Source of the DNA: an uncultured Granulosicoccaceae bacterium
Lineage (GTDB): Bacteria > Pseudomonadota > Gammaproteobacteria > Granulosicoccales > Granulosicoccaceae
Reading direction: 5' to 3'
NCBI GenBank assembly: GCA_937998875.1
Contig: CALLBO010000063.1
Location: 1-64,000 of the forward strand
DNA: 64,000 bases
A model generated the notes under the pieces. That model saw nothing but the letters and a program-made list of their open reading frames with translations. It made no database searches and was not told the origin of the DNA. The position numbers and the translations under genes were made by a program. This document shows positions 1 through 64,000 of the stretch, one piece after another; positions within the stretch are counted from its first letter, which is position 1, and the number at the start of each line of letters is the position of its first letter.

Positions 1-261
1 AAAAGCGGCAGGACGCCGCGTTAGCGAAGTTTGCACATGGATGTGCTATCTGAGCGTGCCTGTTGGAGCGATGAAATTCAAAATGCCGCAGGCACCCGCA
101 GGGCATGCAAACTCGGCAAGCAAGAGCGACAAGCCACCGGCAGGGCATACAAGAAAATAACCCACAAAGAATACAAAGCGCAGCCCCCCCGCAAGGCCCA
201 CCAACAACCTCCGCTACGGCACCGGGACAGCAGAAAATTGCTGTCCCGGATTTTGTTTTTA
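1..261. other. Left-edge non-coding stretch, no gene recognised
   Basis: I recognise no protein family in any frame here. The first 25 bases contain a short inverted repeat (GCGGC/GCCGC), and a strong hairpin lies at the right end (listed separately). It probably holds the 3' end of a transcript coming from outside the window. Confidence 0.4.
222..260 (+). terminator. Rho-independent terminator reading rightwards
   Basis: A perfect 11-bp stem (222-232 with 239-249) closes a 6-nt loop and is followed on the plus strand by the T-rich run ATTTTGTTTTT. The T tract is on the plus-strand side, so it should end a rightward transcript from left of the window. The same hairpin lies 12 bp past the stop of the leftward HDOD gene and could act as a weaker stop for it too. 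Confidence 0.65.
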
Positions 262-1545
262 CTATTGCTGCATCAGGTGCTGTAACTCATTGAGCTCAGC
301 TGCTGCCTGTTCAAGGATATACTGAGGGTTTTGCAGGTCGATACCTGCTTGCTGAAGCTTTCTTGGCAGCAACAGGTTGACGACACTGGGCACGGATTTG
401 TTTTCTTCTTCCGGCAACTCGCTTTCAATGGTCAAAAGCGCCGCGGTGACCAGATCGGCGTAAGTTATTTCGCCGGTGTGGTTACGGTAGAAATCGCGTG
501 CAGACTCAGCCGCTTCGATGAAATTTTCATTGAATCCCCATGCACCCAGCAGCCAGCTTCCCACGGCTTCGCGCAAGTTGCGTGAAGCACCGAGCAACGA
601 CTCTGCATCGTTGAACTGATCTGCATGCTTGTTCGCATGGCTGATAACCATCAACTCACCGATATCTGCCATCAAACCGATCAGGTGAGCACGTTCGTCT
701 GTCAGGTGAGGTACCGACTTGGCAAGCACCTTACAAATAGCCGCGGTCAATGTCGTGCGTCGCTGGTAACCCGCCATGTGTTGTTCGATAGCCGGGTTGG
801 ATGGTTGCCACTTTTGTTCAGCAGGAATTTTCAGTGCCAGCTGGTTAACGCTTTCGACACCGAGACGCGTAATAGCGCCACGCATGGTTTGCGTCGTCTC
901 ACCTGCAGCAAGCTTGTTTGCCTCGTGCATCGTGTGAGCGGTCAGTGCCGGATCTGCAGCCAGAGCCAGTGACAGTTCTGGAATACCCGTTGACCCCCGC
1001 GTAATAAGGGCTGCGATTTTCTGGTTTACACCGCTCTGGCAGCTGAGATTGACGGTACGGTTCTCAAACGCTTCAACAATACTGTCGAACACCACATTGT
1101 CTTTCTCATACACGCGTACGTCATGCGCCTTTGTGGCGTTCTTCTGTTGCTCTTTGAGCAGGATGTCAAAAAGCTCCTGCCCGAAACGCACCAGGGTCGC
1201 TGTTGTCTTGGTGGCGATGGAATGATGCTGGGTGAATTCTTTCAGGACCGGTTGGGTGGCGCGACTGGTGTTCGCCTCAACAACCTGGGTGTCTTCTTTG
1301 TCCTTAGCGTTACGTACTTCAACCTGACCCTCAGAGATGTAGGTCAACCATCGGTGTTCCTTATTCGCTGCAAGCGCTGTTGAGCGATTCACATTGACAA
1401 TCGTTGCTGATTTGCAGATTGTCTGACGGTTTGCTTCGTTAAGATCGGAAATCGGTGACAATCGAGCGGCAAGCGCCATCAGTTCACTGATGTCATTGTC
1501 TTCCGTATCGGCGGCAGCTGATGATTTTGAGTCGAAATTGAACAC
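262..1545 (-). CDS. HDOD domain regulatory protein with N-terminal cyclic-nucleotide-binding-like region
   Basis: This is a 427-residue cytoplasmic protein. The first ~150 residues look like a divergent cNMP-binding/CAP-ED sensor (segment around SEGQVEVRNAKDKED). Residues ~170-370 match the HDOD fold, a catalytically dead HD-like domain found in bacterial signalling proteins. Short helical stretches such as SLALAADPALTAHTMHEAN and LIGLMADIGELMV are typical. I infer a sensing or regulatory role with unknown partners. The start is GTG with no clear Shine-Dalgarno sequence, so the 5' end is uncertain. It is separated from ispH by 143 bp and need not be co-transcribed with it. Confidence 0.75.
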   Translation of the reverse strand: MFNFDSKSSAAADTEDNDISELMALAARLSPISDLNEANRQTICKSATIVNVNRSTALAANKEHRWLTYISEGQVEVRNAKDKEDTQVVEANTSRATQPVLKEFTQHHSIATKTTATLVRFGQELFDILLKEQQKNATKAHDVRVYEKDNVVFDSIVEAFENRTVNLSCQSGVNQKIAALITRGSTGIPELSLALAADPALTAHTMHEANKLAAGETTQTMRGAITRLGVESVNQLALKIPAEQKWQPSNPAIEQHMAGYQRRTTLTAAICKVLAKSVPHLTDERAHLIGLMADIGELMVISHANKHADQFNDAESLLGASRNLREAVGSWLLGAWGFNENFIEAAESARDFYRNHTGEITYADLVTAALLTIESELPEEENKSVPSVVNLLLPRKLQQAGIDLQNPQYILEQAAAELNELQHLMQQ

Positions 1546-1688
1546 GATGTACGCCCATTGTTTTTATTGATGCTATGGGTGTCCATCGGCGAGCAGCAGC
1601 GAAGGTTTAGCGTTTTCTTGTAGAGAGTTGTATTAACTTTAGTGACTAGTGGTCATTTGGTGTTTACCCGAGTGATCCTGGCTTCATT

Positions 1689-2636
1689 TTAGCCAATATC
1701 TATGCGTCTCAAGGGCTTGGGGATACTAAAGGACACGGTCTCAATTGCCCCCGCTACTTCATTCACGTTTGAGGCACCACGTGATCCGAGGTGAGTGATA
1801 ACCCGTTGCACCAGCTCCTCAGGAGCTGATGCACCGGCTGTTACGCCGATTTTTGTGCGGCCTTCGAGCCATTCATCTTCGATGGCTGTGGCATCGGTGA
1901 TCAAATAAGACGGTATACCTGCCCGTTCACCAAGTTCGCGCAAACGGTTAGAGTTAGAGCTGTTCTGAGCCCCGACTACCAGCAGAATATCGGCATCGTT
2001 GCAGAGGGTTTTGACAGCGTCTTGTCGATTCTGGGTGGCGTAGCAAATGTCGTCTTTGCGAGGCGCTGCAATAGACGGGAATCGTTCTTTGAGTCGTTCG
2101 ATAATGTCGTGCGTATCGTCCACTGATAACGTGGTTTGCGACACAAACGCGAGACGTGCCGGATCCTTTACTTCCAGATTTTCAACATCTGCGGGCTTTT
2201 CAATCAACAGAATTCGACCACCCCACTGGGTATCATATCGCCCCATGGTGCCTTCTACTTCCGGGTGCCCGGCGTGACCAATCAGGATTACCTCCCGTCC
2301 TTCTTTTGCGTACTTGACCACTTCGATGTGAACCTTGGTGACCAACGGGCAAGTTGCATCAAACACTTGTAACTGCCGCGACTCCGCTTCACTTTCAACC
2401 GCGCGCGAAACGCCGTGAGCCGAAAAGATGACTGTGCTGTCGTCCGGTACTTCGTGTAGTTCATCTACAAAGATCGCCCCTTTGTCGCGCAATCCATCTA
2501 CCACATACTTATTGTGAACGACTTCATGACGGACGTAGATCGGTGCACCAAACAGCTCCAAGGCCCGCTCGACAATCTCAATCGCCCGATCAACACCGGC
2601 GCAGAACCCTCGCGGGTTAGCCATTAATATTTCCAT
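1689..2636 (-). CDS. ispH: 4-hydroxy-3-methylbut-2-enyl diphosphate reductase
   Basis: IspH (LytB) catalyses the last step of the MEP isoprenoid pathway, reducing HMBPP to IPP and DMAPP with a [4Fe-4S] cluster. The 315 residues match the usual length. The three cluster cysteines are visible at about C12 ([11 protein letters not shown]), C96 ([11 protein letters not shown]) and C198 ([11 protein letters not shown]). The [10 protein letters not shown] and SAHGVS segments carry the active-site histidines. It is the last gene of the murJ-ribF-ileS-lspA-ispH run and lies 26 bp after lspA. The fkpB gene often found between lspA and ispH is absent. Confidence 0.97.
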
Positions 2637-2662
2637 CGCAATGTACCTGTAATTACCTTTCG

Positions 2663-3166
2663 CTACTCTTTGGCAGCGGCTGCCTGCGCGTCGTCTTCTT
2701 CAACAAAAAAAGAACTGATTAATATCAAGGCTGTGCCAACAAAAATAGCGGAATCGGCAATGTTGAACGACGGCCAGTAATAAATGGAGCCCTTCCAGTT
2801 GGCGAACCATTGAATGAAATCGACAACATAACCGAACCTGATCCGGTCAATGACATTGCCTATCGCGCCACCGAGTACCAGGGCAAGCCCGAAACCGAGC
2901 CACTTCTCGTGACGCTTTAAACGAAACAGCCAGACAATCAGTACAAGGCTGATTACCACGGCGACGATAGTAAAGAACCATCGTTGCCAGCCACCGGCGT
3001 TAGCCAAAAAGCTGAATGCGGCACCGTAGTTGTGCATGAGAGTGAAGTTGAAAAACGGCATCACCGGATTCTGCTCGTGCATAGTAAGCTGCGAACTCGC
3101 GATAACCTTCGTAATCTGATCAACCACGATCGCAAGAATGGCAATGCCAAAATAGATTTTCTTCAT
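2663..3166 (-). CDS. lspA: Lipoprotein signal peptidase (signal peptidase II)
   Basis: This inner-membrane aspartic protease removes signal peptides from diacylglyceryl-prolipoproteins. The 167 residues carry four hydrophobic segments. The catalytic aspartates are visible at D116 (GYVVDFIQW) and D138 (FNIADSAI), and the conserved NYGAAFS and GNVIDR motifs are present. The start is ATG. It lies 92 bp downstream of ileS and just upstream of ispH, the standard gammaproteobacterial order. The window itself encodes several lipobox proteins that would be its substrates. Confidence 0.97.
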
Positions 3167-3258
3167 TGAGCTTCCTTATCGCGTCTCTTATCGAGCGTCT
3201 CTGGTGCCTGTGCGCGACATCACTGAATATGGGTAACTTCGATGCGGGCGTAACACAA

Positions 3259-6108
3259 TCAGGTGAATTTTCTCGGCTCACCATCACCGTCGACATTTTG
3301 TACACAGCGACTGCATAGTTCCGGGTGCGTTGCGTCTTTACCGACATCCGCTCTGTGGTGCCAGCAACGCTCACACTTCGGTGTTTCTGATGCTTTGGCA
3401 TCGATCCAAAGTTCACCGTCTTCTATCTCGGCTTGTTCAGCACTGTCGGTCTTAATGGCAAGTGGTTGTACCGTAGCTTCTGAGGTGATAAGTATGAAAC
3501 GCAGTTCATCATCCAGTTTTTTAAGCAGTGCTTCAGTACTTTGATCGCAAAACAAAGCAACTTCTGCATCTAACGGGCCACCGATTTTTTTATCTACCCG
3601 CAGCTTTTCCAGTGACTTTGCGACAGCAATTCTGACCGCAACAATCCGATCCCATTCTTCAATAGTGTAGAGAGAGTTGCTGCTTAGCGGTTGGAGTTGA
3701 TCGTAATAGGTTTCGGTAAAGACGGTTTCACTGTGTTTGCCGGGTAGATGCTTCCAGATTTCTTCGGCAGTAAAACTCAATACCGGAGAAATCCATCGCG
3801 TCATCGCCTCGGCAATATGATACATGGCAGACTGTGCAGAGCGTCGTGCATGGCTGTCTGCTTTGGTGGTGTATTGTCGGTCTTTAACAACATCCAGATA
3901 AAAACCACCCAGTTCGGTGGTACAGAAGTTATGCAATCGCTGATACACCGTATGGAACTGGTAGTCATCGAACGCTGTGCGAATATCATTCTGTAACGCA
4001 AGGGTACGATCAACCGCCCACTGATCAAGAGCGAGCATGTTTTCTATAGGGATTAAATCCGTTGCAGGATCAAAGCCGTTGGTATTAGCCAGCAAGAACC
4101 TTATCGTGTTTCTGATACGTCTGTAAGAATCTGACATCCGGTTAAGGATTTCATCAGAAACGCTCATTTCACCCCGGTAGTCAGCCGAACAAACCCACAA
4201 TCTTATGATGTCTGCACCCAGTGTTTTCATCACTTTCTGTGGTGCGATCACATTGCCAACAGACTTAGACATCTTGCGACCCTTGGCATCAACCGTAAAT
4301 CCGTGGGTCAGTACCTGCTTATAAGGTGCAATACCGTTGATCGAAACACTGGTCAGGATTGATGAATGAAACCAGCCGCGATGCTGATCCGATCCTTCAA
4401 GGTACATGTCGGCAGGGTAGGGTTGACCACGTTGTTGAAGAACATGTGAATACGTTGTTCCGGAATCAAACCAAACGTCCAGCACATCTGTCGACTTTTC
4501 GTAATCATCCGGGTTGTCTTTTATAAAGTCCTCGGTGCTTAGATCAAACCACGCTTGTATGCCGCCTTTCTCGATATGTTGCGCTGCCTGTTCCAGCATA
4601 GGCAATGAGTCTGGATGCAGCTCTCCGGTTTCCTTGTGGATAAACAACGTAATTGGAACACCCCAGTAACGTTGTCTTGAGATACACCAGTCAGGGCGAG
4701 TTTCGATCATGCTGTAGATTCTGGCTTCACCCCAGTCAGGTACCCAGCGTACAGTTTTTATTGCTGCAAGAGTATCTGATCTGAGGTTTTCTTTTTCCAT
4801 ACTGACAAACCATTGTGGCGTGGTTCGAAAGATGATTGGTGTGTTGGTACGCCAACAGTGCGGATAGCTATGGTGGAATGATTCACTAAGAACTAATTTG
4901 TTGGCACTTCTTAGTTCGTCAAGAATATGTTCTTCTACTTTGTATACGTGTTCGCCGGCGAATTTTTCAACCCATGACTCATATGTGCCTGTAGCGCTGA
5001 CATTGTTAAGCAGTCCAAGGTCATATTTTTTACCAGTGTTGAAATCATCTACGCCATGATCTGGTGCGGTATGCACAGCGCCGGTACCCGCTTCTGTTGT
5101 TACATAGTCACCAAGGACTAACAACGAAGGTCGATCATAGATTGGATGCGTCAGTTCGATTTTTTCTATTGCAGAGCCAGCGAAGACTGAAACAGTTTTA
5201 TAGTTTTCACAGGCATAGCGCTTCATGCAGCTATCAACCAGTTCTGTTGCCAGAATGATGCATTCAGTGCCTGCACCCAGATCACATTCAACCACTGAGT
5301 ACTCAAGCTCCGGGTGTACACACACCGCAAGGTTGCCGGGTATAGTCCAGGGTGTGGTGGTCCAGATAACGATAGATAGAGGGAGCTCTGAGCGATCGCT
5401 GTTACAAGCTTTGTGAAAACCCTCATTGTCTGCAGCGCTGAACCTGACGTCGATCGACGTGGATTTTTTATCGCGATACTCTACTTCTGCTTCAGCGAGT
5501 GCTGAGCGCGCCCCAATGCTCCAGTAGACCGGTCTTGTGCCTTTGTACACATGACCTTTTTCAAGCATTTTCCCGAGCGCCCGAACAATACCTGCTTCGT
5601 TTGCAAACTCCATGGTCAGGTAAGGTAAATCCCACTCACCGAAAACCCCCAGTCGCTTGAAGTCTTCGCGCTGGCCATCGATCTGTTTGCTTGCGTATTC
5701 GCGGCAAGCCGCTCTGAAAGTGGCTGCATCTACCGTATTGTCGCGATCACCTGTTCCTGTTTCACTGGGTCTGCCAATCTCTGACTCGACTTTGTTTTCA
5801 ATGGGCAGACCGTGACAATCCCAGCCGGGTATATACGGTGAATCATAGCCATCAAGCTGCTTGCTCTTGACGATCATGTCTTTAATGACTTTGTTTACCG
5901 CATGTCCAATGTGAATATCGCCATTGGCATACGGGGGTCCATCGTGCAGTATGAATTGCTTGTCGCGATTGGCGGATGCCTCGCGAATCTTTTTATAGAT
6001 GTCCAGCTCCTGCCAGCGAGCCAGTGTTTCGGGCTCTTTGTTCGCCAGATTACCGCGCATCGGGAAATCGGTTTTTGGCAGGTTTAGCGTGTGCTTGTAA
6101 TTACTCAC
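3259..6108 (-). CDS. ileS: Isoleucyl-tRNA synthetase
   Basis: This class I aminoacyl-tRNA synthetase charges tRNA-Ile. At 949 residues it has full bacterial length. The HIGH motif appears as HIGH in [11 protein letters not shown] (residue ~70) and the KMSKS loop as [10 protein letters not shown] (~610). A C-terminal zinc site is formed by CERCWHH and CSRCV. The editing domain lies between ~200 and 400 ([11 protein letters not shown]). The start is GTG ([11 protein letters not shown]), 102 bp after ribF. It belongs to the murJ-ribF-ileS-lspA-ispH operon. Confidence 0.98.
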
Positions 6109-6210
6109 CGGAGTCTCTGGTTGTCGATTCTGAGTTAGTCGTGTCGGGGTTAGTGGTTTCTGGCTTAATCGATACTGGGTTTTTAGAAACAGGGCTGAAG
6201 ATTAAGTTCG

Positions 6211-7176
6211 TTAAGTTTTCGTTGTAAACCATTGTCGGGCGTTTTGCTCATCAGTTGCAATAGCAGCTTTTAATTCATCAATGCCCGCAAACTTTTTTTC
6301 ATCCCGGAGTTTATGTAGAAACGAGATCCGCAGTCGCCGGCCATAGAGGTCGGCCTTGAAATCCAGCAAGTGGACTTCAAGGCTCAGTCGCACACCTTTG
6401 ACCGTCGGTTTAACGCCGACGTTAGCGATGCCTTGCTGGGTCTGATTTCCAAACCCGGTGACAGACACGGCGAATACACCGCGCAACGGTGGATTTAGAC
6501 CTTTGAGCGCGATATTTGCGGTTGGAAATCCAATGGTTCTGCCAAGCTGAGCACCGAACTCAACCCGCCCTTCAATAGAATAGTCGCGACCAAGCAATTC
6601 TGCAGCGGTTGTCAGATTGCCGTCTGTTAGCAGGCTGCGAATCCGGGTGCTTGATACGCGCTCATCGGCAAAGTTAAGGGTTTCAGCCCGTTTCAAGGTA
6701 AATCCGTAGTGCGAGCTTGCCTGTTGCAAGGTTTCGAAAGTGCCACGCCGGTCCTTGCCAAAGCGGAAGTCATCACCGATTAAGAGGTACCTTGTGTTCA
6801 GTCCGTCGATCAGCACAGTTTTAATAAACTGATCGGCACTTGAGTTGGCAAGTGTGTGGTTGAAGCGTAAGAGCAGCAACTGATCAAGTCCGTGGCAGGC
6901 AAGTCGGGTGATTTTTTCGCGGCAGGTGGTCAATCGTTTGGGGTGTTTGTCTTGCGGTAGAAAATACTCAACCGGTAATGGCTCGAAACTCACAGCACAC
7001 GCGCGAAGTGACGTCGTGTCTGCCTGATCGCCGTTTGCTTGACCACCGTGGGCCCGATCACACACCGTTTTGATCAAATGTTGATGACCGATATGCACGC
7101 CATCAAAATTGCCGATTGTGACAGCACAGCCGCGATGTTGATCGCCAAGGTTGTACAGGCCGCGTATGAGTTCCAC
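6211..7176 (-). CDS. ribF: Bifunctional riboflavin kinase / FAD synthetase
   Basis: RibF converts riboflavin to FMN and then FAD. The N-terminal FMN adenylyltransferase domain shows the nucleotidyltransferase signature GNFDGVHIGHQHLI at residue ~23 and the later GDDFRFGKDRRG and SSTRIRSLL segments. The C-terminal riboflavin kinase domain shows GRTIGFPTANI and GVFAVSV. The 321 residues are normal length. The start is GTG. A short stretch (GQANGDQADTTSLR, ~47-60) looks like a local insertion. It lies between murJ (56 bp upstream) and ileS. Confidence 0.96.
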   Translation of the reverse strand: MELIRGLYNLGDQHRGCAVTIGNFDGVHIGHQHLIKTVCDRAHGGQANGDQADTTSLRACAVSFEPLPVEYFLPQDKHPKRLTTCREKITRLACHGLDQLLLLRFNHTLANSSADQFIKTVLIDGLNTRYLLIGDDFRFGKDRRGTFETLQQASSHYGFTLKRAETLNFADERVSSTRIRSLLTDGNLTTAAELLGRDYSIEGRVEFGAQLGRTIGFPTANIALKGLNPPLRGVFAVSVTGFGNQTQQGIANVGVKPTVKGVRLSLEVHLLDFKADLYGRRLRISFLHKLRDEKKFAGIDELKAAIATDEQNARQWFTTKT

Positions 7177-7232
7177 TGGATTGTGTTCAGTTGTAATGAC
7201 AGCGTGTCATTGTTTAAAGCGTTTGGTGACGG

Positions 7233-8795
7233 TCAGACACTGTAGTCACCGGGCCGAAAGCCCGCCAAAAACAGCACAGCTGCATAAGTCACGATGGATG
7301 CAGCGATTATACCGCCTAAGCGTGTAACGCGTTCAATTGCCTGCATTGCCAGCCAGCTATCTGCTGCCGGGTTCAACAACCAGATCACTACCGCCATAGC
7401 CGTGGTTGCGAGTGCAGCTCTTTTGATGGTGCTAAGTTCTTTGGTATTGAGCCTGTAGATGGCGTCCTTTTTCAGCTGCCGATAGAGCATTAACGCATTC
7501 TGATTGGCAGAAACAGCAGTTGCGAGCGCCAAACCCGTGTGCGCGACAGGCAGTGAGGCGAGCATCATTGCACCAACGAAAACGATGTTGTAGCCCATAT
7601 TGCTGATCATTGCGATAATGCCAATGCGAACCGGCGTGCGGGTGTTTTGACGGGCAAAGAAACCGGGCGCAAAAATCTTCACCAGCATCATGCCCGGCAG
7701 TGCCAGCGCGTAGGCGCGCAGCGCCCAGGCGGACATACGTGTGTCTGACGCTGTAAACTCCCCATAGCCGAACAGCGTAGATATCAGCGGGATGGCGAGC
7801 AGCAACAACCCGACCGCAGCCGGCAGTGCCAGCAATACTGCTAACCGGACACCCCAACTCATTGTTTTGTCGAAGTCGTGAATCTTTTTTCCTGCATATG
7901 ATGAAGACAATCGGGGCAGCATCACCGTGCCGATTGCAACTCCGAAAACACCGAGCGGAAATTCCACCAGCCGGTCGGCAAAATAAAGCCAGCTTAAACT
8001 GCCGGCGATAAGAAAGGACGCAATGATGGTGTCGAGCAGCAGGTTAATCTGACTAACCGAAGAGCCGAGAATCGCTGGCAACATCAGTTTTAGAATTTTC
8101 TGTACACCGCTGTCTTTCCAGCCCCATTTTGGAAACTGCAACAAGCCGAGCCGATACATCGAAGGCAGTTGAAACAGCAGTTGCGATAAACCCGCCGCAA
8201 ACACACCCCAGGCAAGCGCCGTTACCGGTATCTCAAAAAACTGAGCACCCCAAAGCGCTGCGGTGATAAGGCAAATATTTAAAAGCACCGGTGTAAAAGC
8301 CGGTACGGCGAACTTCTGAAAAGTGTTCAGGACGCTGCCACAGTAGGCAACCAGGGAGATAAAAAACAGATACGGAAAAGTGATTCGCAGTAGTGCCGTG
8401 GCTGTAACTGCGCGTTCACCACCGTTTTCAAATCCCGGTGCAAACAGCGTGATTAACGCCTCCGCAAATATGCTGCCGAGAATACTGAGTATCAAGACGA
8501 TCCAGCCAAGTGTGCCGCTGACCTGAGATGCCAGTGCGCGAAGGGCATCGGGTGAGCGTGTTTCCCGGTACTCGGAAAACACCGGTACAAACGACTGCGC
8601 AAACGCGCCTTCAGCAAATAACCGTCGCAGGAAATTCGGTATCTTGAATGCAACCAGAAAAGCATCTGTCAGTGCGCCTGCACCGAAAACGATGGCGAAT
8701 ACTTGATCGCGAATAAATCCGAGAATTCGCGACAGAAAAGTCATGCTGCTGACAACGCTGCTTGAGCGTAGCAAGCTGAATGTCACGCCCTTCAA
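7233..8795 (-). CDS. murJ: Lipid II flippase MurJ
   Basis: MurJ is a MOP-superfamily inner-membrane flippase that moves lipid II outward for peptidoglycan synthesis. The 520-residue protein is strongly hydrophobic, with about 14 predicted membrane helices. It begins with the typical LLRSSSVVSSMTFLSRILGFIRDQ and carries the GAGALTDAFLVAFKIPNFLRR segment, whose basic and acidic residues line the cavity. The first in-frame start is TTG (8795); a GTG three codons later is an alternative. It is divergent from rpsT with 137 bp between them and heads the ribF-ileS-lspA-ispH run. Confidence 0.95.
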   Translation of the reverse strand: MKGVTFSLLRSSSVVSSMTFLSRILGFIRDQVFAIVFGAGALTDAFLVAFKIPNFLRRLFAEGAFAQSFVPVFSEYRETRSPDALRALASQVSGTLGWIVLILSILGSIFAEALITLFAPGFENGGERAVTATALLRITFPYLFFISLVAYCGSVLNTFQKFAVPAFTPVLLNICLITAALWGAQFFEIPVTALAWGVFAAGLSQLLFQLPSMYRLGLLQFPKWGWKDSGVQKILKLMLPAILGSSVSQINLLLDTIIASFLIAGSLSWLYFADRLVEFPLGVFGVAIGTVMLPRLSSSYAGKKIHDFDKTMSWGVRLAVLLALPAAVGLLLLAIPLISTLFGYGEFTASDTRMSAWALRAYALALPGMMLVKIFAPGFFARQNTRTPVRIGIIAMISNMGYNIVFVGAMMLASLPVAHTGLALATAVSANQNALMLYRQLKKDAIYRLNTKELSTIKRAALATTAMAVVIWLLNPAADSWLAMQAIERVTRLGGIIAASIVTYAAVLFLAGFRPGDYSV

Positions 8796-8855
8796 CTGGC
8801 CACTGCCGGTGTTGCACCTGAGGCCGATTTGCTAGCCGAAACTCCCACGGTCTGG

Positions 8856-8884
8856 TTGACAATGGAGTGAGCTCGAACGATACT
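8856..8884 (+). promoter_or_regulatory. Sigma-70 type promoter of rpsT
   Basis: A perfect -35 box TTGACA (8856-8861) is followed by a 17-bp spacer and a -10-like GATACT (8879-8884). The expected start is about 8890, giving a leader of about 43 nt before the rpsT start codon. The position between the divergent murJ and rpsT genes supports the call. Confidence 0.7.
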
Positions 8885-8932
8885 GTTCGGCTGGATTTCC
8901 AATTTCTCTTTCAATTTTCCCAGGAGAACGAC

Positions 8933-9193
8933 TTGGCGAACTCCCCCCAAGCGAAAAAACGTGCTCGTCAGGCAGAAACAAGACGCACCCGCAACGCCGG
9001 TATGCGGTCGATGATGCGAACTCATGTGAAGCGAGTTGTGGCAGCCATCGGCAGCGGTGACAAAACTGCTGCGTCGGAAGCCTACACAGCAGCAGTTCCT
9101 GTACTCGACAGCATGGCCAGAAAAGGCCTGGTGCACAAGAACAAGGCTGCGCGTTACAAGAGCCGGCTGAACGCTCAAATTCAGGCGCTTTAA
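8933..9193 (+). CDS. rpsT: 30S ribosomal protein S20 (TTG start)
   Basis: S20 is a small basic protein that binds 16S rRNA in the 30S subunit. The protein of 86 residues begins (M)[14 protein letters not shown], the standard S20 N-terminus, so the start is the TTG at 8933. An AGGAG Shine-Dalgarno lies 6 nt upstream (8922-8926). An in-frame upstream start at 8867 would add 22 residues unlike the family. In Escherichia coli rpsT also starts with UUG, and that weak start takes part in autogenous control. The same design is inferred here. Confidence 0.97.
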
Positions 9194-9260
9194 CAGGTTC
9201 AAACGTTCGAATCGTTTTGAGTGTGCCCGTGTTGGTTGAGCTATAGCTGCCAAGGGCGTT

Positions 9261-10394
9261 CTACTCGTGGCGGACATTGACCGCCACCATGTTATCCCGG
9301 TTCACCAGTTCGGGTTCGTGGGCATATCCTAATCGCTCACTAATGTTTTCACTTTGACACCCTATCAATAACGCCGCTTCTGTCGCGTTGTAGTTCACCA
9401 GTCCTCTAGCAATTTCACATCCCTCTGCAGAGCGGATTGATACCAGCTCTCCTCGTCGGAATTCGCCTTCGACTGCTGTAACACCTACTGGCAACAAACT
9501 GCACTCGCCATCGCTGAGCCTTTTATAAGCGCCACTGTCGACGATTATGGTGCCCCGTGCTTTCAATTGATTCGCAAGCCATAGCTTATGCGCCACCAGC
9601 TTTTTATGGGTAGCTTTAAGGAAGGTACCCACCGATTCACCGCGATGCAATCGCAACAGAACATCGGGCTCCCGACCAGAGGCAATAACGGTATTGGTAC
9701 CTGATCGCGCCGCGCGTTCTGCTGCCAGTATTTTGGTTTGCATGCCACCGATAGCAAGCTTGTTGGTACTTGGACCGGCAATGTCTAACAGCGCCGGATC
9801 ACCGGCTGTGGCGTTGCGTATCAGTTCAGCGTCTGCATGCTTATTCGGGTCTTTGTTAAACAGACCTTTTTGATCAGTCAGAATGATCAGCTGATCAGCA
9901 GAAATTAAATTAGCAACCAATGCAGCAAGGTTGTCGTTATCCCCGACGTTAATCTCATCAGTGGTGACGGTATCGTTCTCATTAATCACCGGGAGCACAC
10001 CGAGGTGAAGCAAGGTGCCCAGTGTACTTTTGGCATTAAGATATCGTTTACGGTTACTTAGATCATCATGGGTTAACAGGATTTGTGCAGTGTGTCTGCC
10101 ATGAGATCGCAGTTCGGATTCGTAAGCTTTTACCAGTCCCATCTGTCCCACTGCGGCAGCAGCCTGGAGCTCATTCAGTGCAGTGGGTCTCTCCTTCCAT
10201 TGCAGCCGATGAATGCCCTCTGCAATTGACCCGGATGAAACCAGTACAAGCTCGACACCGTCATCCATTAACGTGGCAAACTGTGTTGACCAGTGATGAA
10301 TATTATCGAGGTGCAGACCGGTATCGTCAGCAGTAATCAGTGCACTGCCGATTTTTACTACCCAGCGTTTATTCTTTTCCGGTCTGGTTTGCAT
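9261..10394 (-). CDS. proB: Glutamate 5-kinase
   Basis: ProB phosphorylates glutamate as the first step of proline synthesis. The 377-residue protein has an amino-acid kinase domain (KRWVVKIGSALIT near the N-terminus, VSSGSIAEG, INENDTVTTDEINVGDNDNLAA, GGMQTKILAA). A C-terminal PUA domain (~280-365) begins around ARGTIIVDSGAYKRL. The start is ATG. proA is not adjacent. It follows obgE on the same strand (92 bp), an arrangement seen in many proteobacteria. Confidence 0.97.
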   Translation of the reverse strand: MQTRPEKNKRWVVKIGSALITADDTGLHLDNIHHWSTQFATLMDDGVELVLVSSGSIAEGIHRLQWKERPTALNELQAAAAVGQMGLVKAYESELRSHGRHTAQILLTHDDLSNRKRYLNAKSTLGTLLHLGVLPVINENDTVTTDEINVGDNDNLAALVANLISADQLIILTDQKGLFNKDPNKHADAELIRNATAGDPALLDIAGPSTNKLAIGGMQTKILAAERAARSGTNTVIASGREPDVLLRLHRGESVGTFLKATHKKLVAHKLWLANQLKARGTIIVDSGAYKRLSDGECSLLPVGVTAVEGEFRRGELVSIRSAEGCEIARGLVNYNATEAALLIGCQSENISERLGYAHEPELVNRDNMVAVNVRHE

Positions 10395-10486
10395 GGATTA
10401 AAGTTATAAAGCACTTTTGAAACTTGATGGCGGTAGGGACTCTGCGATTGTTTCGCTATAGATGCAGTTGTCGTTCTGTTGCGGAT

Positions 10487-11692
<1,206 letters not shown>

Positions 11693-11713
11693 TCAGAGCT
11701 TATTGGAGGCCGG

Positions 11714-11974
11714 TTATGAACCTGCAACCACGCTGACAAATTTGCGGTTTTTCGGGCCGCCGGTATGGAACTTCACCACGCCGTCGGACTTGGCGAACAA
11801 GGTGTGGTCTTTGCCGACGCCGACATTGGTGCCCGCATGTACTTTGGTACCGCGCTGGCGGATCAGGATGTTGCCGGCCAGAACTGCTTCACCACCGTAT
11901 TTCTTTACACCGAGGCGTTTCGATTCTGAATCGCGACCGTTGCGAGTACTACCGCCTGCTTTTTTATGTGCCAT
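11714..11974 (-). CDS. rpmA: 50S ribosomal protein L27
   Basis: L27 sits near the peptidyl-transferase centre of the 50S subunit. The 86 residues begin [20 protein letters not shown], the hallmark sequence, and include [15 protein letters not shown]. The start is ATG. In most proteobacteria rplU (L21) directly precedes rpmA. Here the upstream side is instead ispB, transcribed away, and no L21 sequence is visible in the window. Confidence 0.98.
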
Positions 11975-12163
11975 GATGTGTTATCCCGGCGAAAAAATTC
12001 GCCTGCATTTGAAACTTTTGCTAGCGTCTGGAAGACGATAGAACGATAATTTGATTTCGGCGCCAAGCGCCTGTTGCTTCAACCGCTGAAGACTCCCCCG
12101 GGATGTGCCGGACGCGCTTCTTCAAACCGCAGAAAAGCCTTTAATAATAGTCCGCCCTACACA

Positions 12164-13243
12164 ATGAGTCAATCAGAAGCACCCGCCAGCCCGGCAAAAG
12201 TGTCGGATATTCCCATTCCGGAAGCTGATTTTGTTCGGTATTCAAATTCGGACTTGTCCGATGAATCCAAAACAGAAAATCTGCTAGCGGGTTCGATGTC
12301 CGAGGTTGATCAAAAGATCCGGCGGGCATTGCAATCCGATGTCGTGTTGATCAATCAGATGGGCCACTACATTATCGGTGCCGGTGGTAAACGCCTGCGA
12401 CCAAAACTGGTGCTGTTGTCTGCACTGGCGCAGGGTTATCAGGGCAATCACCACACCAATATCGCGGCGATTATCGAGTTTATTCACACCGCGACTCTGC
12501 TTCACGATGACGTGGTTGATTCTTCAAGCCTACGTCGCGGGCAGGAAACTGCCAACACTGTCTGGGGCAATGAGGCTGCTGTTTTGGTGGGTGATTTTCT
12601 CTATTCCCGCTCCTTTGAGATGATGGTTGAAGTTGGACAGATGCGGGTGATGGAAATTCTGTCTTCTGCAACCAACACCATTGCCGCCGGGGAAGTCATG
12701 CAGTTGATGAACATTGGCGAAGCCCAAGTCAGCGTAGAGCGCTACATGGAAGTAATTGCCGCCAAGACTGGCAAGCTGTTCGAGGCTGCAACGCAACTGG
12801 GTTCTGTGCTCGCAGATGCAGCGCCCGATGTTGAACAGTCGATGGCACATTACGGTGCGCGATTGGGCCAGGCCTTTCAGCTGATTGATGATGCTCTCGA
12901 CTATACAGCGCAAAGCGACGAGCTAGGAAAAAACGCTGGTGATGATCTGGCTGAAGGTAAACCAACGTTACCCTTGATATTCACGTTGCAGTCGGCAAGC
13001 AGCGATACAGCCCAACAGATTCGTGAGGCATTGGCGACTGCACAAAAGCACGGCCATTTGCCGGATCATCAGGTGCAACCAGTGGTAGACCTGGTGTGTC
13101 AGTCCGGCGCGATAGAGCGTACTGTAGCGTTGGCACAACAGCAGGTTGAGCTGGCGATAAAGGATCTCGACTGCCTGCCTGACAGCGTGTACAAGGATGC
13201 GCTGACAGATATCGCACAGGCATCAGTGAAAAGACGATTTTAG
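12164..13243 (+). CDS. ispB: Octaprenyl diphosphate synthase family protein
   Basis: This trans-prenyltransferase elongates isoprenyl diphosphates to make the ubiquinone side chain. The two aspartate-rich motifs are LLHDDVVDSS and QLIDDALDYT, and GAGGKRLRPKL binds IPP. I chose the ATG at 12164 (359 residues), which adds about 36 polar residues before the usual start of the family. The in-frame ATG near 12296 would give the usual ~320 residues. The gene is divergent from rpmA, as is common. Chain length cannot be read from sequence alone with certainty. Confidence 0.93.
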   Translation: MSQSEAPASPAKVSDIPIPEADFVRYSNSDLSDESKTENLLAGSMSEVDQKIRRALQSDVVLINQMGHYIIGAGGKRLRPKLVLLSALAQGYQGNHHTNIAAIIEFIHTATLLHDDVVDSSSLRRGQETANTVWGNEAAVLVGDFLYSRSFEMMVEVGQMRVMEILSSATNTIAAGEVMQLMNIGEAQVSVERYMEVIAAKTGKLFEAATQLGSVLADAAPDVEQSMAHYGARLGQAFQLIDDALDYTAQSDELGKNAGDDLAEGKPTLPLIFTLQSASSDTAQQIREALATAQKHGHLPDHQVQPVVDLVCQSGAIERTVALAQQQVELAIKDLDCLPDSVYKDALTDIAQASVKRRF

Positions 13244-13326
13244 CGACTGTTTTAGCGCACTCGAATCAGTGCAGTCGCTCGGCATCTTCAGACTAAATGG
13301 AAGCCTATGCTCATATCTGCTTTCTT

Positions 13327-15003
13327 TCAGACTGTCAGCGTCGAGCAGTTGCGTCTGTTTACTGCGGCTGCAAACAGGAGTAACAGAATACCGTAACCAA
13401 TACTCCCACCACCGCCGCGACTTCCGTTACTGACTGCAGCAGTCGGGTCGTCCACAAAATTACTGGCTGTTTCGCTGGCAACCTGTGTGATTATTTCTCC
13501 TTCGGTACTTGCCAACGGTTGTGGGTCACCCGGAATAATCAGCTCCAATGCATTGTTACTGCTATTCAAATCAAAGAACCCTTCCGGTTCAAGTTGTATC
13601 AGCACGGTGCGCTCAAGGTCCGGTTCGAAGCGAAGTTTTATGGCGAGATCTTGTGTGTCACCGGCAAAGGTCGCGGGAATATTGCAAGCTAACTTTGCAG
13701 GGTCCGCCAGTTCGCAAATTGCCGGAGCTTCTGCAATGGTGGCGTTGTTCAAATCAAGCATCAATGTTGCGGCGGGAAAAGCCCGTGTTTCATCGAGGTT
13801 GGTGACACTCACCTGAATCTGATTTGATTCAAGCTGTGTTACCTGTAAATCAATATCTATTACACCGGTAAAACAAGTACTCTGCTGCATGCGGGTGTTA
13901 ATAGTTTCGGTACTGCAGCTTGAAAAATCACGTGTGGTGGTTGTACTGATAGACGAGTGCATCAGGTTAGTTTCATTATCACGACAGTCCGTTGTGTCGT
14001 CATGAAGCGCTCCCAGGTTATGACCGATTTCATGAGCTGTCAGTAACACCGGGAACCGGAATGGTCGGGCCATACTGACATCATGACCATCCGGACGACA
14101 CGCAGCACCCTGAAATGCGAGGCCTATTGCCTCATCTTCTGCCTGAACCCCGGTGAATAGATGTACCAGGCCCAGGTCAGCAGGCAGCAGTTCGGATTCA
14201 ATCCGGTACTCACGAAACAAATCCAGATGATCTTTGAGTGTGATGGCTGCCTGACCATCTTCGCGTTCATCGATAGACAGAAAAGTGTCGTCTTGTACCA
14301 GAACAACGACATCGACTTTAAAGGCCAGTCCGAACTTTTCACGGTAAAGGCCATCAACCGAGTTTATGGTTGAAATCGCATTGCTCAGTCCGCGTCCGCC
14401 AATCGCTTCCTGGTAGAGAGTATCGACGACTATTCCGATTCTAATCACCCGCGTAACATCACCGATAGTTTGCGCGAGCCGATCGCTGACGGGAACCGAA
14501 ATTTCGTCCGGAACTTCGTCGAGATGCAACGGGTTTCTGAGCACGGAGAGATTTCTAATAGATACCGGTGGCGGGATCAGGGGTTCAGACGTTTTCTGAC
14601 TGGCCGTAAACTCTGCACTGGATTCTGACGAGAAATGCAAAGGCGCATCCTGTACCCGAATCGTCCCGGCGATGTAGTCATCGTCAACAACAATTCTGGC
14701 CCAGGAATTCGGCAGGGACTCAACGATCCCGGCGTACGCAGTGCTGTCCTGATTCAGAACTGCACCATCACTATTGACGATGCGCAGATTGTTAAGATGG
14801 GGATTTGGCGACACGAGCAGGCGTTCAACCCTTGCGCCGATACGCACGGAAATACGCTTTTGAAACTGAGCATTGTCGAGTGTCTCAATACTGATCAGCT
14901 CGGCGCTGGAAACGCCTAGTGCCCACAACACTTGTGCGGACATCATCAGAACGAGAGAGACTAACGCGGCGATTCCTTGTGCCACTGTCCACCTTGCCTT
15001 CAT
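13327..15003 (-). CDS. Secreted metzincin (reprolysin-like) zinc metalloprotease with GlyGly-CTERM tail
   Basis: The 558-residue protein begins with a signal-like hydrophobic segment (~8-30). A metzincin catalytic site HEIGHNLGALHD lies at ~324-335, giving the HExxHxxGxxH zinc ligands, with the Met-turn candidate NLMHSS ~20 residues later. A cysteine-rich segment follows. Residues ~365-500 form a beta-rich CARDB/DUF11-like region. The last ~30 residues (glycine-rich SRGGGGSIGYG, hydrophobic ILLLLFAAAV, then basic NRR) match the GlyGly-CTERM sorting signal cleaved by rhombosortase in type II-secreting bacteria. I infer an exported, surface or secreted protease. The substrate is unknown and no rhombosortase gene is visible here. 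Confidence 0.82.
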   Translation of the reverse strand: MKARWTVAQGIAALVSLVLMMSAQVLWALGVSSAELISIETLDNAQFQKRISVRIGARVERLLVSPNPHLNNLRIVNSDGAVLNQDSTAYAGIVESLPNSWARIVVDDDYIAGTIRVQDAPLHFSSESSAEFTASQKTSEPLIPPPVSIRNLSVLRNPLHLDEVPDEISVPVSDRLAQTIGDVTRVIRIGIVVDTLYQEAIGGRGLSNAISTINSVDGLYREKFGLAFKVDVVVLVQDDTFLSIDEREDGQAAITLKDHLDLFREYRIESELLPADLGLVHLFTGVQAEDEAIGLAFQGAACRPDGHDVSMARPFRFPVLLTAHEIGHNLGALHDDTTDCRDNETNLMHSSISTTTTRDFSSCSTETINTRMQQSTCFTGVIDIDLQVTQLESNQIQVSVTNLDETRAFPAATLMLDLNNATIAEAPAICELADPAKLACNIPATFAGDTQDLAIKLRFEPDLERTVLIQLEPEGFFDLNSSNNALELIIPGDPQPLASTEGEIITQVASETASNFVDDPTAAVSNGSRGGGGSIGYGILLLLFAAAVNRRNCSTLTV

Positions 15004-15132
15004 TGGAACATCCTACATCTTAGCGGAAATAAACCGGCGGGAGTGCCGGGCATGCCGCGGGGATTATCCAGGCTAATCTGCCGCCGCGGAGCGATTGTAT
15101 CATTTATATGACAAGTTGGAATGGTCTGTAAT

Positions 15133-15163
15133 AAAAAAGCCCGCGTCTCATGAGACGCGGGCT
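15133..15163 (-). terminator. Rho-independent terminator of the repeat lipoprotein gene
   Basis: A perfect 13-bp palindromic stem (15138-15150 with 15151-15163) is preceded on the plus strand by an A run. On the minus strand this gives a GC-rich hairpin followed by a U tract, 46 bp past the stop of the lipoprotein gene. Confidence 0.85.
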
Positions 15164-15208
15164 CTGGTACAGCAATGGCTTGCTGTTTGTTACATCTTAG
15201 GGTTCAGC

Positions 15209-16363
15209 CTACTTGGGCGAAACACCCAGTGCACGGACAGTCGCAATGTTCAGATACTCATCTACCGGCAGGCCTTTCTGGCGCTGGTAGGCATTGACCG
15301 CTCGCATGGTTTCTCCACCAATCACACCATCAATGGCACCTGGATTATGACCGGCCGACTTAAGCGCCTGCTGGATTGAAGTGATGCGATCGCGAGTCAT
15401 ATTGGTGTCGCAGAGAATCTCGCGCCAGTCCATCGAGCCATCTTTGACCAACTTTCGCTTGGTAACGGTCGCATACTTGGCAGGAACCTTAATGCGTCGC
15501 TCTTTTGCGGGTGTCGCTTCTTCAGTAACTGTCACTGTTTTGTAGACGGCTGGAACCGCTACTTTGCGAGTAGTCGGTGGAGTTGCAATAACGCTTTTAT
15601 CGATGGTGTCGTAAGCTGCTGGAATCTCCTGGACTTTGGTAGAGGCAGGGGTTTTCAGTACGCGTTTTTTGATGGTTTTGAAAGTTGCCGGTACTTCGAC
15701 AAGACACATAATTTCGCCCGTCGTCTCGTCGATTTTCTGGATTGGACCAGTGCCTTTTTTCCATGTGGTGTGAGCCGGCTTATCCATTACGCGCTCGGTG
15801 ACAGTTTCATATACCGCTTCTACCTGAACGATCTTCTTGGTTGCCGGTTTCACTAGTACGCGTTCTTTTACCGTCTTGAATGTGGCTGGCACGGTCACCA
15901 GTTTTTCAGTCGCTTCTTTGACCAGAACCCGCTTCTTGGCTGTGGTGAACTTGGCTGGAATAATTTCAATACGCTCACTCGCTTCTTCTACAAGAATGCG
16001 CTCAGAAACATTTTCGTACTGAGGTGCAACCCAGAGGCGTGTGAAGCACTGGCCGGGTTTAGCACCTGGTGGCAGAAGGTCTCCGGCACCGTAGTTAGCG
16101 CCTGGTGCATTTGCTGAATCCATTGCTTTGGTCTTATCCGCCAGCATTGATTCGCGCTTGGCAAGCTCGGCCTCGCGGGCTTTCAGTGCTTCTGCCTGGG
16201 CCGCAAGCTCAGACTTTTCTGCAGACATGGCATCGCCACCCATCACTTTGTCGCCAGCGTCGGCCATGCCATCCTTCATCTTGTCTGCTGTTGAGCAGGC
16301 AGACAGTGAGGCGACAACCAAAGCCGCTGATGCGAGCGTTCCGATATTTTTCGATAGTTTCAT
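15209..16363 (-). CDS. Repeat-containing lipoprotein with C-terminal peptidoglycan-binding domain
   Basis: The 384-residue protein has a lipobox (SLSAC, lipidated C23), with Ser at +2 suggesting the outer membrane. Residues ~40-85 form an acidic, Ala-rich coiled coil (ELAAQAEALKAREAELAKRE). From ~115 to ~315 there are about eight copies of a ~23-residue repeat with the pattern [F/Y]xTVxxRVLVKxAxxxxxxVPA. One copy is interrupted by a loop with ETTGEIMCLVEVP. The last ~65 residues resemble a PG_binding_1 domain (IQQALKSAGHNPGAIDGVIGG). I infer a periplasmic linker between outer membrane and peptidoglycan. It is monocistronic, with its own promoter and terminator. Confidence 0.8.
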   Translation of the reverse strand: MKLSKNIGTLASAALVVASLSACSTADKMKDGMADAGDKVMGGDAMSAEKSELAAQAEALKAREAELAKRESMLADKTKAMDSANAPGANYGAGDLLPPGAKPGQCFTRLWVAPQYENVSERILVEEASERIEIIPAKFTTAKKRVLVKEATEKLVTVPATFKTVKERVLVKPATKKIVQVEAVYETVTERVMDKPAHTTWKKGTGPIQKIDETTGEIMCLVEVPATFKTIKKRVLKTPASTKVQEIPAAYDTIDKSVIATPPTTRKVAVPAVYKTVTVTEEATPAKERRIKVPAKYATVTKRKLVKDGSMDWREILCDTNMTRDRITSIQQALKSAGHNPGAIDGVIGGETMRAVNAYQRQKGLPVDEYLNIATVRALGVSPK

Positions 16364-16684
16364 CAGGGTACGTCCCTCCGAAGGACAAATTTGCCAGTTT
16401 CAGTTATAGCGGCGAGCTTCTGGCATGGCAGGCCGCGTTTATTAATCTTGTTGAAATGCTGCTTGCTGATAAGTTGCTTTAAAACAACAAAAATGCCTGG
16501 GATTTGTCAGTTATAGACAGGTATGCAAGCAAATTGTAAAAAAGTATTCCTAAGTATCAGGCAAACAAAGCAAATTCATACGTATCGTGAAGTGTTTATG
16601 CATGCAAATCAAGAACACCCGGCAAGAAAAACCGGCGTTTTTCATTAAAATCTGCCAATACTATTTAGCTGGAAATGGCTGAAA
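16364..16684. other. Intergenic region upstream of the repeat lipoprotein
   Basis: This holds the lipoprotein promoter (listed separately) and its GGAGG Shine-Dalgarno (~16375). The left-reading rluE gene ends at its right border. A CCGG-centred imperfect hairpin with T runs near 16617-16645 may help end rluE transcription, but the stem is only about 4 bp. I see no gene. Confidence 0.4.
16403..16431 (-). promoter_or_regulatory. Candidate sigma-70 promoter of the repeat lipoprotein
   Basis: On the minus strand a CTGCCA -35 (16426-16431) and a TATAAC -10 (16403-16408) are 17 bp apart. The predicted start is about 33 nt before the ATG at 16363. The -10 matches 5 of 6 consensus bases and the -35 matches 4 of 6. 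Confidence 0.45.
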
Positions 16685-17407
16685 TCAAACAAGTAGCCGT
16701 TGAAGTGTAGTACCAGAAACCTGAAGTGTATGATATTTGCCACTTTTCAAACCAGTGAGATCCCAGTCACCGATCCGGTGCCGGATGAGTCTTAATGTCG
16801 GAAAGCCAGCCGCGGCTGTCATACGTCTAACCTGGCGGTTGCGACCCTCGCTGAGGGTCAGATCAATCCAGCTGTCCGCCACTGTGAGTCGATGGCGCAC
16901 CGGAGGATCGCGCGGCCAGAGATCGGGGCAGGGAATTCTGTTTACGGAAAGTGCTCGAGCCGGTCCATCCTTGAGGCTTACGCCACGGCAGAGCTGTTCC
17001 AGAGCAGCATCGCTGATTACACCTTCTACCTGCACCCAGTAGTGTTTGTGCCACTTCATGTCTGGGTGGGAAATCCGGTGTTGCAGAGGTCCGTGGTCGG
17101 TTAGCAGCACAAGCCCTTCGCTGTCTTTATCGAGTCTGCCGGCCGGGTAGACGCCTTTTACCGGCACCAGATCAGCGAGGTTGTTGTCCTCTCCGCTGAA
17201 TTGACTGACATAGCCGAATGGTTTGTTCAGCAGAATGACGGTCGCACTGCTTGGCGGGTCTGTCTTCGCTGCATTTAACGCTTCTGTTGTTGGCCTGCGG
17301 GTTGCGCGCCTGCGCGGTCCCGTTGCATTTTTTTTACTGCGGCTTACGCGTTTACCGGGTCGCTTGCCGGGTCGTTTGCCTGTCTTTTTTCGAGGAGGTT
17401 GTGCCAT
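16685..17407 (-). CDS. rluE: 23S rRNA pseudouridine synthase, RsuA/RluE family
   Basis: RluE isomerises U2457 of E. coli 23S rRNA. The catalytic motif AGRLDKDSEGLVLLTDHG is visible at ~85-102, with LLNKPFGYVSQF before it and EGRNRQVRRM after it, all typical of the RsuA/RluB/E/F group. The absence of an S4 domain favours RluE. The first ~45 residues are a lysine/arginine tail with GKRP repeats, probably RNA-binding. Its 5' end overlaps the preceding exonuclease gene by 64 bp. An internal start would remove the overlap, but the basic tail is plausible as coding sequence. Confidence 0.88.
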   Translation of the reverse strand: MAQPPRKKTGKRPGKRPGKRVSRSKKNATGPRRRATRRPTTEALNAAKTDPPSSATVILLNKPFGYVSQFSGEDNNLADLVPVKGVYPAGRLDKDSEGLVLLTDHGPLQHRISHPDMKWHKHYWVQVEGVISDAALEQLCRGVSLKDGPARALSVNRIPCPDLWPRDPPVRHRLTVADSWIDLTLSEGRNRQVRRMTAAAGFPTLRLIRHRIGDWDLTGLKSGKYHTLQVSGTTLQRLLV

Positions 17408-18297
17408 CGTTGTCGGCGTTTGTCACTAAATCCCAGTTGGTCAAAAACCGTTTCCAGTGCATTCGCATCCGGTGTGATTTTATAGTCGGTTAAACTTGTA
17501 TTCACGCTGTTATCACGAATCAGCCCCGTGAGCTGGCGAGCGAGACGAATAGTATCAGCATGCGAATCAAGCAGCTCAGCTACCCGAACAGCACCCCGGA
17601 ATTTCATTGACGGGACTTTGTCAGTGTTATCCAGAAGTGCGGTGAGATTACCCCACTTAACCAGCAACCTTGCAGCTGTTGCAGTACCCACTCCCGGCAC
17701 CCCGGGGATGTTGTCTACCTTATCACCGGTTAATGCCAGCGAATCTGCAATTTGATGGGGGCGCACACCGAAGCGCTTTTCGATAAGCGTGGCATCCATC
17801 CAGATATCCCGGGCAAAGTCCCACACGGCATCACCAACTCCTACAAACTGGCAGAGATCTTTGTCTGCTGTGACGATCACCGAATTGGTATTTTGCTGCT
17901 GCGCAACTTCTGCGAGTGTGCCAATGATGTCATCGGCTTCCAGTGTGCCGCTAGCAAGAGAGGCAATGCCCATCGCCCGCGTAAACGCCTTGCAGAGTTT
18001 GAACTGGTGTTTCAGTTCTTCGGGTGCAGCGCTACGATTGGCTTTATAGTCGGGGTAGATATCGTTGCGCACGGAGGTGGTCAGACTTTCGTCATAAGCA
18101 CATGCAATCAGCTTGGGGTTACGGCGTGATATCAGCTGATAGAGTGTTTCAATAAACCCGACTGTAGCGTTGGCCGGACGCCCGTGTGCGTCAGTGATGC
18201 TGGCGGGCATCGAGTGCCAGCCGCGAAAGACATAAATACTGCAGTCTATAAGATAGAAGGCGTTGGGATTGGATTTTGCGGCAATCGAAGGCTTCAT
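17344..18297 (-). CDS. 5'-3' exonuclease (PolA N-terminal domain / FEN family)
   Basis: The 317-residue protein corresponds to the 5' nuclease domain of DNA polymerase I without a polymerase. It shows the metal-binding acidic motifs EADDIIG (~120) and VTADKDLCQ (~143), then the helix-hairpin-helix DNA-binding segment TGDKVDNIPGVPGVG (~190-205). Such stand-alone nucleases (Xni/ExoIX or YpcP type) remove RNA or flap structures. It is longer than E. coli Xni (251) and more like the full PolA nuclease domain. rluE overlaps its 3' end by 64 bp, implying translational coupling. Confidence 0.88.
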   Translation of the reverse strand: MKPSIAAKSNPNAFYLIDCSIYVFRGWHSMPASITDAHGRPANATVGFIETLYQLISRRNPKLIACAYDESLTTSVRNDIYPDYKANRSAAPEELKHQFKLCKAFTRAMGIASLASGTLEADDIIGTLAEVAQQQNTNSVIVTADKDLCQFVGVGDAVWDFARDIWMDATLIEKRFGVRPHQIADSLALTGDKVDNIPGVPGVGTATAARLLVKWGNLTALLDNTDKVPSMKFRGAVRVAELLDSHADTIRLARQLTGLIRDNSVNTSLTDYKITPDANALETVFDQLGFSDKRRQRWHNLLEKRQANDPASDPVNA

Positions 18298-18333
18298 TAG
18301 CTATGCCCGATGACAATCGGTACTTCCAATTAC

Positions 18334-18363
18334 AAAAATGCCGGCGTTCAGCCGGCATTTTTT
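18334..18363 (-). terminator. Rho-independent terminator of rpmE
   Basis: A perfect 12-bp stem (18334-18345 with 18352-18363 region, sequence AAAAATGCCGGC and its complement) encloses a short loop and ends in T runs on both strands. On the minus strand it ends the rpmE transcript 22 bp after the stop. Confidence 0.85.
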
Positions 18364-18385
18364 AATACATATTTTCAGGTGCTGC

Positions 18386-18589
18386 TTACTTTTTACCGTA
18401 GCGGCGTTTGAACTTGTCTACCTGACCCGCGGAATCAAGAATTTTCTGCTTGCCAGTGTAGAACGGGTGGCACGCGGAGCATACTTCGACGTTCAGGTCC
18501 TTGCCGATAGTAGATCGGGTTTTAAACGAGTTGCCACAACTGCATGCAACAGCAATTTCGTCATATTTCGGGTGTGTATCTGCTTTCAT
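18386..18589 (-). CDS. rpmE: 50S ribosomal protein L31 (zinc form)
   Basis: The 67-residue L31 starts [19 protein letters not shown]. Four zinc-ribbon cysteines are present (C16, C18, C37, C40), so this is the C+ zinc-binding paralogue that is replaced by a C- form in zinc starvation in many bacteria. A clear AGGAA Shine-Dalgarno precedes the ATG. It is a single-gene unit between its terminator and the CPXCG gene. Confidence 0.97.
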
Positions 18590-18750
18590 TGTGTTTCCTT
18601 CGCTTTTTGAGCCGACCGACCCGGAATACCGGCGGTCGAACTGGCGACATTGGTTGAGGGTTGTAATAGTTTACTGGCCAGCCAGACAGTGTAGGGGAAT
18701 CTATGGCTTTATTCAATTAATGCAAGGGTTGTGGTTCGGGTGTGGTGAAT

Positions 18751-18936
18751 TTATTCGTTTTCCTGCCTCACGCTGACTGATTCAATCTGGCAATCCGCAC
18801 CGGCAGTAACGCCGACCAGGATCGGAGAGCAACACACCTGGCAGTCTTCGACGTAATGTTGTTCCGGGATCGAACAATCAATCAGTAGGCTGATCGGCTC
18901 ACCACAGTAGGGGCAGTGGGTATTGTGTTCTTCCAT
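18751..18936 (-). CDS. CPXCG-motif small zinc-ribbon protein
   Basis: This 61-residue protein has the HCPYCGEPI motif at the N-terminus and a second Cys set (EDCQVCCSPI), matching the cysteine-rich CPXCG family (PF14255). The four cysteines probably bind zinc. The family's function is unknown. It lies 152 bp after the TOPRIM gene and 161 bp before rpmE on the same strand. Confidence 0.85.
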   Translation of the reverse strand: MEEHNTHCPYCGEPISLLIDCSIPEQHYVEDCQVCCSPILVGVTAGADCQIESVSVRQENE

Positions 18937-19088
18937 AGTGATGGCCTTGGCGTCGCGGACAAAGATTTGCCAATATTAGGTTAAACGCGCTGGATTATCT
19001 GACACCGGATGAAGAAGACTCGCTGTCAGTAAACATAACACCGCAGTGCAACCTGGAACTGTTATGCCACTTAATAATAATGAATTCG

Positions 19089-19724
19089 CTACGGCAGTAG
19101 CGGCTGGCACAGCTCTCTGCAGTTCTCTACCGACAGTTTTCTGCGTGCAGGGTAATCTGGTGATAACAATGACAAACGTATATTGATATCCAGGCTTGCA
19201 ACACCTTTGAATCGACGCTTGTTGACCACTGAATCTATACGTTCGGCGAGTGCACGACTAACCTTTGCCGCGTGCGTTTCAGAGTAAGCCACAGCGACGC
19301 ACTCGTCATCCCGGTAAAAGCCAAACAACGGTGCACGCACCAGAAAAAGTCTTTCCTGTTCGATGAGTTGCGGCACATACCGGAACAAAAATAACAGCAG
19401 CAGAATACTGGCATGAACGCCATCAGCATCTGGATCACTCAGTATAATAATTCGTTGATAACGGCACGGATCTATCTGGGTGCTCACAAGCCGCTCCGGA
19501 TGCAGACTCTGCAGTAAGTCAGCTATGTTTGGGTGGGCAAGCAGGTTCGCGCTCGATACGCGCGTCGCGTTAGGTACCTTACCTTGCATCGGCAACACGG
19601 CATGCTTTTGCCTGTTTCGTACCGCTTTAATAGCGTTTGCAGCAGACTGCCCTTCCACCACGATAACTTCATCTTTATCGGTACAATCAATGAGGGAGGA
19701 GGGTTGTGCGGGTGTAGCACTCAT
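19089..19724 (-). CDS. Stand-alone GyrB/ParE-like TOPRIM protein
   Basis: The 211-residue protein resembles only the C-terminal half of type IIA topoisomerase B subunits. VIVVEGQSAANAIKAVRNR (residue ~21) parallels GyrB LYLVEGDSAGGSAKQGRNR, with the catalytic Glu kept (E24) and Asp replaced by Gln. AVLPMQGKVPNA parallels AILPLKGKILN. IILSDPDADGVHASILLLL (~94) parallels the metal-binding TDADVDGSHIRTLLL, with the D-x-D-x-D acids kept. RRFKGVASL (~170) recalls the RYKGLGEM tail. The GHKL ATPase and transducer domains are missing. The start is ATG. I infer a nucleic-acid-binding paralogue or decoy of gyrase/topo IV; the function is unknown. ProQ-type gene 105 bp upstream on the same strand. Confidence 0.78.
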   Translation of the reverse strand: MSATPAQPSSLIDCTDKDEVIVVEGQSAANAIKAVRNRQKHAVLPMQGKVPNATRVSSANLLAHPNIADLLQSLHPERLVSTQIDPCRYQRIIILSDPDADGVHASILLLLFLFRYVPQLIEQERLFLVRAPLFGFYRDDECVAVAYSETHAAKVSRALAERIDSVVNKRRFKGVASLDINIRLSLLSPDYPARRKLSVENCRELCQPLLP

Positions 19725-19778
19725 TGGTTGAGCGCCATGACAACACCGTGTCGTTCTGCATAACGGTATGAACAGGCG

Positions 19779-19795
19779 GAACCCGACTCGGGTTC
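19779..19795. repeat. Inverted repeat between the ProQ-like and TOPRIM genes
   Basis: A perfect 7-bp inverted repeat (GAACCCG, 3-nt loop, CGGGTTC) lies in the 105-bp gap. It has no T tract on either side, so it is not a standard terminator. It could be a protein or RNA-chaperone target; this is speculative. Confidence 0.35.
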
Positions 19796-19829
19796 GGCAC
19801 TGATAGGCAAGCCTACTTGAACAAGAAGC

Positions 19830-20369
19830 CTAACTGGCGAGATCTACAGCCCGCTCGGTGCTTGGCTTCACAATCTTGCGTCTGGCAGGTTTGTATCTGA
19901 TCAACGGACCGTCCGCTGTATTGCCGGCGGACGCTCTGGGTACCACCGCAACTTTTGTTTTGCGCTGCTCCTGGATTTTTTTGCGTGACGCTTTGCGAAT
20001 TGCCTGTGCTGCCTTCTGCCGGACTTTTAATGCAGATCGCGCCCAGTCGCGATGCTCAGGAGATACCATCCCAACCGCTTCACCTTGCAGGTTGTAACGC
20101 TTGTCATGCTTGGTCATTCCATACAAATAGCCATAGCTTGTTGTATGGCGTTTAATAACTTCGCGAACTACGCGTGTAGAGAGCTGAGGGTTTTCATCAC
20201 GGTGTGCAAGAATTTCCTTGTGAATCTGCAGAGACAACGGGCGAAGGTCTGGCCCGCGGGTAAAAGATTCCGGCCAGCGCTTTATCAACCAACGCTGGAC
20301 ATCTTTTACTTTGTCTGACGACCATTTCTTATTCATCTGTCTAGTTTTAAAAACTCCGTTCGGAAGCAT
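19830..20369 (-). CDS. ProQ/FinO domain RNA chaperone
   Basis: The protein has 179 residues, or 168 if it starts at the second Met (20336). The ProQ/FinO fold spans ~14-115: LIKRWPESFTRGPDLRPLSLQIHKEI, then STRVVREVIKRHTTSYGYLYGM, then RYNLQGEAVGMVSPEHRDWA. These match the conserved PLKIGI, LRxAL-xxYTxSxxYL and RxxLxG patterns of the family. A long basic tail (~116-179) follows, as in many ProQ proteins. It probably binds sRNAs and mRNA 3' ends. Neither candidate start has a strong Shine-Dalgarno. Confidence 0.86.
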   Translation of the reverse strand: MLPNGVFKTRQMNKKWSSDKVKDVQRWLIKRWPESFTRGPDLRPLSLQIHKEILAHRDENPQLSTRVVREVIKRHTTSYGYLYGMTKHDKRYNLQGEAVGMVSPEHRDWARSALKVRQKAAQAIRKASRKKIQEQRKTKVAVVPRASAGNTADGPLIRYKPARRKIVKPSTERAVDLAS

Positions 20370-20690
20370 GTTTTAAGTCTTTGAGCATAAAGGACACACG
20401 TACAGCTGCAAAGTTCACAGGATGTCTGTGTGGAAGGGAATCGCAAGAGAGTGCCAAGACTCTACACGTATAGTCGAATTGTGACTGAAAACAACTGTAG
20501 ACAACACTATTAAAAGCGCCAATTCATTACGTACAACTACTGCTATTACCGTTTTCACACTGGGCGTAGAATTCGCCCGGTTAACGGGGGATCAGTTGCA
20601 AGTGTCGGAAACAATTTTTTAAATACCTCGATTCTGGCACTAATTTTTTGTCTGGTTTCAGGTACCCTCTCCGCTCGTTTCATCCCACAG
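20370..20690. other. Divergent intergenic region between the ProQ-like and MepK-like genes
   Basis: This presumably carries both promoters and is fairly A+T-rich. A 5-bp inverted repeat GGGCG/CGCCC near 20564-20580 is the only structure I noted. I cannot assign -35/-10 boxes with confidence and I see no gene. Confidence 0.35.
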
Positions 20691-21269
20691 ATGCTGTTTG
20701 AGGGCTCGATGTTACAGACTAATAAGGTACGGTTTTCTCGCCAGAGACGGCTTGCATTGCTTGCGGCACTTGGGAGTTCGTGTGTTCCCTATGGAAACGC
20801 TATTGCCAGTCTGAGCACCTACCCGGAATTGTCTCTATCTCTGTACAACCTGCACACGACTGAATCTTTCAACGGTGTTTTTTGGGCAGCCGGTAGCTAT
20901 GACACCGACGCTCTCGGTCAAATAAACAGCCTGCTACGGGACCACCGCACCAATGGTGTAGTTGAGATAGACCCGCGACTATTATCAATGCTCTATCTCG
21001 TTCGCAATAGGGTAGAAAATGCATCGCAACCTTTCAGTATTATTTCCGGCTATCGCTCCGCGGAGACCAACCGTAAGCTAGCCCTGCGCAACTCCGGTGT
21101 AGCGAAAAACAGCTATCACATCAAAGGCCGTGCAGTGGACATCCGGTTGCCCGGTATAGAAACCTCGCAACTCAAGGAAGCCGGTTTATCGCTCCGGGTT
21201 GGTGGCGTGGGCTACTATGAGAAATCAGACTTTATACATCTCGATACAGGTCCTTTCAGAACCTGGTGA
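20691..21269 (+). CDS. mepK: MepK-like murein endopeptidase (DUF882, YcbK family)
   Basis: The protein closely follows E. coli MepK/YcbK, a periplasmic M15-fold metallopeptidase that cleaves D,D- and L,D (3-3) peptidoglycan cross-links. Zinc ligands sit in SYHIKGRAVDI (~141) and DFIHLDTG (~181), with SGYRSAETN before them. The N-terminus has two arginines before a hydrophobic segment (QRRLALLAALGSS), resembling the Tat signal of the E. coli protein. The start at 20691 or the ATG at 20709 are both possible. It converges with the following membrane-protein gene after 14 bp. Confidence 0.88.
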   Translation: MLFEGSMLQTNKVRFSRQRRLALLAALGSSCVPYGNAIASLSTYPELSLSLYNLHTTESFNGVFWAAGSYDTDALGQINSLLRDHRTNGVVEIDPRLLSMLYLVRNRVENASQPFSIISGYRSAETNRKLALRNSGVAKNSYHIKGRAVDIRLPGIETSQLKEAGLSLRVGGVGYYEKSDFIHLDTGPFRTW

Positions 21270-21283
21270 GAAACCTCCTGTCG

Positions 21284-22573
21284 CTACGCAATACCCTCAA
21301 CTGCGTATAACAGCAACACTGCTACACCGTACATAACCAGTACATAAGGCCAGTTCCAAAAAGCACCTTTCCAGCTTGGTATTCCGTAGCGTCCCTGAAA
21401 AACCAGGTGCGTCCCTGACAGTGGACTTGCGCAGGTACCAAGTCCCCACGCCAATAAATAACACACTGCCAGAAGATCCGGTGCCGGGTTTAGCGTCATA
21501 AGTAACGGCGTCGCACCCGATATAGTTACGATCGGATGTAGCCCTGCCACAGCCAGTAGAATGATCACACCGAGTAGCAGTGAAGCAGAAGCCGCGGTAA
21601 ATCCTGATAGCGAGGGTAGAAAGCTGTCATTAATCACGGCAACAAGCCCTGCTGCAAGCACACCAGCTGCAAGAAACAGTTGTAGTTCGTTGATCATTGT
21701 CGGTAGGCCGCCGACGACGAAACGTGTAAGTATGCGCCTGGCACCAAGCCCTTCCCGAAACAACAACACGACGACCGTTAACAGTAAAGACGACAATGAT
21801 ATGTGTGTTAACACCGACCACTCAGGAGCCAGACTATTCAGCATCAGTATAATCGCTGCCAGCGCTGCAGGGATCCACAGGTTGTAAAAATTAACAGGAT
21901 AGCCTTTGAACTTTTGGACCTGTTGCCAATAGCGCAACCTCACCTCGAGCACCACCACTACAAAGCTCACCATTGCGAATGGCAGACACGCAAGAATGGC
22001 AAATCCTATCCGCATGTCGGGTACGTTGGTTAATACAGCAGCCATGCCACCGAAAAACGGTGACCAGGTTGAAGTTGAGGTAAAGACGCGGGTAATGGAC
22101 TGCGAGGCAAGCCGGTCTAGTACTTTGTGCTTATGCAATACGTCAGAAAAGAGAATAGGCGCGGAAATATTGATTACCGACCCGAACAGACATACACCTG
22201 CCAGTGTTTTTAAAAACGCACCAAAACCAACCGGCAGAGCGACCTTGTTTGTGGTGGTTGCAGGTAATGCGATCAGGCGTAGAAATCCCACTGACGCCAG
22301 CATCGTCACTAAGCCGGTATTGCTTCCTATGGCCTGCAACCATAGTGCGTTGCCGTCACGCAGTTGTCCGACAAGCAATAGCGCCACGCCGGCAAATGCA
22401 ATTACGACAGTTTGATAGCGCTGCGATTTCTTAACATCAACGAACAGCAGACAAACCATACTCCAGCCAACAACTCCCGCCACCCAGGTTGGCACAATGC
22501 GTCCGCCGATGTCACTGACCAGCGTAAGCGCCATCATGATGGCGACTAGAATTCCTCCAGTGGCAACCCTCAC
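21284..22573 (-). CDS. Polytopic membrane protein, ion-transporter-like, unrecognised
   Basis: The 429-residue protein is hydrophobic throughout, with about 11-12 predicted helices. Two regions rich in Ser/Thr/Pro/Gly (SSTSTWSPFFGGMAA-like around 170, and ATPLLMTLNP plus ASPLSGTHLVFQGR around 355-400) lie in equivalent halves, as in transporters of the ion-transporter (ArsB/DASS-like) superfamily. The substrate is unknown. The first start is GTG. A very good GGAGGA ribosome site occurs inside the N-terminal codons (~22554) and an ATG follows 16 nt later (22537), so translation may begin there. Confidence 0.6.
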   Translation of the reverse strand: MRVATGGILVAIMMALTLVSDIGGRIVPTWVAGVVGWSMVCLLFVDVKKSQRYQTVVIAFAGVALLLVGQLRDGNALWLQAIGSNTGLVTMLASVGFLRLIALPATTTNKVALPVGFGAFLKTLAGVCLFGSVINISAPILFSDVLHKHKVLDRLASQSITRVFTSTSTWSPFFGGMAAVLTNVPDMRIGFAILACLPFAMVSFVVVVLEVRLRYWQQVQKFKGYPVNFYNLWIPAALAAIILMLNSLAPEWSVLTHISLSSLLLTVVVLLFREGLGARRILTRFVVGGLPTMINELQLFLAAGVLAAGLVAVINDSFLPSLSGFTAASASLLLGVIILLAVAGLHPIVTISGATPLLMTLNPAPDLLAVCYLLAWGLGTCASPLSGTHLVFQGRYGIPSWKGAFWNWPYVLVMYGVAVLLLYAVEGIA

Positions 22574-22623
22574 CTCAGGTGCTGCAAGTGGGAAAGTCTT
22601 TTACCGAACTTCCCGCACCGCCA

Positions 22624-23334
22624 TTAGGCAACATATCGGGATTTGATCGAATTATATTCCGCTACTAACTCGTCAATGATGTCCTGCTGATACTCACGCA
22701 ATCCACCCAGCAGCATGTTTTTACGCCCTGTACCTACAACAGCATCATTGCTGACGATGTTAAAGTTAAGGGTTACCTCACCTTTCTTGCCATCTGCTTT
22801 TAAGCTTGATTCTGTAAACGCAAGATCAAAACTATCGCATGTCGTATTCTCAAGTTCGATCGACATACTCTTGTATATTACCAACGGTCGCTGCGGGTTT
22901 ATCATGACGTGATGTTTTTTCATCAAATCAACCAACAGGAATGGAAACGTCTTGCCCGAGAATTTCACATAGGCGGCAATCAAAGCGTTGTTGGCCGCGT
23001 CCGACTCTACTGTGTTGCCGCTAAACGTCACGTCGAGATAGCATTTATTGGTATTGTCTGACATTCGCAGTGCGTTTTCCTGCAATTGCAGTTCAAGCGT
23101 GACGCGGTCATCAACCATTTGCTCGAACTCGAAATTCATTGATGCATGGGCGTGGTAGAGATCGAGTACCACGGCAAACAATAAATCACCCGGCACGCAG
23201 AAGCGTCGTGCATCAGGGTTATGAATCGGATTAAAGTCGCCGGCGACCTCTTTAGCAAACGCACTTGCCGCATCGCGGGTGAATGTCAGCGCGTTATTTT
23301 CCGAAGCAAAGTTGTAGTAATCGTCAACTTTCAA
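22624..23334 (-). CDS. DUF3581 family protein (hot-dog-like)
   Basis: The 236-residue protein has the DUF3581 signature, VAGDFNPIHNPDARRFCVPGDLLF at ~30-53. FNPIHNPDARRF resembles the substrate-binding segment of MaoC/hot-dog enzymes, but no activity is known. The start is TTG, supported by GGAG 7 nt upstream. It lies between the membrane-protein gene and tRNA-Phe on the minus strand. Confidence 0.85.
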   Translation of the reverse strand: MKVDDYYNFASENNALTFTRDAASAFAKEVAGDFNPIHNPDARRFCVPGDLLFAVVLDLYHAHASMNFEFEQMVDDRVTLELQLQENALRMSDNTNKCYLDVTFSGNTVESDAANNALIAAYVKFSGKTFPFLLVDLMKKHHVMINPQRPLVIYKSMSIELENTTCDSFDLAFTESSLKADGKKGEVTLNFNIVSNDAVVGTGRKNMLLGGLREYQQDIIDELVAEYNSIKSRYVA

Positions 23335-23458
23335 AAAGAGACTCCAGCGTAGTATGGACTTTTAAGCGGAGTATGCCCGACGGGCACACAGAAGTCCCGA
23401 CGCAGCAAGTTCGTGACACGGCCTCGCTCGATAGGCTGATAGTGGGTGGTGGAAATAA

Positions 23459-23534
23459 TGGTGGCCAGGGACGGAATCGAACCGCCGACACGGGGATTTT
23501 CAGTCCCCTGCTCTACCGACTGAGCTACCTGGCC
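23459..23534 (-). tRNA. tRNA-Phe (anticodon GAA)
   Basis: A 76-nt tRNA is encoded with its own CCA. The acceptor stem is GGCCAGG/CCTGGCC. The D arm is AGCTCAGTCGGTAGAGC. The anticodon arm is GGGGACTGAAAATCCCC with GAA, and the T arm contains GGTTCGATTCC. All invariant positions are present. Confidence 0.98.
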
Positions 23535-23725
23535 AAGGTGTTGCGGGTGGGAAGCTGGACACCACCGTTTTGGCAGACGCGTATTAGACCACAGTCGGGC
23601 GGTGAGTCAAGGCCGTATGACCTGAAGTGTGGTGAGTCGTATGTCGAGTCACACTATCACCTGTTGATTATTACCGCATTGTTCAACTCGCACTGATCGT
23701 GCAACCCGGCAAGGGCCATCCAGGG

Positions 23726-23998
23726 TCAGTCGCTTTGCGGCACAAAGCCATCCGGTTTATCTGACCCCCCTTCGAAAAAGAATTTCTCCATCTCTTCTTC
23801 AAGAAACTTACGCGCTTTGGGGTCAACTGGTGTCAGACGATATTCGTTGATTAGCATCGTTTGATGGCCCATCCACGATTGCCAGGCTTCCTTTGACACG
23901 TTGTCGTAGATCCGCTTGCCGAGATCACCCGGGTAGGTCGGACGATCGAGACCTTCGGCTTCTTTGTCTAGTTTTACGCAATTGACCATACGAGCCAT
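23726..23998 (-). CDS. yggX: Probable Fe(2+)-trafficking protein
   Basis: YggX is a 90-residue cytosolic protein linked to iron-sulfur protection from oxidation. The N-terminus [24 protein letters not shown] is diagnostic and [17 protein letters not shown] follows. The ATG at 23998 has a GGAGA Shine-Dalgarno 5 nt upstream, which decides the start over a longer in-frame reading. It follows mutY by 83 bp, the common mutY-yggX pairing. Confidence 0.96.
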
Positions 23999-24081
23999 GG
24001 TGTTCTCCATATAATTGAGAATGTTAATTCGTGATTTTAATTCGATGCCAATATTCATGCGGCAAAATTTAGTGCGACTGC

Positions 24082-25155
24082 TCAGAGCAGGGTGTGAGTG
24101 AGTTTCTCCAGGAGTCGCTTGACCGGTGCCGAACACCCGCCTGGCAACTCGCCATCAACCCAACAGCCATTGTTTTCATCCATAATGCGTCGACCGGACG
24201 CATGATTCAACGCAATTTTAACCGGCGTAATCTCAAGATCGAAATGGGTGAAGCTGTGTTTTAGTTGATGCCACTGTTCAGTCTGGTGGTTGTCGTACTT
24301 GCCCAATGCACCCGCAAATTGATGCAAAGTTTCAAGATCATCAAACTGCGGAAAGCTCCAGAGCCCACCCCAGATACCGCTTGGTGGCCTGCGTTGCAGC
24401 AATACAGCATTATCGTTCACCACCAATAACATCAGTGTCTTTCTAACCGGCTTGGTTTTCTTTGGTTTTTTGTGCGGCCAGTTTGTGGGCAGACCTGTCT
24501 GATAGCCCTGACATTTTTTCTGCAACGGACAACGTCCGCAACCCGGATTTGATCGGGTACAGACCGTCGCACCCAGATCCATCATTGCCTGATTGAATTT
24601 GCCGGTGTTTTCTACCGGGGTGAGTGCTGTTGTTAGCGCCCATAATTGTTTCTCAACAGCGCTTTGTCCATACCAGCCATCAACACAACGGTAACGGCAA
24701 AGTACACGCTTCACGTTGCCATCAAGTATCGGGGCGGACACACCCGACCCCAGACTCAGTATTGCACCTGCGGTGGATCGTCCAATACCGGGTAATGCCT
24801 GCAGGCCTTCAAGCGTCACGGGCAGCTCACCGTCGTGCTCACTGATAATCAGTTGTGCGGCTTTGTGTAAGTTGCGACCGCGTGCGTAATAGCCAAGCCC
24901 GGTCCACAACGCCAACACGTCATCCTGTGAGGCATTTGCCAGATGTGCTACCGAACTGAACTGCTGCATAAAGCGATTAAAATAGGGAATTACGGTTGCA
25001 ACCTGCGTTTGTTGCAACATGATCTCAGACACCCAGACCCGGTACGGGGTCGGGTTCTGTTGCCATGGAAGGTCTTTACGACCCGACTCCTCAAACCAGT
25101 CCAGTACGGTTGCAGAAAATTCTGCACATTGTTTTTTAGCAGGAATGGTGGCCAT
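24082..25155 (-). CDS. mutY: Adenine DNA glycosylase
   Basis: MutY removes adenine mispaired with 8-oxoguanine. The ATG at 25155 gives 357 residues. The glycosylase domain shows [23 protein letters not shown], the HhH-GPD loop [17 protein letters not shown] and the catalytic Asp in [10 protein letters not shown]. The [4Fe-4S] cluster is C-x6-C-x2-C-x5-C ([17 protein letters not shown]). A C-terminal NUDIX-like domain (~225-350) recognises 8-oxoG. A longer in-frame start at 25221 would overlap the asmA-like gene by 11 bp. Confidence 0.96.
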
Positions 25156-25210
25156 TAGTGATACATTGGATCTGCGCTGGATGCTGTCGAATTCATGAAC
25201 CGGACAGGTC

Positions 25211-27859
25211 CTAATACTCACTCAACAACTCTGTGTGGTCTTTTTCTAAATTTTTCTGAAGCCGTTTCCGGAGTGCATTTTTTTCAATCTCAATCTGTTG
25301 CAGAAGATCTTCGGTTGAGGCCTCATCCTGTTGCTTTTCCTGTCGGCTGTTTTCAGCTGCCTCCTGTTGTTCTTTCTCCAGTCTGAGTCGGAGGTCATCT
25401 TTCTCCAACGCGATCTGTTCCTGCACACCTTCCCGCTGTGACGCAGAAGAGCCGGTATAGTGTGTTTTGACTTCAGTCACGATACCTGACTTGAAAGTAT
25501 TCACCAACAACCGTGGCAGATCACCTGTCAGGGCAGAATACCGTCCGCGGACTGGTATGGTCAGCTCAACATCCAGCAAGGGCTGCTGCGTCTGCGCTTG
25601 CTGTGTTTTCAGATTGGAATTGACACTCAAGTGAAGCAGGTAGTCTATTGTCCGGCCACTCAAATTGATGCCACCCTCACCCATCACAGTGGCGTGCGGC
25701 GAGGTAAATATCAAATCTTCATTGGTTAAGACGCTATCAGCCAGTATTGCAGACATACTGAGTTCACTGAAATTTGTTTCTGGCCCTTTATTTTGCGCTT
25801 TATCTGCTAATGCGACAGCGTTGTCAGACGGACTCACACTGACTGAACCTGAGCTGTCGACCTCCTGACTGCTAACAAACTGTACTCCCGCTTCATGCAA
25901 CTCTGCCGTAATATCAATTCCTGTAAGGGTGCCGTCCGTCACACTTAGCGATAGTGCGCCATTGGCATGCTCAAGCATGCGTGACCAGATTAATCCTCGT
26001 GCCAATATATCAATACTGAGGTTGGCAATGCCGGTTAGTGGAGCAACGCTACCCAGAGCGTCCTGCAGCAATGTTTCTGCGTTCAGACTGTTCATGTTGC
26101 CAGTGACGGTTAACAACGGTTCATCAGATTGCACGTCGAGGGACGCGGTTGAAAAGAATGAACCGGAGTAGAGATCGGCAGTGGCTTCGGTAATTTCAAT
26201 CCGGCCGTTTTCTGCCACCAGTGGGATCACTGAATTTTGCGCGCTTACCCCACCAAGCGTGATTTCTGCGATGGCAATTTCACCGTCGAGCTTTAATTGT
26301 CGCAACGCTTCTACGGGTATGATGCTGTGACTTTGCCTGGCGTCCGCGTCAGGTGTTGTGTTGTCGGACTGCACCGGTGATCGCGTTGGTGATTGACCCT
26401 GTGATTCAGGTTGCGGTTGAGTTTGCGATTCAGAGGGCGCGGGCACTTGCGCTGGGAGGTATCGGTCCACATTGATTTTATCTACCGACAAGGCGTAAGT
26501 CACCGGCAGACTGTCGGCGTGGATATCGGAGACTTCGATACTGCCAGAGATATTCGTATCATCCAGCTGCAATTCAATTTGATTAAATGACAAGAGTTGT
26601 CCGGACTGTCTGATGTCTGCTGACAACTGCGCTTGCTGCATCACGCTGTCATCGTTGAAAGCCACACCAAAGATAGACGCCCACGGAGCCGGGTTAAATG
26701 GATTGGATTGCAATCTCCCACTCAACACACCAGAGGCGGTAGGGTTGGCAATCTGAAAATCACCATTGAAATTAAGGTCACTGACTGATGCTTCAAATTG
26801 CTCTATGCGTAAAACATCATCGCTGTAGTCAAGTCGCGCAGAGACTTGTGCACTCTCTAGCAACTCGTCTGGAATCTGGTCTTTACTGAAAGTTGTAAAC
26901 TGATCAAGCACTGTCATAGCGTTGAATTCACCACTCGACAACAACCCTGTTAAGTGAATGTTATCCTCCCAGTCGGCTACCTGAAATTCACCACTTATAG
27001 GGACTCCAGTCAGTAACCCGTCAACTAGCGTGATGTCGATATTAGCGGCATTAAGATCAGCGACTAATTCACCTTGGGCAGAAAGGGGTAACGGATCAAT
27101 TGGAAGTGCTGTGCCCGAGGTTACTGTGTCAATGTTAAGCTGCTGCAGTGCGTAGATATTGTTCACCAGATCTACCGCAATCTCACCATCTGCGCTGATT
27201 GAGGAGTTCACACCGGCTGCTGTGCTATTGATGAAATTAAATTCAGACTCAAACGAAAATGGCTCAGACAGCACAAAGGTGCCGGTAGCAAGATCCAGAT
27301 TATTTAGCGCTATGAAACTCTCATCGCGCTCATCTGAGTAGCTGACAGCAGACTCCATGATTTGCATATCACCGGCAGACAACGCTGCGATAATCGGCGC
27401 ACTGGCTTCAATTTCACGCACAACGTTTTCATCTGATACGGTTTCCACTACGGCTGTGGTGGCCATCAGATCATCCCAATTGGTTTTGCCATCTGCATTG
27501 CGCTGCAACTTTAACGTCAGTCCATGCAATATTACTTTTTCAATCTTTATACGGCCGGCCAGTAACGGCGCAGCTGCCACTTGAAATTCCGCTGACCTAA
27601 TCGTTGCGAATTCAGGATCGGCAAAACCTTCTGCGTTACTCAGACTGACTTCGGTGAGTGACAATCCGGGGCGCGGAAACAAGCGGATCTTCAAATCACC
27701 CGCGATCTGTAATTGCCGGCCGGTGTGTTCAAAGACCCTTGTTTCCAGCTGCGCTTTTTGACGGCTGAAATCAAACTGACTTACCGCAAAAACACCCACG
27801 ACCGCAACGATTGCTACCAGAGCAATCAGGCCGAGTGTTATGCGGTTAAAAAGTGTCAT
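25211..27859 (-). CDS. AsmA family protein
   Basis: The 882-residue protein has a single N-terminal membrane anchor (~8-28) followed by a periplasmic AsmA/VPS13-like beta-groove domain, with [26 protein letters not shown] at ~50. The family shuttles phospholipids or affects outer-membrane biogenesis. A proline/glutamine linker (~465-500) and a C-terminal charged coiled coil (~815-882, many Glu/Lys/Gln) stand out. It precedes mutY, the usual asmA-mutY-yggX order. Confidence 0.92.
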
Positions 27860-28051
27860 TCAGTCAGTGCAATTGTAAAAAAGCATGTCAGCGGCTTCGG
27901 GCAGAGAGGAATCGACGTCCAACCCTGCATTGTGCAACAGGTCACGCCACTAATAAACAAAACAAAAGAGGCAGGTTCTTGCCGGTTTTCACCCCGAATC
28001 TACCTTGATTATAGTCACTGCAATCAGAACGGCTGCTGTCCTTGCGCCGTG

Positions 28052-28528
28052 CTATTCAGCTGTCCAGTGGCCGGACTTTCCACCTTGCTTCTCAAGCAGG
28101 CGAACGTTGGTCATGCACATGCCGCGATCAACCGCCTTGCACATATCGTAGATGGTCAGCAGCGCGACTTGCACTGCCGTCAATGCCTCCATCTCAACAC
28201 CGGTTTGTGAGCGGGTTTCCGTGCGTACCTCACAGCTGATTGCCGATTCTGTGGTATCGATGACATAAGACACATCAACGTGTGTCAGACCAATCGGATG
28301 ACACAGCGGGATCAAATCACTGGTGCGTTTGCTTGCCATGATGCCAGCCACCCGGGCAATACCTAGAACGTCACCCTTTTTATGCTTTCCCTCTGTGATC
28401 ATCTGCAGCGTATCGGCTTGCATGGTGATGGTGCCGGTGGCAATCGCAATCCGCCTGGTGATGTCCTTATCACCCACATCGACCATATGTGCGTGGCCTT
28501 GTTGATTAAAATGCGTCAGATCAGACAT
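28052..28528 (-). CDS. moaC: Cyclic pyranopterin monophosphate synthase
   Basis: MoaC converts the MoaA product to cPMP in molybdenum cofactor synthesis. The 158 residues show [14 protein letters not shown], the substrate site [15 protein letters not shown] and [23 protein letters not shown]. The start is ATG. It is divergent from moaD-moaE with 149 bp between the start codons; moaA is not in the window. Confidence 0.97.
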
Positions 28529-28677
28529 GTTTAGAGTATTCCGCCACCATAAGTCACCACATTACGCCACATGGCTTGCGCTCTCATTGCGCTGGTCAAC
28601 AATTCGGTGGGGCTGGAAATGAGACAAAACCGGACCGAATTAATTGCGCCAAAGCGCGCGACAGGCATAATGGGAGC

Positions 28678-28911
28678 ATGGCTATCAAAGTTAAATGTTT
28701 TGCCAGTATGCGCGAATATCTCGATCTGAGCGAACGTGAAATCGGCATTGACGGCATAAGTACCGTGGCTGATGTGTGGCGCGCGGTTGCCGGCGACAAG
28801 CCCATGCCGGACAACACACTATGTGCGGTCAATCAAAGCCAGGCCAACGCGGCTTTTAGCGTCAGTAGCGGTGATGAAGTGGCGTTTTTTCCGCCCGTGA
28901 CAGGCGGCTAG
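28678..28911 (+). CDS. moaD: Molybdopterin synthase small subunit
   Basis: MoaD is the ubiquitin-like sulfur carrier of molybdopterin synthase. The 77 residues end in the required Gly-Gly (PPVTGG), which becomes a thiocarboxylate. The ATG at 28678 (MAIKVKCFASMREYL) matches family starts; an in-frame extension to 28576 does not. It ends 3 bp before the moaE start. Confidence 0.94.
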   Translation: MAIKVKCFASMREYLDLSEREIGIDGISTVADVWRAVAGDKPMPDNTLCAVNQSQANAAFSVSSGDEVAFFPPVTGG

Positions 28912-28914
28912 TGG

Positions 28915-29382
28915 ATGGCCTCTGCCCACAGCACTCGGTCGGTCAAAGTTGTCACAGAAGCGCTGGACCCGTGGCAGGAACTCGCAGCCTATCAATCTCA
29001 ACACCTGACCGCAGGTAAGTTTGGAGCAACCGCAACGTTCGTCGGCACCATGCGCGATTTCAACGAGGGTGATGATGTTACCGGTATGACGCTGGAGCAC
29101 TACCCCGGTATGACCGAGGCGCAGTTACAACGGATCATCGACGAAGCGCAGGAACAATGGCCGCTGGAAGAGGTGTTGATCGTACATCGGGTTGGACCAA
29201 TATTGCCGGGTGATCCCATCGTGTTGGTTGCGTGCTGGTCCGCTCACCGGGCGGCCGCGTTTGAAGCCTGTCGTCATCTGATGGAAGCGCTCAAGTCACG
29301 TGCCCCTTTCTGGAAAAAAGAGACGCTTGCCGACCAAAGCCACCGATGGGTTGAGAAGAATACCGACGGCTACCACGCGTAA
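28915..29382 (+). CDS. moaE: Molybdopterin synthase large subunit
   Basis: MoaE (155 residues) joins MoaD to insert two sulfurs into cPMP. GATATFVGTMRDFNEGDDV, LEHYPGMTEAQ, HRVGPILPGD, and the active-site lysines in KSRAPFWKKE are visible. It follows moaD by 3 bp, so the two are translationally coupled. It converges with the Do-family protease gene. Confidence 0.97.
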   Translation: MASAHSTRSVKVVTEALDPWQELAAYQSQHLTAGKFGATATFVGTMRDFNEGDDVTGMTLEHYPGMTEAQLQRIIDEAQEQWPLEEVLIVHRVGPILPGDPIVLVACWSAHRAAAFEACRHLMEALKSRAPFWKKETLADQSHRWVEKNTDGYHA

Positions 29383-29441
29383 GGAGCAACCAGCAGCACT
29401 CTAAACAGCCCGACGATGCTACACTTTTTATCTGGCTACAG

Positions 29442-30797
29442 CTATTGAACCAACACCGTCTGGCTGTAACCACGGCGCTGAATATCCATTACTGACTTAC
29501 CGGCCTGCAGCGATACTGCATCGATCAACTCTTCCACCGATGTCACCCGCACGCTATTCATAGAAAGCACGATATCACCACGCTCAAATCCGTAGCGCGC
29601 CATTCGACTTCCTGGCTGAACACTGGAAACGGCGACTACCGGCTGACCATTAACAACAAAATTTTCAAACACAGCGCCGTTAAGATGATCGGCAAGTTCC
29701 GCACCGCCGATATAGCTAATCTCAGATTCACCCACAGAGATATCAGTGATGAACTGCTGTTTCTCTCTGATAAATCTGACCTCAACGCGTTCCCCGACAT
29801 TTAGAAGACCAATCGCGTTTTTAACCTCATTCACCGATTGTACTTTGCGACCGTTAATTTCAGTGAGTACATCGCCACGCTTCAACCCTGCAATGTCTGC
29901 AGATGACTCGGGCTCGACACCGGAAATCACCACACCTCGCTTAACCTCGAATATCTGCTGAAGTTCTTCGGTCAGTTCCTGCAATGTGATACCGAATTTG
30001 CCACGTCGCACTTCACCTTCGTTAATCAACTGCTGTGTCAGGTCCTGGGCCAGGTTTGACGGAATCGCAAACCCGATTCCCACATTGCCACCCGACGGAC
30101 CGACAATCGCTGTGTTAATACCCACCAGCTCACCACGCAGATTTACCAGAGCACCACCGGAGTTACCCGGATTTATCGATGCATCTGTCTGGATGAAGTC
30201 TTCAATCTCCTCAATACCGAGTCCACTGCGTCCCAGTGCTGAGACGATACCGGAGGTAACCGTCTGACCCAGCCCGAAAGGATTGCCGATAGCCACAACA
30301 AAATCACCGACGCGTAGTTGATCAGAGTTGGCCCACTGCAATGCGACAAGGTTACTCGCCTCTATCCGGATCAGTGCAATATCAGCGTCCGGATCCTGAC
30401 CGATCAGTGTGGCATTAAATTCACGACCATCGGTTAGCGTGACGAGAATTTCTTCCGCGTTGTCGATCACATGGTGATTGGTGATGACCAATCCCTCTGT
30501 CGCATCGACAATAACACCTGAACCGAGACTTTGCGTCTGCTTGCGTTGCGAGCGCTGCGGCATATCGAAAAAATGCCTGAAAAACGGATCTTCAAACAGA
30601 GGATTGGCAGTGCGCACTGAGCCGCGGGTAGAAATATTAACCACGGCGATGGTGGTTTTCTCAAGCATCGGTGCCAGACTCGGCAACGGCTCGCCGTCAA
30701 CACTCGCGGGCAGGCCACCGGCTGATAGAGTAAACAGCAAACTGAAATTCGCGATCAGTGCGATCGCCAGCAATCTTACAAAGGTTATGATGTTCAT
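29442..30797 (-). CDS. Do-family (DegP/DegQ) periplasmic serine protease
   Basis: The 451-residue HtrA protein has an N-terminal signal segment (~5-28). The trypsin-like domain carries the triad His (ITNHHVID), Asp (DADIALIRI) and Ser (GNSGGAL). Two PDZ domains follow (~265-355 and ~365-450). The length is near DegQ. It acts in envelope protein quality control. A second HtrA gene lies at about 41.1-42.5 kb. The start is ATG. Confidence 0.94.
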   Translation of the reverse strand: MNIITFVRLLAIALIANFSLLFTLSAGGLPASVDGEPLPSLAPMLEKTTIAVVNISTRGSVRTANPLFEDPFFRHFFDMPQRSQRKQTQSLGSGVIVDATEGLVITNHHVIDNAEEILVTLTDGREFNATLIGQDPDADIALIRIEASNLVALQWANSDQLRVGDFVVAIGNPFGLGQTVTSGIVSALGRSGLGIEEIEDFIQTDASINPGNSGGALVNLRGELVGINTAIVGPSGGNVGIGFAIPSNLAQDLTQQLINEGEVRRGKFGITLQELTEELQQIFEVKRGVVISGVEPESSADIAGLKRGDVLTEINGRKVQSVNEVKNAIGLLNVGERVEVRFIREKQQFITDISVGESEISYIGGAELADHLNGAVFENFVVNGQPVVAVSSVQPGSRMARYGFERGDIVLSMNSVRVTSVEELIDAVSLQAGKSVMDIQRRGYSQTVLVQ

Positions 30798-30911
30798 GAT
30801 TGCAAATAGATTTTAGTGTTAGCGCTTAATAGTATTCCAATACACCGGTATTATAGCGGTACAAGTCCATTCAATAGCGGGGCAATAGCAGTAGGGCAGG
30901 TAACCAGCACA

Positions 30912-32444
30912 TCAAGCCACGCTGGCTAATGCAGTTTGCATCCAGGCGTCGAGTTTAGACGATGTTTCTGCAGGCAAATGCAAACCCTTACGAGTCCGTC
31001 GCCACAGGATGTCATCCGCACAGCGAGCCCACTCATTGTGCATCAGGTGACGCACTTCCGCCTCGTAAAGTTCACCGCCAAAATGCACACCAAGATCGGC
31101 AACACTGCTCGCACCATCCAAAAGCGTGTCAATGGTAGTGCCATAGTTGCGTGTGTAGTCGGCAAGCAAGGCTTCAGGAAGCCAGGGATATTGATGCTGT
31201 TTCGTTTTTACAAATGCATCGTAGTCTGCGTTGGGTATGTCTCCACCAGGCAAGGTCGCTGAGGCAGTCCATGCTCCACGAGCGTTACCTGTCTCGGGCA
31301 TCCGCGGCAGGATCATATCAACGACTTCTTCAGATAACTTGCGAAACGTTGTGATTTTGCCGCCGAAAATAGAAGCCAGCGGCGGGCCGCTCTCACTTAA
31401 ATGAATCACATAGTCGCGGGTTACTTTGCTCGCGTTCGCTGCTGCATCATCAAACAAGGGCCTGACACCCGTATAAGACCAAACTACATCGTCTGCGTTA
31501 ACCGGTTTCTTAAAGTACTGACTTACGGCGTCACAGATATAGTCAATCTCGCGTTGCTCGGTTTCGACCGATGCGGGATCACCGGTGACTTCAATATCGG
31601 TAGTGCCAAGCAAGGTATAGTTGTGCTCATAAGGTACGGCAAATAAAACTCGATTGTCTGCGTTCTGAAAAATATACGTGTATTCGTGATCGAACAATTT
31701 GTTAACCACAATATGGCTGCCTTTCACCAGCCGCACACCATGTTCGACTTTATTGCGTTCCTGAAGATTCTGAACTGCCTCAACCCAGGGCCCCGCTGCA
31801 TTAACGACAGATCGGCTTTTAACAGTTCTCACGGTCTCGGTGTTGTTATCGCGAATCTCGACCAACCAGTGATCATCCGCGGCCGTTAAATCTGTACAAG
31901 TGGTTTGCAAAAGAATGTCGGCACCCTTGTCTGCTGCGTCACGCGCGTTTAGTACAACCAGCCGTGAGTCCTGCACCCAGCAATCAGAGTATTCAAAGCC
32001 TGCGGTAAAGTCATCTTTCAATGCTTCGCCACTGACATGTTTTTTCAGATCCACCGACCACGACTTTGGCAGTAATTTTCGACCACCAATGTGGTCATAT
32101 AAAAACAGACCCAAACGGATGAGCCATTTAGGGCGCAGGTCGCGGTGGTGCGGCAAAATAAATCGCAACGGCCAGATAATGTGTGGTGCACTGCGCAACA
32201 GAACTTCCCGTTCCAGCAAAGCATGGCGCACGAGTTTGAAGTCGTAGTGTTCGAGGTAACGCAATCCGCCGTGAATCAGTTTGGTGCTCGAGGATGACGT
32301 GTAGCGTGCCAGATCATCCTGCTCGCAAAGCAATACCCGCAAGCCTCGACCTGCGGCATCACGCGCTACACCAGCGCCATTGATCCCGCCGCCGATTACA
32401 ACAACATCGTAGTCCAATGCGCCATCGGAAGGGGAATCAGTCAT
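30912..32444 (-). CDS. glpD: Aerobic glycerol-3-phosphate dehydrogenase
   Basis: GlpD is a membrane-associated flavoenzyme that oxidises glycerol-3-phosphate to DHAP and passes electrons to quinone. The 510 residues start with the FAD-binding Rossmann motif VVVIGGGINGAGVARDAAGRG (~14). SSSSTKLIHGGLRYLEHYDFKLV and the C-terminal HLMHNEWARCADDILWRRTR are diagnostic. It is the last gene of the minus-strand glycerol run, separated from glpV by 137 bp with a terminator-like hairpin. Confidence 0.97.
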   Translation of the reverse strand: MTDSPSDGALDYDVVVIGGGINGAGVARDAAGRGLRVLLCEQDDLARYTSSSSTKLIHGGLRYLEHYDFKLVRHALLEREVLLRSAPHIIWPLRFILPHHRDLRPKWLIRLGLFLYDHIGGRKLLPKSWSVDLKKHVSGEALKDDFTAGFEYSDCWVQDSRLVVLNARDAADKGADILLQTTCTDLTAADDHWLVEIRDNNTETVRTVKSRSVVNAAGPWVEAVQNLQERNKVEHGVRLVKGSHIVVNKLFDHEYTYIFQNADNRVLFAVPYEHNYTLLGTTDIEVTGDPASVETEQREIDYICDAVSQYFKKPVNADDVVWSYTGVRPLFDDAAANASKVTRDYVIHLSESGPPLASIFGGKITTFRKLSEEVVDMILPRMPETGNARGAWTASATLPGGDIPNADYDAFVKTKQHQYPWLPEALLADYTRNYGTTIDTLLDGASSVADLGVHFGGELYEAEVRHLMHNEWARCADDILWRRTRKGLHLPAETSSKLDAWMQTALASVA

Positions 32445-32503
32445 TTGTATTTAATACTCGTTGTTCGCATTGAGCCCTGTGAAACGAATTGGCGAAGGAG
32501 TGG

Positions 32504-32534
32504 AAAACGGGCTACCCCAAAGCGGGTAACCCGT
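32504..32534 (-). terminator. Hairpin terminator between glpV and glpD
   Basis: An 11-position stem with one mismatch (32507-32517 with 32524-32534) closes a 6-nt loop. On the minus strand it is followed by TTTTCC. It lies 48 bp after glpV and should reduce or stop read-through into glpD. Confidence 0.65.
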
Positions 32535-32581
32535 AACGTAACACTGGCTCAGAATAATGCAAAGTCCAAGCCTTTAGCCTG

Positions 32582-34315
32582 TTACTGATCCCATTGCTTA
32601 ATCAGCTCTTCATAAGCAATAGTTTCACCTTGTGGCTTTTCATTGTCGAGCTTGGCTTTCGCACCACCGTTACCAATCCATTCAGATGCATCTTTGGGCT
32701 CGTTAAGCCGCGGACCACAACCACCGTACACATTAGCGCTTTCATCCGCTGCCTGCATACGAGACATGACCAGGTCCATTTCTTCAGCCAACCGGTCCAT
32801 TGCCTGCTGCGGTGTAAACGCACCGGAGTTCACATCACCGATTTGCTGCCACCAGATCTGTGCAAGCTTTGGATAATCAGGCACGTTAATACCGGTCGGT
32901 GACCAGCGAACCCGATCAGGTGAGCGATAGAACTCTACCAGTCCACCTAGCTTTGATGCTCTTTCAGAAAACGACTCATGATTTACCGAAGAATCACGAA
33001 TAAATGTCAGCCCCACATGGCTCTTTTTCACGTCCACTGTTTTTGAAACCGCAAATTGCGCGTACAACCAGGCGGCTTTGGCACGGTCTGTTGGTGTTGA
33101 TTTCAGGATCGTCCAGGACCCGACGTCCTGATAACCGACCTTCTGACCTTCTTCCCAGTATGGTCCGTGTGGCGAAGGTGCCATACGCCATAACGGATTG
33201 CCTTCATCATCAACGGTGTTGTTACCATCTGATTTCGGGGCAACCATGTCTGCCGTAAATGCGGTGTACCAGAAAATCTGCTGTGCCACATTACCCTGGC
33301 TCAGTGCCGGCAGTGATTGATAGAAATCATAACTTGCTGCACTCGGGGGTGCGTAGCCTCGCAACCATTCATCCCACTTGCGAATCGCATAGACCGCGGC
33401 CGGGCCATTCGCTCCACCACCGCGTGTCACAGAAGCACCGACAGGATTACACGTTCCGGCTTCCATACGAATGCCCCATTCATCGATGGGTATACCGTTA
33501 GGCTCACCCGGGCTACCAGCGCCCGCCATAGACAACCAGGCATCTGTCATACGCCAGCCAAGATCAGGTGCGCGCTTGCCGTAATCCATGTGGCCGTAGA
33601 TATCTACACCATCAATGTTCTTTACGTCGTTAGAAAAAAACTCGGCAATATCTTCATAGGCAGACCAATTAACCGGTACGCCGAGCTGATAGCCGTATTT
33701 TTCCTGAAATGCCGTCTGCAAATCTTCACGGTCAAACCAGTCTTTTCGAAACCAGTATAAGTTTGCGAATTGCTGATCGGGCAATTGATAAAGATCACCG
33801 TCAGGGCCGGTCGTAAATTGCGTGCCCATAAAGTCTTCAAGGTCGAGCGTCGGCAAGGTGACATCAGCGCCTTCACCTGCCATCCAGTCGGTCAGGTTAA
33901 CGGCAAGCTGTAATCGTGAATGCGTACCGATAAGATCCGAATCATTCACATACGCATCATAGAGGTTGCGACCGGTCTGCATTTGCGTTTGAACCGCCTG
34001 CACCACCTCACCCTCACCGAGGATCTGGTGATTGACTTTAATGCCAGTAATTTCCTCAAAGGCTTTGGTCAGTGTTTCAGACTCATAAGAGTGAGTTGGA
34101 ATACCTTCTGAAAGCACATTGACTTCCATCCCCTTGAAGGGTTCTGCGGCTTTAATAAACCATTCCATCTCGGCCATCTGCTCATCTTTGCTGATGGCGG
34201 ATGGCTGAAATTCATCATTGACCCATTTTTCTGCAGCTGCCATGTCTGCAAACACCTGCCCTGTCGTGGCAGTGAGTGCAGCAGCCACGAAGGTTGCTAA
34301 CAATTGTCGTTTCAT
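32582..34315 (-). CDS. glpV: Glycerol ABC transporter substrate-binding protein
   Basis: The 577-residue periplasmic protein has a clear Sec signal (cleavage near TGQVFA-DM) and a family 1 extracellular solute-binding fold. Tryptophan-rich segments such as QQIFWYTAFTADMVAPKSDG and the length match rhizobial GlpV. It sits downstream of both ATPases, both permeases and the DUF2160 subunit, so the whole importer is present. An AGAGGA ribosome site precedes the ATG. Substrate assignment as glycerol comes from the adjacent glpD and glpK. Confidence 0.9.
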   Translation of the reverse strand: MKRQLLATFVAAALTATTGQVFADMAAAEKWVNDEFQPSAISKDEQMAEMEWFIKAAEPFKGMEVNVLSEGIPTHSYESETLTKAFEEITGIKVNHQILGEGEVVQAVQTQMQTGRNLYDAYVNDSDLIGTHSRLQLAVNLTDWMAGEGADVTLPTLDLEDFMGTQFTTGPDGDLYQLPDQQFANLYWFRKDWFDREDLQTAFQEKYGYQLGVPVNWSAYEDIAEFFSNDVKNIDGVDIYGHMDYGKRAPDLGWRMTDAWLSMAGAGSPGEPNGIPIDEWGIRMEAGTCNPVGASVTRGGGANGPAAVYAIRKWDEWLRGYAPPSAASYDFYQSLPALSQGNVAQQIFWYTAFTADMVAPKSDGNNTVDDEGNPLWRMAPSPHGPYWEEGQKVGYQDVGSWTILKSTPTDRAKAAWLYAQFAVSKTVDVKKSHVGLTFIRDSSVNHESFSERASKLGGLVEFYRSPDRVRWSPTGINVPDYPKLAQIWWQQIGDVNSGAFTPQQAMDRLAEEMDLVMSRMQAADESANVYGGCGPRLNEPKDASEWIGNGGAKAKLDNEKPQGETIAYEELIKQWDQ

Positions 34316-34394
34316 ATAACTATCCTCTCCCGTTTATTGTGCTTGTATAACTTAAAATACTCATCACCATGCCAAGCACTGATGGTGAAGTGAT

Positions 34395-34415
34395 TAAAAC
34401 CCGTGCACTGCACGG
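34395..34415 (-). terminator. Hairpin with T tract between glpU and glpV
   Basis: A perfect 6-bp stem (CCGTGC, ACT loop, GCACGG at 34401-34415) is followed on the minus strand by GTTTTAATC. It lies just after glpU and 80 bp before the glpV start. It may be an attenuator or a 3'-end stabiliser. Confidence 0.5.
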
Positions 34416-34423
34416 ATACTTTC

Positions 34424-34708
34424 CTACACCCACCGAAACACGGCAAGTGCAAATAAAGCGGAAACTACAGACCCCCACCAGAGTGGCATATCACTCAGCC
34501 CGAGCCATGCTACATGAATGTAGGCACTGCCAAGCAATGATATAAAAAGTCGATCACCGCGGGTGGTGTCCAGACCCAGTATCCCGACCCGCGGGCTTCC
34601 GCCGGGTTTAAACATCTCCCAGACAAACATCGTGATCAGGCACACTGCAATAAAAATAAAAAAAGCACCGGTGTGCCAAGTCCACGCCATCCACGCTAAG
34701 GGTTTCAT
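34424..34708 (-). CDS. glpU: DUF2160 small membrane protein of the glycerol importer
   Basis: The 94-residue protein has three hydrophobic segments and the DUF2160 pattern (WTWHTGAFFIFI, RVGILGLDTTRGDRLFISLLGSAYIH). In rhizobia this protein is encoded within glpSTPQUV. Its role is unknown but it is consistently linked to this ABC importer. It lies 11 bp after glpQ. Confidence 0.88.
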   Translation of the reverse strand: MKPLAWMAWTWHTGAFFIFIAVCLITMFVWEMFKPGGSPRVGILGLDTTRGDRLFISLLGSAYIHVAWLGLSDMPLWWGSVVSALFALAVFRWV

Positions 34709-34719
34709 GACCTGTTCCC

Positions 34720-35520
34720 CTATACCCTGCCGAGGGCAAAGCCCTTGGCGATGTGTTTACGTACAAACCAGATGACGATTACTCCCGGAATCAGAGTTAG
34801 CGCGCCAGCAGCAGCCAACAAACCCAGCTCATAACCCGCGGTTGATGCAGTCCGGGTCATCACGGCAACAATGGGCTTGGCTGCCACCGAAGTGAGGTTT
34901 TTCGCCAGCAACATTTCCACCCAGCTGAACATGAAGCAGAAAAACGCAGTCACCCCGATACCGGCAGCGATCAATGGCATAAATATTTTTATAAAAAAAT
35001 GTGGAAAAGAATAGCCGTCAATGTACGCGGTCTCGTCGACCTCCCGCGGTACACCGGACATGAACCCTTCGAGGATCCACACTGCAAGCGGTACGTTAAA
35101 AAGACAATGCGCGAGGGCAACCGCTAAAGGTGTGTCAAATAGATTAAGTGCCGAATAGAGCTCAACAAAGGGCAATACGAAAACCGCCGGTGGTGCCATG
35201 CGATTCGACAGCAGCCAGAAAAACAAATGTTTATCACCCAGAAACCGATAGCGTGAAAATGCATAGGCTGCAGGCAAAGCCAGCGAGACGGAAATAACTG
35301 TGTTCATCAGTACATAGCTGATCGAGTTCAGATAACCGTTGTACCAGGAGGGATCAGTAAAAATCGTCTTATAGCTTTCGAGTGTGAATTCCTGCGGATA
35401 CCAACTGAAGCCACCGAGAATTTCGTTGGTGGTTTTAAAGCTCATGTTAAGCAGCCAGTAAATCGGCAGCATTAAAAAAAGAATGTATACGAATACAACT
35501 GCGATCTTTACCCCTCTCAT
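34720..35520 (-). CDS. glpQ: Glycerol ABC transporter permease GlpQ
   Basis: This is a 266-residue inner-membrane permease of the MalG type with six helices. The EAA loop EGFMSGVPREVDETAYIDGYSFPHFFIKI is visible at ~150-178 and contacts the ATPases. The start codon overlaps the glpP stop in ATGA, indicating translational coupling. The name follows the rhizobial glpSTPQUV system and is not the glycerophosphodiesterase GlpQ of E. coli. Confidence 0.92.
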   Translation of the reverse strand: MRGVKIAVVFVYILFLMLPIYWLLNMSFKTTNEILGGFSWYPQEFTLESYKTIFTDPSWYNGYLNSISYVLMNTVISVSLALPAAYAFSRYRFLGDKHLFFWLLSNRMAPPAVFVLPFVELYSALNLFDTPLAVALAHCLFNVPLAVWILEGFMSGVPREVDETAYIDGYSFPHFFIKIFMPLIAAGIGVTAFFCFMFSWVEMLLAKNLTSVAAKPIVAVMTRTASTAGYELGLLAAAGALTLIPGVIVIWFVRKHIAKGFALGRV

Positions 35521-36383
35521 GATTCCTCACCTCGCATCATGGCGGTATAAAATACCCAGCACACCAGTAGTGTCATCAGAAAGTACAAAATACTCATCGC
35601 AGCAGCGATACCGAGATTAAATTCACCGATTGCAGCTTTCACTAAATCAATCGAGAGGAAGGTGGTGGAATTACCCGGGCCACCGCCGGTTAACACGAAC
35701 GGCTCGGTATACACCATGAACGAATCCATAAAGCGCAGCAGCAGTGCGATAATCAAAACACGTTTCATTTTCGGTAGTTGTATATAACGAAATACTGCGA
35801 ACGCGCTGGCACCGTCAATTTTAGCTGCCTGATAGTATGCATCCGGAATGGAAGACAGTCCCGCAAAAGCAAGCAACACAACCAGTGATGTCCAATGCCA
35901 GACATCCATAAGCACTACCGTCATCCATGCAGCAACCGGTTGCTGTGTGTAGTTGTAATCGAACCCCAGCCAGTTTAGTCCGTAGCCGAGCAAGCCAATA
36001 TCAGGCAGTGCAAAGATATTCCACATTGCACCGACAACGTTCCACGGAATCAGCAACGGTAACGCCATTAACACCAGGCAAACAGAAACCCACGGGCCTT
36101 TGCGGGGCATCGCCAACGCCACCAAGACACCAAGTGGAATTTCAATGGCCAGAATGATTGCGGTGTATAAAAACTGTCTTCCAAGTGCGCCATGAAAACG
36201 CGGTGACGATAAAACATCCCGATACCATTTGGTGCCTTCAAAAAAGAACACGCCCGGGCTGAAAGTATCCTGTACTGAGTAGTTCACTACCGTCATCAAC
36301 GGGATGATCGCGTTCAGCGCCACGATCAACAAAACTGGCAATACCAGAAACCAGGCTTTTTGATTGACAGTTTTAGTAGTCAA
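35517..36383 (-). CDS. glpP: Glycerol ABC transporter permease GlpP
   Basis: This is a MalF-type inner-membrane permease. The EAA-like loop SSIPDAYYQAAKIDGASAFAVFRYIQLPKM is clear at ~200-230. I chose a TTG start at 36383, giving 288 residues beginning (M)TTKTVNQKAWFLVLP, with a GGGG run 8-12 nt upstream. It overlaps the end of glpT by 11 bp. The first in-frame ATG-type start (36476) would add 31 residues unlike the family and overlap glpT by 104 bp. Confidence 0.9.
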   Translation of the reverse strand: MTTKTVNQKAWFLVLPVLLIVALNAIIPLMTVVNYSVQDTFSPGVFFFEGTKWYRDVLSSPRFHGALGRQFLYTAIILAIEIPLGVLVALAMPRKGPWVSVCLVLMALPLLIPWNVVGAMWNIFALPDIGLLGYGLNWLGFDYNYTQQPVAAWMTVVLMDVWHWTSLVVLLAFAGLSSIPDAYYQAAKIDGASAFAVFRYIQLPKMKRVLIIALLLRFMDSFMVYTEPFVLTGGGPGNSTTFLSIDLVKAAIGEFNLGIAAAMSILYFLMTLLVCWVFYTAMMRGEES

Positions 36384-37506
36384 GGCGAAATCCCCGGCCT
36401 GCAAATGCGGCATCCAGCCGGCGATCATTTGCATAGATTCCGCACCGCTCTGAATCGAACACAATCTTATGGTCACTGGCCGCTAGTACTTGCCCTTCCG
36501 GCACAATGACGTTCATCGCATGTTCCGCCAATCGTACCTTGGCAATCCGGTGACGGCCCACATTGTCAACGGACTCGAGTGTTACCGGTATCCCCTCTTT
36601 AAAACCCTTTTCAGCAGCATGGTCAGCAGCGTCGGCAAATCGAATAAACTCCGGACGCACACCCAGCTCGACGCGTGCATTGCGTGAAGGTCTGTATTCA
36701 GCGTCCAGTGGGATGGAATGACCGGCAACGACGGCGGTATCACCGCGGATTTCGCACGGCAGAATGTTCATCCCGGGTGACCCGATAAAGTAGCCGACAA
36801 AGGTATGATCAGGTCTTTCGAAAAGTTCTTCCGGTGTGCCGATTTGTACCACTTCACCTTCATACATCACAACAACTTTGTCTGCAAAAGTCAGCGCTTC
36901 GGTTTGATCGTGAGTCACGTAAATCATGGTGTGCGAAAACCGTTGATGGAGCTCTTTTAACTTGGTGCGCAGCTGCCACTTCATATGTGGGTCAATCACT
37001 GTTAGAGGCTCATCAAACAAAATTGCGTTTACATCGTATCGAACCAGGCCACGACCAAGGGATATCTTCTGTTTCTCATCAGCCGTTAAACCTCGCGCCC
37101 GATGAGAAGCTTTGGCACTGAGTTCCAGTGTGTCCAGCATTTCATCAACCCGCTTTCGAATTTCACCGCGATCTACTCCGCGGTTCGCCAGGGGAAACTC
37201 AAGGTTCTGTGCTACTGTCATCGTGTCGTAGATCACCGGAAACTGAAAAACCTGTGCGATGTTTCGCTCCTCCGGCGTTTTAGTAGAGACATCTTCACCA
37301 TCAAATAAAATGCGACCACGTGACGGCACTAACAAGCCGGAGATAATATTCAGCAGTGTCGTCTTGCCACATCCGGACGGACCAAGCAGCGCGTAAGCAC
37401 CACCGTCGTCCCAGACATAATCCATTTTCTTTAACGCAAAATCTTCTACAGTTGCCGGATTGGGGTAGTAGGAATGCGCCAGCCGATCGAGTTTAATCTG
37501 TGCCAC
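36373..37506 (-). CDS. glpT: Glycerol ABC transporter ATP-binding protein GlpT
   Basis: The 377-residue ATPase has Walker A GPSGCGKTT (~43), Walker B NAILFDEPL and H-loop YVTHDQTEA. The signature motif is unusual (ADEKQKISLGRGLV instead of LSGGQ), which is typical of this GlpT subunit rather than damage. A MalK-like TOBE domain occupies the C-terminal third. The start is GTG with GGGAGA upstream. It is distinct from the E. coli glycerol-3-phosphate antiporter of the same name. Confidence 0.9.
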   Translation of the reverse strand: MAQIKLDRLAHSYYPNPATVEDFALKKMDYVWDDGGAYALLGPSGCGKTTLLNIISGLLVPSRGRILFDGEDVSTKTPEERNIAQVFQFPVIYDTMTVAQNLEFPLANRGVDRGEIRKRVDEMLDTLELSAKASHRARGLTADEKQKISLGRGLVRYDVNAILFDEPLTVIDPHMKWQLRTKLKELHQRFSHTMIYVTHDQTEALTFADKVVVMYEGEVVQIGTPEELFERPDHTFVGYFIGSPGMNILPCEIRGDTAVVAGHSIPLDAEYRPSRNARVELGVRPEFIRFADAADHAAEKGFKEGIPVTLESVDNVGRHRIAKVRLAEHAMNVIVPEGQVLAASDHKIVFDSERCGIYANDRRLDAAFAGRGFRLDY

Positions 37507-37508
37507 AG

Positions 37509-38597
37509 CTATCTCCCGTCTACCGAAAAAGACGGCACTCGCGCCAACGATTCATTGGTATTAAAAAGATAGAGACTATCAGGATTCAGATAGATGGAGA
37601 TGGACTCCCCGGCTTCTAAGCGGTGCACGCCTTGTGTTAAAACAACCCAGCGATTGCCAGACACGTCGACATGAATGAAAGTTTCAGAGCCGGTTATCTC
37701 ACTGGTGCCGACAATGGCTTCAAGCTCTATGGTGTTTAGATCTGTGCGTTGCAGTGATAGATGATGCGGTCTGACAGCTGCGGTATAAGTACCGTCTGGC
37801 AGATTCGCAACGGTTTCACTGAGTTCCCCGAGTAATATGTCTTTTAAGCTAACCTGCTTTGAATGCAAAGCTACACTAGCAAGGTTAAAAGGCGGGTCTG
37901 AAAACGTTTGCGCAGTACGCAAGTCACAGGGTCGGTTATAGATCTCAATCGTGTCGTCGAATTGAGTAACCCGACCTTCGTGCAAGGTGACGGTTCGACC
38001 ACCGAGCAACAACGCTTCCTGTGGTTCTGTTGTGGCATAGATAAAGATTGCACCGGTTTCAGCAAAGATGCGAGGTAACTCAACGCGCAACTCTTCGCGT
38101 AGTTTGAAATCAAGGTTGGCCAGTGGCTCATCCAGCAGTACAAGCTCTGCTTCTTTAACCAGTGCGCGTGCAATCGCTGTGCGTTGTTGCTGTCCACCGG
38201 ACAGCTGTAGTGGCGTGCGATCAAGATACGGCTCGAGCTTAAGTAAACTGGCCGCCTCTTTTACTTTCCTGTCAAGCGCCTCACCACGAACTTTTGCCAG
38301 TCGCATGGGTGATGCGATGTTTTCGTAAACGGTAAGCCCTGGATAATTGATGAACTGCTGGTAGACCATTGCCACATTGCGGTCTCGCACCGACTTGCCG
38401 ATAACACTCTTGCCATCCATTGTTATATCGCCGGATGTGGGCTTATCGAGGCCTGCCATCAAACGCATCAGCGTTGTTTTGCCTGCAAGCGTTGGTCCGA
38501 GTAATACGTTAAGCGACCCGCGCTGAAATTGCAGGGACACCTCAGCCATATGATCGTCACGTCCAACGCGCTTACCGACGTTTTTCAACTCAAGCAC
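37509..38597 (-). CDS. glpS: Glycerol ABC transporter ATP-binding protein GlpS
   Basis: This 362-residue ATPase is the first gene of the run. Walker A GPTLAGKTTLM, signature LSGGQQQRTAIAR, Walker B LVLLDEPLANLD and a TOBE domain are visible. The H-loop reads YATTEPQEAL with no histidine at the usual position, as seen in GlpS subunits. It pairs with GlpT (2 bp apart) to form an asymmetric ATPase. The start is GTG. It is divergent from glpK. Confidence 0.9.
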   Translation of the reverse strand: MLELKNVGKRVGRDDHMAEVSLQFQRGSLNVLLGPTLAGKTTLMRLMAGLDKPTSGDITMDGKSVIGKSVRDRNVAMVYQQFINYPGLTVYENIASPMRLAKVRGEALDRKVKEAASLLKLEPYLDRTPLQLSGGQQQRTAIARALVKEAELVLLDEPLANLDFKLREELRVELPRIFAETGAIFIYATTEPQEALLLGGRTVTLHEGRVTQFDDTIEIYNRPCDLRTAQTFSDPPFNLASVALHSKQVSLKDILLGELSETVANLPDGTYTAAVRPHHLSLQRTDLNTIELEAIVGTSEITGSETFIHVDVSGNRWVVLTQGVHRLEAGESISIYLNPDSLYLFNTNESLARVPSFSVDGR

Positions 38598-38917
38598 GCG
38601 GCCACCATTCCTTCGCAGGCGTTGGCCGCCCCCGAAGATAAGAAGATCTTTTCACGCCCCGCAAGGCTCCTTGATGGCTCGCACCTTTTCCTCAATGTTC
38701 TTCGAATAACGTTACCGGTACATTACATGAAAATCGCAGGTAATTGGAAACGCTGGCGCTCTTGGTTTTTCTGCACTGATCATAGCGGGTGCAGAGGTAG
38801 TCGATCGACAGGTGACAAGTAACGAACAAATACTTAGAGTATCCTTCCTGAGTCCTTCACTTCGCGCGCGAAGGCAACAAATAATCGCTTGTGTACACCA
38901 GCAATGATGGATAAAGC
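38598..38917. other. Divergent control region between glpS and glpK
   Basis: These 320 bp separate the importer run from glpK and should hold both promoters and any operator for a GlpR-type regulator. No regulator gene is present in the window. I cannot identify confident -35/-10 boxes or a clear operator palindrome by eye, and I see no gene. Confidence 0.45.
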
Positions 38918-40432
38918 ATGTCAGAACAACTCGTACTTAGCATTGACCAGGGCACCACCAGCTCCAGAGCAATTTTGTTTGCCAAAGATGGCGCCTCTGT
39001 CTTTACCGCACAACGTGAATTTACCCAGCACTTCCCGGACTCCGGTTGGGTGGAACATGATCCTGAGGAAATTTGGCAGACGACGCTTGATGTTTGCAAA
39101 GAGGCAGTAGATGCAGCCGTCGAGGGTGGCCACACCATTGTTGCAGCCGGTATCACCAATCAGCGTGAAACTACTGTGGTGTGGAATAGAAAAACCGGCA
39201 AGGCAATCTACAACGCGATTGTCTGGCAGGACAGAAGAACTGCAGACTTCTGCAACCAGCTGAAAGAGTCGGGTTACGAACCGACGTTTACGGCAAAGAC
39301 CGGTCTGCTGCTCGACCCGTATTTCTCCGGCACTAAAATTAACTGGATTCTTGATAACGTTGACGGTGCAAGAGAAAGTGCCGAAAAGGGTGAGCTCGCT
39401 TTTGGCACGATGGATTCCTTTTTGCTCTGGCGTTTCAGTAACGGCCGTAAACACGTCACTGACGCCACCAACGCATCGCGAACACTCATCTATAACATTC
39501 ACAACAATGACTGGGATAGTGAGCTGCTTTCGATACTCAACATTCCGGAATCCTTATTGCCGGCGGTTCAGGACAGCAGCTCGGACTTCGGTACCATTGA
39601 TGCTGACTTGTTTGGTCAGGAGATACTGATCGGCGGTGTCGCAGGGGATCAGCAAGCCGCCACTTTCGGTCAGGTTTGTCTTGAGCCGGGTATGATTAAA
39701 AGTACCTATGGTACCGGCTGCTTTGTGATTTTAAATACCGGCAAAGAGGCCCTGCCATCAAACAACAAGCTGTTGACTACGGTTGCTTATCAACTCAATG
39801 GTGAAACCACTTATGCAATAGAAGGGTCTATCTTTGTTGCAGGGGCTGCAGTTCAGTGGCTACGTGACGGTTTGGGGGTGATTAAATCTGCAGAGGAAAC
39901 TGAATCAATGGCAGATCAGTTGCCGTCCAACCAGGGGGTTTATCTGGTGCCGGCGTTTACCGGACTGGGCGCTCCGTACTGGAATCCCAATGCACGGGGT
40001 GCGCTGTTTGGATTAACACGGGATACCGGCATTGAACAGATTGTACGCGCAACGCTCGAATCAGTTGCGTTTCAAACTTACGATTTATTCAAAGCCATGG
40101 CAGACGATGGCGTTACACCAACCAAAGTTCGGGTTGATGGCGGCATGGTACAGAACAACTGGCTGTGCCAGTTTCTGGCTGACATCCTCAACATTCCTGT
40201 TGAACGTCCGGTACAAACCGAAACCACTGCACTGGGTGCCGCCTATCTTGCAGGCTTACATTGTGGCTTTTACAAGAACCATGATGATCTGACTGCCAAC
40301 TGGATGATTGATCGTGAATTTACCCCGTCGATTGATTCAGAAGAAAGAGATCGCTTGTTAAGCAGTTGGCAGACTGCTGTTGCCGGTGTAATCCATCAAA
40401 CTGAACAGGATGGTATGCAGAAGGTAGATTAG
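38918..40432 (+). CDS. glpK: Glycerol kinase
   Basis: GlpK phosphorylates glycerol with ATP. The 504-residue FGGY-family protein starts [17 protein letters not shown]. It carries [39 protein letters not shown] and the FGGY signature near [19 protein letters not shown]. It is divergent from the glycerol importer and completes uptake, phosphorylation and (with GlpD) oxidation. Confidence 0.98.
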
Positions 40433-40469
40433 GCCAGGATAGATCAGAGCAAGGTTGGATCAGGCCAGC

Positions 40470-41066
40470 TCAGAGTTTGTACCAGAGCAAGATCCTGTTG
40501 TTCGATGGCATGGCAATTTGTTTTTGCAATGCAAGATCATGAGACTCTGCAATTGCCGCTAGCTCACCGATATCTCTGATCCCCATTTTCGAATCTTCAG
40601 ATTGCAGTGCGTTATCGAATGCGATATTGCCATCACTGTTGTGGTGACCATTTTCTTTAAACGGACCATACAACGCAAACAAACCGTCTGTAGCGAGACT
40701 TCGACTTGCCAGTCTAAACATCGCCCTGACTTCTTCTATACCCATGATATGGGCGGTATTTGCAGAGTAAACAAGACAGTAGATGCGATGGTCAGCCGGT
40801 GTGTAGGAACTGACTTCCATTTCAAAAGGCAGATTAATATTCTCACAATTCGATTGATCAACAGCGGCACGTAAACCAGCAATATTGTGTTGTTGCTCGG
40901 TTGGTTGCCATTGCAAATGACTGAATCGCGCGCATAAGTAGATCGCGTGCTGTCCGCTGCCACTGCCAATCTCTAACACGCTGCTTGTGTTCGCCAGCTG
41001 ACCCGCCAGAGCATCACCAATCGCTTCTTTATTGCGGTCTGCTGCTGCGCAAAACGGAAGCTTCAT
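40470..41066 (-). CDS. DUF938 family SAM-dependent methyltransferase-like protein
   Basis: The 198-residue protein shows AAADRNKEAIGDAL at the N-terminus and the SAM-binding glycine motif VLEIGSGSGQHAIY (~31-44), both hallmarks of DUF938. The substrate is unknown. It converges with glpK and lies 8 bp after the MucD-like protease gene on the same strand, suggesting co-transcription. Confidence 0.88.
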   Translation of the reverse strand: MKLPFCAAADRNKEAIGDALAGQLANTSSVLEIGSGSGQHAIYLCARFSHLQWQPTEQQHNIAGLRAAVDQSNCENINLPFEMEVSSYTPADHRIYCLVYSANTAHIMGIEEVRAMFRLASRSLATDGLFALYGPFKENGHHNSDGNIAFDNALQSEDSKMGIRDIGELAAIAESHDLALQKQIAMPSNNRILLWYKL

Positions 41067-41074
41067 TGGCCTGG

Positions 41075-42493
41075 TTAACCTGGAATGATGAGGGCGGTGA
41101 ATACCGGTTTCTGCTTGCGATGAATCAAGACCGCAACAGAACTACCTTTGTCGGCCTCCCGTACCAGTTTGCGCAACTGACCAACAGACACCACTGAAAC
41201 CTGATCAAACGATACCAGTACATCCCCTTTGCTGATTCCTGCTAAAGCTGCCGGACTGTTGTCTTTGACTTCGCCAATCAATACGCCGTTTTCAACCCGC
41301 AGCGCCGCTTTCTGTTCATCATCAAGAGGAATGGCTGTCATACCGAGTACTGGCTCGCCATCTTTGCGGCTAACTTCCGATGAACGCTCTTCGACCAGCT
41401 CGCGAATGGTGATATCCAGACTCATGCGTTCTTTATTGCGAATCAGCTCGACTGATACTACTTCCCCAACCGGGGTATTCCCCACCAAAGGAGGGAGATC
41501 AGATGACTGTGCAATTGAGTTTCCGTTGAAGGCAACAACCACATCGCCGACGATCAGGCCGGCATCCGCTGCAGGGCTGCCCTCGGTTACTTGTGCTATC
41601 AACGCACCGGCTGGTCGATCGAGTCCAAAAGATTCAGCCAGTGATCGATTGATATCCTGAATCACAACGCCCAGCCAGCCGCGACTGACATAACCTTGTT
41701 CGCGCAACTGCGTCGCAACAGAACGCACGACGTTTATCGGTATTGCAAAGGAAAGCCCCATGTAGCCACCGGAGCGGGAAAATATCTGCGAATTAACCCC
41801 GACGACCTTGCCATCAAGATCAAACAACGGGCCGCCGGAGTTACCCGGGTTCACAGCAACATCGGTTTGAATAAAAGGCACATAGTTCTCGCTCGGCAGG
41901 CTGCGGGACAGCGCTGACACAATGCCCTGGGTTGCGGTGTATTCAAACCCGAACGGTGAGCCGATGGCCAACACCCACTGGCCGACTTTAAGCTTGTCGG
42001 AATCACCCAGTTCCAGCACTGGCAGATCGTTCGCTTCGACCTTGAGTACTGCAACATCGGTACGATCATCGGAACCAACTATCTCTGCATCGAATTCACG
42101 CCCGTCTGGCAGACCCACACTGATTGCGGTTGCATTGCGCACGACATGTGTATTAGTGATGACGTAGCCATCCTCACTGAGGACAAAGCCCGAGCCGAAC
42201 CCGGCTGATGGCACGGCACCGGGAGGCAACCCCGGCGACTCCGGCAGGTCATCAAAGAAGCGTTTAAAAAACTCAGGCAGCTCTTCTTCATTAAAGTTTG
42301 GCAAGTTATCCGATTCACTGGCAGCTGACTGTGTTGCAGAAACGGTCACTTTGACAACTCCTCTACCTTGATCTCTTACCAATCCTTCGAAATCCGGCAG
42401 GTCTATCGCGTAAGTTTTTGTAACAGGAGTTAAAGATAAAACCCCAGCCAATAGAAGCAATGACAATTTTATACAGCGAAACGGCGTCTTCAT
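41075..42493 (-). CDS. MucD/DegQ-type periplasmic serine protease
   Basis: The ATG at 42493 gives 472 residues with a good Sec signal (KLSLLLLAGVLSLTPVTKTYA). Upstream in-frame codons would add 23 residues before it. The triad is His (ITNTHVVRN), Asp (RTDVAVLKV) and Ser (GNSGGPL). Two PDZ domains follow (~270-370, ~375-470). The LPEFFKRFFDDLP linker after the signal is typical of MucD-like proteins. It is the second HtrA protein in the window. Confidence 0.93.
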   Translation of the reverse strand: MKTPFRCIKLSLLLLAGVLSLTPVTKTYAIDLPDFEGLVRDQGRGVVKVTVSATQSAASESDNLPNFNEEELPEFFKRFFDDLPESPGLPPGAVPSAGFGSGFVLSEDGYVITNTHVVRNATAISVGLPDGREFDAEIVGSDDRTDVAVLKVEANDLPVLELGDSDKLKVGQWVLAIGSPFGFEYTATQGIVSALSRSLPSENYVPFIQTDVAVNPGNSGGPLFDLDGKVVGVNSQIFSRSGGYMGLSFAIPINVVRSVATQLREQGYVSRGWLGVVIQDINRSLAESFGLDRPAGALIAQVTEGSPAADAGLIVGDVVVAFNGNSIAQSSDLPPLVGNTPVGEVVSVELIRNKERMSLDITIRELVEERSSEVSRKDGEPVLGMTAIPLDDEQKAALRVENGVLIGEVKDNSPAALAGISKGDVLVSFDQVSVVSVGQLRKLVREADKGSSVAVLIHRKQKPVFTALIIPG

Positions 42494-42790
42494 TCTGGCA
42501 GAGCGGGCCGCAATGTGGGATGATGAACAGAGTTTCCAAGTTGCTTTCGTGCGTCGTATCATCAGTTACTCCTGGCAGTATCAGGACTTCGGCAGACCGA
42601 GAGTTCCCGGGGAATGATATCGCTGATACCACCGGCTTGTTCCCGTTGGGAAGCGATATTGTTGGCCAGTATTGGCCGTCATTGGTTTAGAGTAATACTA
42701 ATCGTTTGGGTATCACACTTTGGATACCTCCGATCCGCTATTTGTTCCCGGCAGCACTGCCTCGAACAAGAATAAGTACGAGTTTAATAC

Positions 42791-43465
42791 ATGCGCATAC
42801 TACTAGTTGAAGATGATATGGAGGCGGCGGGTTATCTCGTCAAAGGACTGAACGAAATCGGTCACGCTGTAGATCACGCAGATGACGGCGAATCAGGTCT
42901 GAGCTATGCAAAGACCAACGCCTACGACTGCATGGTGATTGACCGCATGATGCCACGAAAAGACGGCATCTCAATGATCGAAGATTTGCGTCGGGGGGGG
43001 GATAACACGCCGGTGCTTATCCTGAGCGCGCTGGATGATGTCGACGAGCGCGTTACCGGTCTGCGGGCCGGTGGTGACGACTACCTCACCAAACCCTATT
43101 CACTGTCTGAGTTAAACGCGCGTTTGCAGGCTTTGTCCCGCCGTGCACAACCTGAAAATGCAGTGACCACATTGCGCGTCGCGGACCTGACGCTCGATTT
43201 GTTAAAACACAAGGTTACCCGTGCGGGTAACAACATTAATTTACAACCGCGAGAGTTCAGATTGCTCGAGTACCTCATGCGCCATGCAGGTCAGGTCGTC
43301 ACCCGCAGCATGCTGCTTGAAAATGTCTGGGACTATCACTTTGACCCGCAGACCAACGTTATTGATGTGCAGATCAGCCGTCTGCGCAGCAAAATTGACA
43401 AGGACTTTGATCAACCTCTGCTGCACACCGTCCGTGGCGCTGGCTACAAGCTGGTTGAGGGCTGA
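42791..43465 (+). CDS. OmpR-family response regulator
   Basis: The 224-residue protein has a receiver domain with acidic pocket EDD and phospho-acceptor D51 (VIDRMMP), conserved Thr/Ser (LSALDD) and Lys (TKPYSL). The C-terminal winged-helix DNA-binding domain (~130-222) contains LQPREFRLLEYLMRHAGQVVTR. It resembles QseB/PmrA/CusR types. The codons for R-R-G-G-D contain nine consecutive G bases (42993-43001), a possible slippage site. The partner kinase starts 274 bp downstream. Confidence 0.95.
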   Translation: MRILLVEDDMEAAGYLVKGLNEIGHAVDHADDGESGLSYAKTNAYDCMVIDRMMPRKDGISMIEDLRRGGDNTPVLILSALDDVDERVTGLRAGGDDYLTKPYSLSELNARLQALSRRAQPENAVTTLRVADLTLDLLKHKVTRAGNNINLQPREFRLLEYLMRHAGQVVTRSMLLENVWDYHFDPQTNVIDVQISRLRSKIDKDFDQPLLHTVRGAGYKLVEG

Positions 43466-43739
43466 CCTGCAACCAGAAACGGATCGTAAGCAGTGCCGGT
43501 AACAATACCAAATCGCAACCGACCAGCGTAAGAAATCGGTTCCAGTAGCCCGCATTGCGGGCTACATTCGTGTTTGCTTGTCTCTCAATCAGGCGTGGGT
43601 CTTGAGTTCGGGGTTCGTTATTCCCGAGGGATCCGCCTTGACCCCATTGCTTTCGGATCCCGTGTTTTGGATCCATAGAGTTTGGGTCTATTGTTAAGAG
43701 CAACACACCTTGAATCGGCAGCAGCGATAGAATCGTCAT

Positions 43740-45143
43740 ATGAATATCAAGCTGTTTAGCACTACAGCCTTTCGCCTCACCATCATTTATGCAGCGCTCT
43801 TCAGCCTGTTTTCAGCCTTTACGCTCGGCTTTATTTACTGGTCGTTGCACGATGAGATTGAATCTCAAATCGATGCGAGACTGCGTCTTGAGACTGACTT
43901 TCTGGTCAATCTCTATGACACCGGTGCGCTGAACGAACTGGTTGATGCGATTCAGCAGCGCAACGAGGTTGATTCCTACGGACGCTTTTATAAAGTAGAG
44001 AGCGACGGCAGCGAGCTGGGTGACAGCACCGACGCCGAGTGGCCGCTAAAGATCAAATCCGTTCGCACCCATGCAACCAAAACCATGGGCGAGGTAGATA
44101 AAGATCTGCCATCTGATAACCCGCGTACTTCTTTGCCGGTACGGGTAGCGCAAACTCAGTTTGCCAATGGCTTGCGCTTAACCATTGGCCACGAAATCAG
44201 CGATGAGCAGGCGCTGCTCGACTATACTTTCGCATTGGTGGTGGGGGCTACCTGTATCACGCTGATCTTTGCTGTGCTGGGTGGCATCTGGATGAGTATG
44301 AGCGTGTTAAAACGCATCGCCAGCGTAAACCAGACAGCCGGTGAAATCATGAATGGCGCTTTTTCAAGGCGTATCCCGGTGACTGAGAAACGCGACGAAT
44401 TTGACACCATTGCAGTAAAGATTAACCAGATGCTGACCCGCATTGAAGATCTGATGGAAAGCATGCAGCAGGTTACCAATAATGTCGCTCATGATTTACG
44501 CAGCCCGTTAACGCGACTGCGCAATCGTCTTGAAGTGACTCTGCTCGAAAATAGAAGCGACGATGAATACCGCGATACGATTGAGTATTCGATAACGCAA
44601 GCCGACGGTATGATTCATACGTTTAACGCCATGCTTTCTATTGCGCGGCTCGAAGCCGGTATAGACAAGACAGAGTGGGAGCACGTACCCATGGGTGATC
44701 TAGCGGCGGAACTATCAGAGCTCTATGGCGCTGTGGCAGAAGACGCAAATCTAATGTTCGTCGAGCGTATTAACGCCAATCCTGTTTTCTACGGCAACCG
44801 TCACCTGCTGGCTCAAGCGATCACTAACCTGCTGGATAACGCCATTAAATACACGCGTGTGGGCGGTTTGGTAGGGCTTTATTTATCCGGCGATGAGCGG
44901 GAATTTACCATCACCATTACCGATAACGGCCCGGGTATTCCACGTCACGAACGCGACCGGGTATTGCAACGTTTCGTGCGGCTTGAGAACGAACGCAAGT
45001 CACCGGGCAACGGACTGGGCTTAAGTCTGGTCACTGCCGTCGCGCGAATACATGGTGCGGAACTGATGCTGTCAGATAACCGGCCGGGTCTGGCTGTCAG
45101 TCTGGGTTTTCGCAGCCGTGCACTGAATTCAGAAGCCGCCTAA
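43740..45143 (+). CDS. Sensor histidine kinase
   Basis: The 467-residue kinase has two membrane helices (~12-32 and ~160-182) flanking a ~125-residue periplasmic sensor domain, then a HAMP linker. The H-box NNVAHDLRSPLTRLRNR holds the phospho-accepting His at ~248. The ATP-binding domain has N (NLLDNAIKYT), G1 (DNGPGIP) and G2 (GNGLGLSL) boxes. It pairs with the response regulator upstream on the same strand, although 274 bp separate them. The signal is unknown. Confidence 0.94.
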   Translation: MNIKLFSTTAFRLTIIYAALFSLFSAFTLGFIYWSLHDEIESQIDARLRLETDFLVNLYDTGALNELVDAIQQRNEVDSYGRFYKVESDGSELGDSTDAEWPLKIKSVRTHATKTMGEVDKDLPSDNPRTSLPVRVAQTQFANGLRLTIGHEISDEQALLDYTFALVVGATCITLIFAVLGGIWMSMSVLKRIASVNQTAGEIMNGAFSRRIPVTEKRDEFDTIAVKINQMLTRIEDLMESMQQVTNNVAHDLRSPLTRLRNRLEVTLLENRSDDEYRDTIEYSITQADGMIHTFNAMLSIARLEAGIDKTEWEHVPMGDLAAELSELYGAVAEDANLMFVERINANPVFYGNRHLLAQAITNLLDNAIKYTRVGGLVGLYLSGDEREFTITITDNGPGIPRHERDRVLQRFVRLENERKSPGNGLGLSLVTAVARIHGAELMLSDNRPGLAVSLGFRSRALNSEAA

Positions 45144-45177
45144 GCGCTGCGTGACTATCACCACAAAGATCTGACGT

Positions 45178-46146
45178 ATGCTATTGCTGCCAATTATCGC
45201 TGTGGTTATCAGCCTCGCCCTGCTTGCCATCAGTGCCGACAAGTTTGTCGACGGCGCAAGTTCAGTGGCGAAAAATCTGGGTGTTTCGCCACTGTTAATC
45301 GGTTTGACGATTGTCAGTTTTGGCACATCGGCACCGGAAATACTGATCGCTGTTATGTCTGCCGGTAGTGGCAGTTCTGATATCGCAATCGGTAATGCGA
45401 TTGGTTCTAATATCGCCAATATCGCGCTGATTCTGGGTGCTGCCAGTTTGTTTATTCCGATACCGGTGGCCAGTGAAGTGCTGCGTCGCGAAATACCCTT
45501 GCTGTGTGCGGTGGTACTTTTTTCAAGCGCCTTAATTTTTGATCTTCACTTATCGCGCATTGACGGCATTGCTGCCATTGTGACGTTACTGATGTGTCTT
45601 GGCTGGTTGGTCTGGCAAGGCAACAGCCGACCGGATGACAGTATTGGTGTTGAGTTAGAAGACAACATCGATAGAACGAATATAAAAACCTCTTCAATCA
45701 TCACGGTCATTTCATTGCTGGTGCTTCTGGTCAGTGCGAGAATGCTTGTGTGGGGTGCGGTTGAAATTGCCCGGGCCGCCAACGTCAGTGAGTTGATGAT
45801 TGGTTTGTCCATTGTCGCTATTGGTACCAGCCTGCCGGAGCTTGCTGCGACTATTGCGTGTCTGCTGCGGCGTGAGTTTGGACTGGCAATTGGCAACGTA
45901 GTGGGTTCCAACCTGTTCAATGCGTTGGCCGTTGTTGGTGTTGTGGCAATACTGGCACCGGGTGATGTTGATATCATGGTGCGCAATCGGGATGCAGTAG
46001 TGCATATCGCACTTACTATTTGTCTGGTGATATTTTGTGTTGGCTTTAAGCGTGCGGGTCGCATCAATCGCTTTGAAGGTTTGTTGTTGCTTACGGCGTT
46101 TATTGCCTATCAATGGTTTTTGTATTCCTCTGAAGCTGTTTTGTAG
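45178..46146 (+). CDS. Calcium/sodium antiporter (YrbG/CaxA family)
   Basis: The 322-residue inner-membrane protein has about ten helices in two inverted halves. Each half contains an alpha-repeat motif: VSFGTSAPEILIAV with AIGNAIGSNIANI, and VAIGTSLPELAATI with AIGNVVGSNLFNAL. These are the ion-binding motifs of the K+-dependent Na+/Ca2+ exchanger family. It lies 34 bp after the histidine kinase and may be co-transcribed with it. It converges with yicC. Confidence 0.94.
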   Translation: MLLLPIIAVVISLALLAISADKFVDGASSVAKNLGVSPLLIGLTIVSFGTSAPEILIAVMSAGSGSSDIAIGNAIGSNIANIALILGAASLFIPIPVASEVLRREIPLLCAVVLFSSALIFDLHLSRIDGIAAIVTLLMCLGWLVWQGNSRPDDSIGVELEDNIDRTNIKTSSIITVISLLVLLVSARMLVWGAVEIARAANVSELMIGLSIVAIGTSLPELAATIACLLRREFGLAIGNVVGSNLFNALAVVGVVAILAPGDVDIMVRNRDAVVHIALTICLVIFCVGFKRAGRINRFEGLLLLTAFIAYQWFLYSSEAVL

Positions 46147-46157
46147 ACTCACAACCG

Positions 46158-47024
46158 CTATTCAATATTCTGTACCTGCTCACGCATTTGCTCGATATAG
46201 ACTTTTAAGTCAACTGAGAGTGCGGTGGTATCAGCATCTGCCGACTTTGAACTGAGCGTATTGGCTTCACGATTAAATTCCTGAACCAGAAAATCCAGGC
46301 GTCTGCCGACGGGTTCTTTTCGCTTTAAAATATCGCGCAACTCGCTTAAGTGTGCGGTGAGTCGATCCAGCTCCTCGGCCACATCAAGACGTTGTGAAAT
46401 ATAAACAAGCTCTTGTTCCAGTCTGCCGGTATCGTGATCAACATCGAGCTCTTCGATACGCGACATCAGCTTCGTTCTCTGTCGTTCAACCGCCTGGGGC
46501 CTGAGTACTTTAACTTTTTCGATGATGTCGTCAATTGCGTTGCAACGCTCGGTCAGCATCTGTGCAGTTTTTTCACCTTCACGCTCGCGTGTTTCGATGT
46601 AGTCCACAAGGGCGGTATCAAAAAGGTCCAGGGCGAGCTGCTGCAAAGGTCCGAAGTCTGCCTCTGCCTGACTGACCACACCGGGCCAGCGCAACACTTC
46701 AATGGCAGAGATCGGTTGCGTGTCGCCAATCATCTGCTGCAGCGATTTGGCAGAGTTTGCCACCTGGGAGGCCAGCGATTCGTTCACCGCAATCTGACTG
46801 CTTACTTGCTGCGATGGCTTAAAGCGCAACGACACCTCGACTTTGCCGCGACTGATTCTGGCATTAATCTTCTCGCGCACCTGCGGCTCAATCAGCCGTA
46901 AGTCGTCAGCGATGCGGATGGATACGTCCAGATAGCGGTGGTTCACCGAACGCATTTCCCACACCAGTGTGCCCCAGTCGCTAACGGATTCTTTGCGACT
47001 GAATGCGGTCATGCTCTTTAACAT
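46158..47024 (-). CDS. yicC: YicC family endoribonuclease-like protein
   Basis: The 288-residue protein starts MLKSMTAFSRKE and ends with the DUF1732 region GRRLDFLVQEFNREANTLSSKSADADT, both diagnostic of YicC. YicC-type proteins act in RNA decay in E. coli and Bacillus. It is divergent from rph, the standard arrangement in gammaproteobacteria. Confidence 0.95.
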   Translation of the reverse strand: MLKSMTAFSRKESVSDWGTLVWEMRSVNHRYLDVSIRIADDLRLIEPQVREKINARISRGKVEVSLRFKPSQQVSSQIAVNESLASQVANSAKSLQQMIGDTQPISAIEVLRWPGVVSQAEADFGPLQQLALDLFDTALVDYIETREREGEKTAQMLTERCNAIDDIIEKVKVLRPQAVERQRTKLMSRIEELDVDHDTGRLEQELVYISQRLDVAEELDRLTAHLSELRDILKRKEPVGRRLDFLVQEFNREANTLSSKSADADTTALSVDLKVYIEQMREQVQNIE

Positions 47025-47135
47025 AGTTTTTCCTGCCAGAGATCTCGGCTTTGAACGTGCAGAACTGTATCATGTGACGTAGCAGCATCGTTATTCGAAC
47101 TGCATTCACTCCCATTTATACCTATCAGGAATTCT

Positions 47136-47852
47136 ATGCGCCCCAGCCAGCGTGCAAACGACGAACTCAGAGCCGTTACTTTTGAAAGAAACTTCACCTG
47201 CCATGCAGAGGGCTCTGTCCTGGTCAGTTTTGGCAACACCAAAGTGTTGTGTAACGCGAGTATTGAAGACCGAGTGCCGCCATTTCTCAAAGGCAAAGGC
47301 AGCGGCTGGGTCACCGCGGAGTACGGCATGTTGCCTCGGGCGACTAACACTCGCTCTCGCCGCGAGGTTACTGCAGGGAAACAGTCCGGCCGTAGTATGG
47401 AAATTCAGCGGCTCATCGGTCGATCGCTGCGCGCTATCATTGACCTTGAAGCTCTGGGTGAAAAAACCATTACCATTGATTGCGATGTTATTCAGGCAGA
47501 CGGTGGTACGCGCACCGCTTCGATCAGTGGTGCCTACGTCGCGTTAAGCGATGCGATTAACCAGTTGATAGGGACAAAGAAGATCAAGAAGAATCCGCTG
47601 CACGGTCAGGTGGCGGCTGTATCGGTCGGCATCTACAATGGCGAGCCGGTGCTTGATCTTGACTACGCTGAGGATTCCAATGCGGAAACCGATATGAACG
47701 TCGTGATGAATGAAGCTGGGGGTTACATCGAGCTACAAGGCACCGCCGAAGGCCATGCGTTTCGTGAAGAAGAACTACAAAGCATGCTGGCGCTGGCACG
47801 CAAAGGCATTGGTGAAATAATTCATTTGCAATCGAGCTCACTTGAGAGCTAG
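47136..47852 (+). CDS. rph: Ribonuclease PH
   Basis: This phosphorolytic 3'-5' exoribonuclease trims tRNA 3' ends. The 238 residues start [21 protein letters not shown] and include [32 protein letters not shown] and [24 protein letters not shown] lies 6 nt before the ATG. It is followed by rdgB after 15 bp. Confidence 0.97.
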
Positions 47853-47867
47853 CCCGGACCAGGCTCC

Positions 47868-48533
47868 ATGGATAGTAATTCTACAAAAGCGCTTCGATGT
47901 GTTCTGGCAAGCGGTAATCAGGGCAAACTCGTAGAGCTTGCCGGTGTACTCGCTGATCTGAACATCGAATTGATATCGCAGTCTGAATTCAATGTGACTG
48001 AGGCCATCGAAGATGCCAGTACGTTTGTTGAGAACGCTTTAATCAAAGCGAAACATGCCAGTGCCTCCACCGGATTGAGCGCTATGGCTGACGATTCTGG
48101 TATCGTTGTTCCTGCTTTGAACGGTGAGCCGGGTATCTATTCAGCGCGTTATGCTATGGAGGCAGATGCCTTGCCTGCAGATGCCTTGCCTGCAGATGCC
48201 AGGGAAAAACCCACTGATCAGGACAACATCGACAAGCTGCTTGAAGTACTAAAGCCAATGCCCGAGGACGCGCGAGCTGCCTACTTTGTTTGTTCGCTGG
48301 TGTTTGTACGGCATGCGAAAGATCCTGAGCCGGTGATTGCCAACGGTATCTGGCATGGCAGGATTCTTCATGCGGCTGAGGGTGAAGGTGGCTTTGGTTA
48401 TGATCCGGTATTTTATTGCCCGCAAGTTGGTATGACAGCAGCTGCAATGGGTAAAGGTAAGAAAAGTACAGTGAGCCATCGTGCAATTGCCTTGCGGGAG
48501 CTGAAACAAAAACTCTCGCAAAGCACTCTTTAG
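47868..48533 (+). CDS. rdgB: dITP/XTP pyrophosphatase
   Basis: RdgB hydrolyses dITP and XTP to monophosphates, clearing damaged purines. The 221 residues show LASGNQGKLVELAGVL, ENALIKAKHAS, MADDSGIVVPAL and GFGYDPVFYCP. Compared with the usual ~197 residues it carries a short Ala/Asp/Leu/Pro insertion (~100-112) produced by a 15-bp in-frame duplication (48165-48194). It lies between rph and hemW. Confidence 0.95.
   Translation: MDSNSTKALRCVLASGNQGKLVELAGVLADLNIELISQSEFNVTEAIEDASTFVENALIKAKHASASTGLSAMADDSGIVVPALNGEPGIYSARYAMEADALPADALPADAREKPTDQDNIDKLLEVLKPMPEDARAAYFVCSLVFVRHAKDPEPVIANGIWHGRILHAAEGEGGFGYDPVFYCPQVGMTAAAMGKGKKSTVSHRAIALRELKQKLSQSTL
48165..48200 (+). repeat. 15-bp tandem duplication inside rdgB
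   Basis: The unit GATGCCTTGCCTGCA occurs twice in tandem (48165-48179, 48180-48194) with a third partial copy of 6 bp. It is in frame and adds the repeat Ala-Asp-Ala-Leu-Pro to a surface loop after the GIYSARYA segment. Confidence 0.85.
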
Positions 48534-48567
48534 TTTCCGTAACACCTACTGCCCAACAACTGCTAAT

Positions 48568-49785
48568 TTGAGACATTTCACCGAATACCCACCACTGACG
48601 CTCTACATTCACTTTCCGTGGTGTGTTAAGAAGTGCCCTTACTGCGATTTCAACTCGCATGCAGTAAAGGACGACATTCCGGAATCGCAGTACATCGATT
48701 CACTGATCGCAGACCTCGAGCAGCATGCGCCGGATATCTGGAGTCGATCGGTCGAGTCGGTGTTTATCGGTGGTGGTACGCCAAGCTTAATTTCCAGTGA
48801 AGGCATAGATCGGCTGATGGGCCAGGTGCGCGCGCTCACCAAACTTGAACCGCGTGCTGAAATCACCCTGGAGGCGAATCCCGGTACAGTTGAACAACAG
48901 CGCTTCAGTGAATATCGGGTCAACATCAACCGACTTTCAATCGGTATTCAAAGCTTTAACGATAAACACCTGCATTCTCTTGGACGAATTCATGGAGCAG
49001 AGGAGGCCATTGCTGCCTGTGAGACTGCAATTACTGCAGGCTTTGACAACTTCAACATTGATCTGATGCATGGCCTGCCCAATCAAACAGTTGACGAAGC
49101 CATTGATGACGTGGCTCAGGCTATTAGTTTAAAGCCTGCACATTTGTCCTACTATCAACTCACTCTGGAACCAAATACCTTATTCGCTGCCAACCCGCCG
49201 ACACTGCCGGACGAGCAAACGCTCGATAAAATTCAGGAGCTTGGCAAAGCCAGAATCTTTGATGCAGGGTTTAAACAATACGAGGTGTCGGCTTATGCGC
49301 GAGACGACCAGCGCTGCCAACATAACCTGAACTACTGGTTGTTTGGCGACTATCTGGGCATTGGTGCAGGTGCCCATTCAAAGCTGAGCTTTCCGGCACA
49401 TAACTCAATAGTGCGACACAGCAAAGCCCGTCATCCGGCAGACTATATAAAAACTGCTTCAACGCCGGACAGAATCAGAGGCGAAATACAAGTGTCTGAG
49501 ATTGAAGCACGGCTTGAATTTATGATGAATGCGTTGCGGTTAAACGGTGGTTTCAGTGTGCAGGAGTTTGAAGGTCGCACCGGAGAGTCCATCGCGTCAG
49601 TTCGTCGCCTCGTTGATCAGGCGCAGCAGGATGGATTGATCGAGCGAGATCTGCAACAGATTAAAACCACGGATCTCGGCGCTCGCCATCTCGATACGCT
49701 GCTACAACGATTCATGCCTGAAGTGCTAAGTGAGAATACAAAGCCCGGTTTGACCGATACTGTCATTCCAATTATCGGTTTGTAG
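48568..49785 (+). CDS. hemW: HemW, radical-SAM heme chaperone
   Basis: HemW (formerly annotated as an oxygen-independent coproporphyrinogen oxidase) binds heme and a [4Fe-4S] cluster. The 405 residues have LYIHFPWCVKKCPYCDFNSHA, with the CxxxCxxC motif at ~19-26. GGGTPSLIS, EANPGTVE and RLSIGIQSFN follow. The absence of the extra residue pattern of true HemN supports HemW. The start is TTG at 48568 with no good Shine-Dalgarno. It follows rdgB by 34 bp. Confidence 0.93.
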   Translation: MRHFTEYPPLTLYIHFPWCVKKCPYCDFNSHAVKDDIPESQYIDSLIADLEQHAPDIWSRSVESVFIGGGTPSLISSEGIDRLMGQVRALTKLEPRAEITLEANPGTVEQQRFSEYRVNINRLSIGIQSFNDKHLHSLGRIHGAEEAIAACETAITAGFDNFNIDLMHGLPNQTVDEAIDDVAQAISLKPAHLSYYQLTLEPNTLFAANPPTLPDEQTLDKIQELGKARIFDAGFKQYEVSAYARDDQRCQHNLNYWLFGDYLGIGAGAHSKLSFPAHNSIVRHSKARHPADYIKTASTPDRIRGEIQVSEIEARLEFMMNALRLNGGFSVQEFEGRTGESIASVRRLVDQAQQDGLIERDLQQIKTTDLGARHLDTLLQRFMPEVLSENTKPGLTDTVIPIIGL

Positions 49786-49807
49786 CTAACGGCGAACAAA
49801 CAGCAGC

Positions 49808-51016
49808 CTAAAAGTAAGGTAGGTAAGGAGATTCCTGTGGCTGTAGGTGCAGGGCATCGCCCGGGTAGGGATTATTCAATGCAACTTCTTCATTCAACTC
49901 AATACCGAGACCAGGCTCTGTCGGTGGCAGTATGTAGCCGTCCTGCCAGTTGATGGGAGAGATTAACAACTCATTGTGAAAGCCCGTCCAGTCCTCAATG
50001 CTTTCAAGGATCAAAAAGTTTGGACAACAGGCAGCAAGATGGATATTTGCGACACCTTCAACCGGACCGCAGTATAGGTGCGGTGCAATCTGCGCGTAGT
50101 TTGCCTCGGCTAGGGCCGCGATTTTTTTTGCTTCAAGAATGCCACCAACGCGTCCGAGGGCGGGCTGGAGTATTGACGCGGCCTGTAACTCGAGCAGTCG
50201 GGCAAACTCGTACTTGGTGGTGAGGCGTTCCCCTGTTGCAATCGGAATAGTGGTTTGTTTTGCCACGCGCGCCATTTCTTCAGGGCGTTCCGGCGGCACA
50301 GGTTCTTCAAACCACAGTGGATCAGAGGATTCGAGCACGGCTGCCATGCGAATTGCACCCGCGGTTGTGAACTGACCATGGGTACCGAAAAGCAAGTCTG
50401 CTTCGGTGCCAACCGCTTCGCGCAGGGTTTTAACAAAACGTTCACTGCGCTGAATGGACTCAAGATCCGGCATGTGTGGATCGAAGTTCGTATAAGCACC
50501 GGCCGGGTCAAACTTGATGGCGGTGAATCCTTGTTTAACATACTCAACAGCGCGGGCTGCTGCGACATCAGGATCACTGTACACCGGATGTGCTTCGTTA
50601 GCGCTGATATTATCCGGTGGGTAAATGTAAGTATAAGTGCGAACTTTTTCGTTAACGCAACCCCCGAGCAGAGCGTATACCGGCTTACCGGTTGCTTTGC
50701 CGATAATATCCCACAGGGCGGTTTCTAGCCCGCTGAGTACGCCGAGTAAAGAAATATCGGGTCGCATTGAATAACCGCGACCGTATACATTGCGCCATAG
50801 CGTCTCTATTTGAAACGGATCTGTATTTTCAACGTGTGCCGCGAAGACGTCATCAATCATATGCTTCACGACTGATGGTGCGAAGGTAGCGTTATAGACT
50901 TCACCGATACCAGTGATGCCGTCGTCCGTCGTTAGCTTTACGAATATAAAGTAACGGCCACCTTTGTGCGGTGGTGGGTTGCCGACGATAAACGTTTCCA
51001 GATCTTTAACTAACAT
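49808..51016 (-). CDS. Mandelate racemase/muconate lactonizing (enolase superfamily) enzyme
   Basis: The 402-residue protein has the enolase-superfamily capping domain (~1-125) and a modified TIM barrel. Barrel residues visible are KFDP (~167), EE in WFEEPVPPE, E in ATGERLTTKYEF and H in APHLYCGP. At the usual first metal-ligand position, where D-galactonate dehydratase has DFH, this protein has GTHGQ. It is therefore a divergent subgroup, probably an acid-sugar dehydratase, cycloisomerase or epimerase. I cannot name the substrate. It is a single gene that converges with hemW. Confidence 0.82.
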   Translation of the reverse strand: MLVKDLETFIVGNPPPHKGGRYFIFVKLTTDDGITGIGEVYNATFAPSVVKHMIDDVFAAHVENTDPFQIETLWRNVYGRGYSMRPDISLLGVLSGLETALWDIIGKATGKPVYALLGGCVNEKVRTYTYIYPPDNISANEAHPVYSDPDVAAARAVEYVKQGFTAIKFDPAGAYTNFDPHMPDLESIQRSERFVKTLREAVGTEADLLFGTHGQFTTAGAIRMAAVLESSDPLWFEEPVPPERPEEMARVAKQTTIPIATGERLTTKYEFARLLELQAASILQPALGRVGGILEAKKIAALAEANYAQIAPHLYCGPVEGVANIHLAACCPNFLILESIEDWTGFHNELLISPINWQDGYILPPTEPGLGIELNEEVALNNPYPGDALHLQPQESPYLPYF

Positions 51017-51143
51017 GACTGGCCTGGATCATTATTAAAGTACCGAATGAGGTGCGGGGAGTTTAGCCCGAATCACTCCTGAAATCGACGGCATCCCGCA
51101 TGATTCCTGGTTCCACGGCAAAAATTTTCTCGTGTAATGTCGG

Positions 51144-51179
51144 TAAGCCATGCCTGTAAATTAAGCCATGCCTGTAAAT
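51144..51179. repeat. 18-bp perfect tandem repeat
   Basis: TAAGCCATGCCTGTAAAT occurs twice in direct tandem in the 238-bp gap between the SCO gene and the enolase-superfamily gene. No further copies were noticed. Confidence 0.85.
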
Positions 51180-51254
51180 CAAGAGACGCGAGAAGAAAAT
51201 GCTCTGTGAAATCAATTCTCTGCGCTAGCTATGGCGTTGCATGAATAATTCGGG

Positions 51255-51872
51255 CTAGCGCGATTGGTAGTGCGCCACCAGCAGGCGAAAATCTTTTGCC
51301 AGTGTATCGGCGGTTTGCGGGGGAGTGAAAACAGCCTGTACAGCAGCGTCGGGGTTAATCAGAATTACGGTTGAAGAGTGATCAACGAGATAGTTCGGAT
51401 CACTTCGATCGTCAGGTAGTGCGTACACCGCGCTGACCTGATCGGCAAATTTTCTTATTTCATCCGGTGAGCCTGTAGCACCGGTAAAGTCATCATTAAA
51501 GAATTTCACATATTCTTTCAGGTGTTCCGGTGTATCTCGTTCAGGGTCAACTGAAACCAGTAACGTAGCAGGCGGTGTATCGCTATCTTCCGTTAACAGT
51601 GCATGGGTTTGGTTAAGCGTTGTCAGTGTCATTGGACAGTAGTCAGGACAAAAGGTGTAACCGACATAGATAAACGTCCACTTATCTTGGAAATGGCTTT
51701 CTGTAAGTGGCTCATTGTTGTGATCAATCAGTTTCACGTCACGCAGGAGTGCAGGCTCGGGAAAGGAGAAGCCAGTCAGTTCACTCAGGTCCGGTGCGTT
51801 TTGACGTAAGCCGAAAAACACACCGGCTACAAGCGCTATAACCGCGATCAATATGAGAGTGGGTTTATTCAA
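51255..51872 (-). CDS. SCO1/SenC family copper chaperone
   Basis: The 205-residue protein has an N-terminal membrane anchor (~4-22) and a thioredoxin-like fold. The copper-binding CxxxC (TFCPDYCPMTL) is present and the distal His lies in LVDHSSTVILINPD. SCO proteins load copper into the CuA site of cytochrome oxidase. It lies 67 bp after the PCuAC gene in a three-gene copper run. Confidence 0.94.
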   Translation of the reverse strand: MNKPTLILIAVIALVAGVFFGLRQNAPDLSELTGFSFPEPALLRDVKLIDHNNEPLTESHFQDKWTFIYVGYTFCPDYCPMTLTTLNQTHALLTEDSDTPPATLLVSVDPERDTPEHLKEYVKFFNDDFTGATGSPDEIRKFADQVSAVYALPDDRSDPNYLVDHSSTVILINPDAAVQAVFTPPQTADTLAKDFRLLVAHYQSR

Positions 51873-51939
51873 AGTATGAGCCGGCGTGATTGGTTACTGT
51901 GAGTGGTCGTGCTTATGTGCAACTACTGAGTCTTATAGG

Positions 51940-52425
51940 CTAGTGCTTCATGCCCGAATGTTCCGTGCCATCATGATCCATTGTGTTGTTGGCGGATGGC
52001 GGTTCCTTACGAACAGGTACCTGAAGATTTTGAGTCTGGCCGTTGTCAAACGTGAGCTCCACACTGACCAGTTCGCCTTGTTTGAGTTGATCCTGCAGGT
52101 TGAATACCATGATGTGATCACCATGTGGCTTGAGTTGTGCCTGACCGCCTGCGGGTACCACTATTGAGACGACCTGCTGCATTTTCATCATGCCGTCGTT
52201 GTTTATATGGGTATGCAGTTCAACCCGTTCTGAAATATTTGCAGTCGCTGCAGTCAGGCTGATGTCTGCCCCTGAGTGATTCATTACTGTGAGATAGATT
52301 GCAGTGGTTTTACTGCCCGGTGGGGTAGCCCTTGCCCAGGCACTTTCTTCAGAGATCATGATGCCTTCTGAAGCACTGGTGAGGCTGCCAAACAGTAGGA
52401 GGGTGAGGGCGAAAAAAAGTTTCAT
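51940..52425 (-). CDS. PCu(A)C periplasmic copper chaperone
   Basis: The ATG at 52425 gives 161 residues with a Sec signal (MKLFFALTLLLFGSLTSA). The copper site H-x-M-type pattern is visible as ELHTHINNDGMMKM with HGDHIMVF ~22 residues later. The C-terminus adds Met/His-rich residues (MDHDGTEHSGMKH), likely an extra copper-binding tail. PCuAC delivers Cu(I) to SCO or directly to CuA/CuB centres. It lies between the MFS and SCO genes. Confidence 0.93.
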   Translation of the reverse strand: MKLFFALTLLLFGSLTSASEGIMISEESAWARATPPGSKTTAIYLTVMNHSGADISLTAATANISERVELHTHINNDGMMKMQQVVSIVVPAGGQAQLKPHGDHIMVFNLQDQLKQGELVSVELTFDNGQTQNLQVPVRKEPPSANNTMDHDGTEHSGMKH

Positions 52426-52464
52426 AGTGGTCAAACGATATTTTTGGGGAATTGATTGCAACAA

Positions 52465-53649
52465 CTACGTGGCTGCTTGCGGATGGGATTTGTTATTTGA
52501 ATTTGCAAGCCACCACGCGCTATAGGCACACACTAGTATAAACGGAATAACGCAGAGATTGACAATGCTCCAGCCGAGGTGATGGTGCAGTACACCTGAG
52601 GATAGTGCCGTCACTGAAACGGTGCTGAATACAATAAAGTCATTGGCCGCCTGGGTACGACTTTTTTCGGTTTCGGCATAGCACTCAGTGAGTAGAGTGG
52701 TACCGCCAACAAACAGGAAGTTCCAACCAAGGCCTAAAAGTATCAGCGCTATCGCGAAGTGCCAGACTGATTGACCGAGCAGGTTGAGTATGACGCACAA
52801 CAGGCACAGCAAGGCACCGGTGAAAAGTATTTTGCCGATACCGAATCGATTGATCAGGTTTCCGGTCACAAAGGAGGGAGCGAACATTGCGACAACGTGC
52901 CATTGAATTACAAATGCCGTATCGTCGAGACCCAGATGACTGGCATGCATAGCCAATGGTGTTGCAGTCATCACCAGATTCATGGTGGCATAACCGAGGG
53001 TGGCGCAAAGGCAGGCAACGATAAACGTCGGCTGTTTAACAATGGCACTTATCGGTCGGCCGGTGTTTCCGTCAGAGGGCTTAGGTGTTGGTGGAGGCAA
53101 GTCCATAAAACTGATGGTCATTAAAGACAGCATATAAACACCGATTACCACCACGAACGCACCGGCATAGATGGAAATATCCAGCAGGTTCTGGCTCCAG
53201 CGGGCAAGGTTAGGGCCGATAAATGCGGCGACAACTCCACCGGCCATCACCCATGAAATGGCAACGTTCTTTTTTTCAGCCGTTACAATTTCTGGTGCGG
53301 TAAAGCGGTAGTAATTTCCGAAAGCGTTAAAGCAGCCAAAGCACGCTGTGGCGAGACAGAAAATTGCCAGTGAGTGCTGATAAATTGCTGTTAACGCGAG
53401 ACATGCGCCGGTTATACCGACCAGTGTGGCGAACACAAACCCGCGTCGGCGCCCCCATTTCCCCATGGCCAGCGATGCGGGAACGCTGCAACTCATGACA
53501 GCAATAAATTGAACTGCCAGCGGCAGGGTTGCCAGTGCCTTGTTTTCAGCCAGCTCCAGTCCGATGAGCGCGGAGACTGTGATCAGCAATGTAGAGCAGA
53601 TGAACAGATACGCCTGACAGGCTGTCAGCAGATAGATAGTGCGCGGCAA
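52465..53649 (-). CDS. MFS transporter, possibly CcoA-like copper importer
   Basis: The 394-residue protein has twelve predicted membrane helices and an MFS loop (MGKWGRRRGFV). The central part holds MTATPLAMHASH and an H-x3-M element (WHVVAM). Methionine/histidine motifs in these helices characterise CcoA-type copper importers that feed cytochrome oxidase assembly. The neighbouring PCuAC and SCO genes support a copper role. The family assignment from motifs alone is tentative. The start is TTG. Confidence 0.72.
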   Translation of the reverse strand: MPRTIYLLTACQAYLFICSTLLITVSALIGLELAENKALATLPLAVQFIAVMSCSVPASLAMGKWGRRRGFVFATLVGITGACLALTAIYQHSLAIFCLATACFGCFNAFGNYYRFTAPEIVTAEKKNVAISWVMAGGVVAAFIGPNLARWSQNLLDISIYAGAFVVVIGVYMLSLMTISFMDLPPPTPKPSDGNTGRPISAIVKQPTFIVACLCATLGYATMNLVMTATPLAMHASHLGLDDTAFVIQWHVVAMFAPSFVTGNLINRFGIGKILFTGALLCLLCVILNLLGQSVWHFAIALILLGLGWNFLFVGGTTLLTECYAETEKSRTQAANDFIVFSTVSVTALSSGVLHHHLGWSIVNLCVIPFILVCAYSAWWLANSNNKSHPQAAT

Positions 53650-53824
53650 GATGAAGCCCCAGTGTCGAAATTGGAGAGACGTCGAAATCAGGGAGACGTC
53701 AAACAGAGAGACGACATCGAAACTGCATCAACAGAGGCATGGGCGGGTGCGCTACAGGTTACAGATGTCTGCAGATACCCTAACCCAGACCACGGGAATG
53801 GTCGAGTGCTATTGATCGAGGTTG

Positions 53825-53846
53825 GGTCGGGCCTCGCAGCCCGACC
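53825..53846. other. Strong GC-rich hairpin between the TSP3 lipoprotein and MFS genes
   Basis: A perfect 8-bp stem GGTCGGGC/GCCCGACC closes a 6-nt loop 16 bp past the lipoprotein stop. It has no strong T tract, so it may be a Rho-assisted or RNA-stabilising 3' end structure. Confidence 0.5.
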
Positions 53847-53861
53847 TGACGTACCAGTGTT

Positions 53862-54353
53862 CTAGTCGTTCCAGACTGTGGTGTTCTGCTCTTCTGCCAC
53901 GGTGCAGAAATCTTCCGTTTCCATAGAAGTAAAGCGCACGATAGTCGCGATGTCTTCAAACCAGTGCTCTGTGACGATCAGCGGAATTCGCTCTGAGAAC
54001 TCAGGATAATCGCGGGTCGCTGTGGGTGTGCCATATCGCTCACGAGCCGAGATGAATTCTGCGCTGCACGGGTGATTGTATTCATGTGCGTCAGAGACCA
54101 TGTCACCGTCGCTGTCCAGATCCAGGTAGTTGGGTACCCCATCGCCATCGATGTCATCGTAACCCTCGGCGTCATTGGAGACTCCATCCCCGTCAGTATC
54201 GGAAGGCGAGTCATCCGATTGAATCAGGCCTACAGTAGCGCCAATGACCGGTTGAGACTCAAGTGGTTCCTCATTACTCGTGCCGCTTCCGCCACAAGCG
54301 CCCAGTGCCAGCGCCAGGCAGGCAACCAGCGTCAGTTTATGTGTTATGTGCAT
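53862..54353 (-). CDS. Lipoprotein with thrombospondin type 3-like Ca2+-binding repeats
   Basis: The 163-residue protein has a lipobox LALGAC (C20). Residues ~50-95 carry Asp/Gly repeats (DTDGDGVSND, DIDGDGVPN, DLDSDGDMVSD) of the thrombospondin type 3 kind that bind calcium. The C-terminal ~70 residues are unrecognised. I infer a surface or periplasmic calcium-binding protein. The start is ATG. Confidence 0.75.
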   Translation of the reverse strand: MHITHKLTLVACLALALGACGGSGTSNEEPLESQPVIGATVGLIQSDDSPSDTDGDGVSNDAEGYDDIDGDGVPNYLDLDSDGDMVSDAHEYNHPCSAEFISARERYGTPTATRDYPEFSERIPLIVTEHWFEDIATIVRFTSMETEDFCTVAEEQNTTVWND

Positions 54354-55035
54354 TTTTTAATTCTCCGCAACGGATTGTTCCTACAACCAATTTGTTAACG
54401 GCAGCCAGGAGGGAAATCGAAGTTACAGATAGTTACGGCCTCAGTTATTGCAACTGAGGGGAGCAGGGGACACGTGTAGCGTGCGATCCGTGCTCTCGGA
54501 GTCGGCCCGAGAACAAAACCTAAGCATTTTATTTTGGTTTTGTGAGTTTGTTTTAAAAATTAGAAATTCGATTGTTATGAAAAATAGTAATCGAATAAGG
54601 GGAGCACCTATAGAACAGGTGAATGGCCGGTTAGTCAATTAGGCTATGTATTTATCAAGCTCATTCGGAGAATATGTTCAAGCATTACCGCCGTTATTGT
54701 TGACAATTTGCTTATTTGGGGTGATTTTTTGAACGCATAGTTGGTAGTTTTATTATGCTGTTTGTGTTGATTTGTCCTATATATATGGGGGTTTAGTGGA
54801 TTTCAGGAGTGGAAAAATAATTGCATTCTAACCTCGTATTGCAATTATACTGAAGTTGACACGAAACGCCGTGTGCGACTCGTGAGTGCCTGTTTTGCAG
54901 TTAAGATTCAGATTGATTTGTTCAATTACTGCAAGTGAATTTGCAGCTTGCACAGGGAGCGGGATTATTCACTTTTGAACTTGTTCAATACTTTTTTGTC
55001 ACGAGCCAGTGACGTAGATGATAAAGAGGTCCCCA
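54354..55035. other. Long AT-rich intergenic region, including the leader of the csp-like gene
   Basis: No gene is recognisable. A TTGCAT (54821-54826) and TATACT (54846-54851) pair with a 19-bp spacer might be the csp promoter, leaving a leader of ~180 nt, similar to the long 5' UTRs of cold-shock mRNAs. A TTGACA at 54700-54705 lacks a good -10. The stretch 54640-54860 is distinctly AT-rich compared with the genes. Confidence 0.4.
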
Positions 55036-55353
55036 GTGAGTGATAGAAAACAAGGAACCGTTAAATGGTTCAATACTGAAAAAGGTTATGGTTTTATTCT
55101 GAACCCAGAAGGTGAAGATGTATTTGTCCACTACCGTTCGATCCAGGCTGAAGGATTTAAAAACCTTCGAGAAGGTCAGGAGGTGTCCTTTCTTCAGATA
55201 AAGAGTGAGAAAGGTTGGCAGGCGGCAGAGGTACAGGTAGCAGATGGTGACTTTGTAGATGAACACCAGGAAGACCAGCAGCCAGACCAGCAGCCAGACC
55301 AGCAGCAAGATCAGCAGGATGTTGATCTCGGTTTTAATACAGAAGCCGGGTAG
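55036..55353 (+). CDS. Cold-shock domain protein with Gln/Asp-rich tail
   Basis: The cold-shock domain occupies the first ~70 residues ([15 protein letters not shown] with RNP1, VFVHYRSI with RNP2) and binds single-stranded RNA/DNA. I chose GTG 55036, which has GAGGT 5 nt upstream and gives [12 protein letters not shown], the usual CspA spacing. An ATG at 55018 would add six residues. The tail beyond residue ~75 is made of DQQP-type repeats encoded by 12-bp tandem repeats, not seen in ordinary CspA. Confidence 0.87.
55273..55317 (+). repeat. 12-bp tandem repeats in the csp-like tail
   Basis: GACCAGCAGCCA occurs twice in tandem, then a variant GACCAGCAGCAA and a partial GATCAGCAG. It is in frame and encodes Asp-Gln-Gln-Pro/Gln, so copy-number changes would keep the reading frame. 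Confidence 0.85.
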
Positions 55354-55885
55354 TATTCTGTAACCATCCCCTTAGATCTACACCACCACCCTTATCGGTA
55401 GTGATGTTGTGGTATGGCAACAAAGTAACTCAACAGCCTGAAGACTGAGCGTTCGATCAGTCGTACGGGTCGAGCAAATACGCAATCTCGTCGCAATCGT
55501 CTCCTGGCACTACAAATACAACACCGGTGTCTACAGCTTCTGAGCGAACAGTGGCTTTGCTCCCGTTTGCCGGCCGGACAAATCTGGATTGGTATTGCTC
55601 ACTCGGGTGGTGTCCACGGCGATTCACTCAAATGGCGTCGCATCCTCGTATTGAAATCCCGCGCTAGCTGTTGTTTTCTGTCGTGGACCAGTCAAAATGG
55701 CGGCTGCCCATATTTTTGTGCCTGGTCACAGGAAACCGGAGTTGAGGAATCTGTCCGGGAATTCTGCGTCATGGCGCTTGCCAGTGTTGAACTTCTATCA
55801 CGCTAATCACATCCGTCGCTGGTATAACATAGCGGTGAAGAGAGAGCCGTGCGTCCGCGGCACCAGACTATACGGGACACCGGAT
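55354..55885. other. Intergenic region before the trypsin-like protease
   Basis: I see no gene with recognisable protein features in 532 bp and no clear repeat, tRNA or strong terminator. It separates the csp-like gene from the protease gene, which starts at 55886. Confidence 0.4.
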
Positions 55886-56518
55886 ATGAACAAGACGTTG
55901 ATTGCTGTTTTAGCAGGTGTGTTGCTGGCACCAGCGGCTCATGCAGACAATTGTGGCTGGCCTGCGCAAAAAGCGCTCGAGTCAGTAGTCCGTGTGACCA
56001 GCGAGGACGGTAGCCATGCCAGTGGTGTTGTCGTCGGGCCCAATCGGGTCTTGACTGCCGCACATGCGATCGATGAGTCTTATCAGGCCTTCATCAGAAT
56101 TGAGGAGACGTTGTATCCGGCATTTGTCGCATCTATCGATCGCTCCAAAGATCTCGCGATTCTTGAAGTGTCTGCACTTGATGTTGAACCGATTCAGATA
56201 GGCGACAGCGATCTTAGTAACAGCGCCAAAGTGTGGGCGGTAGGATTTCCTCGCGCCGAGTCAAAAACCACATCATCCGGTAGTTTTAAGATTAAGGCAG
56301 CAACCGATGGTGCCTTACACACCACCGCACCGATCGACTCGGGTCAATCCGGAGGCGGCTTAATCACTTGTGAGCAAGGTCAACACGTACTCGCTGGTAT
56401 GTTGCGTGGCTTTGCAGCCTACGTGAATGGCGATGAGTACGTGAAAATTAAAAACCACTCTGTGTCAGTGGCAAGCGCAGACATTCGCCACTTCATCAGT
56501 GAATTGGCAACACAGTGA
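55886..56518 (+). CDS. Secreted trypsin-like (S1) serine protease, single domain
   Basis: The 210-residue protein starts with a signal peptide (MNKTLIAVLAGVLLAPAAHA). The S1 fold has the triad His (VLTAAHAID), Asp (SKDLAILEV) and Ser (SGQSGGGLI). Compared with HtrA it lacks any PDZ domain. The Ser loop reads GQSGGG rather than GNSGG or GDSGG. The longer reading from 55697 has no signal peptide at its start, so the ATG at 55886 is preferred. I infer a periplasmic or secreted protease; its substrate is unknown. Confidence 0.85.
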   Translation: MNKTLIAVLAGVLLAPAAHADNCGWPAQKALESVVRVTSEDGSHASGVVVGPNRVLTAAHAIDESYQAFIRIEETLYPAFVASIDRSKDLAILEVSALDVEPIQIGDSDLSNSAKVWAVGFPRAESKTTSSGSFKIKAATDGALHTTAPIDSGQSGGGLITCEQGQHVLAGMLRGFAAYVNGDEYVKIKNHSVSVASADIRHFISELATQ

Positions 56519-56550
56519 TTGTTGGCAGCTGCCCGGGTAGTTAACCCTAG

Positions 56551-57894
56551 CTAGTCTGCCACTACTTCAATAAAGTGCCAGCCTTGCACGCCACCGGCAG
56601 ATTGGTCTTCGGCGGTCAGTGTACAGTTGCCGGTCGCTACCCCGGTGACGCGAATGCTCGTTGTGCTCAACGGGTCGATCTGACACGAAATATTGTCCTC
56701 CGGCAGGCTCCAAAGGTAGTTTCCATTTGGTTGTGGTCCCCATCGCGTGCTTGCGCGGTAGATACCAGCTTCCTGTAAATCCAGGCGCGCAGGTCCGGCG
56801 ATGACAATCTCCGCCTGCACATTACTGAATTCAGTGGCATCGAATTGATCTGTAATCACTGATGTAGCACTGCGGTTAGCATTGTTTACCACTGAAAGTT
56901 TAATGTTATGCAGGCTGCTTCGTGCCCCTTCTGCTCCACGTTTGGGAGAAGCATAGTGCAGGTAGTAAAAGCTGTTTGCACTGGCAACCACTTGTTGATT
57001 GATGGTGGTGAGTGTCGAATTGAGCTGTTCAAAATTTCGCAGCGCATAAGTGCCGCTGGTGCCAATCTGTTGCAGGATATCCGCTGAAATCTCATCGCCG
57101 ACACCAAGCGTGTAGACAGATTTACCGCGTACTGAAGCCAGCGCATCACGATATGTGTTTCTCGCTGCGGTGTCAGTGCCATCCGTTATGATTACCACAT
57201 TGCCTTGCATAATTTGAGTTAGATCAAAGGTATTTTCAATGCGACTGGCGCCGGTGATAACAGCACCATAAAAATCGGTTGGCGTTATTGCTACCGCGGG
57301 TTGGATGTTGTCAAGCGTATCTATCAGGGTGTTGGTGTTGTTGGTGAAATCCTGCAGCAGTGACACGCTGTCATTAAACGAGTACAAGGCAATTTCCTGT
57401 TGCGGTAACAGATTCGATTGTCCTTCTGCATCGGTCAGTATGCCCAGTACCGCATCTTTAATAGTATCCAGGTTTGCTGGTGAGATGCTGCTGCTGGTGT
57501 CGATCATGATGACGCTGCGTAGCGCATACGGTAGCTGCTCGTGTGGCACAATTGCGAGAGAGGTTTCAGCTGCCGAGACGGGTTCGTTGTCTTCAAGCAA
57601 CAGAAAATCGCTTGTTTGTAGCCCGGTTATAGCGCCACCATAACGATCAGTAGCCTGGAACATCACACTGATGATTGAAGGCAATGTTGCTTCAAAGTTT
57701 ATTTTTTCCAGCTGCACATATCGGTTCGGACCGGTACGAGCGGCGGTGCCCTGGGCCATGCCAGCGGAAGTGGCACCAGCGTCATTTTCTAAGCGATTGA
57801 TGCCTTCGCCATCGCAAGCGCTGAGCAGCCCGGCACTTGCCAGTGCGTAAAATAGCAGCGGAATCAGGGAACGTTGGGATCTGAATAAATTCAT
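56551..57894 (-). CDS. vWA-domain lipoprotein
   Basis: The 447-residue protein has a lipobox LLSAC (C27) with Asp at +2, which in E. coli keeps lipoproteins in the inner membrane. A von Willebrand A domain (~140-310) shows the MIDAS DxSxS (MIDTSSSIS) and ITDGTDTAARNTYRDAL. A conserved N-terminal beta region (DFLLLEDNEPV) precedes it and a C-terminal Ig-like domain (~400-447) ends the protein. It is probably an adhesion or scaffold protein. It converges with the protease gene after 32 bp and lies downstream of gspF. Confidence 0.82.
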   Translation of the reverse strand: MNLFRSQRSLIPLLFYALASAGLLSACDGEGINRLENDAGATSAGMAQGTAARTGPNRYVQLEKINFEATLPSIISVMFQATDRYGGAITGLQTSDFLLLEDNEPVSAAETSLAIVPHEQLPYALRSVIMIDTSSSISPANLDTIKDAVLGILTDAEGQSNLLPQQEIALYSFNDSVSLLQDFTNNTNTLIDTLDNIQPAVAITPTDFYGAVITGASRIENTFDLTQIMQGNVVIITDGTDTAARNTYRDALASVRGKSVYTLGVGDEISADILQQIGTSGTYALRNFEQLNSTLTTINQQVVASANSFYYLHYASPKRGAEGARSSLHNIKLSVVNNANRSATSVITDQFDATEFSNVQAEIVIAGPARLDLQEAGIYRASTRWGPQPNGNYLWSLPEDNISCQIDPLSTTSIRVTGVATGNCTLTAEDQSAGGVQGWHFIEVVAD

Positions 57895-58148
57895 GGCTTG
57901 CCGGCTCGGTTTTTAGTTTTAGTGTGGCCGCCTCTTGCACTGATTATATAACAAGGTGTTGTGTTGTCTGTGCTCCCGGGAATTAAGAATCGGACAGTCA
58001 TGGCCATACTTTCAACCTACAGGTTCGTACCGGGACCGCGTTGTAAGCACGAAGCTGTCCATTTAGCGATCAGAACACCTGATCGCGGCCTGATCGCCGC
58101 GAAATACACAGAAATTGACGTGATGAAACGGGCGAGTCCGCCAGGAGA

Positions 58149-59363
58149 TCAGGCAACCAGCTGATTGAGCTCAAAAATTGGAAGTAAGATCGCCAGTACG
58201 ATGGCCATCACCATACCGGCCATTATCAAAATAATCACCGGCTCGAGCAATGCTAGAAACACAGCAAGTATAGAGTTGAGTTCACGTTCCTGATGCGAAG
58301 CCGCCTTTTCGAGCATTTGTTCAAGTCGACCCGATGCCTCGCCACTGCCGATCAGATGCAACATCATAGGCGGGAAGAAACCGGTGCGCTCCAATGACCG
58401 GCTTAAACCACCGCCTTCACGGACCTTGGTGGCAGCTTGTTTAACAGCGTGACGCATCGGCCGGTTGGTGAGTACTTGCGATGCGATACCCAGTGCGTCG
58501 AGTACTGGTACGCCACTGGCTGCAAGAATACTCAGAGTGCGTGCAAACTGAGAGGCGTTGGAGCCGCGTATGATGCGTGAGATTAAAGGTACCTTTAGCA
58601 TAAAAGCATGCACCTTCATTTTTACGGATTCGTTTTGCAATAGGCGGCGCCATGCTATGAACAGCACAATGCCGGTAATCAGAACCGCAAGTCCCCAGTT
58701 TTGAATAAACTCACTGAGTGCAATCATCACTCTGGTAAGTAATGGCAACTCCTGACCCATGCTGTCAAATACCGACACCACTTTTGGTACCACGTAGGCA
58801 AGTAGAAAAGAGACAATCGCAATAGCGATAAACACGAGACCGATTGGATAGTACAGCGCTTTACTGATGATTTGCTTGGTCGATTGCTTGTCTTCAGTGT
58901 AGTCAGCCAGTCTTTCCAATACCGAGTCCAGGTGACCCGACTGTTCACCTGCTGCCACAGTAGCCTGAAAAATCTCCGGAAATACCTTTGGGTATTCGCC
59001 AAGTGCACTGGCCAGAGTTTTACCTTCCAGCACACGGCCTCTTACCGACAGCATTAATGATTTTATCTTCGGTTTGTCGCTTTGCTTGGCTACAGCGCCA
59101 AGGGCTTCCTCGATAGGAGTGCCTGAAGAGGCCAGTGTCGCAATCTGTCGTGTGATTAACGCGAGATCATTGTTACTGATGCCGCCACGGAAGGTGCCGG
59201 TTGCCTTTGCCCGGTTGGATTTTGAGCTTCCCTCAACCACATCAATCGGAGTAAGTTTCTGATCGCGCAGCTGTTGACGTATCTGGCGCGGGTTATCACC
59301 CTCCAGTACACCTTTTTTTTCACTGCCCGCCGCATCTAGCGCGACATACTCAAAAGCAGGCAT
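58149..59363 (-). CDS. gspF: Type II secretion system inner-membrane protein GspF
   Basis: The 404-residue protein begins MPAFEYVALDAAG and has two T2SF domains, each with the Gly/Thr-rich FARTLSILAASGVPVLDAL-like pattern, and three membrane helices. It forms the platform for the secretion pseudopilus. Its ATG touches the gspE stop codon with no gap, so they are translationally coupled. Eight consecutive T bases (59313-59320) encode lysines here. Confidence 0.95.
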   Translation of the reverse strand: MPAFEYVALDAAGSEKKGVLEGDNPRQIRQQLRDQKLTPIDVVEGSSKSNRAKATGTFRGGISNNDLALITRQIATLASSGTPIEEALGAVAKQSDKPKIKSLMLSVRGRVLEGKTLASALGEYPKVFPEIFQATVAAGEQSGHLDSVLERLADYTEDKQSTKQIISKALYYPIGLVFIAIAIVSFLLAYVVPKVVSVFDSMGQELPLLTRVMIALSEFIQNWGLAVLITGIVLFIAWRRLLQNESVKMKVHAFMLKVPLISRIIRGSNASQFARTLSILAASGVPVLDALGIASQVLTNRPMRHAVKQAATKVREGGGLSRSLERTGFFPPMMLHLIGSGEASGRLEQMLEKAASHQERELNSILAVFLALLEPVIILIMAGMVMAIVLAILLPIFELNQLVA

Positions 59364-60914
59364 CTACATTTCCCGGGTAACACGCAAGACTTCTTCCAGG
59401 GAAGTCAGACCATTCAATACCAGGCGCTTGCCATCTTCAGTGATGCCCGGGTATTTGCTGCGTGCGTAGGATTCTATCTCGTGCTCGGCCTCGCCATCAT
59501 GAATCATATTGCGAATGGTCTCATCCACAACATCCACTTCGTAGATACCGGTTCGTCCGACATAACCGGAGTGGTTGCAGACATTGCATCCGTGTGGCAG
59601 ATAGACAATGCCGTCTTCGTTTTCCTGTAAACCGAGCTGTTGACGCTCGGCAGCACTTGGCACATGTTCTTTTTTGCAATCGTTGCATAACAGTCTGACA
59701 AGTCGTTGTGCCACTAGCCCGATAAGGCTCGATGAAAGTAAAAACGGCTCTACACCCATATCACGCAGACGGGTGATTGATCCAATGGCAGTGTTGGTAT
59801 GAAGTGTTGAAAGTACCAGGTGCCCGGTCAAACTTGCTTGTACGGCGATTTCGGCGGTTTCAAGGTCGCGTATCTCACCGACCATCACGATATCCGGATC
59901 CTGTCGAAGTATGGCGCGCAACCCGCGGGCAAAGGTTAGATCGACTTTGGTATTCACCTGAGTCTGGCCGATGCCATCAAGGTAGTACTCTATGGGGTCT
60001 TCAACGGTCAGGATTGTGTTGCGACTGTTGTTGAGTTTGGTCATCGCTGCGTACAGTGAAGTAGTTTTACCTGAGCCAGTCGGGCCGGTCACCAGCACAA
60101 TACCGTGTGGCATTTTCAGTATGTTTAAAAGCAATTCTGTTGACGCATCCGACATACCCAGATTTTCAAGATCCAGACGTCCTGCCTGTTTGTCGAGTAA
60201 ACGCATCACCACGCGTTCACCGTGACCTGATGGCAGAGTTGAAACACGAACGTCAACCGGGCGTCCTGCAACTCGCAGTGAGATACGGCCATCCTGGGGC
60301 AGTCTTTTTTCGGCGATATCGAGCTTGGCCATCACTTTGATACGTGAAATCACCTGCGCTGCCGCTTGCTGAGGTGGTTCAAGCAGTTTGTTCATGACCC
60401 CGTCGACGCGATAACGCACAGACAATCGATGTTCAAAAGGTTCGATGTGTACATCTGAAGCGCCTTTGCGAATGGCTTCCGTCAGCATCGCATTGATCAG
60501 CCGGATTATCGGTGCGTCATCCTGTGATTCCATTAAATCTTCCGGTTCCAGCGACTCTGCCATTCGATCAAGATCGAGTTCGCCGTCGAAATCATCCATG
60601 ACCGTCATGGCGTCACTGGTGTTACCCTCGTAATTGCGGGTTAGCAACAAATCGAATTCGTCTTCATCCACCTGATGCAGTGTCACCGGGTGCCCGGCGC
60701 TACGTCGTGCCTCAAGGAGAGCCAGATTGGTCACACCGGGTCGGTGCACCAGTAGTGGATCGGGTTCGTTTTTTCGATCGATAAGAACGCCGTGGCGTTT
60801 GGCAAAGCTGTAGGGCAGATTGAGCGGTTTAAGGGCTGCGATCGTGTCAGTGTGCTCAGCGTCAATACTGGCGATGCCATCATCGAGCAGATGGTCGTTA
60901 GGTTGAGATGCCAT
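59364..60914 (-). CDS. gspE: Type II secretion ATPase GspE
   Basis: The 516-residue ATPase has Walker A GPTGSGKTTSLYAA (~290), Asp box EIRDLETAEIAVQASLTGHLVLSTLHTN and the zinc-finger cysteines CNDCKK with CNVCNHSGY (~410-455). The N-terminal ~130 residues form the N1 domain. It drives pseudopilus assembly. gspF follows directly and gspD lies 376 bp upstream. gspC and the later gsp genes are not in the window. Confidence 0.97.
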   Translation of the reverse strand: MASQPNDHLLDDGIASIDAEHTDTIAALKPLNLPYSFAKRHGVLIDRKNEPDPLLVHRPGVTNLALLEARRSAGHPVTLHQVDEDEFDLLLTRNYEGNTSDAMTVMDDFDGELDLDRMAESLEPEDLMESQDDAPIIRLINAMLTEAIRKGASDVHIEPFEHRLSVRYRVDGVMNKLLEPPQQAAAQVISRIKVMAKLDIAEKRLPQDGRISLRVAGRPVDVRVSTLPSGHGERVVMRLLDKQAGRLDLENLGMSDASTELLLNILKMPHGIVLVTGPTGSGKTTSLYAAMTKLNNSRNTILTVEDPIEYYLDGIGQTQVNTKVDLTFARGLRAILRQDPDIVMVGEIRDLETAEIAVQASLTGHLVLSTLHTNTAIGSITRLRDMGVEPFLLSSSLIGLVAQRLVRLLCNDCKKEHVPSAAERQQLGLQENEDGIVYLPHGCNVCNHSGYVGRTGIYEVDVVDETIRNMIHDGEAEHEIESYARSKYPGITEDGKRLVLNGLTSLEEVLRVTREM

Positions 60915-61290
60915 TACTTCGAGTTAGCTCCTGTGCCAATGATGATCCTTCGATAGCACGGTTGTCCTGTCCGGGTGTTGAACCGGGTGTTGACCATTGC
61001 CGTGACATGCCAGCCTGGCTATCACCGCAGAGTGTTGCAAATGAGGCTTGTACAACACTTGTATTCTACTCTTAAAGGCCCGCCGGTATTCTCTATCAAC
61101 CGTTACAGTAACATTGCTGCGGTGATTCAGGCAGGTGTCGGTTATTCGACACCTGGGTAAAATCATGGCTCTGGCCAATTCGGAGTGGTTGGATATATTC
61201 GGGCGCGGATCGTTGCATTCAGCGCGGCTTACCGGTACCCAAGCTGGTTCAAGGTGGTGCCTGGCCGATAGCCGGCAAATACCCGCCGGA
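60915..61290. other. Gap between gspD and gspE
   Basis: These 376 bp are unusually long for a gspD-gspE junction. They hold a perfect 9-bp hairpin (61132-61155, listed separately) and no recognisable gene in either strand. A promoter for gspE-F probably lies here, but I cannot place it by eye. Confidence 0.4.
61132..61155. other. Perfect 9-bp inverted repeat in the gspD-gspE gap
   Basis: CAGGTGTCG (61132-61140) and its exact reverse complement (61147-61155) flank GTTATT. No T tract follows on either strand, so it could be a regulator operator or a Rho-type end of gspD. Confidence 0.5.
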
Positions 61291-64000
61291 CTAATATCTT
61301 GGCTGTGGCTCCATTTCCGGCAGAATTGTCGTGTTGCCGGTAGTGATAGACGTCAGAAACACTTCTGGACGGTCGTCGGAAAGATCATCCTGCGAACGAT
61401 CAACCTCTAACTCATCGATGTTGTCGATGTACTCGCCAGTGCTTTGCAGCTCTTGCAATGCATCAGTGTCCTCGAATTCAAGTAGTTCGGCATCTACTGC
61501 GTCTTGTACGGATTCAAACTCGAGCGGTTTGCTGCTGGCAGGTACTTCAGCGACAGCCAGTTCCGCTTCAGTTATAGCTATTGGTAGTTCATCTGATTGT
61601 TCTGTGAGTGGCTCGAATAGCTGGTCGCCAGGTAGCGTCTCAGGTAATGGTTCCGGCAAAGGTTCTGTAGTCGCAATCGGCAGAGGTGCTGTTTCCACTA
61701 CAGATTCTTTAACCGGTTCGGACGTCACTACCGCTTCGCTGAGCTGTACCAGCAGGGGTGGCAGCGTTTTTTGTTCACTAGCTGGCAGGGTCCCGGTGGC
61801 ATCTTCTTCGATTGCAGAAGCAGCGTCGTCGCTTTGCATAACACTTGCAACCAATGCTTCATTCGCAACAGGTAGCTCCGGTGCGGTGTCGGTTTCTGCA
61901 ATAGTCGCGGTTTTGTTGAGGATGTTCTCAGCTACCGGTGCTGACATGTCAGCCATCGACGCGTCAATTGTCACGTCGGTAGTTGCTTCTTCTGCATCCG
62001 CCAATATCTGATCGGCCTGTTGTGAACTGTGCTCGGCGATTACCTTTTCGATGTCTGCTTTAGACGGACCGGCAATTACCGGATCACTTTTCGTCGTAGT
62101 ACCAGTCGTTACCAGTGTGCCGCTGCCAGCTTTGAGAATCGATCGAACTGACGCGTCTGTCAGTTGTAATCCTTCGTTGCCAGACAACGGTGTATCGAAT
62201 TGCGTTAACGGGCTGTCTGCGTCTTTGCCTTCAAAGTAGAATTTCAGCTCTGGCAGTTCCTGCTTCTCTTTAGTCAGCGCATTATCCTGCTCCTGTCGGT
62301 AAAGCATTTGACGGGAACGAAGGAAGTTGTACTTACTGTTGCTGTACTGACTGGCTGTTGTGCTATCTCGCATGATTTGCGGATGCAGAAAGATCATCAG
62401 GTTTCGTTTGGTTTTTGTCGTGCTGCGATAGCGAAACAAGTGTCCCAGAATCGGGATATCACCCAGCAGGGGTACCCGTTCTTCCACGTCAGTGAATTGA
62501 TCGTCTATCAGTCCGCCGAGCACCAGAGTTTGCCCGTCTTCAACCAACACGGTTGTTTTGATCGAGCGTACGTTGGTGGTGATATCGGCCGCGCCGGTAA
62601 GGGCAGTGGTATTAACGTTTGATACCTCTTGTTCCAGGTCCATCTTAATCGTGTTGCCGTCATTGATCTGTGGCGTCACTTTAAGGGTCAGACCGATATC
62701 TTCTCTTTCAATGGTCTGGAACGGATTGTTATTGTTGGCAGATAACTGTGTGCCGGTGACAAAAGGTACATTTGAACCCACAACGATCTCGGCTTCTTCG
62801 TTATCGAGCGTGACGATACTTGGTGTAGATAAAATATTGTTGTCTGCATCGGAGGCGATCGCTCGCACCAGAAAACCAAAATCAATTTCGCCGGTTGCAA
62901 AACGGCCGAGTGCCAGTGACAAGCCGGTGCCAAGAGAAGAAGGCAAGCCGCCGTTGCCGGCAGCTGCACCGGCGATGCCCAGCAGACCCTCAGTCGCTCC
63001 GCCAAGGTTTGAGTAACCGATCGGTACATCCTTATCTGTACCATCAAGCAGAAAGTTGATTCCGAACTCGCGTGTGTTGTCTTCTGTTATTTCCGCGATG
63101 ACGGCTTCGACCAATACTTGTGCGCGTCGAATATCAAGCTGTCTGATCACCGCAAGGATATTCTGCATCTCATCCTGCGGGGCGGTAATGATCAGCGCGT
63201 TTGTATTCGGATCTGCCTGAATATCTACGTTTGACTCACCCGTCTCGGCAGCACTTCTCGCTAGAACAGCGTTGTTCTGTGCCTGATTGGGAACAACGCC
63301 GGTGTTATTTACCTGCTGTGCCGTGTTTTGCGGGGCTTGTGTAAGAGGTTGTTGCTGCACGACTGCACCGGTGCCGTCTGCTGTTGTTGCTCCTACTTTG
63401 GCCTGACCCTGCGATACGCCTTGCAGAATAGTCACCATGTCTTCAGCGTTAGCAAATTTGAGGTAGACCACCCGCGTGTTGCCGCCGGATTCAATCGGCG
63501 TATCAAGGTGTGCAATCAGGCCGCGAATCCGCACGCGAACGGCTCTGTCACCGCTGATCAATACACTGTTGGTTCTTTCATCCGCAACGAGTTGTATGGC
63601 CCCCGGACCTTGTGGCCCACCAATGTTGTTGCGTTGCAGTGACGAGAGCGTGCCGACAATTTCCGATGCCGATGCGTGATTCAGGCGAACCACCTCGATT
63701 TCTTCGTTGTCCGGACGGTCGATGCGTCGAATGATCTCCATCAGGCGCTGAATATTCGAGGCGCGATCGGTGATAATCAATGAGTTGGTTGCAGCATAAG
63801 CCGCCAAGTGGCCCTGCTGCGGCACCATGGGACGAAGAATGGGCACCAGCTGCGCTGCCGGTACATTGATCACGGTGATCACCTGGGTAACCAGCTGATC
63901 TGAAGAATCCGCATCGTCGCCGAGAATCGGTACCGGGCCCTGCTTTGCCGTTACGTCGGGTACGATCTTCACCAGATCACCTGCCGGTACTGCCGAGTAA
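61291..64000 (-). CDS. gspD: Type II secretion outer-membrane secretin GspD, 5' end beyond window
   Basis: At least 902 residues are visible and the frame stays open to the right edge (...AVPAGDLVKIVPDV), so the true start lies outside. N1-N3 domains show VTQVITVINVPAAQLVPILRP and VRLNHASASEIV repeats. The secretin channel ends in VEDGQTLVLGGLID and RNLMIFLHPQIM (~residue 525 from the internal GTG at 63972). Beyond ~575 lies a ~315-residue low-complexity acidic Ser/Glu/Asp/Thr-rich extension that ordinary GspD proteins lack. The stop is TAG at 61291. Confidence 0.95.
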   Translation of the reverse strand, partial: YSAVPAGDLVKIVPDVTAKQGPVPILGDDADSSDQLVTQVITVINVPAAQLVPILRPMVPQQGHLAAYAATNSLIITDRASNIQRLMEIIRRIDRPDNEEIEVVRLNHASASEIVGTLSSLQRNNIGGPQGPGAIQLVADERTNSVLISGDRAVRVRIRGLIAHLDTPIESGGNTRVVYLKFANAEDMVTILQGVSQGQAKVGATTADGTGAVVQQQPLTQAPQNTAQQVNNTGVVPNQAQNNAVLARSAAETGESNVDIQADPNTNALIITAPQDEMQNILAVIRQLDIRRAQVLVEAVIAEITEDNTREFGINFLLDGTDKDVPIGYSNLGGATEGLLGIAGAAAGNGGLPSSLGTGLSLALGRFATGEIDFGFLVRAIASDADNNILSTPSIVTLDNEEAEIVVGSNVPFVTGTQLSANNNNPFQTIEREDIGLTLKVTPQINDGNTIKMDLEQEVSNVNTTALTGAADITTNVRSIKTTVLVEDGQTLVLGGLIDDQFTDVEERVPLLGDIPILGHLFRYRSTTKTKRNLMIFLHPQIMRDSTTASQYSNSKYNFLRSRQMLYRQEQDNALTKEKQELPELKFYFEGKDADSPLTQFDTPLSGNEGLQLTDASVRSILKAGSGTLVTTGTTTKSDPVIAGPSKADIEKVIAEHSSQQADQILADAEEATTDVTIDASMADMSAPVAENILNKTATIAETDTAPELPVANEALVASVMQSDDAASAIEEDATGTLPASEQKTLPPLLVQLSEAVVTSEPVKESVVETAPLPIATTEPLPEPLPETLPGDQLFEPLTEQSDELPIAITEAELAVAEVPASSKPLEFESVQDAVDAELLEFEDTDALQELQSTGEYIDNIDELEVDRSQDDLSDDRPEVFLTSITTGNTTILPEMEPQPRY

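Follow-up and report, generated by a model that had tools for sequence, protein, structure and literature searches.

The window analysed here is the whole 64,000-nucleotide stretch (positions 1 to 64,000) of contig CALLBO010000063.1, assembly GCA_937998875.1, from an uncultured Granulosicoccaceae bacterium. It carries a gene for a protein that is a GyrB/ParE-type TOPRIM domain plus tail without an ATPase domain, preceded on the same strand by a gene for a ProQ/FinO RNA chaperone, with a DUF882/M15 peptidase gene as the divergent neighbour of the pair (Table 1). The original prediction, made from the DNA letters alone, had placed the TOPRIM frame correctly; it gave no strand, which is minus, and the linkage to proQ had likewise gone unnoticed.

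Toprim is the only Pfam family in the 211-residue protein (E = 5.1e-11, above the cut-off), and the NCBIfam GyrB/ParE models align over the TOPRIM and tail stretch only (PRK05644: model positions 409–583 of 641, E = 1.6e-32, 112.6 bits against a cut-off of 740). Pfam assigns the generic Toprim family to all 23 members of the family and adds PF00986, the C-terminal tail, for four of them at E 0.01; the window protein is not among these four, and its tail is covered by alignments to PDB chains containing both TOPRIM and tail (phmmer and Foldseek). The best phmmer match in the PDB was a gyrase B chain (E = 1e-22). An AlphaFold2 model, for which a 23-row family alignment served as input, has a mean pLDDT of 95 and a pTM of 0.89, and contains the TOPRIM fold as well as the tail. 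Every one of the 50 Foldseek PDB matches listed was a chain of gyrase or of a type II topoisomerase (best match 5bs8, E = 5e-17; also 5eix, 2xkk and 3ksa), and these chains likewise hold both TOPRIM and tail. The predicted correspondence to the TOPRIM and tail of gyrase B, with the GHKL ATPase and transducer regions missing, is thus borne out by the domain models and by the structure search that had been proposed as a check. The absence of a named family also holds, given the generic Pfam assignments and the partial NCBIfam matches of the window protein.

No GHKL domain was found by Pfam in the TOPRIM frame or in the 15 other open reading frames of the window that were scanned. Two full-length B subunits are encoded elsewhere in the same genome, in frames of 649 and 825 residues free of inner stops; both match PF00986 and are taken, by length and tree position, for ParE and GyrB, respectively. 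Rfam gave no match within positions 17000–22000 of the window, and a promoter and terminator scan remained at chance level.

Table 1 Features of the locus and of the plasmid homologue (window positions, except for the plasmid copy)
Feature	Position	Strand	Details
Stand-alone TOPRIM and tail gene	19089..19724	-	211 aa, ATG to stop; Toprim match, AlphaFold2 model, Foldseek matches
Glu24 codon, TOPRIM catalytic Glu (EGxSA)	19653..19655	-	E in 24/24 stand-alone and 52/52 GyrB/ParE rows
Gln26 codon, the Asp of EGDSA in GyrB/ParE	19647..19649	-	Alignment column
Gln47 codon in PMQGK, most constant family mark	19584..19586	-	Q in 24/24 stand-alone rows
D97-P-D99-A-D101 codons, metal-binding DxDxD	19422..19436	-	D97 in 23/24 (Glu in one), D99 and D101 in 24/24
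RFKGV codons (171–175), start of gyrase-B-like tail	19200..19214	-	K173 and G174 each in 23/24
ProQ/FinO RNA-chaperone gene	19830..20369	-	PF04352, E = 2.8e-23; 105 bp upstream of the TOPRIM gene, same strand
DUF882/M15 peptidase gene	20691..21269	+	PF05951, E = 1.6e-49; divergent neighbour of the proQ–TOPRIM pair
Copy on Thiodictyon plasmid pTs417 (L051)	7995-8675		EGDSA retained, with PMQGK; PRTRC genes nearby

Active-site and conserved residues

We aligned 24 stand-alone rows jointly with 52 GyrB/ParE rows; two of the former (L074 and L063) start one residue ahead of Met in this alignment. Three frames, L043, L040 and L077, were kept out of both the 24 rows and the tree, L043 being a 273-aa frame cut by a contig end that scores with ParE. 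The residues singled out in the original prediction are all in place in the window protein, namely the EGxSA Glu (E24), the three Asp residues D97, D99 and D101 and the tail RFKG at 171–174, and the search for orthologs that it called for returned the same acids across the family (Table 1). Its reading of the EGDSA Asp as replaced by Gln (Gln26) is also correct.

Position 26 varies among the 24 stand-alone rows (K 9, Q 4, R 4, L 3, V 2, S 1, D 1); GyrB/ParE has Asp in 50 of 52 rows. Position 47 is Arg in 46, Lys in 4 and Gln in 2 of the 52 GyrB/ParE rows, and since these last two share the residue of the stand-alone family, Gln47 is not an entirely unique mark; one of the patterns used to fetch relatives required QGK and thereby biased the sample towards it. 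EGDSA and PL(R/K)GK are described as GyrB/ParE motifs (PMC2845627), and the stand-alone family departs from both. Positions 26 and 47 align to ParE D435 and R456, which sit around a drug at the cleavage site (PMC2893164). Position 47 is also unusual elsewhere, with Trp (PLWGK) in two Clostridia GyrB (L181 and L182) and Gly (AGGK) in a subunit from Achromobacter phage Motura (L184) that carries DPDPDG.

Thirteen columns are identical across the 24 members. Twelve of them hold the GyrB/ParE residue (E19, E24, G25, A28, G48, K49, D99, D101, G102, H104, L108 and P132; K49 and H104 are thus kept in 24/24), Gln47 being the sole exception. GyrB/ParE has 43 fixed positions (at least 95%), of which 16 are retained in at least 90% of the stand-alone family (the same twelve plus V23, Q41, N52 and D97) and 27 are not. 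Among the changed residues are the EGDSA Asp, the second Gly of SAGG and the Leu, Glu and Met of KGLGEM; position 176 is Ala in 23/24 stand-alone rows compared with Gly in 49/52 GyrB/ParE rows.

Five columns (19, 24, 97, 99 and 101) are acidic in at least 80% of members, all common to GyrB/ParE, and at that threshold no new conserved acid beyond the GyrB/ParE set was found in the sequence columns of the 24 members. Extra acids mark nuclease-type TOPRIMs (E404, which is Glu+4, and E508), and topoisomerases are described as devoid of them (PMC6755086); the Glu+4 residue is E404 in the OLD nuclease (E400+4) and an aligned Asp in RNase M5 (PMC6755086). In the stand-alone family the same position is Ala28 in 24/24 rows, in place of the metal-B acid of the nucleases. 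By sequence, the metal centre of the family is thus of the topoisomerase type. Among the functions originally proposed (modulation of gyrase or topo IV, DNA or RNA binding, or a separate metal-dependent enzyme), the last therefore appears weakened by this active-site comparison.

Distribution, phylogeny and selection

Stand-alone relatives occur in 21 of 48 Granulosicoccaceae genomes. A profile search found short stand-alone frames (180–266 aa) at E ≤ 3.4e-55 in 19 of these genomes, the window's included, and its other matches had E values of 9.6e-47 or worse; two further carriers, G066 (diverged) and G065 (contig-cut), complete the count and were separated from GyrB/ParE by frame and sequence, not by E value. 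The copy in G065 (L077) is cut by a contig end and so stands outside the tree and the 24 rows, yet its genome is within the 21. By genus, the carriers are 13/14 in g1 (the window's genus), 1/1 in g5, 3/3 in g2, 1/1 in g3, 3/27 in g4 and 0/2 in g6. In g4, a 93-aa piece with EGDSA and PMQGK (L040, contig C73 of G023, 3211–3492) may be a broken copy.

Outside Granulosicoccaceae, a few other Gammaproteobacteria have stand-alone relatives: two more copies were found among 369 genomes of the class (G236 and G347), and others in the metagenome-assembled genome UBA652 (L063) and on Thiodictyon plasmid pTs417, where the gene is annotated 'toprim domain-containing protein'. Among the matches listed for 398 genomes of the phylum, there was no short frame besides the window's, the next shortest being 541 aa; the E cut of 1e-48 used in the class and phylum searches would miss members as diverged as that of G066 (1e-40). 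Two plasmid searches matched 173 records each, and among the matches listed only the Thiodictyon one is annotated as a toprim protein. A viral origin was considered and set aside: 80 of 343 viral relatives were retained, with no short stand-alone frame under the motif rule.

The 24 stand-alone rows fall on one side of a branch opposite 41 of the 52 GyrB/ParE rows (11 left out) with support of 100/100. A second tree contained 32 GyrB/ParE rows (20 of 52 left out) and five new ones (two Clostridia GyrB, one Actinomycetes stretch and two phage subunits); the stand-alone side of the branch was retained against these 37 rows with support of 98/99. The stand-alone branches are much longer than those of GyrB/ParE and the trees are unrooted, so long-branch attraction is a caveat on the clade. 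In the second tree, the Thiodictyon/G236 pair lies outside a core of 22 stand-alone rows (95/81). Thiodictyon is the sole row of the 24 with the EGDSA Asp, and because its sister G236 does not have it, this Asp was probably lost more than once in the family.

Ratios of dN/dS (Nei–Gojobori) were obtained for the 12 closest of 55 pairs; nine were saturated at synonymous sites and G005/G012 had a dS of 2.9, leaving two usable pairs, with values of 0.09 (G006/G007; 0.08 for proQ of the same pair) and 0.33 (G008/G009). The kept acids and these two values agree with the original view that the gene is not a decaying pseudogene, and both a pseudogene and a truncation confined to a single genome, the latter named by that prediction as its own refutation, are rejected in view of the relatives in many genomes, their own clade and the purifying selection in both pairs.

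Taken together, the computed lines of evidence, that is, predicted fold, motifs, one-clade grouping, signs of selection and gene linkage, identify the stand-alone TOPRIM proteins as a distinct conserved family descended from the B subunit (GyrB/ParE) of a type IIA topoisomerase.

Gene neighbourhood

The proQ–TOPRIM pair recurs in 13 of 20 other loci, 12 of them from genus g1 and one from G017 of g5. Within g1, the TOPRIM gene follows the proQ/FinO gene in all 13 loci seen (the window and the 12 others); in G002, the one other g1 genome, proQ runs up to the contig end, at the point where the TOPRIM gene would come next. The gap between the two genes is 6–105 bp in the 12 g1 loci measured (window included) and 287 bp in G017. 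Judged from spacing and orientation only, proQ and the TOPRIM gene probably form a two-gene operon in the window's genus. Of the 13 proQ-linked loci, 12 have the DUF882 gene upstream of proQ, and the contig of the thirteenth (L004) starts at proQ. A 429-aa protein encoded at 21284–22573 of the window (minus strand), without a Pfam family at E 0.001, also recurs beside DUF882 in g1 loci. Downstream of the window's TOPRIM gene, the minus strand carries genes for a 61-aa CPXCG protein (18751–18936) and ribosomal protein L31 (18386–18589); neither had a match among the other 20 loci, of which some are short.

ProQ is present in 15 of the 48 family genomes, namely the 14 of g1 and G017; G008 (C257), G009 (C37) and G011 (C90) each have an additional ProQ gene, whose contig shows no TOPRIM match. 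Outside g1, the search for ProQ covered G017 and nine other carriers (G014, G015, G019, G022, G031, G065, G066, G236 and G347), and ProQ was not found in those nine. ProQ is therefore no general partner, and an obligate partnership is rejected. In a mirror-tree comparison, TOPRIM and ProQ gave a partial r of 0.51 once a control gene was taken into account, a value that none of 5000 permutations reached. Omitting G017 brought it to 0.47, compared with 0.46 for the control gene; as specificity is lost, we do not use this rate correlation as support.

The other settings differ. In G014, G015, G019 and G022, the TOPRIM gene has a glycerol-3-phosphate acyltransferase-like gene on one side and, on the other, a divergent pgi gene with parC behind it. 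The same junction in G031 has no TOPRIM gene, its copy being on another contig, and in the window's genome the junction acyltransferase gene has no TOPRIM gene, pgi or parC with it in the 9 kb examined, so a parC neighbourhood, confined to those four genomes, is not the general context. In UBA652 (L063, 5995–7228), the end of the TOPRIM gene overlaps the frame of an SRAP (SOS-response-associated peptidase) gene; the Thiodictyon copy sits behind a gene for an RNB-domain ribonuclease and the G347 copy adjoins an S4-domain gene. The TOPRIM gene has thus changed address while being retained, and no neighbour is universal.

Possible functions and relation to known systems

Type IIA topoisomerases are known to work as clamps driven by ATP. 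Here, a topoisomerase-B module lives alone and is kept as its own gene family, and a conserved protein with only the metal centre and tail would be either a natural case of behaviour known from test-tube fragments (ParE30 and GyrB47) or a piece of a topoisomerase put to some other use on nucleic acids. The gene is labelled only 'toprim domain-containing protein' in the Thiodictyon case and could pass for a gyrB or parE fragment. We considered, in order of preference, an ATPase-free B half, a nuclease in its own right and a non-catalytic brake.

Our best reading, held tentatively and short of probable, is a B half that has no ATPase and works on, or together with, the common GyrA/ParC; as the family lacks the additional acids of TOPRIM nucleases, it would be the natural counterpart of the ParE30 and GyrB47 laboratory fragments. 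The TOPRIM domain and tail would dock on the common A subunits (ParC or GyrA) as those fragments do, E24, D97 and D99 would supply Mg2+, and the Tyr of the A subunit would then open and close DNA without ATP. Gyrase or topo IV might in this way gain a slow form that relaxes or gates DNA independently of ATP, or the normal enzyme might be braked; the TOPRIM dose in the window's genus would probably be set together with ProQ, the TOPRIM gene being downstream in the putative operon. ParE residues 404–647 alone form cleaved and resealed DNA complexes with ParC 1–488 (PMC2893164), and GyrA2/B47_2, which has no ATPase, is described as able to relax DNA independently of ATP (PMC7897471). GyrA/ParC are what the tested carriers have in common: in ten genomes searched for A-subunit genes (PF00521; nine carriers and the non-carrier G016), eight had exactly two and G347 one, the window's genome had one whole gene and two pieces at contig edges, compatible with a single ParC, and no third A subunit was found. 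Against this reading stand the changes at positions 26 and 47, which lie near the cleavage-site drug in ParE by alignment, the 27 of 43 GyrB/ParE-fixed positions that fall short of 90% conservation among members, the much longer branches and the want of a general link to ProQ. A phage-defence TOPRIM gene beside a ProQ gene (ibfA) also points away from topology.

We regard as unlikely a fuller version, in which the stand-alone TOPRIM borrows ParC/GyrA as a natural ATPase-free type IIA DNA gate, cutting and resealing without ATP, at a level coupled to ProQ in one genus. If true, it would link small-RNA control to DNA supercoiling. The testable question is whether a TOPRIM-only subunit shares ParC/GyrA in the cell and changes supercoiling without ATP.

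Next in our order, though unlikely, is a nuclease function of the protein itself, metal-dependent and directed at RNA or DNA, comparable to that of RNase M5 or of the TOPRIM portions of defence systems; in the proQ-linked lineage, ProQ would perhaps feed it structured RNA. TOPRIM ribonucleases are known (RNase M5 and AriB; PMC12409363), the proQ–TOPRIM pair is genus-wide, and the neighbourhood has a precedent on plasmid pUA1135, where ibfA, an ATPase-plus-TOPRIM gene that impedes phage UAB_Phi20, has a co-oriented ProQ gene next to it (PMC12111858); the RNB ribonuclease gene ahead of the Thiodictyon homologue and the S4-domain gene beside that of G347 point the same way. However, Ala occupies Glu+4 throughout the family and no extra acid is conserved, the fold matches are gyrase and topo IV chains, ProQ was not found in the nine searched carriers, the UBA652 member overlaps an SRAP frame instead, and no PADLOC family matches the TOPRIM protein at E 0.01.

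We also doubt, and place after the nuclease, a non-catalytic decoy or brake that fills the TOPRIM site on GyrA/ParC or DNA and reduces the activity of gyrase or topo IV, its acids being kept for DNA binding and fold. TOPRIM and tail retained without the ATPase, and residues changed near the cleavage site in a retained fold, are what such a protein might look like, and the gene is divergent beside pgi–parC in four genomes. Yet the catalytic Glu, D99 and D101 are unchanged in 24/24 rows and D97 in 23/24, which is more than a pure decoy should need, and the parC neighbourhood is not general, the G031 junction lacking the gene.

A split topoisomerase, in which the GHKL half would be encoded by a gene of its own at another site, like the divided large subunit of T4-type phages, is improbable. 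In its favour, T4 gp39–gp60 is among the PDB matches, residues 81–179 align with a phage topoisomerase II profile of 172 aa, and the fold matches include a phage 'topoisomerase II large subunit' of 210 aa; against it, though weakly, no GHKL gene turned up among the 16 window frames scanned. A decaying or recently cut-off gyrB/parE copy, to which the loss of about two thirds of a B subunit and the fast evolution might point, is scarcely credible in view of the clade support in both trees, the two dN/dS values and motifs conserved across several bacterial families, and neither a recent common origin with one genome's gyrB/parE nor a dN/dS near 1 in close pairs was seen.

Among the matches listed in open-licence PMC texts, no paper describes such a family by title; several known systems resemble it in part. 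With GyrB/ParE the family shares the predicted TOPRIM and tail fold, the catalytic E, DxDxDG, GK, N and H, and the KG of the tail; it differs in forming a separate clade, in having the EGDSA Asp in 1/24 rows and Gln47 in all (as do 2/52 GyrB/ParE rows), and in a KGVAS-like tail rather than KGLGE, and the window protein has neither GHKL domain nor transducer. RNase M5 and OLD/AriB have the TOPRIM Glu and DxD, and RNase M5 is also a small TOPRIM protein, but they possess extra metal-B acids (PMC6755086) where the window family has Ala at Glu+4, and the window protein has a GyrB-like fold with a gyrase-B-like tail. IbfA resembles it as the product of a TOPRIM gene adjoining and in line with a ProQ gene (PMC12111858), although IbfA has its own ATPase domain and a 1557 bp gene, unlike the ATPase-free GyrB-type window protein. 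Split phage subunits (T4 gp39/gp60) likewise carry the TOPRIM part, or a piece of one, on its own chain, but in complex with a separate ATPase chain, for which the scanned window frames held no gene. Arabidopsis GyrB3 is another shortened GyrB relative, described as not being a gyrase subunit, and is the reverse case, with the transducer kept and the TOPRIM motifs reported missing (PMC2845627). ParE30 and GyrB47 have the same layout of TOPRIM and tail without the ATPase, and work with ParC and GyrA (PMC2893164, PMC7897471). These fragments are man-made from intact subunits, and GyrB47 of E. coli also contains the insertion of that species, whereas the stand-alone gene is natural and evolves separately, with changed neighbours of the cleavage site.
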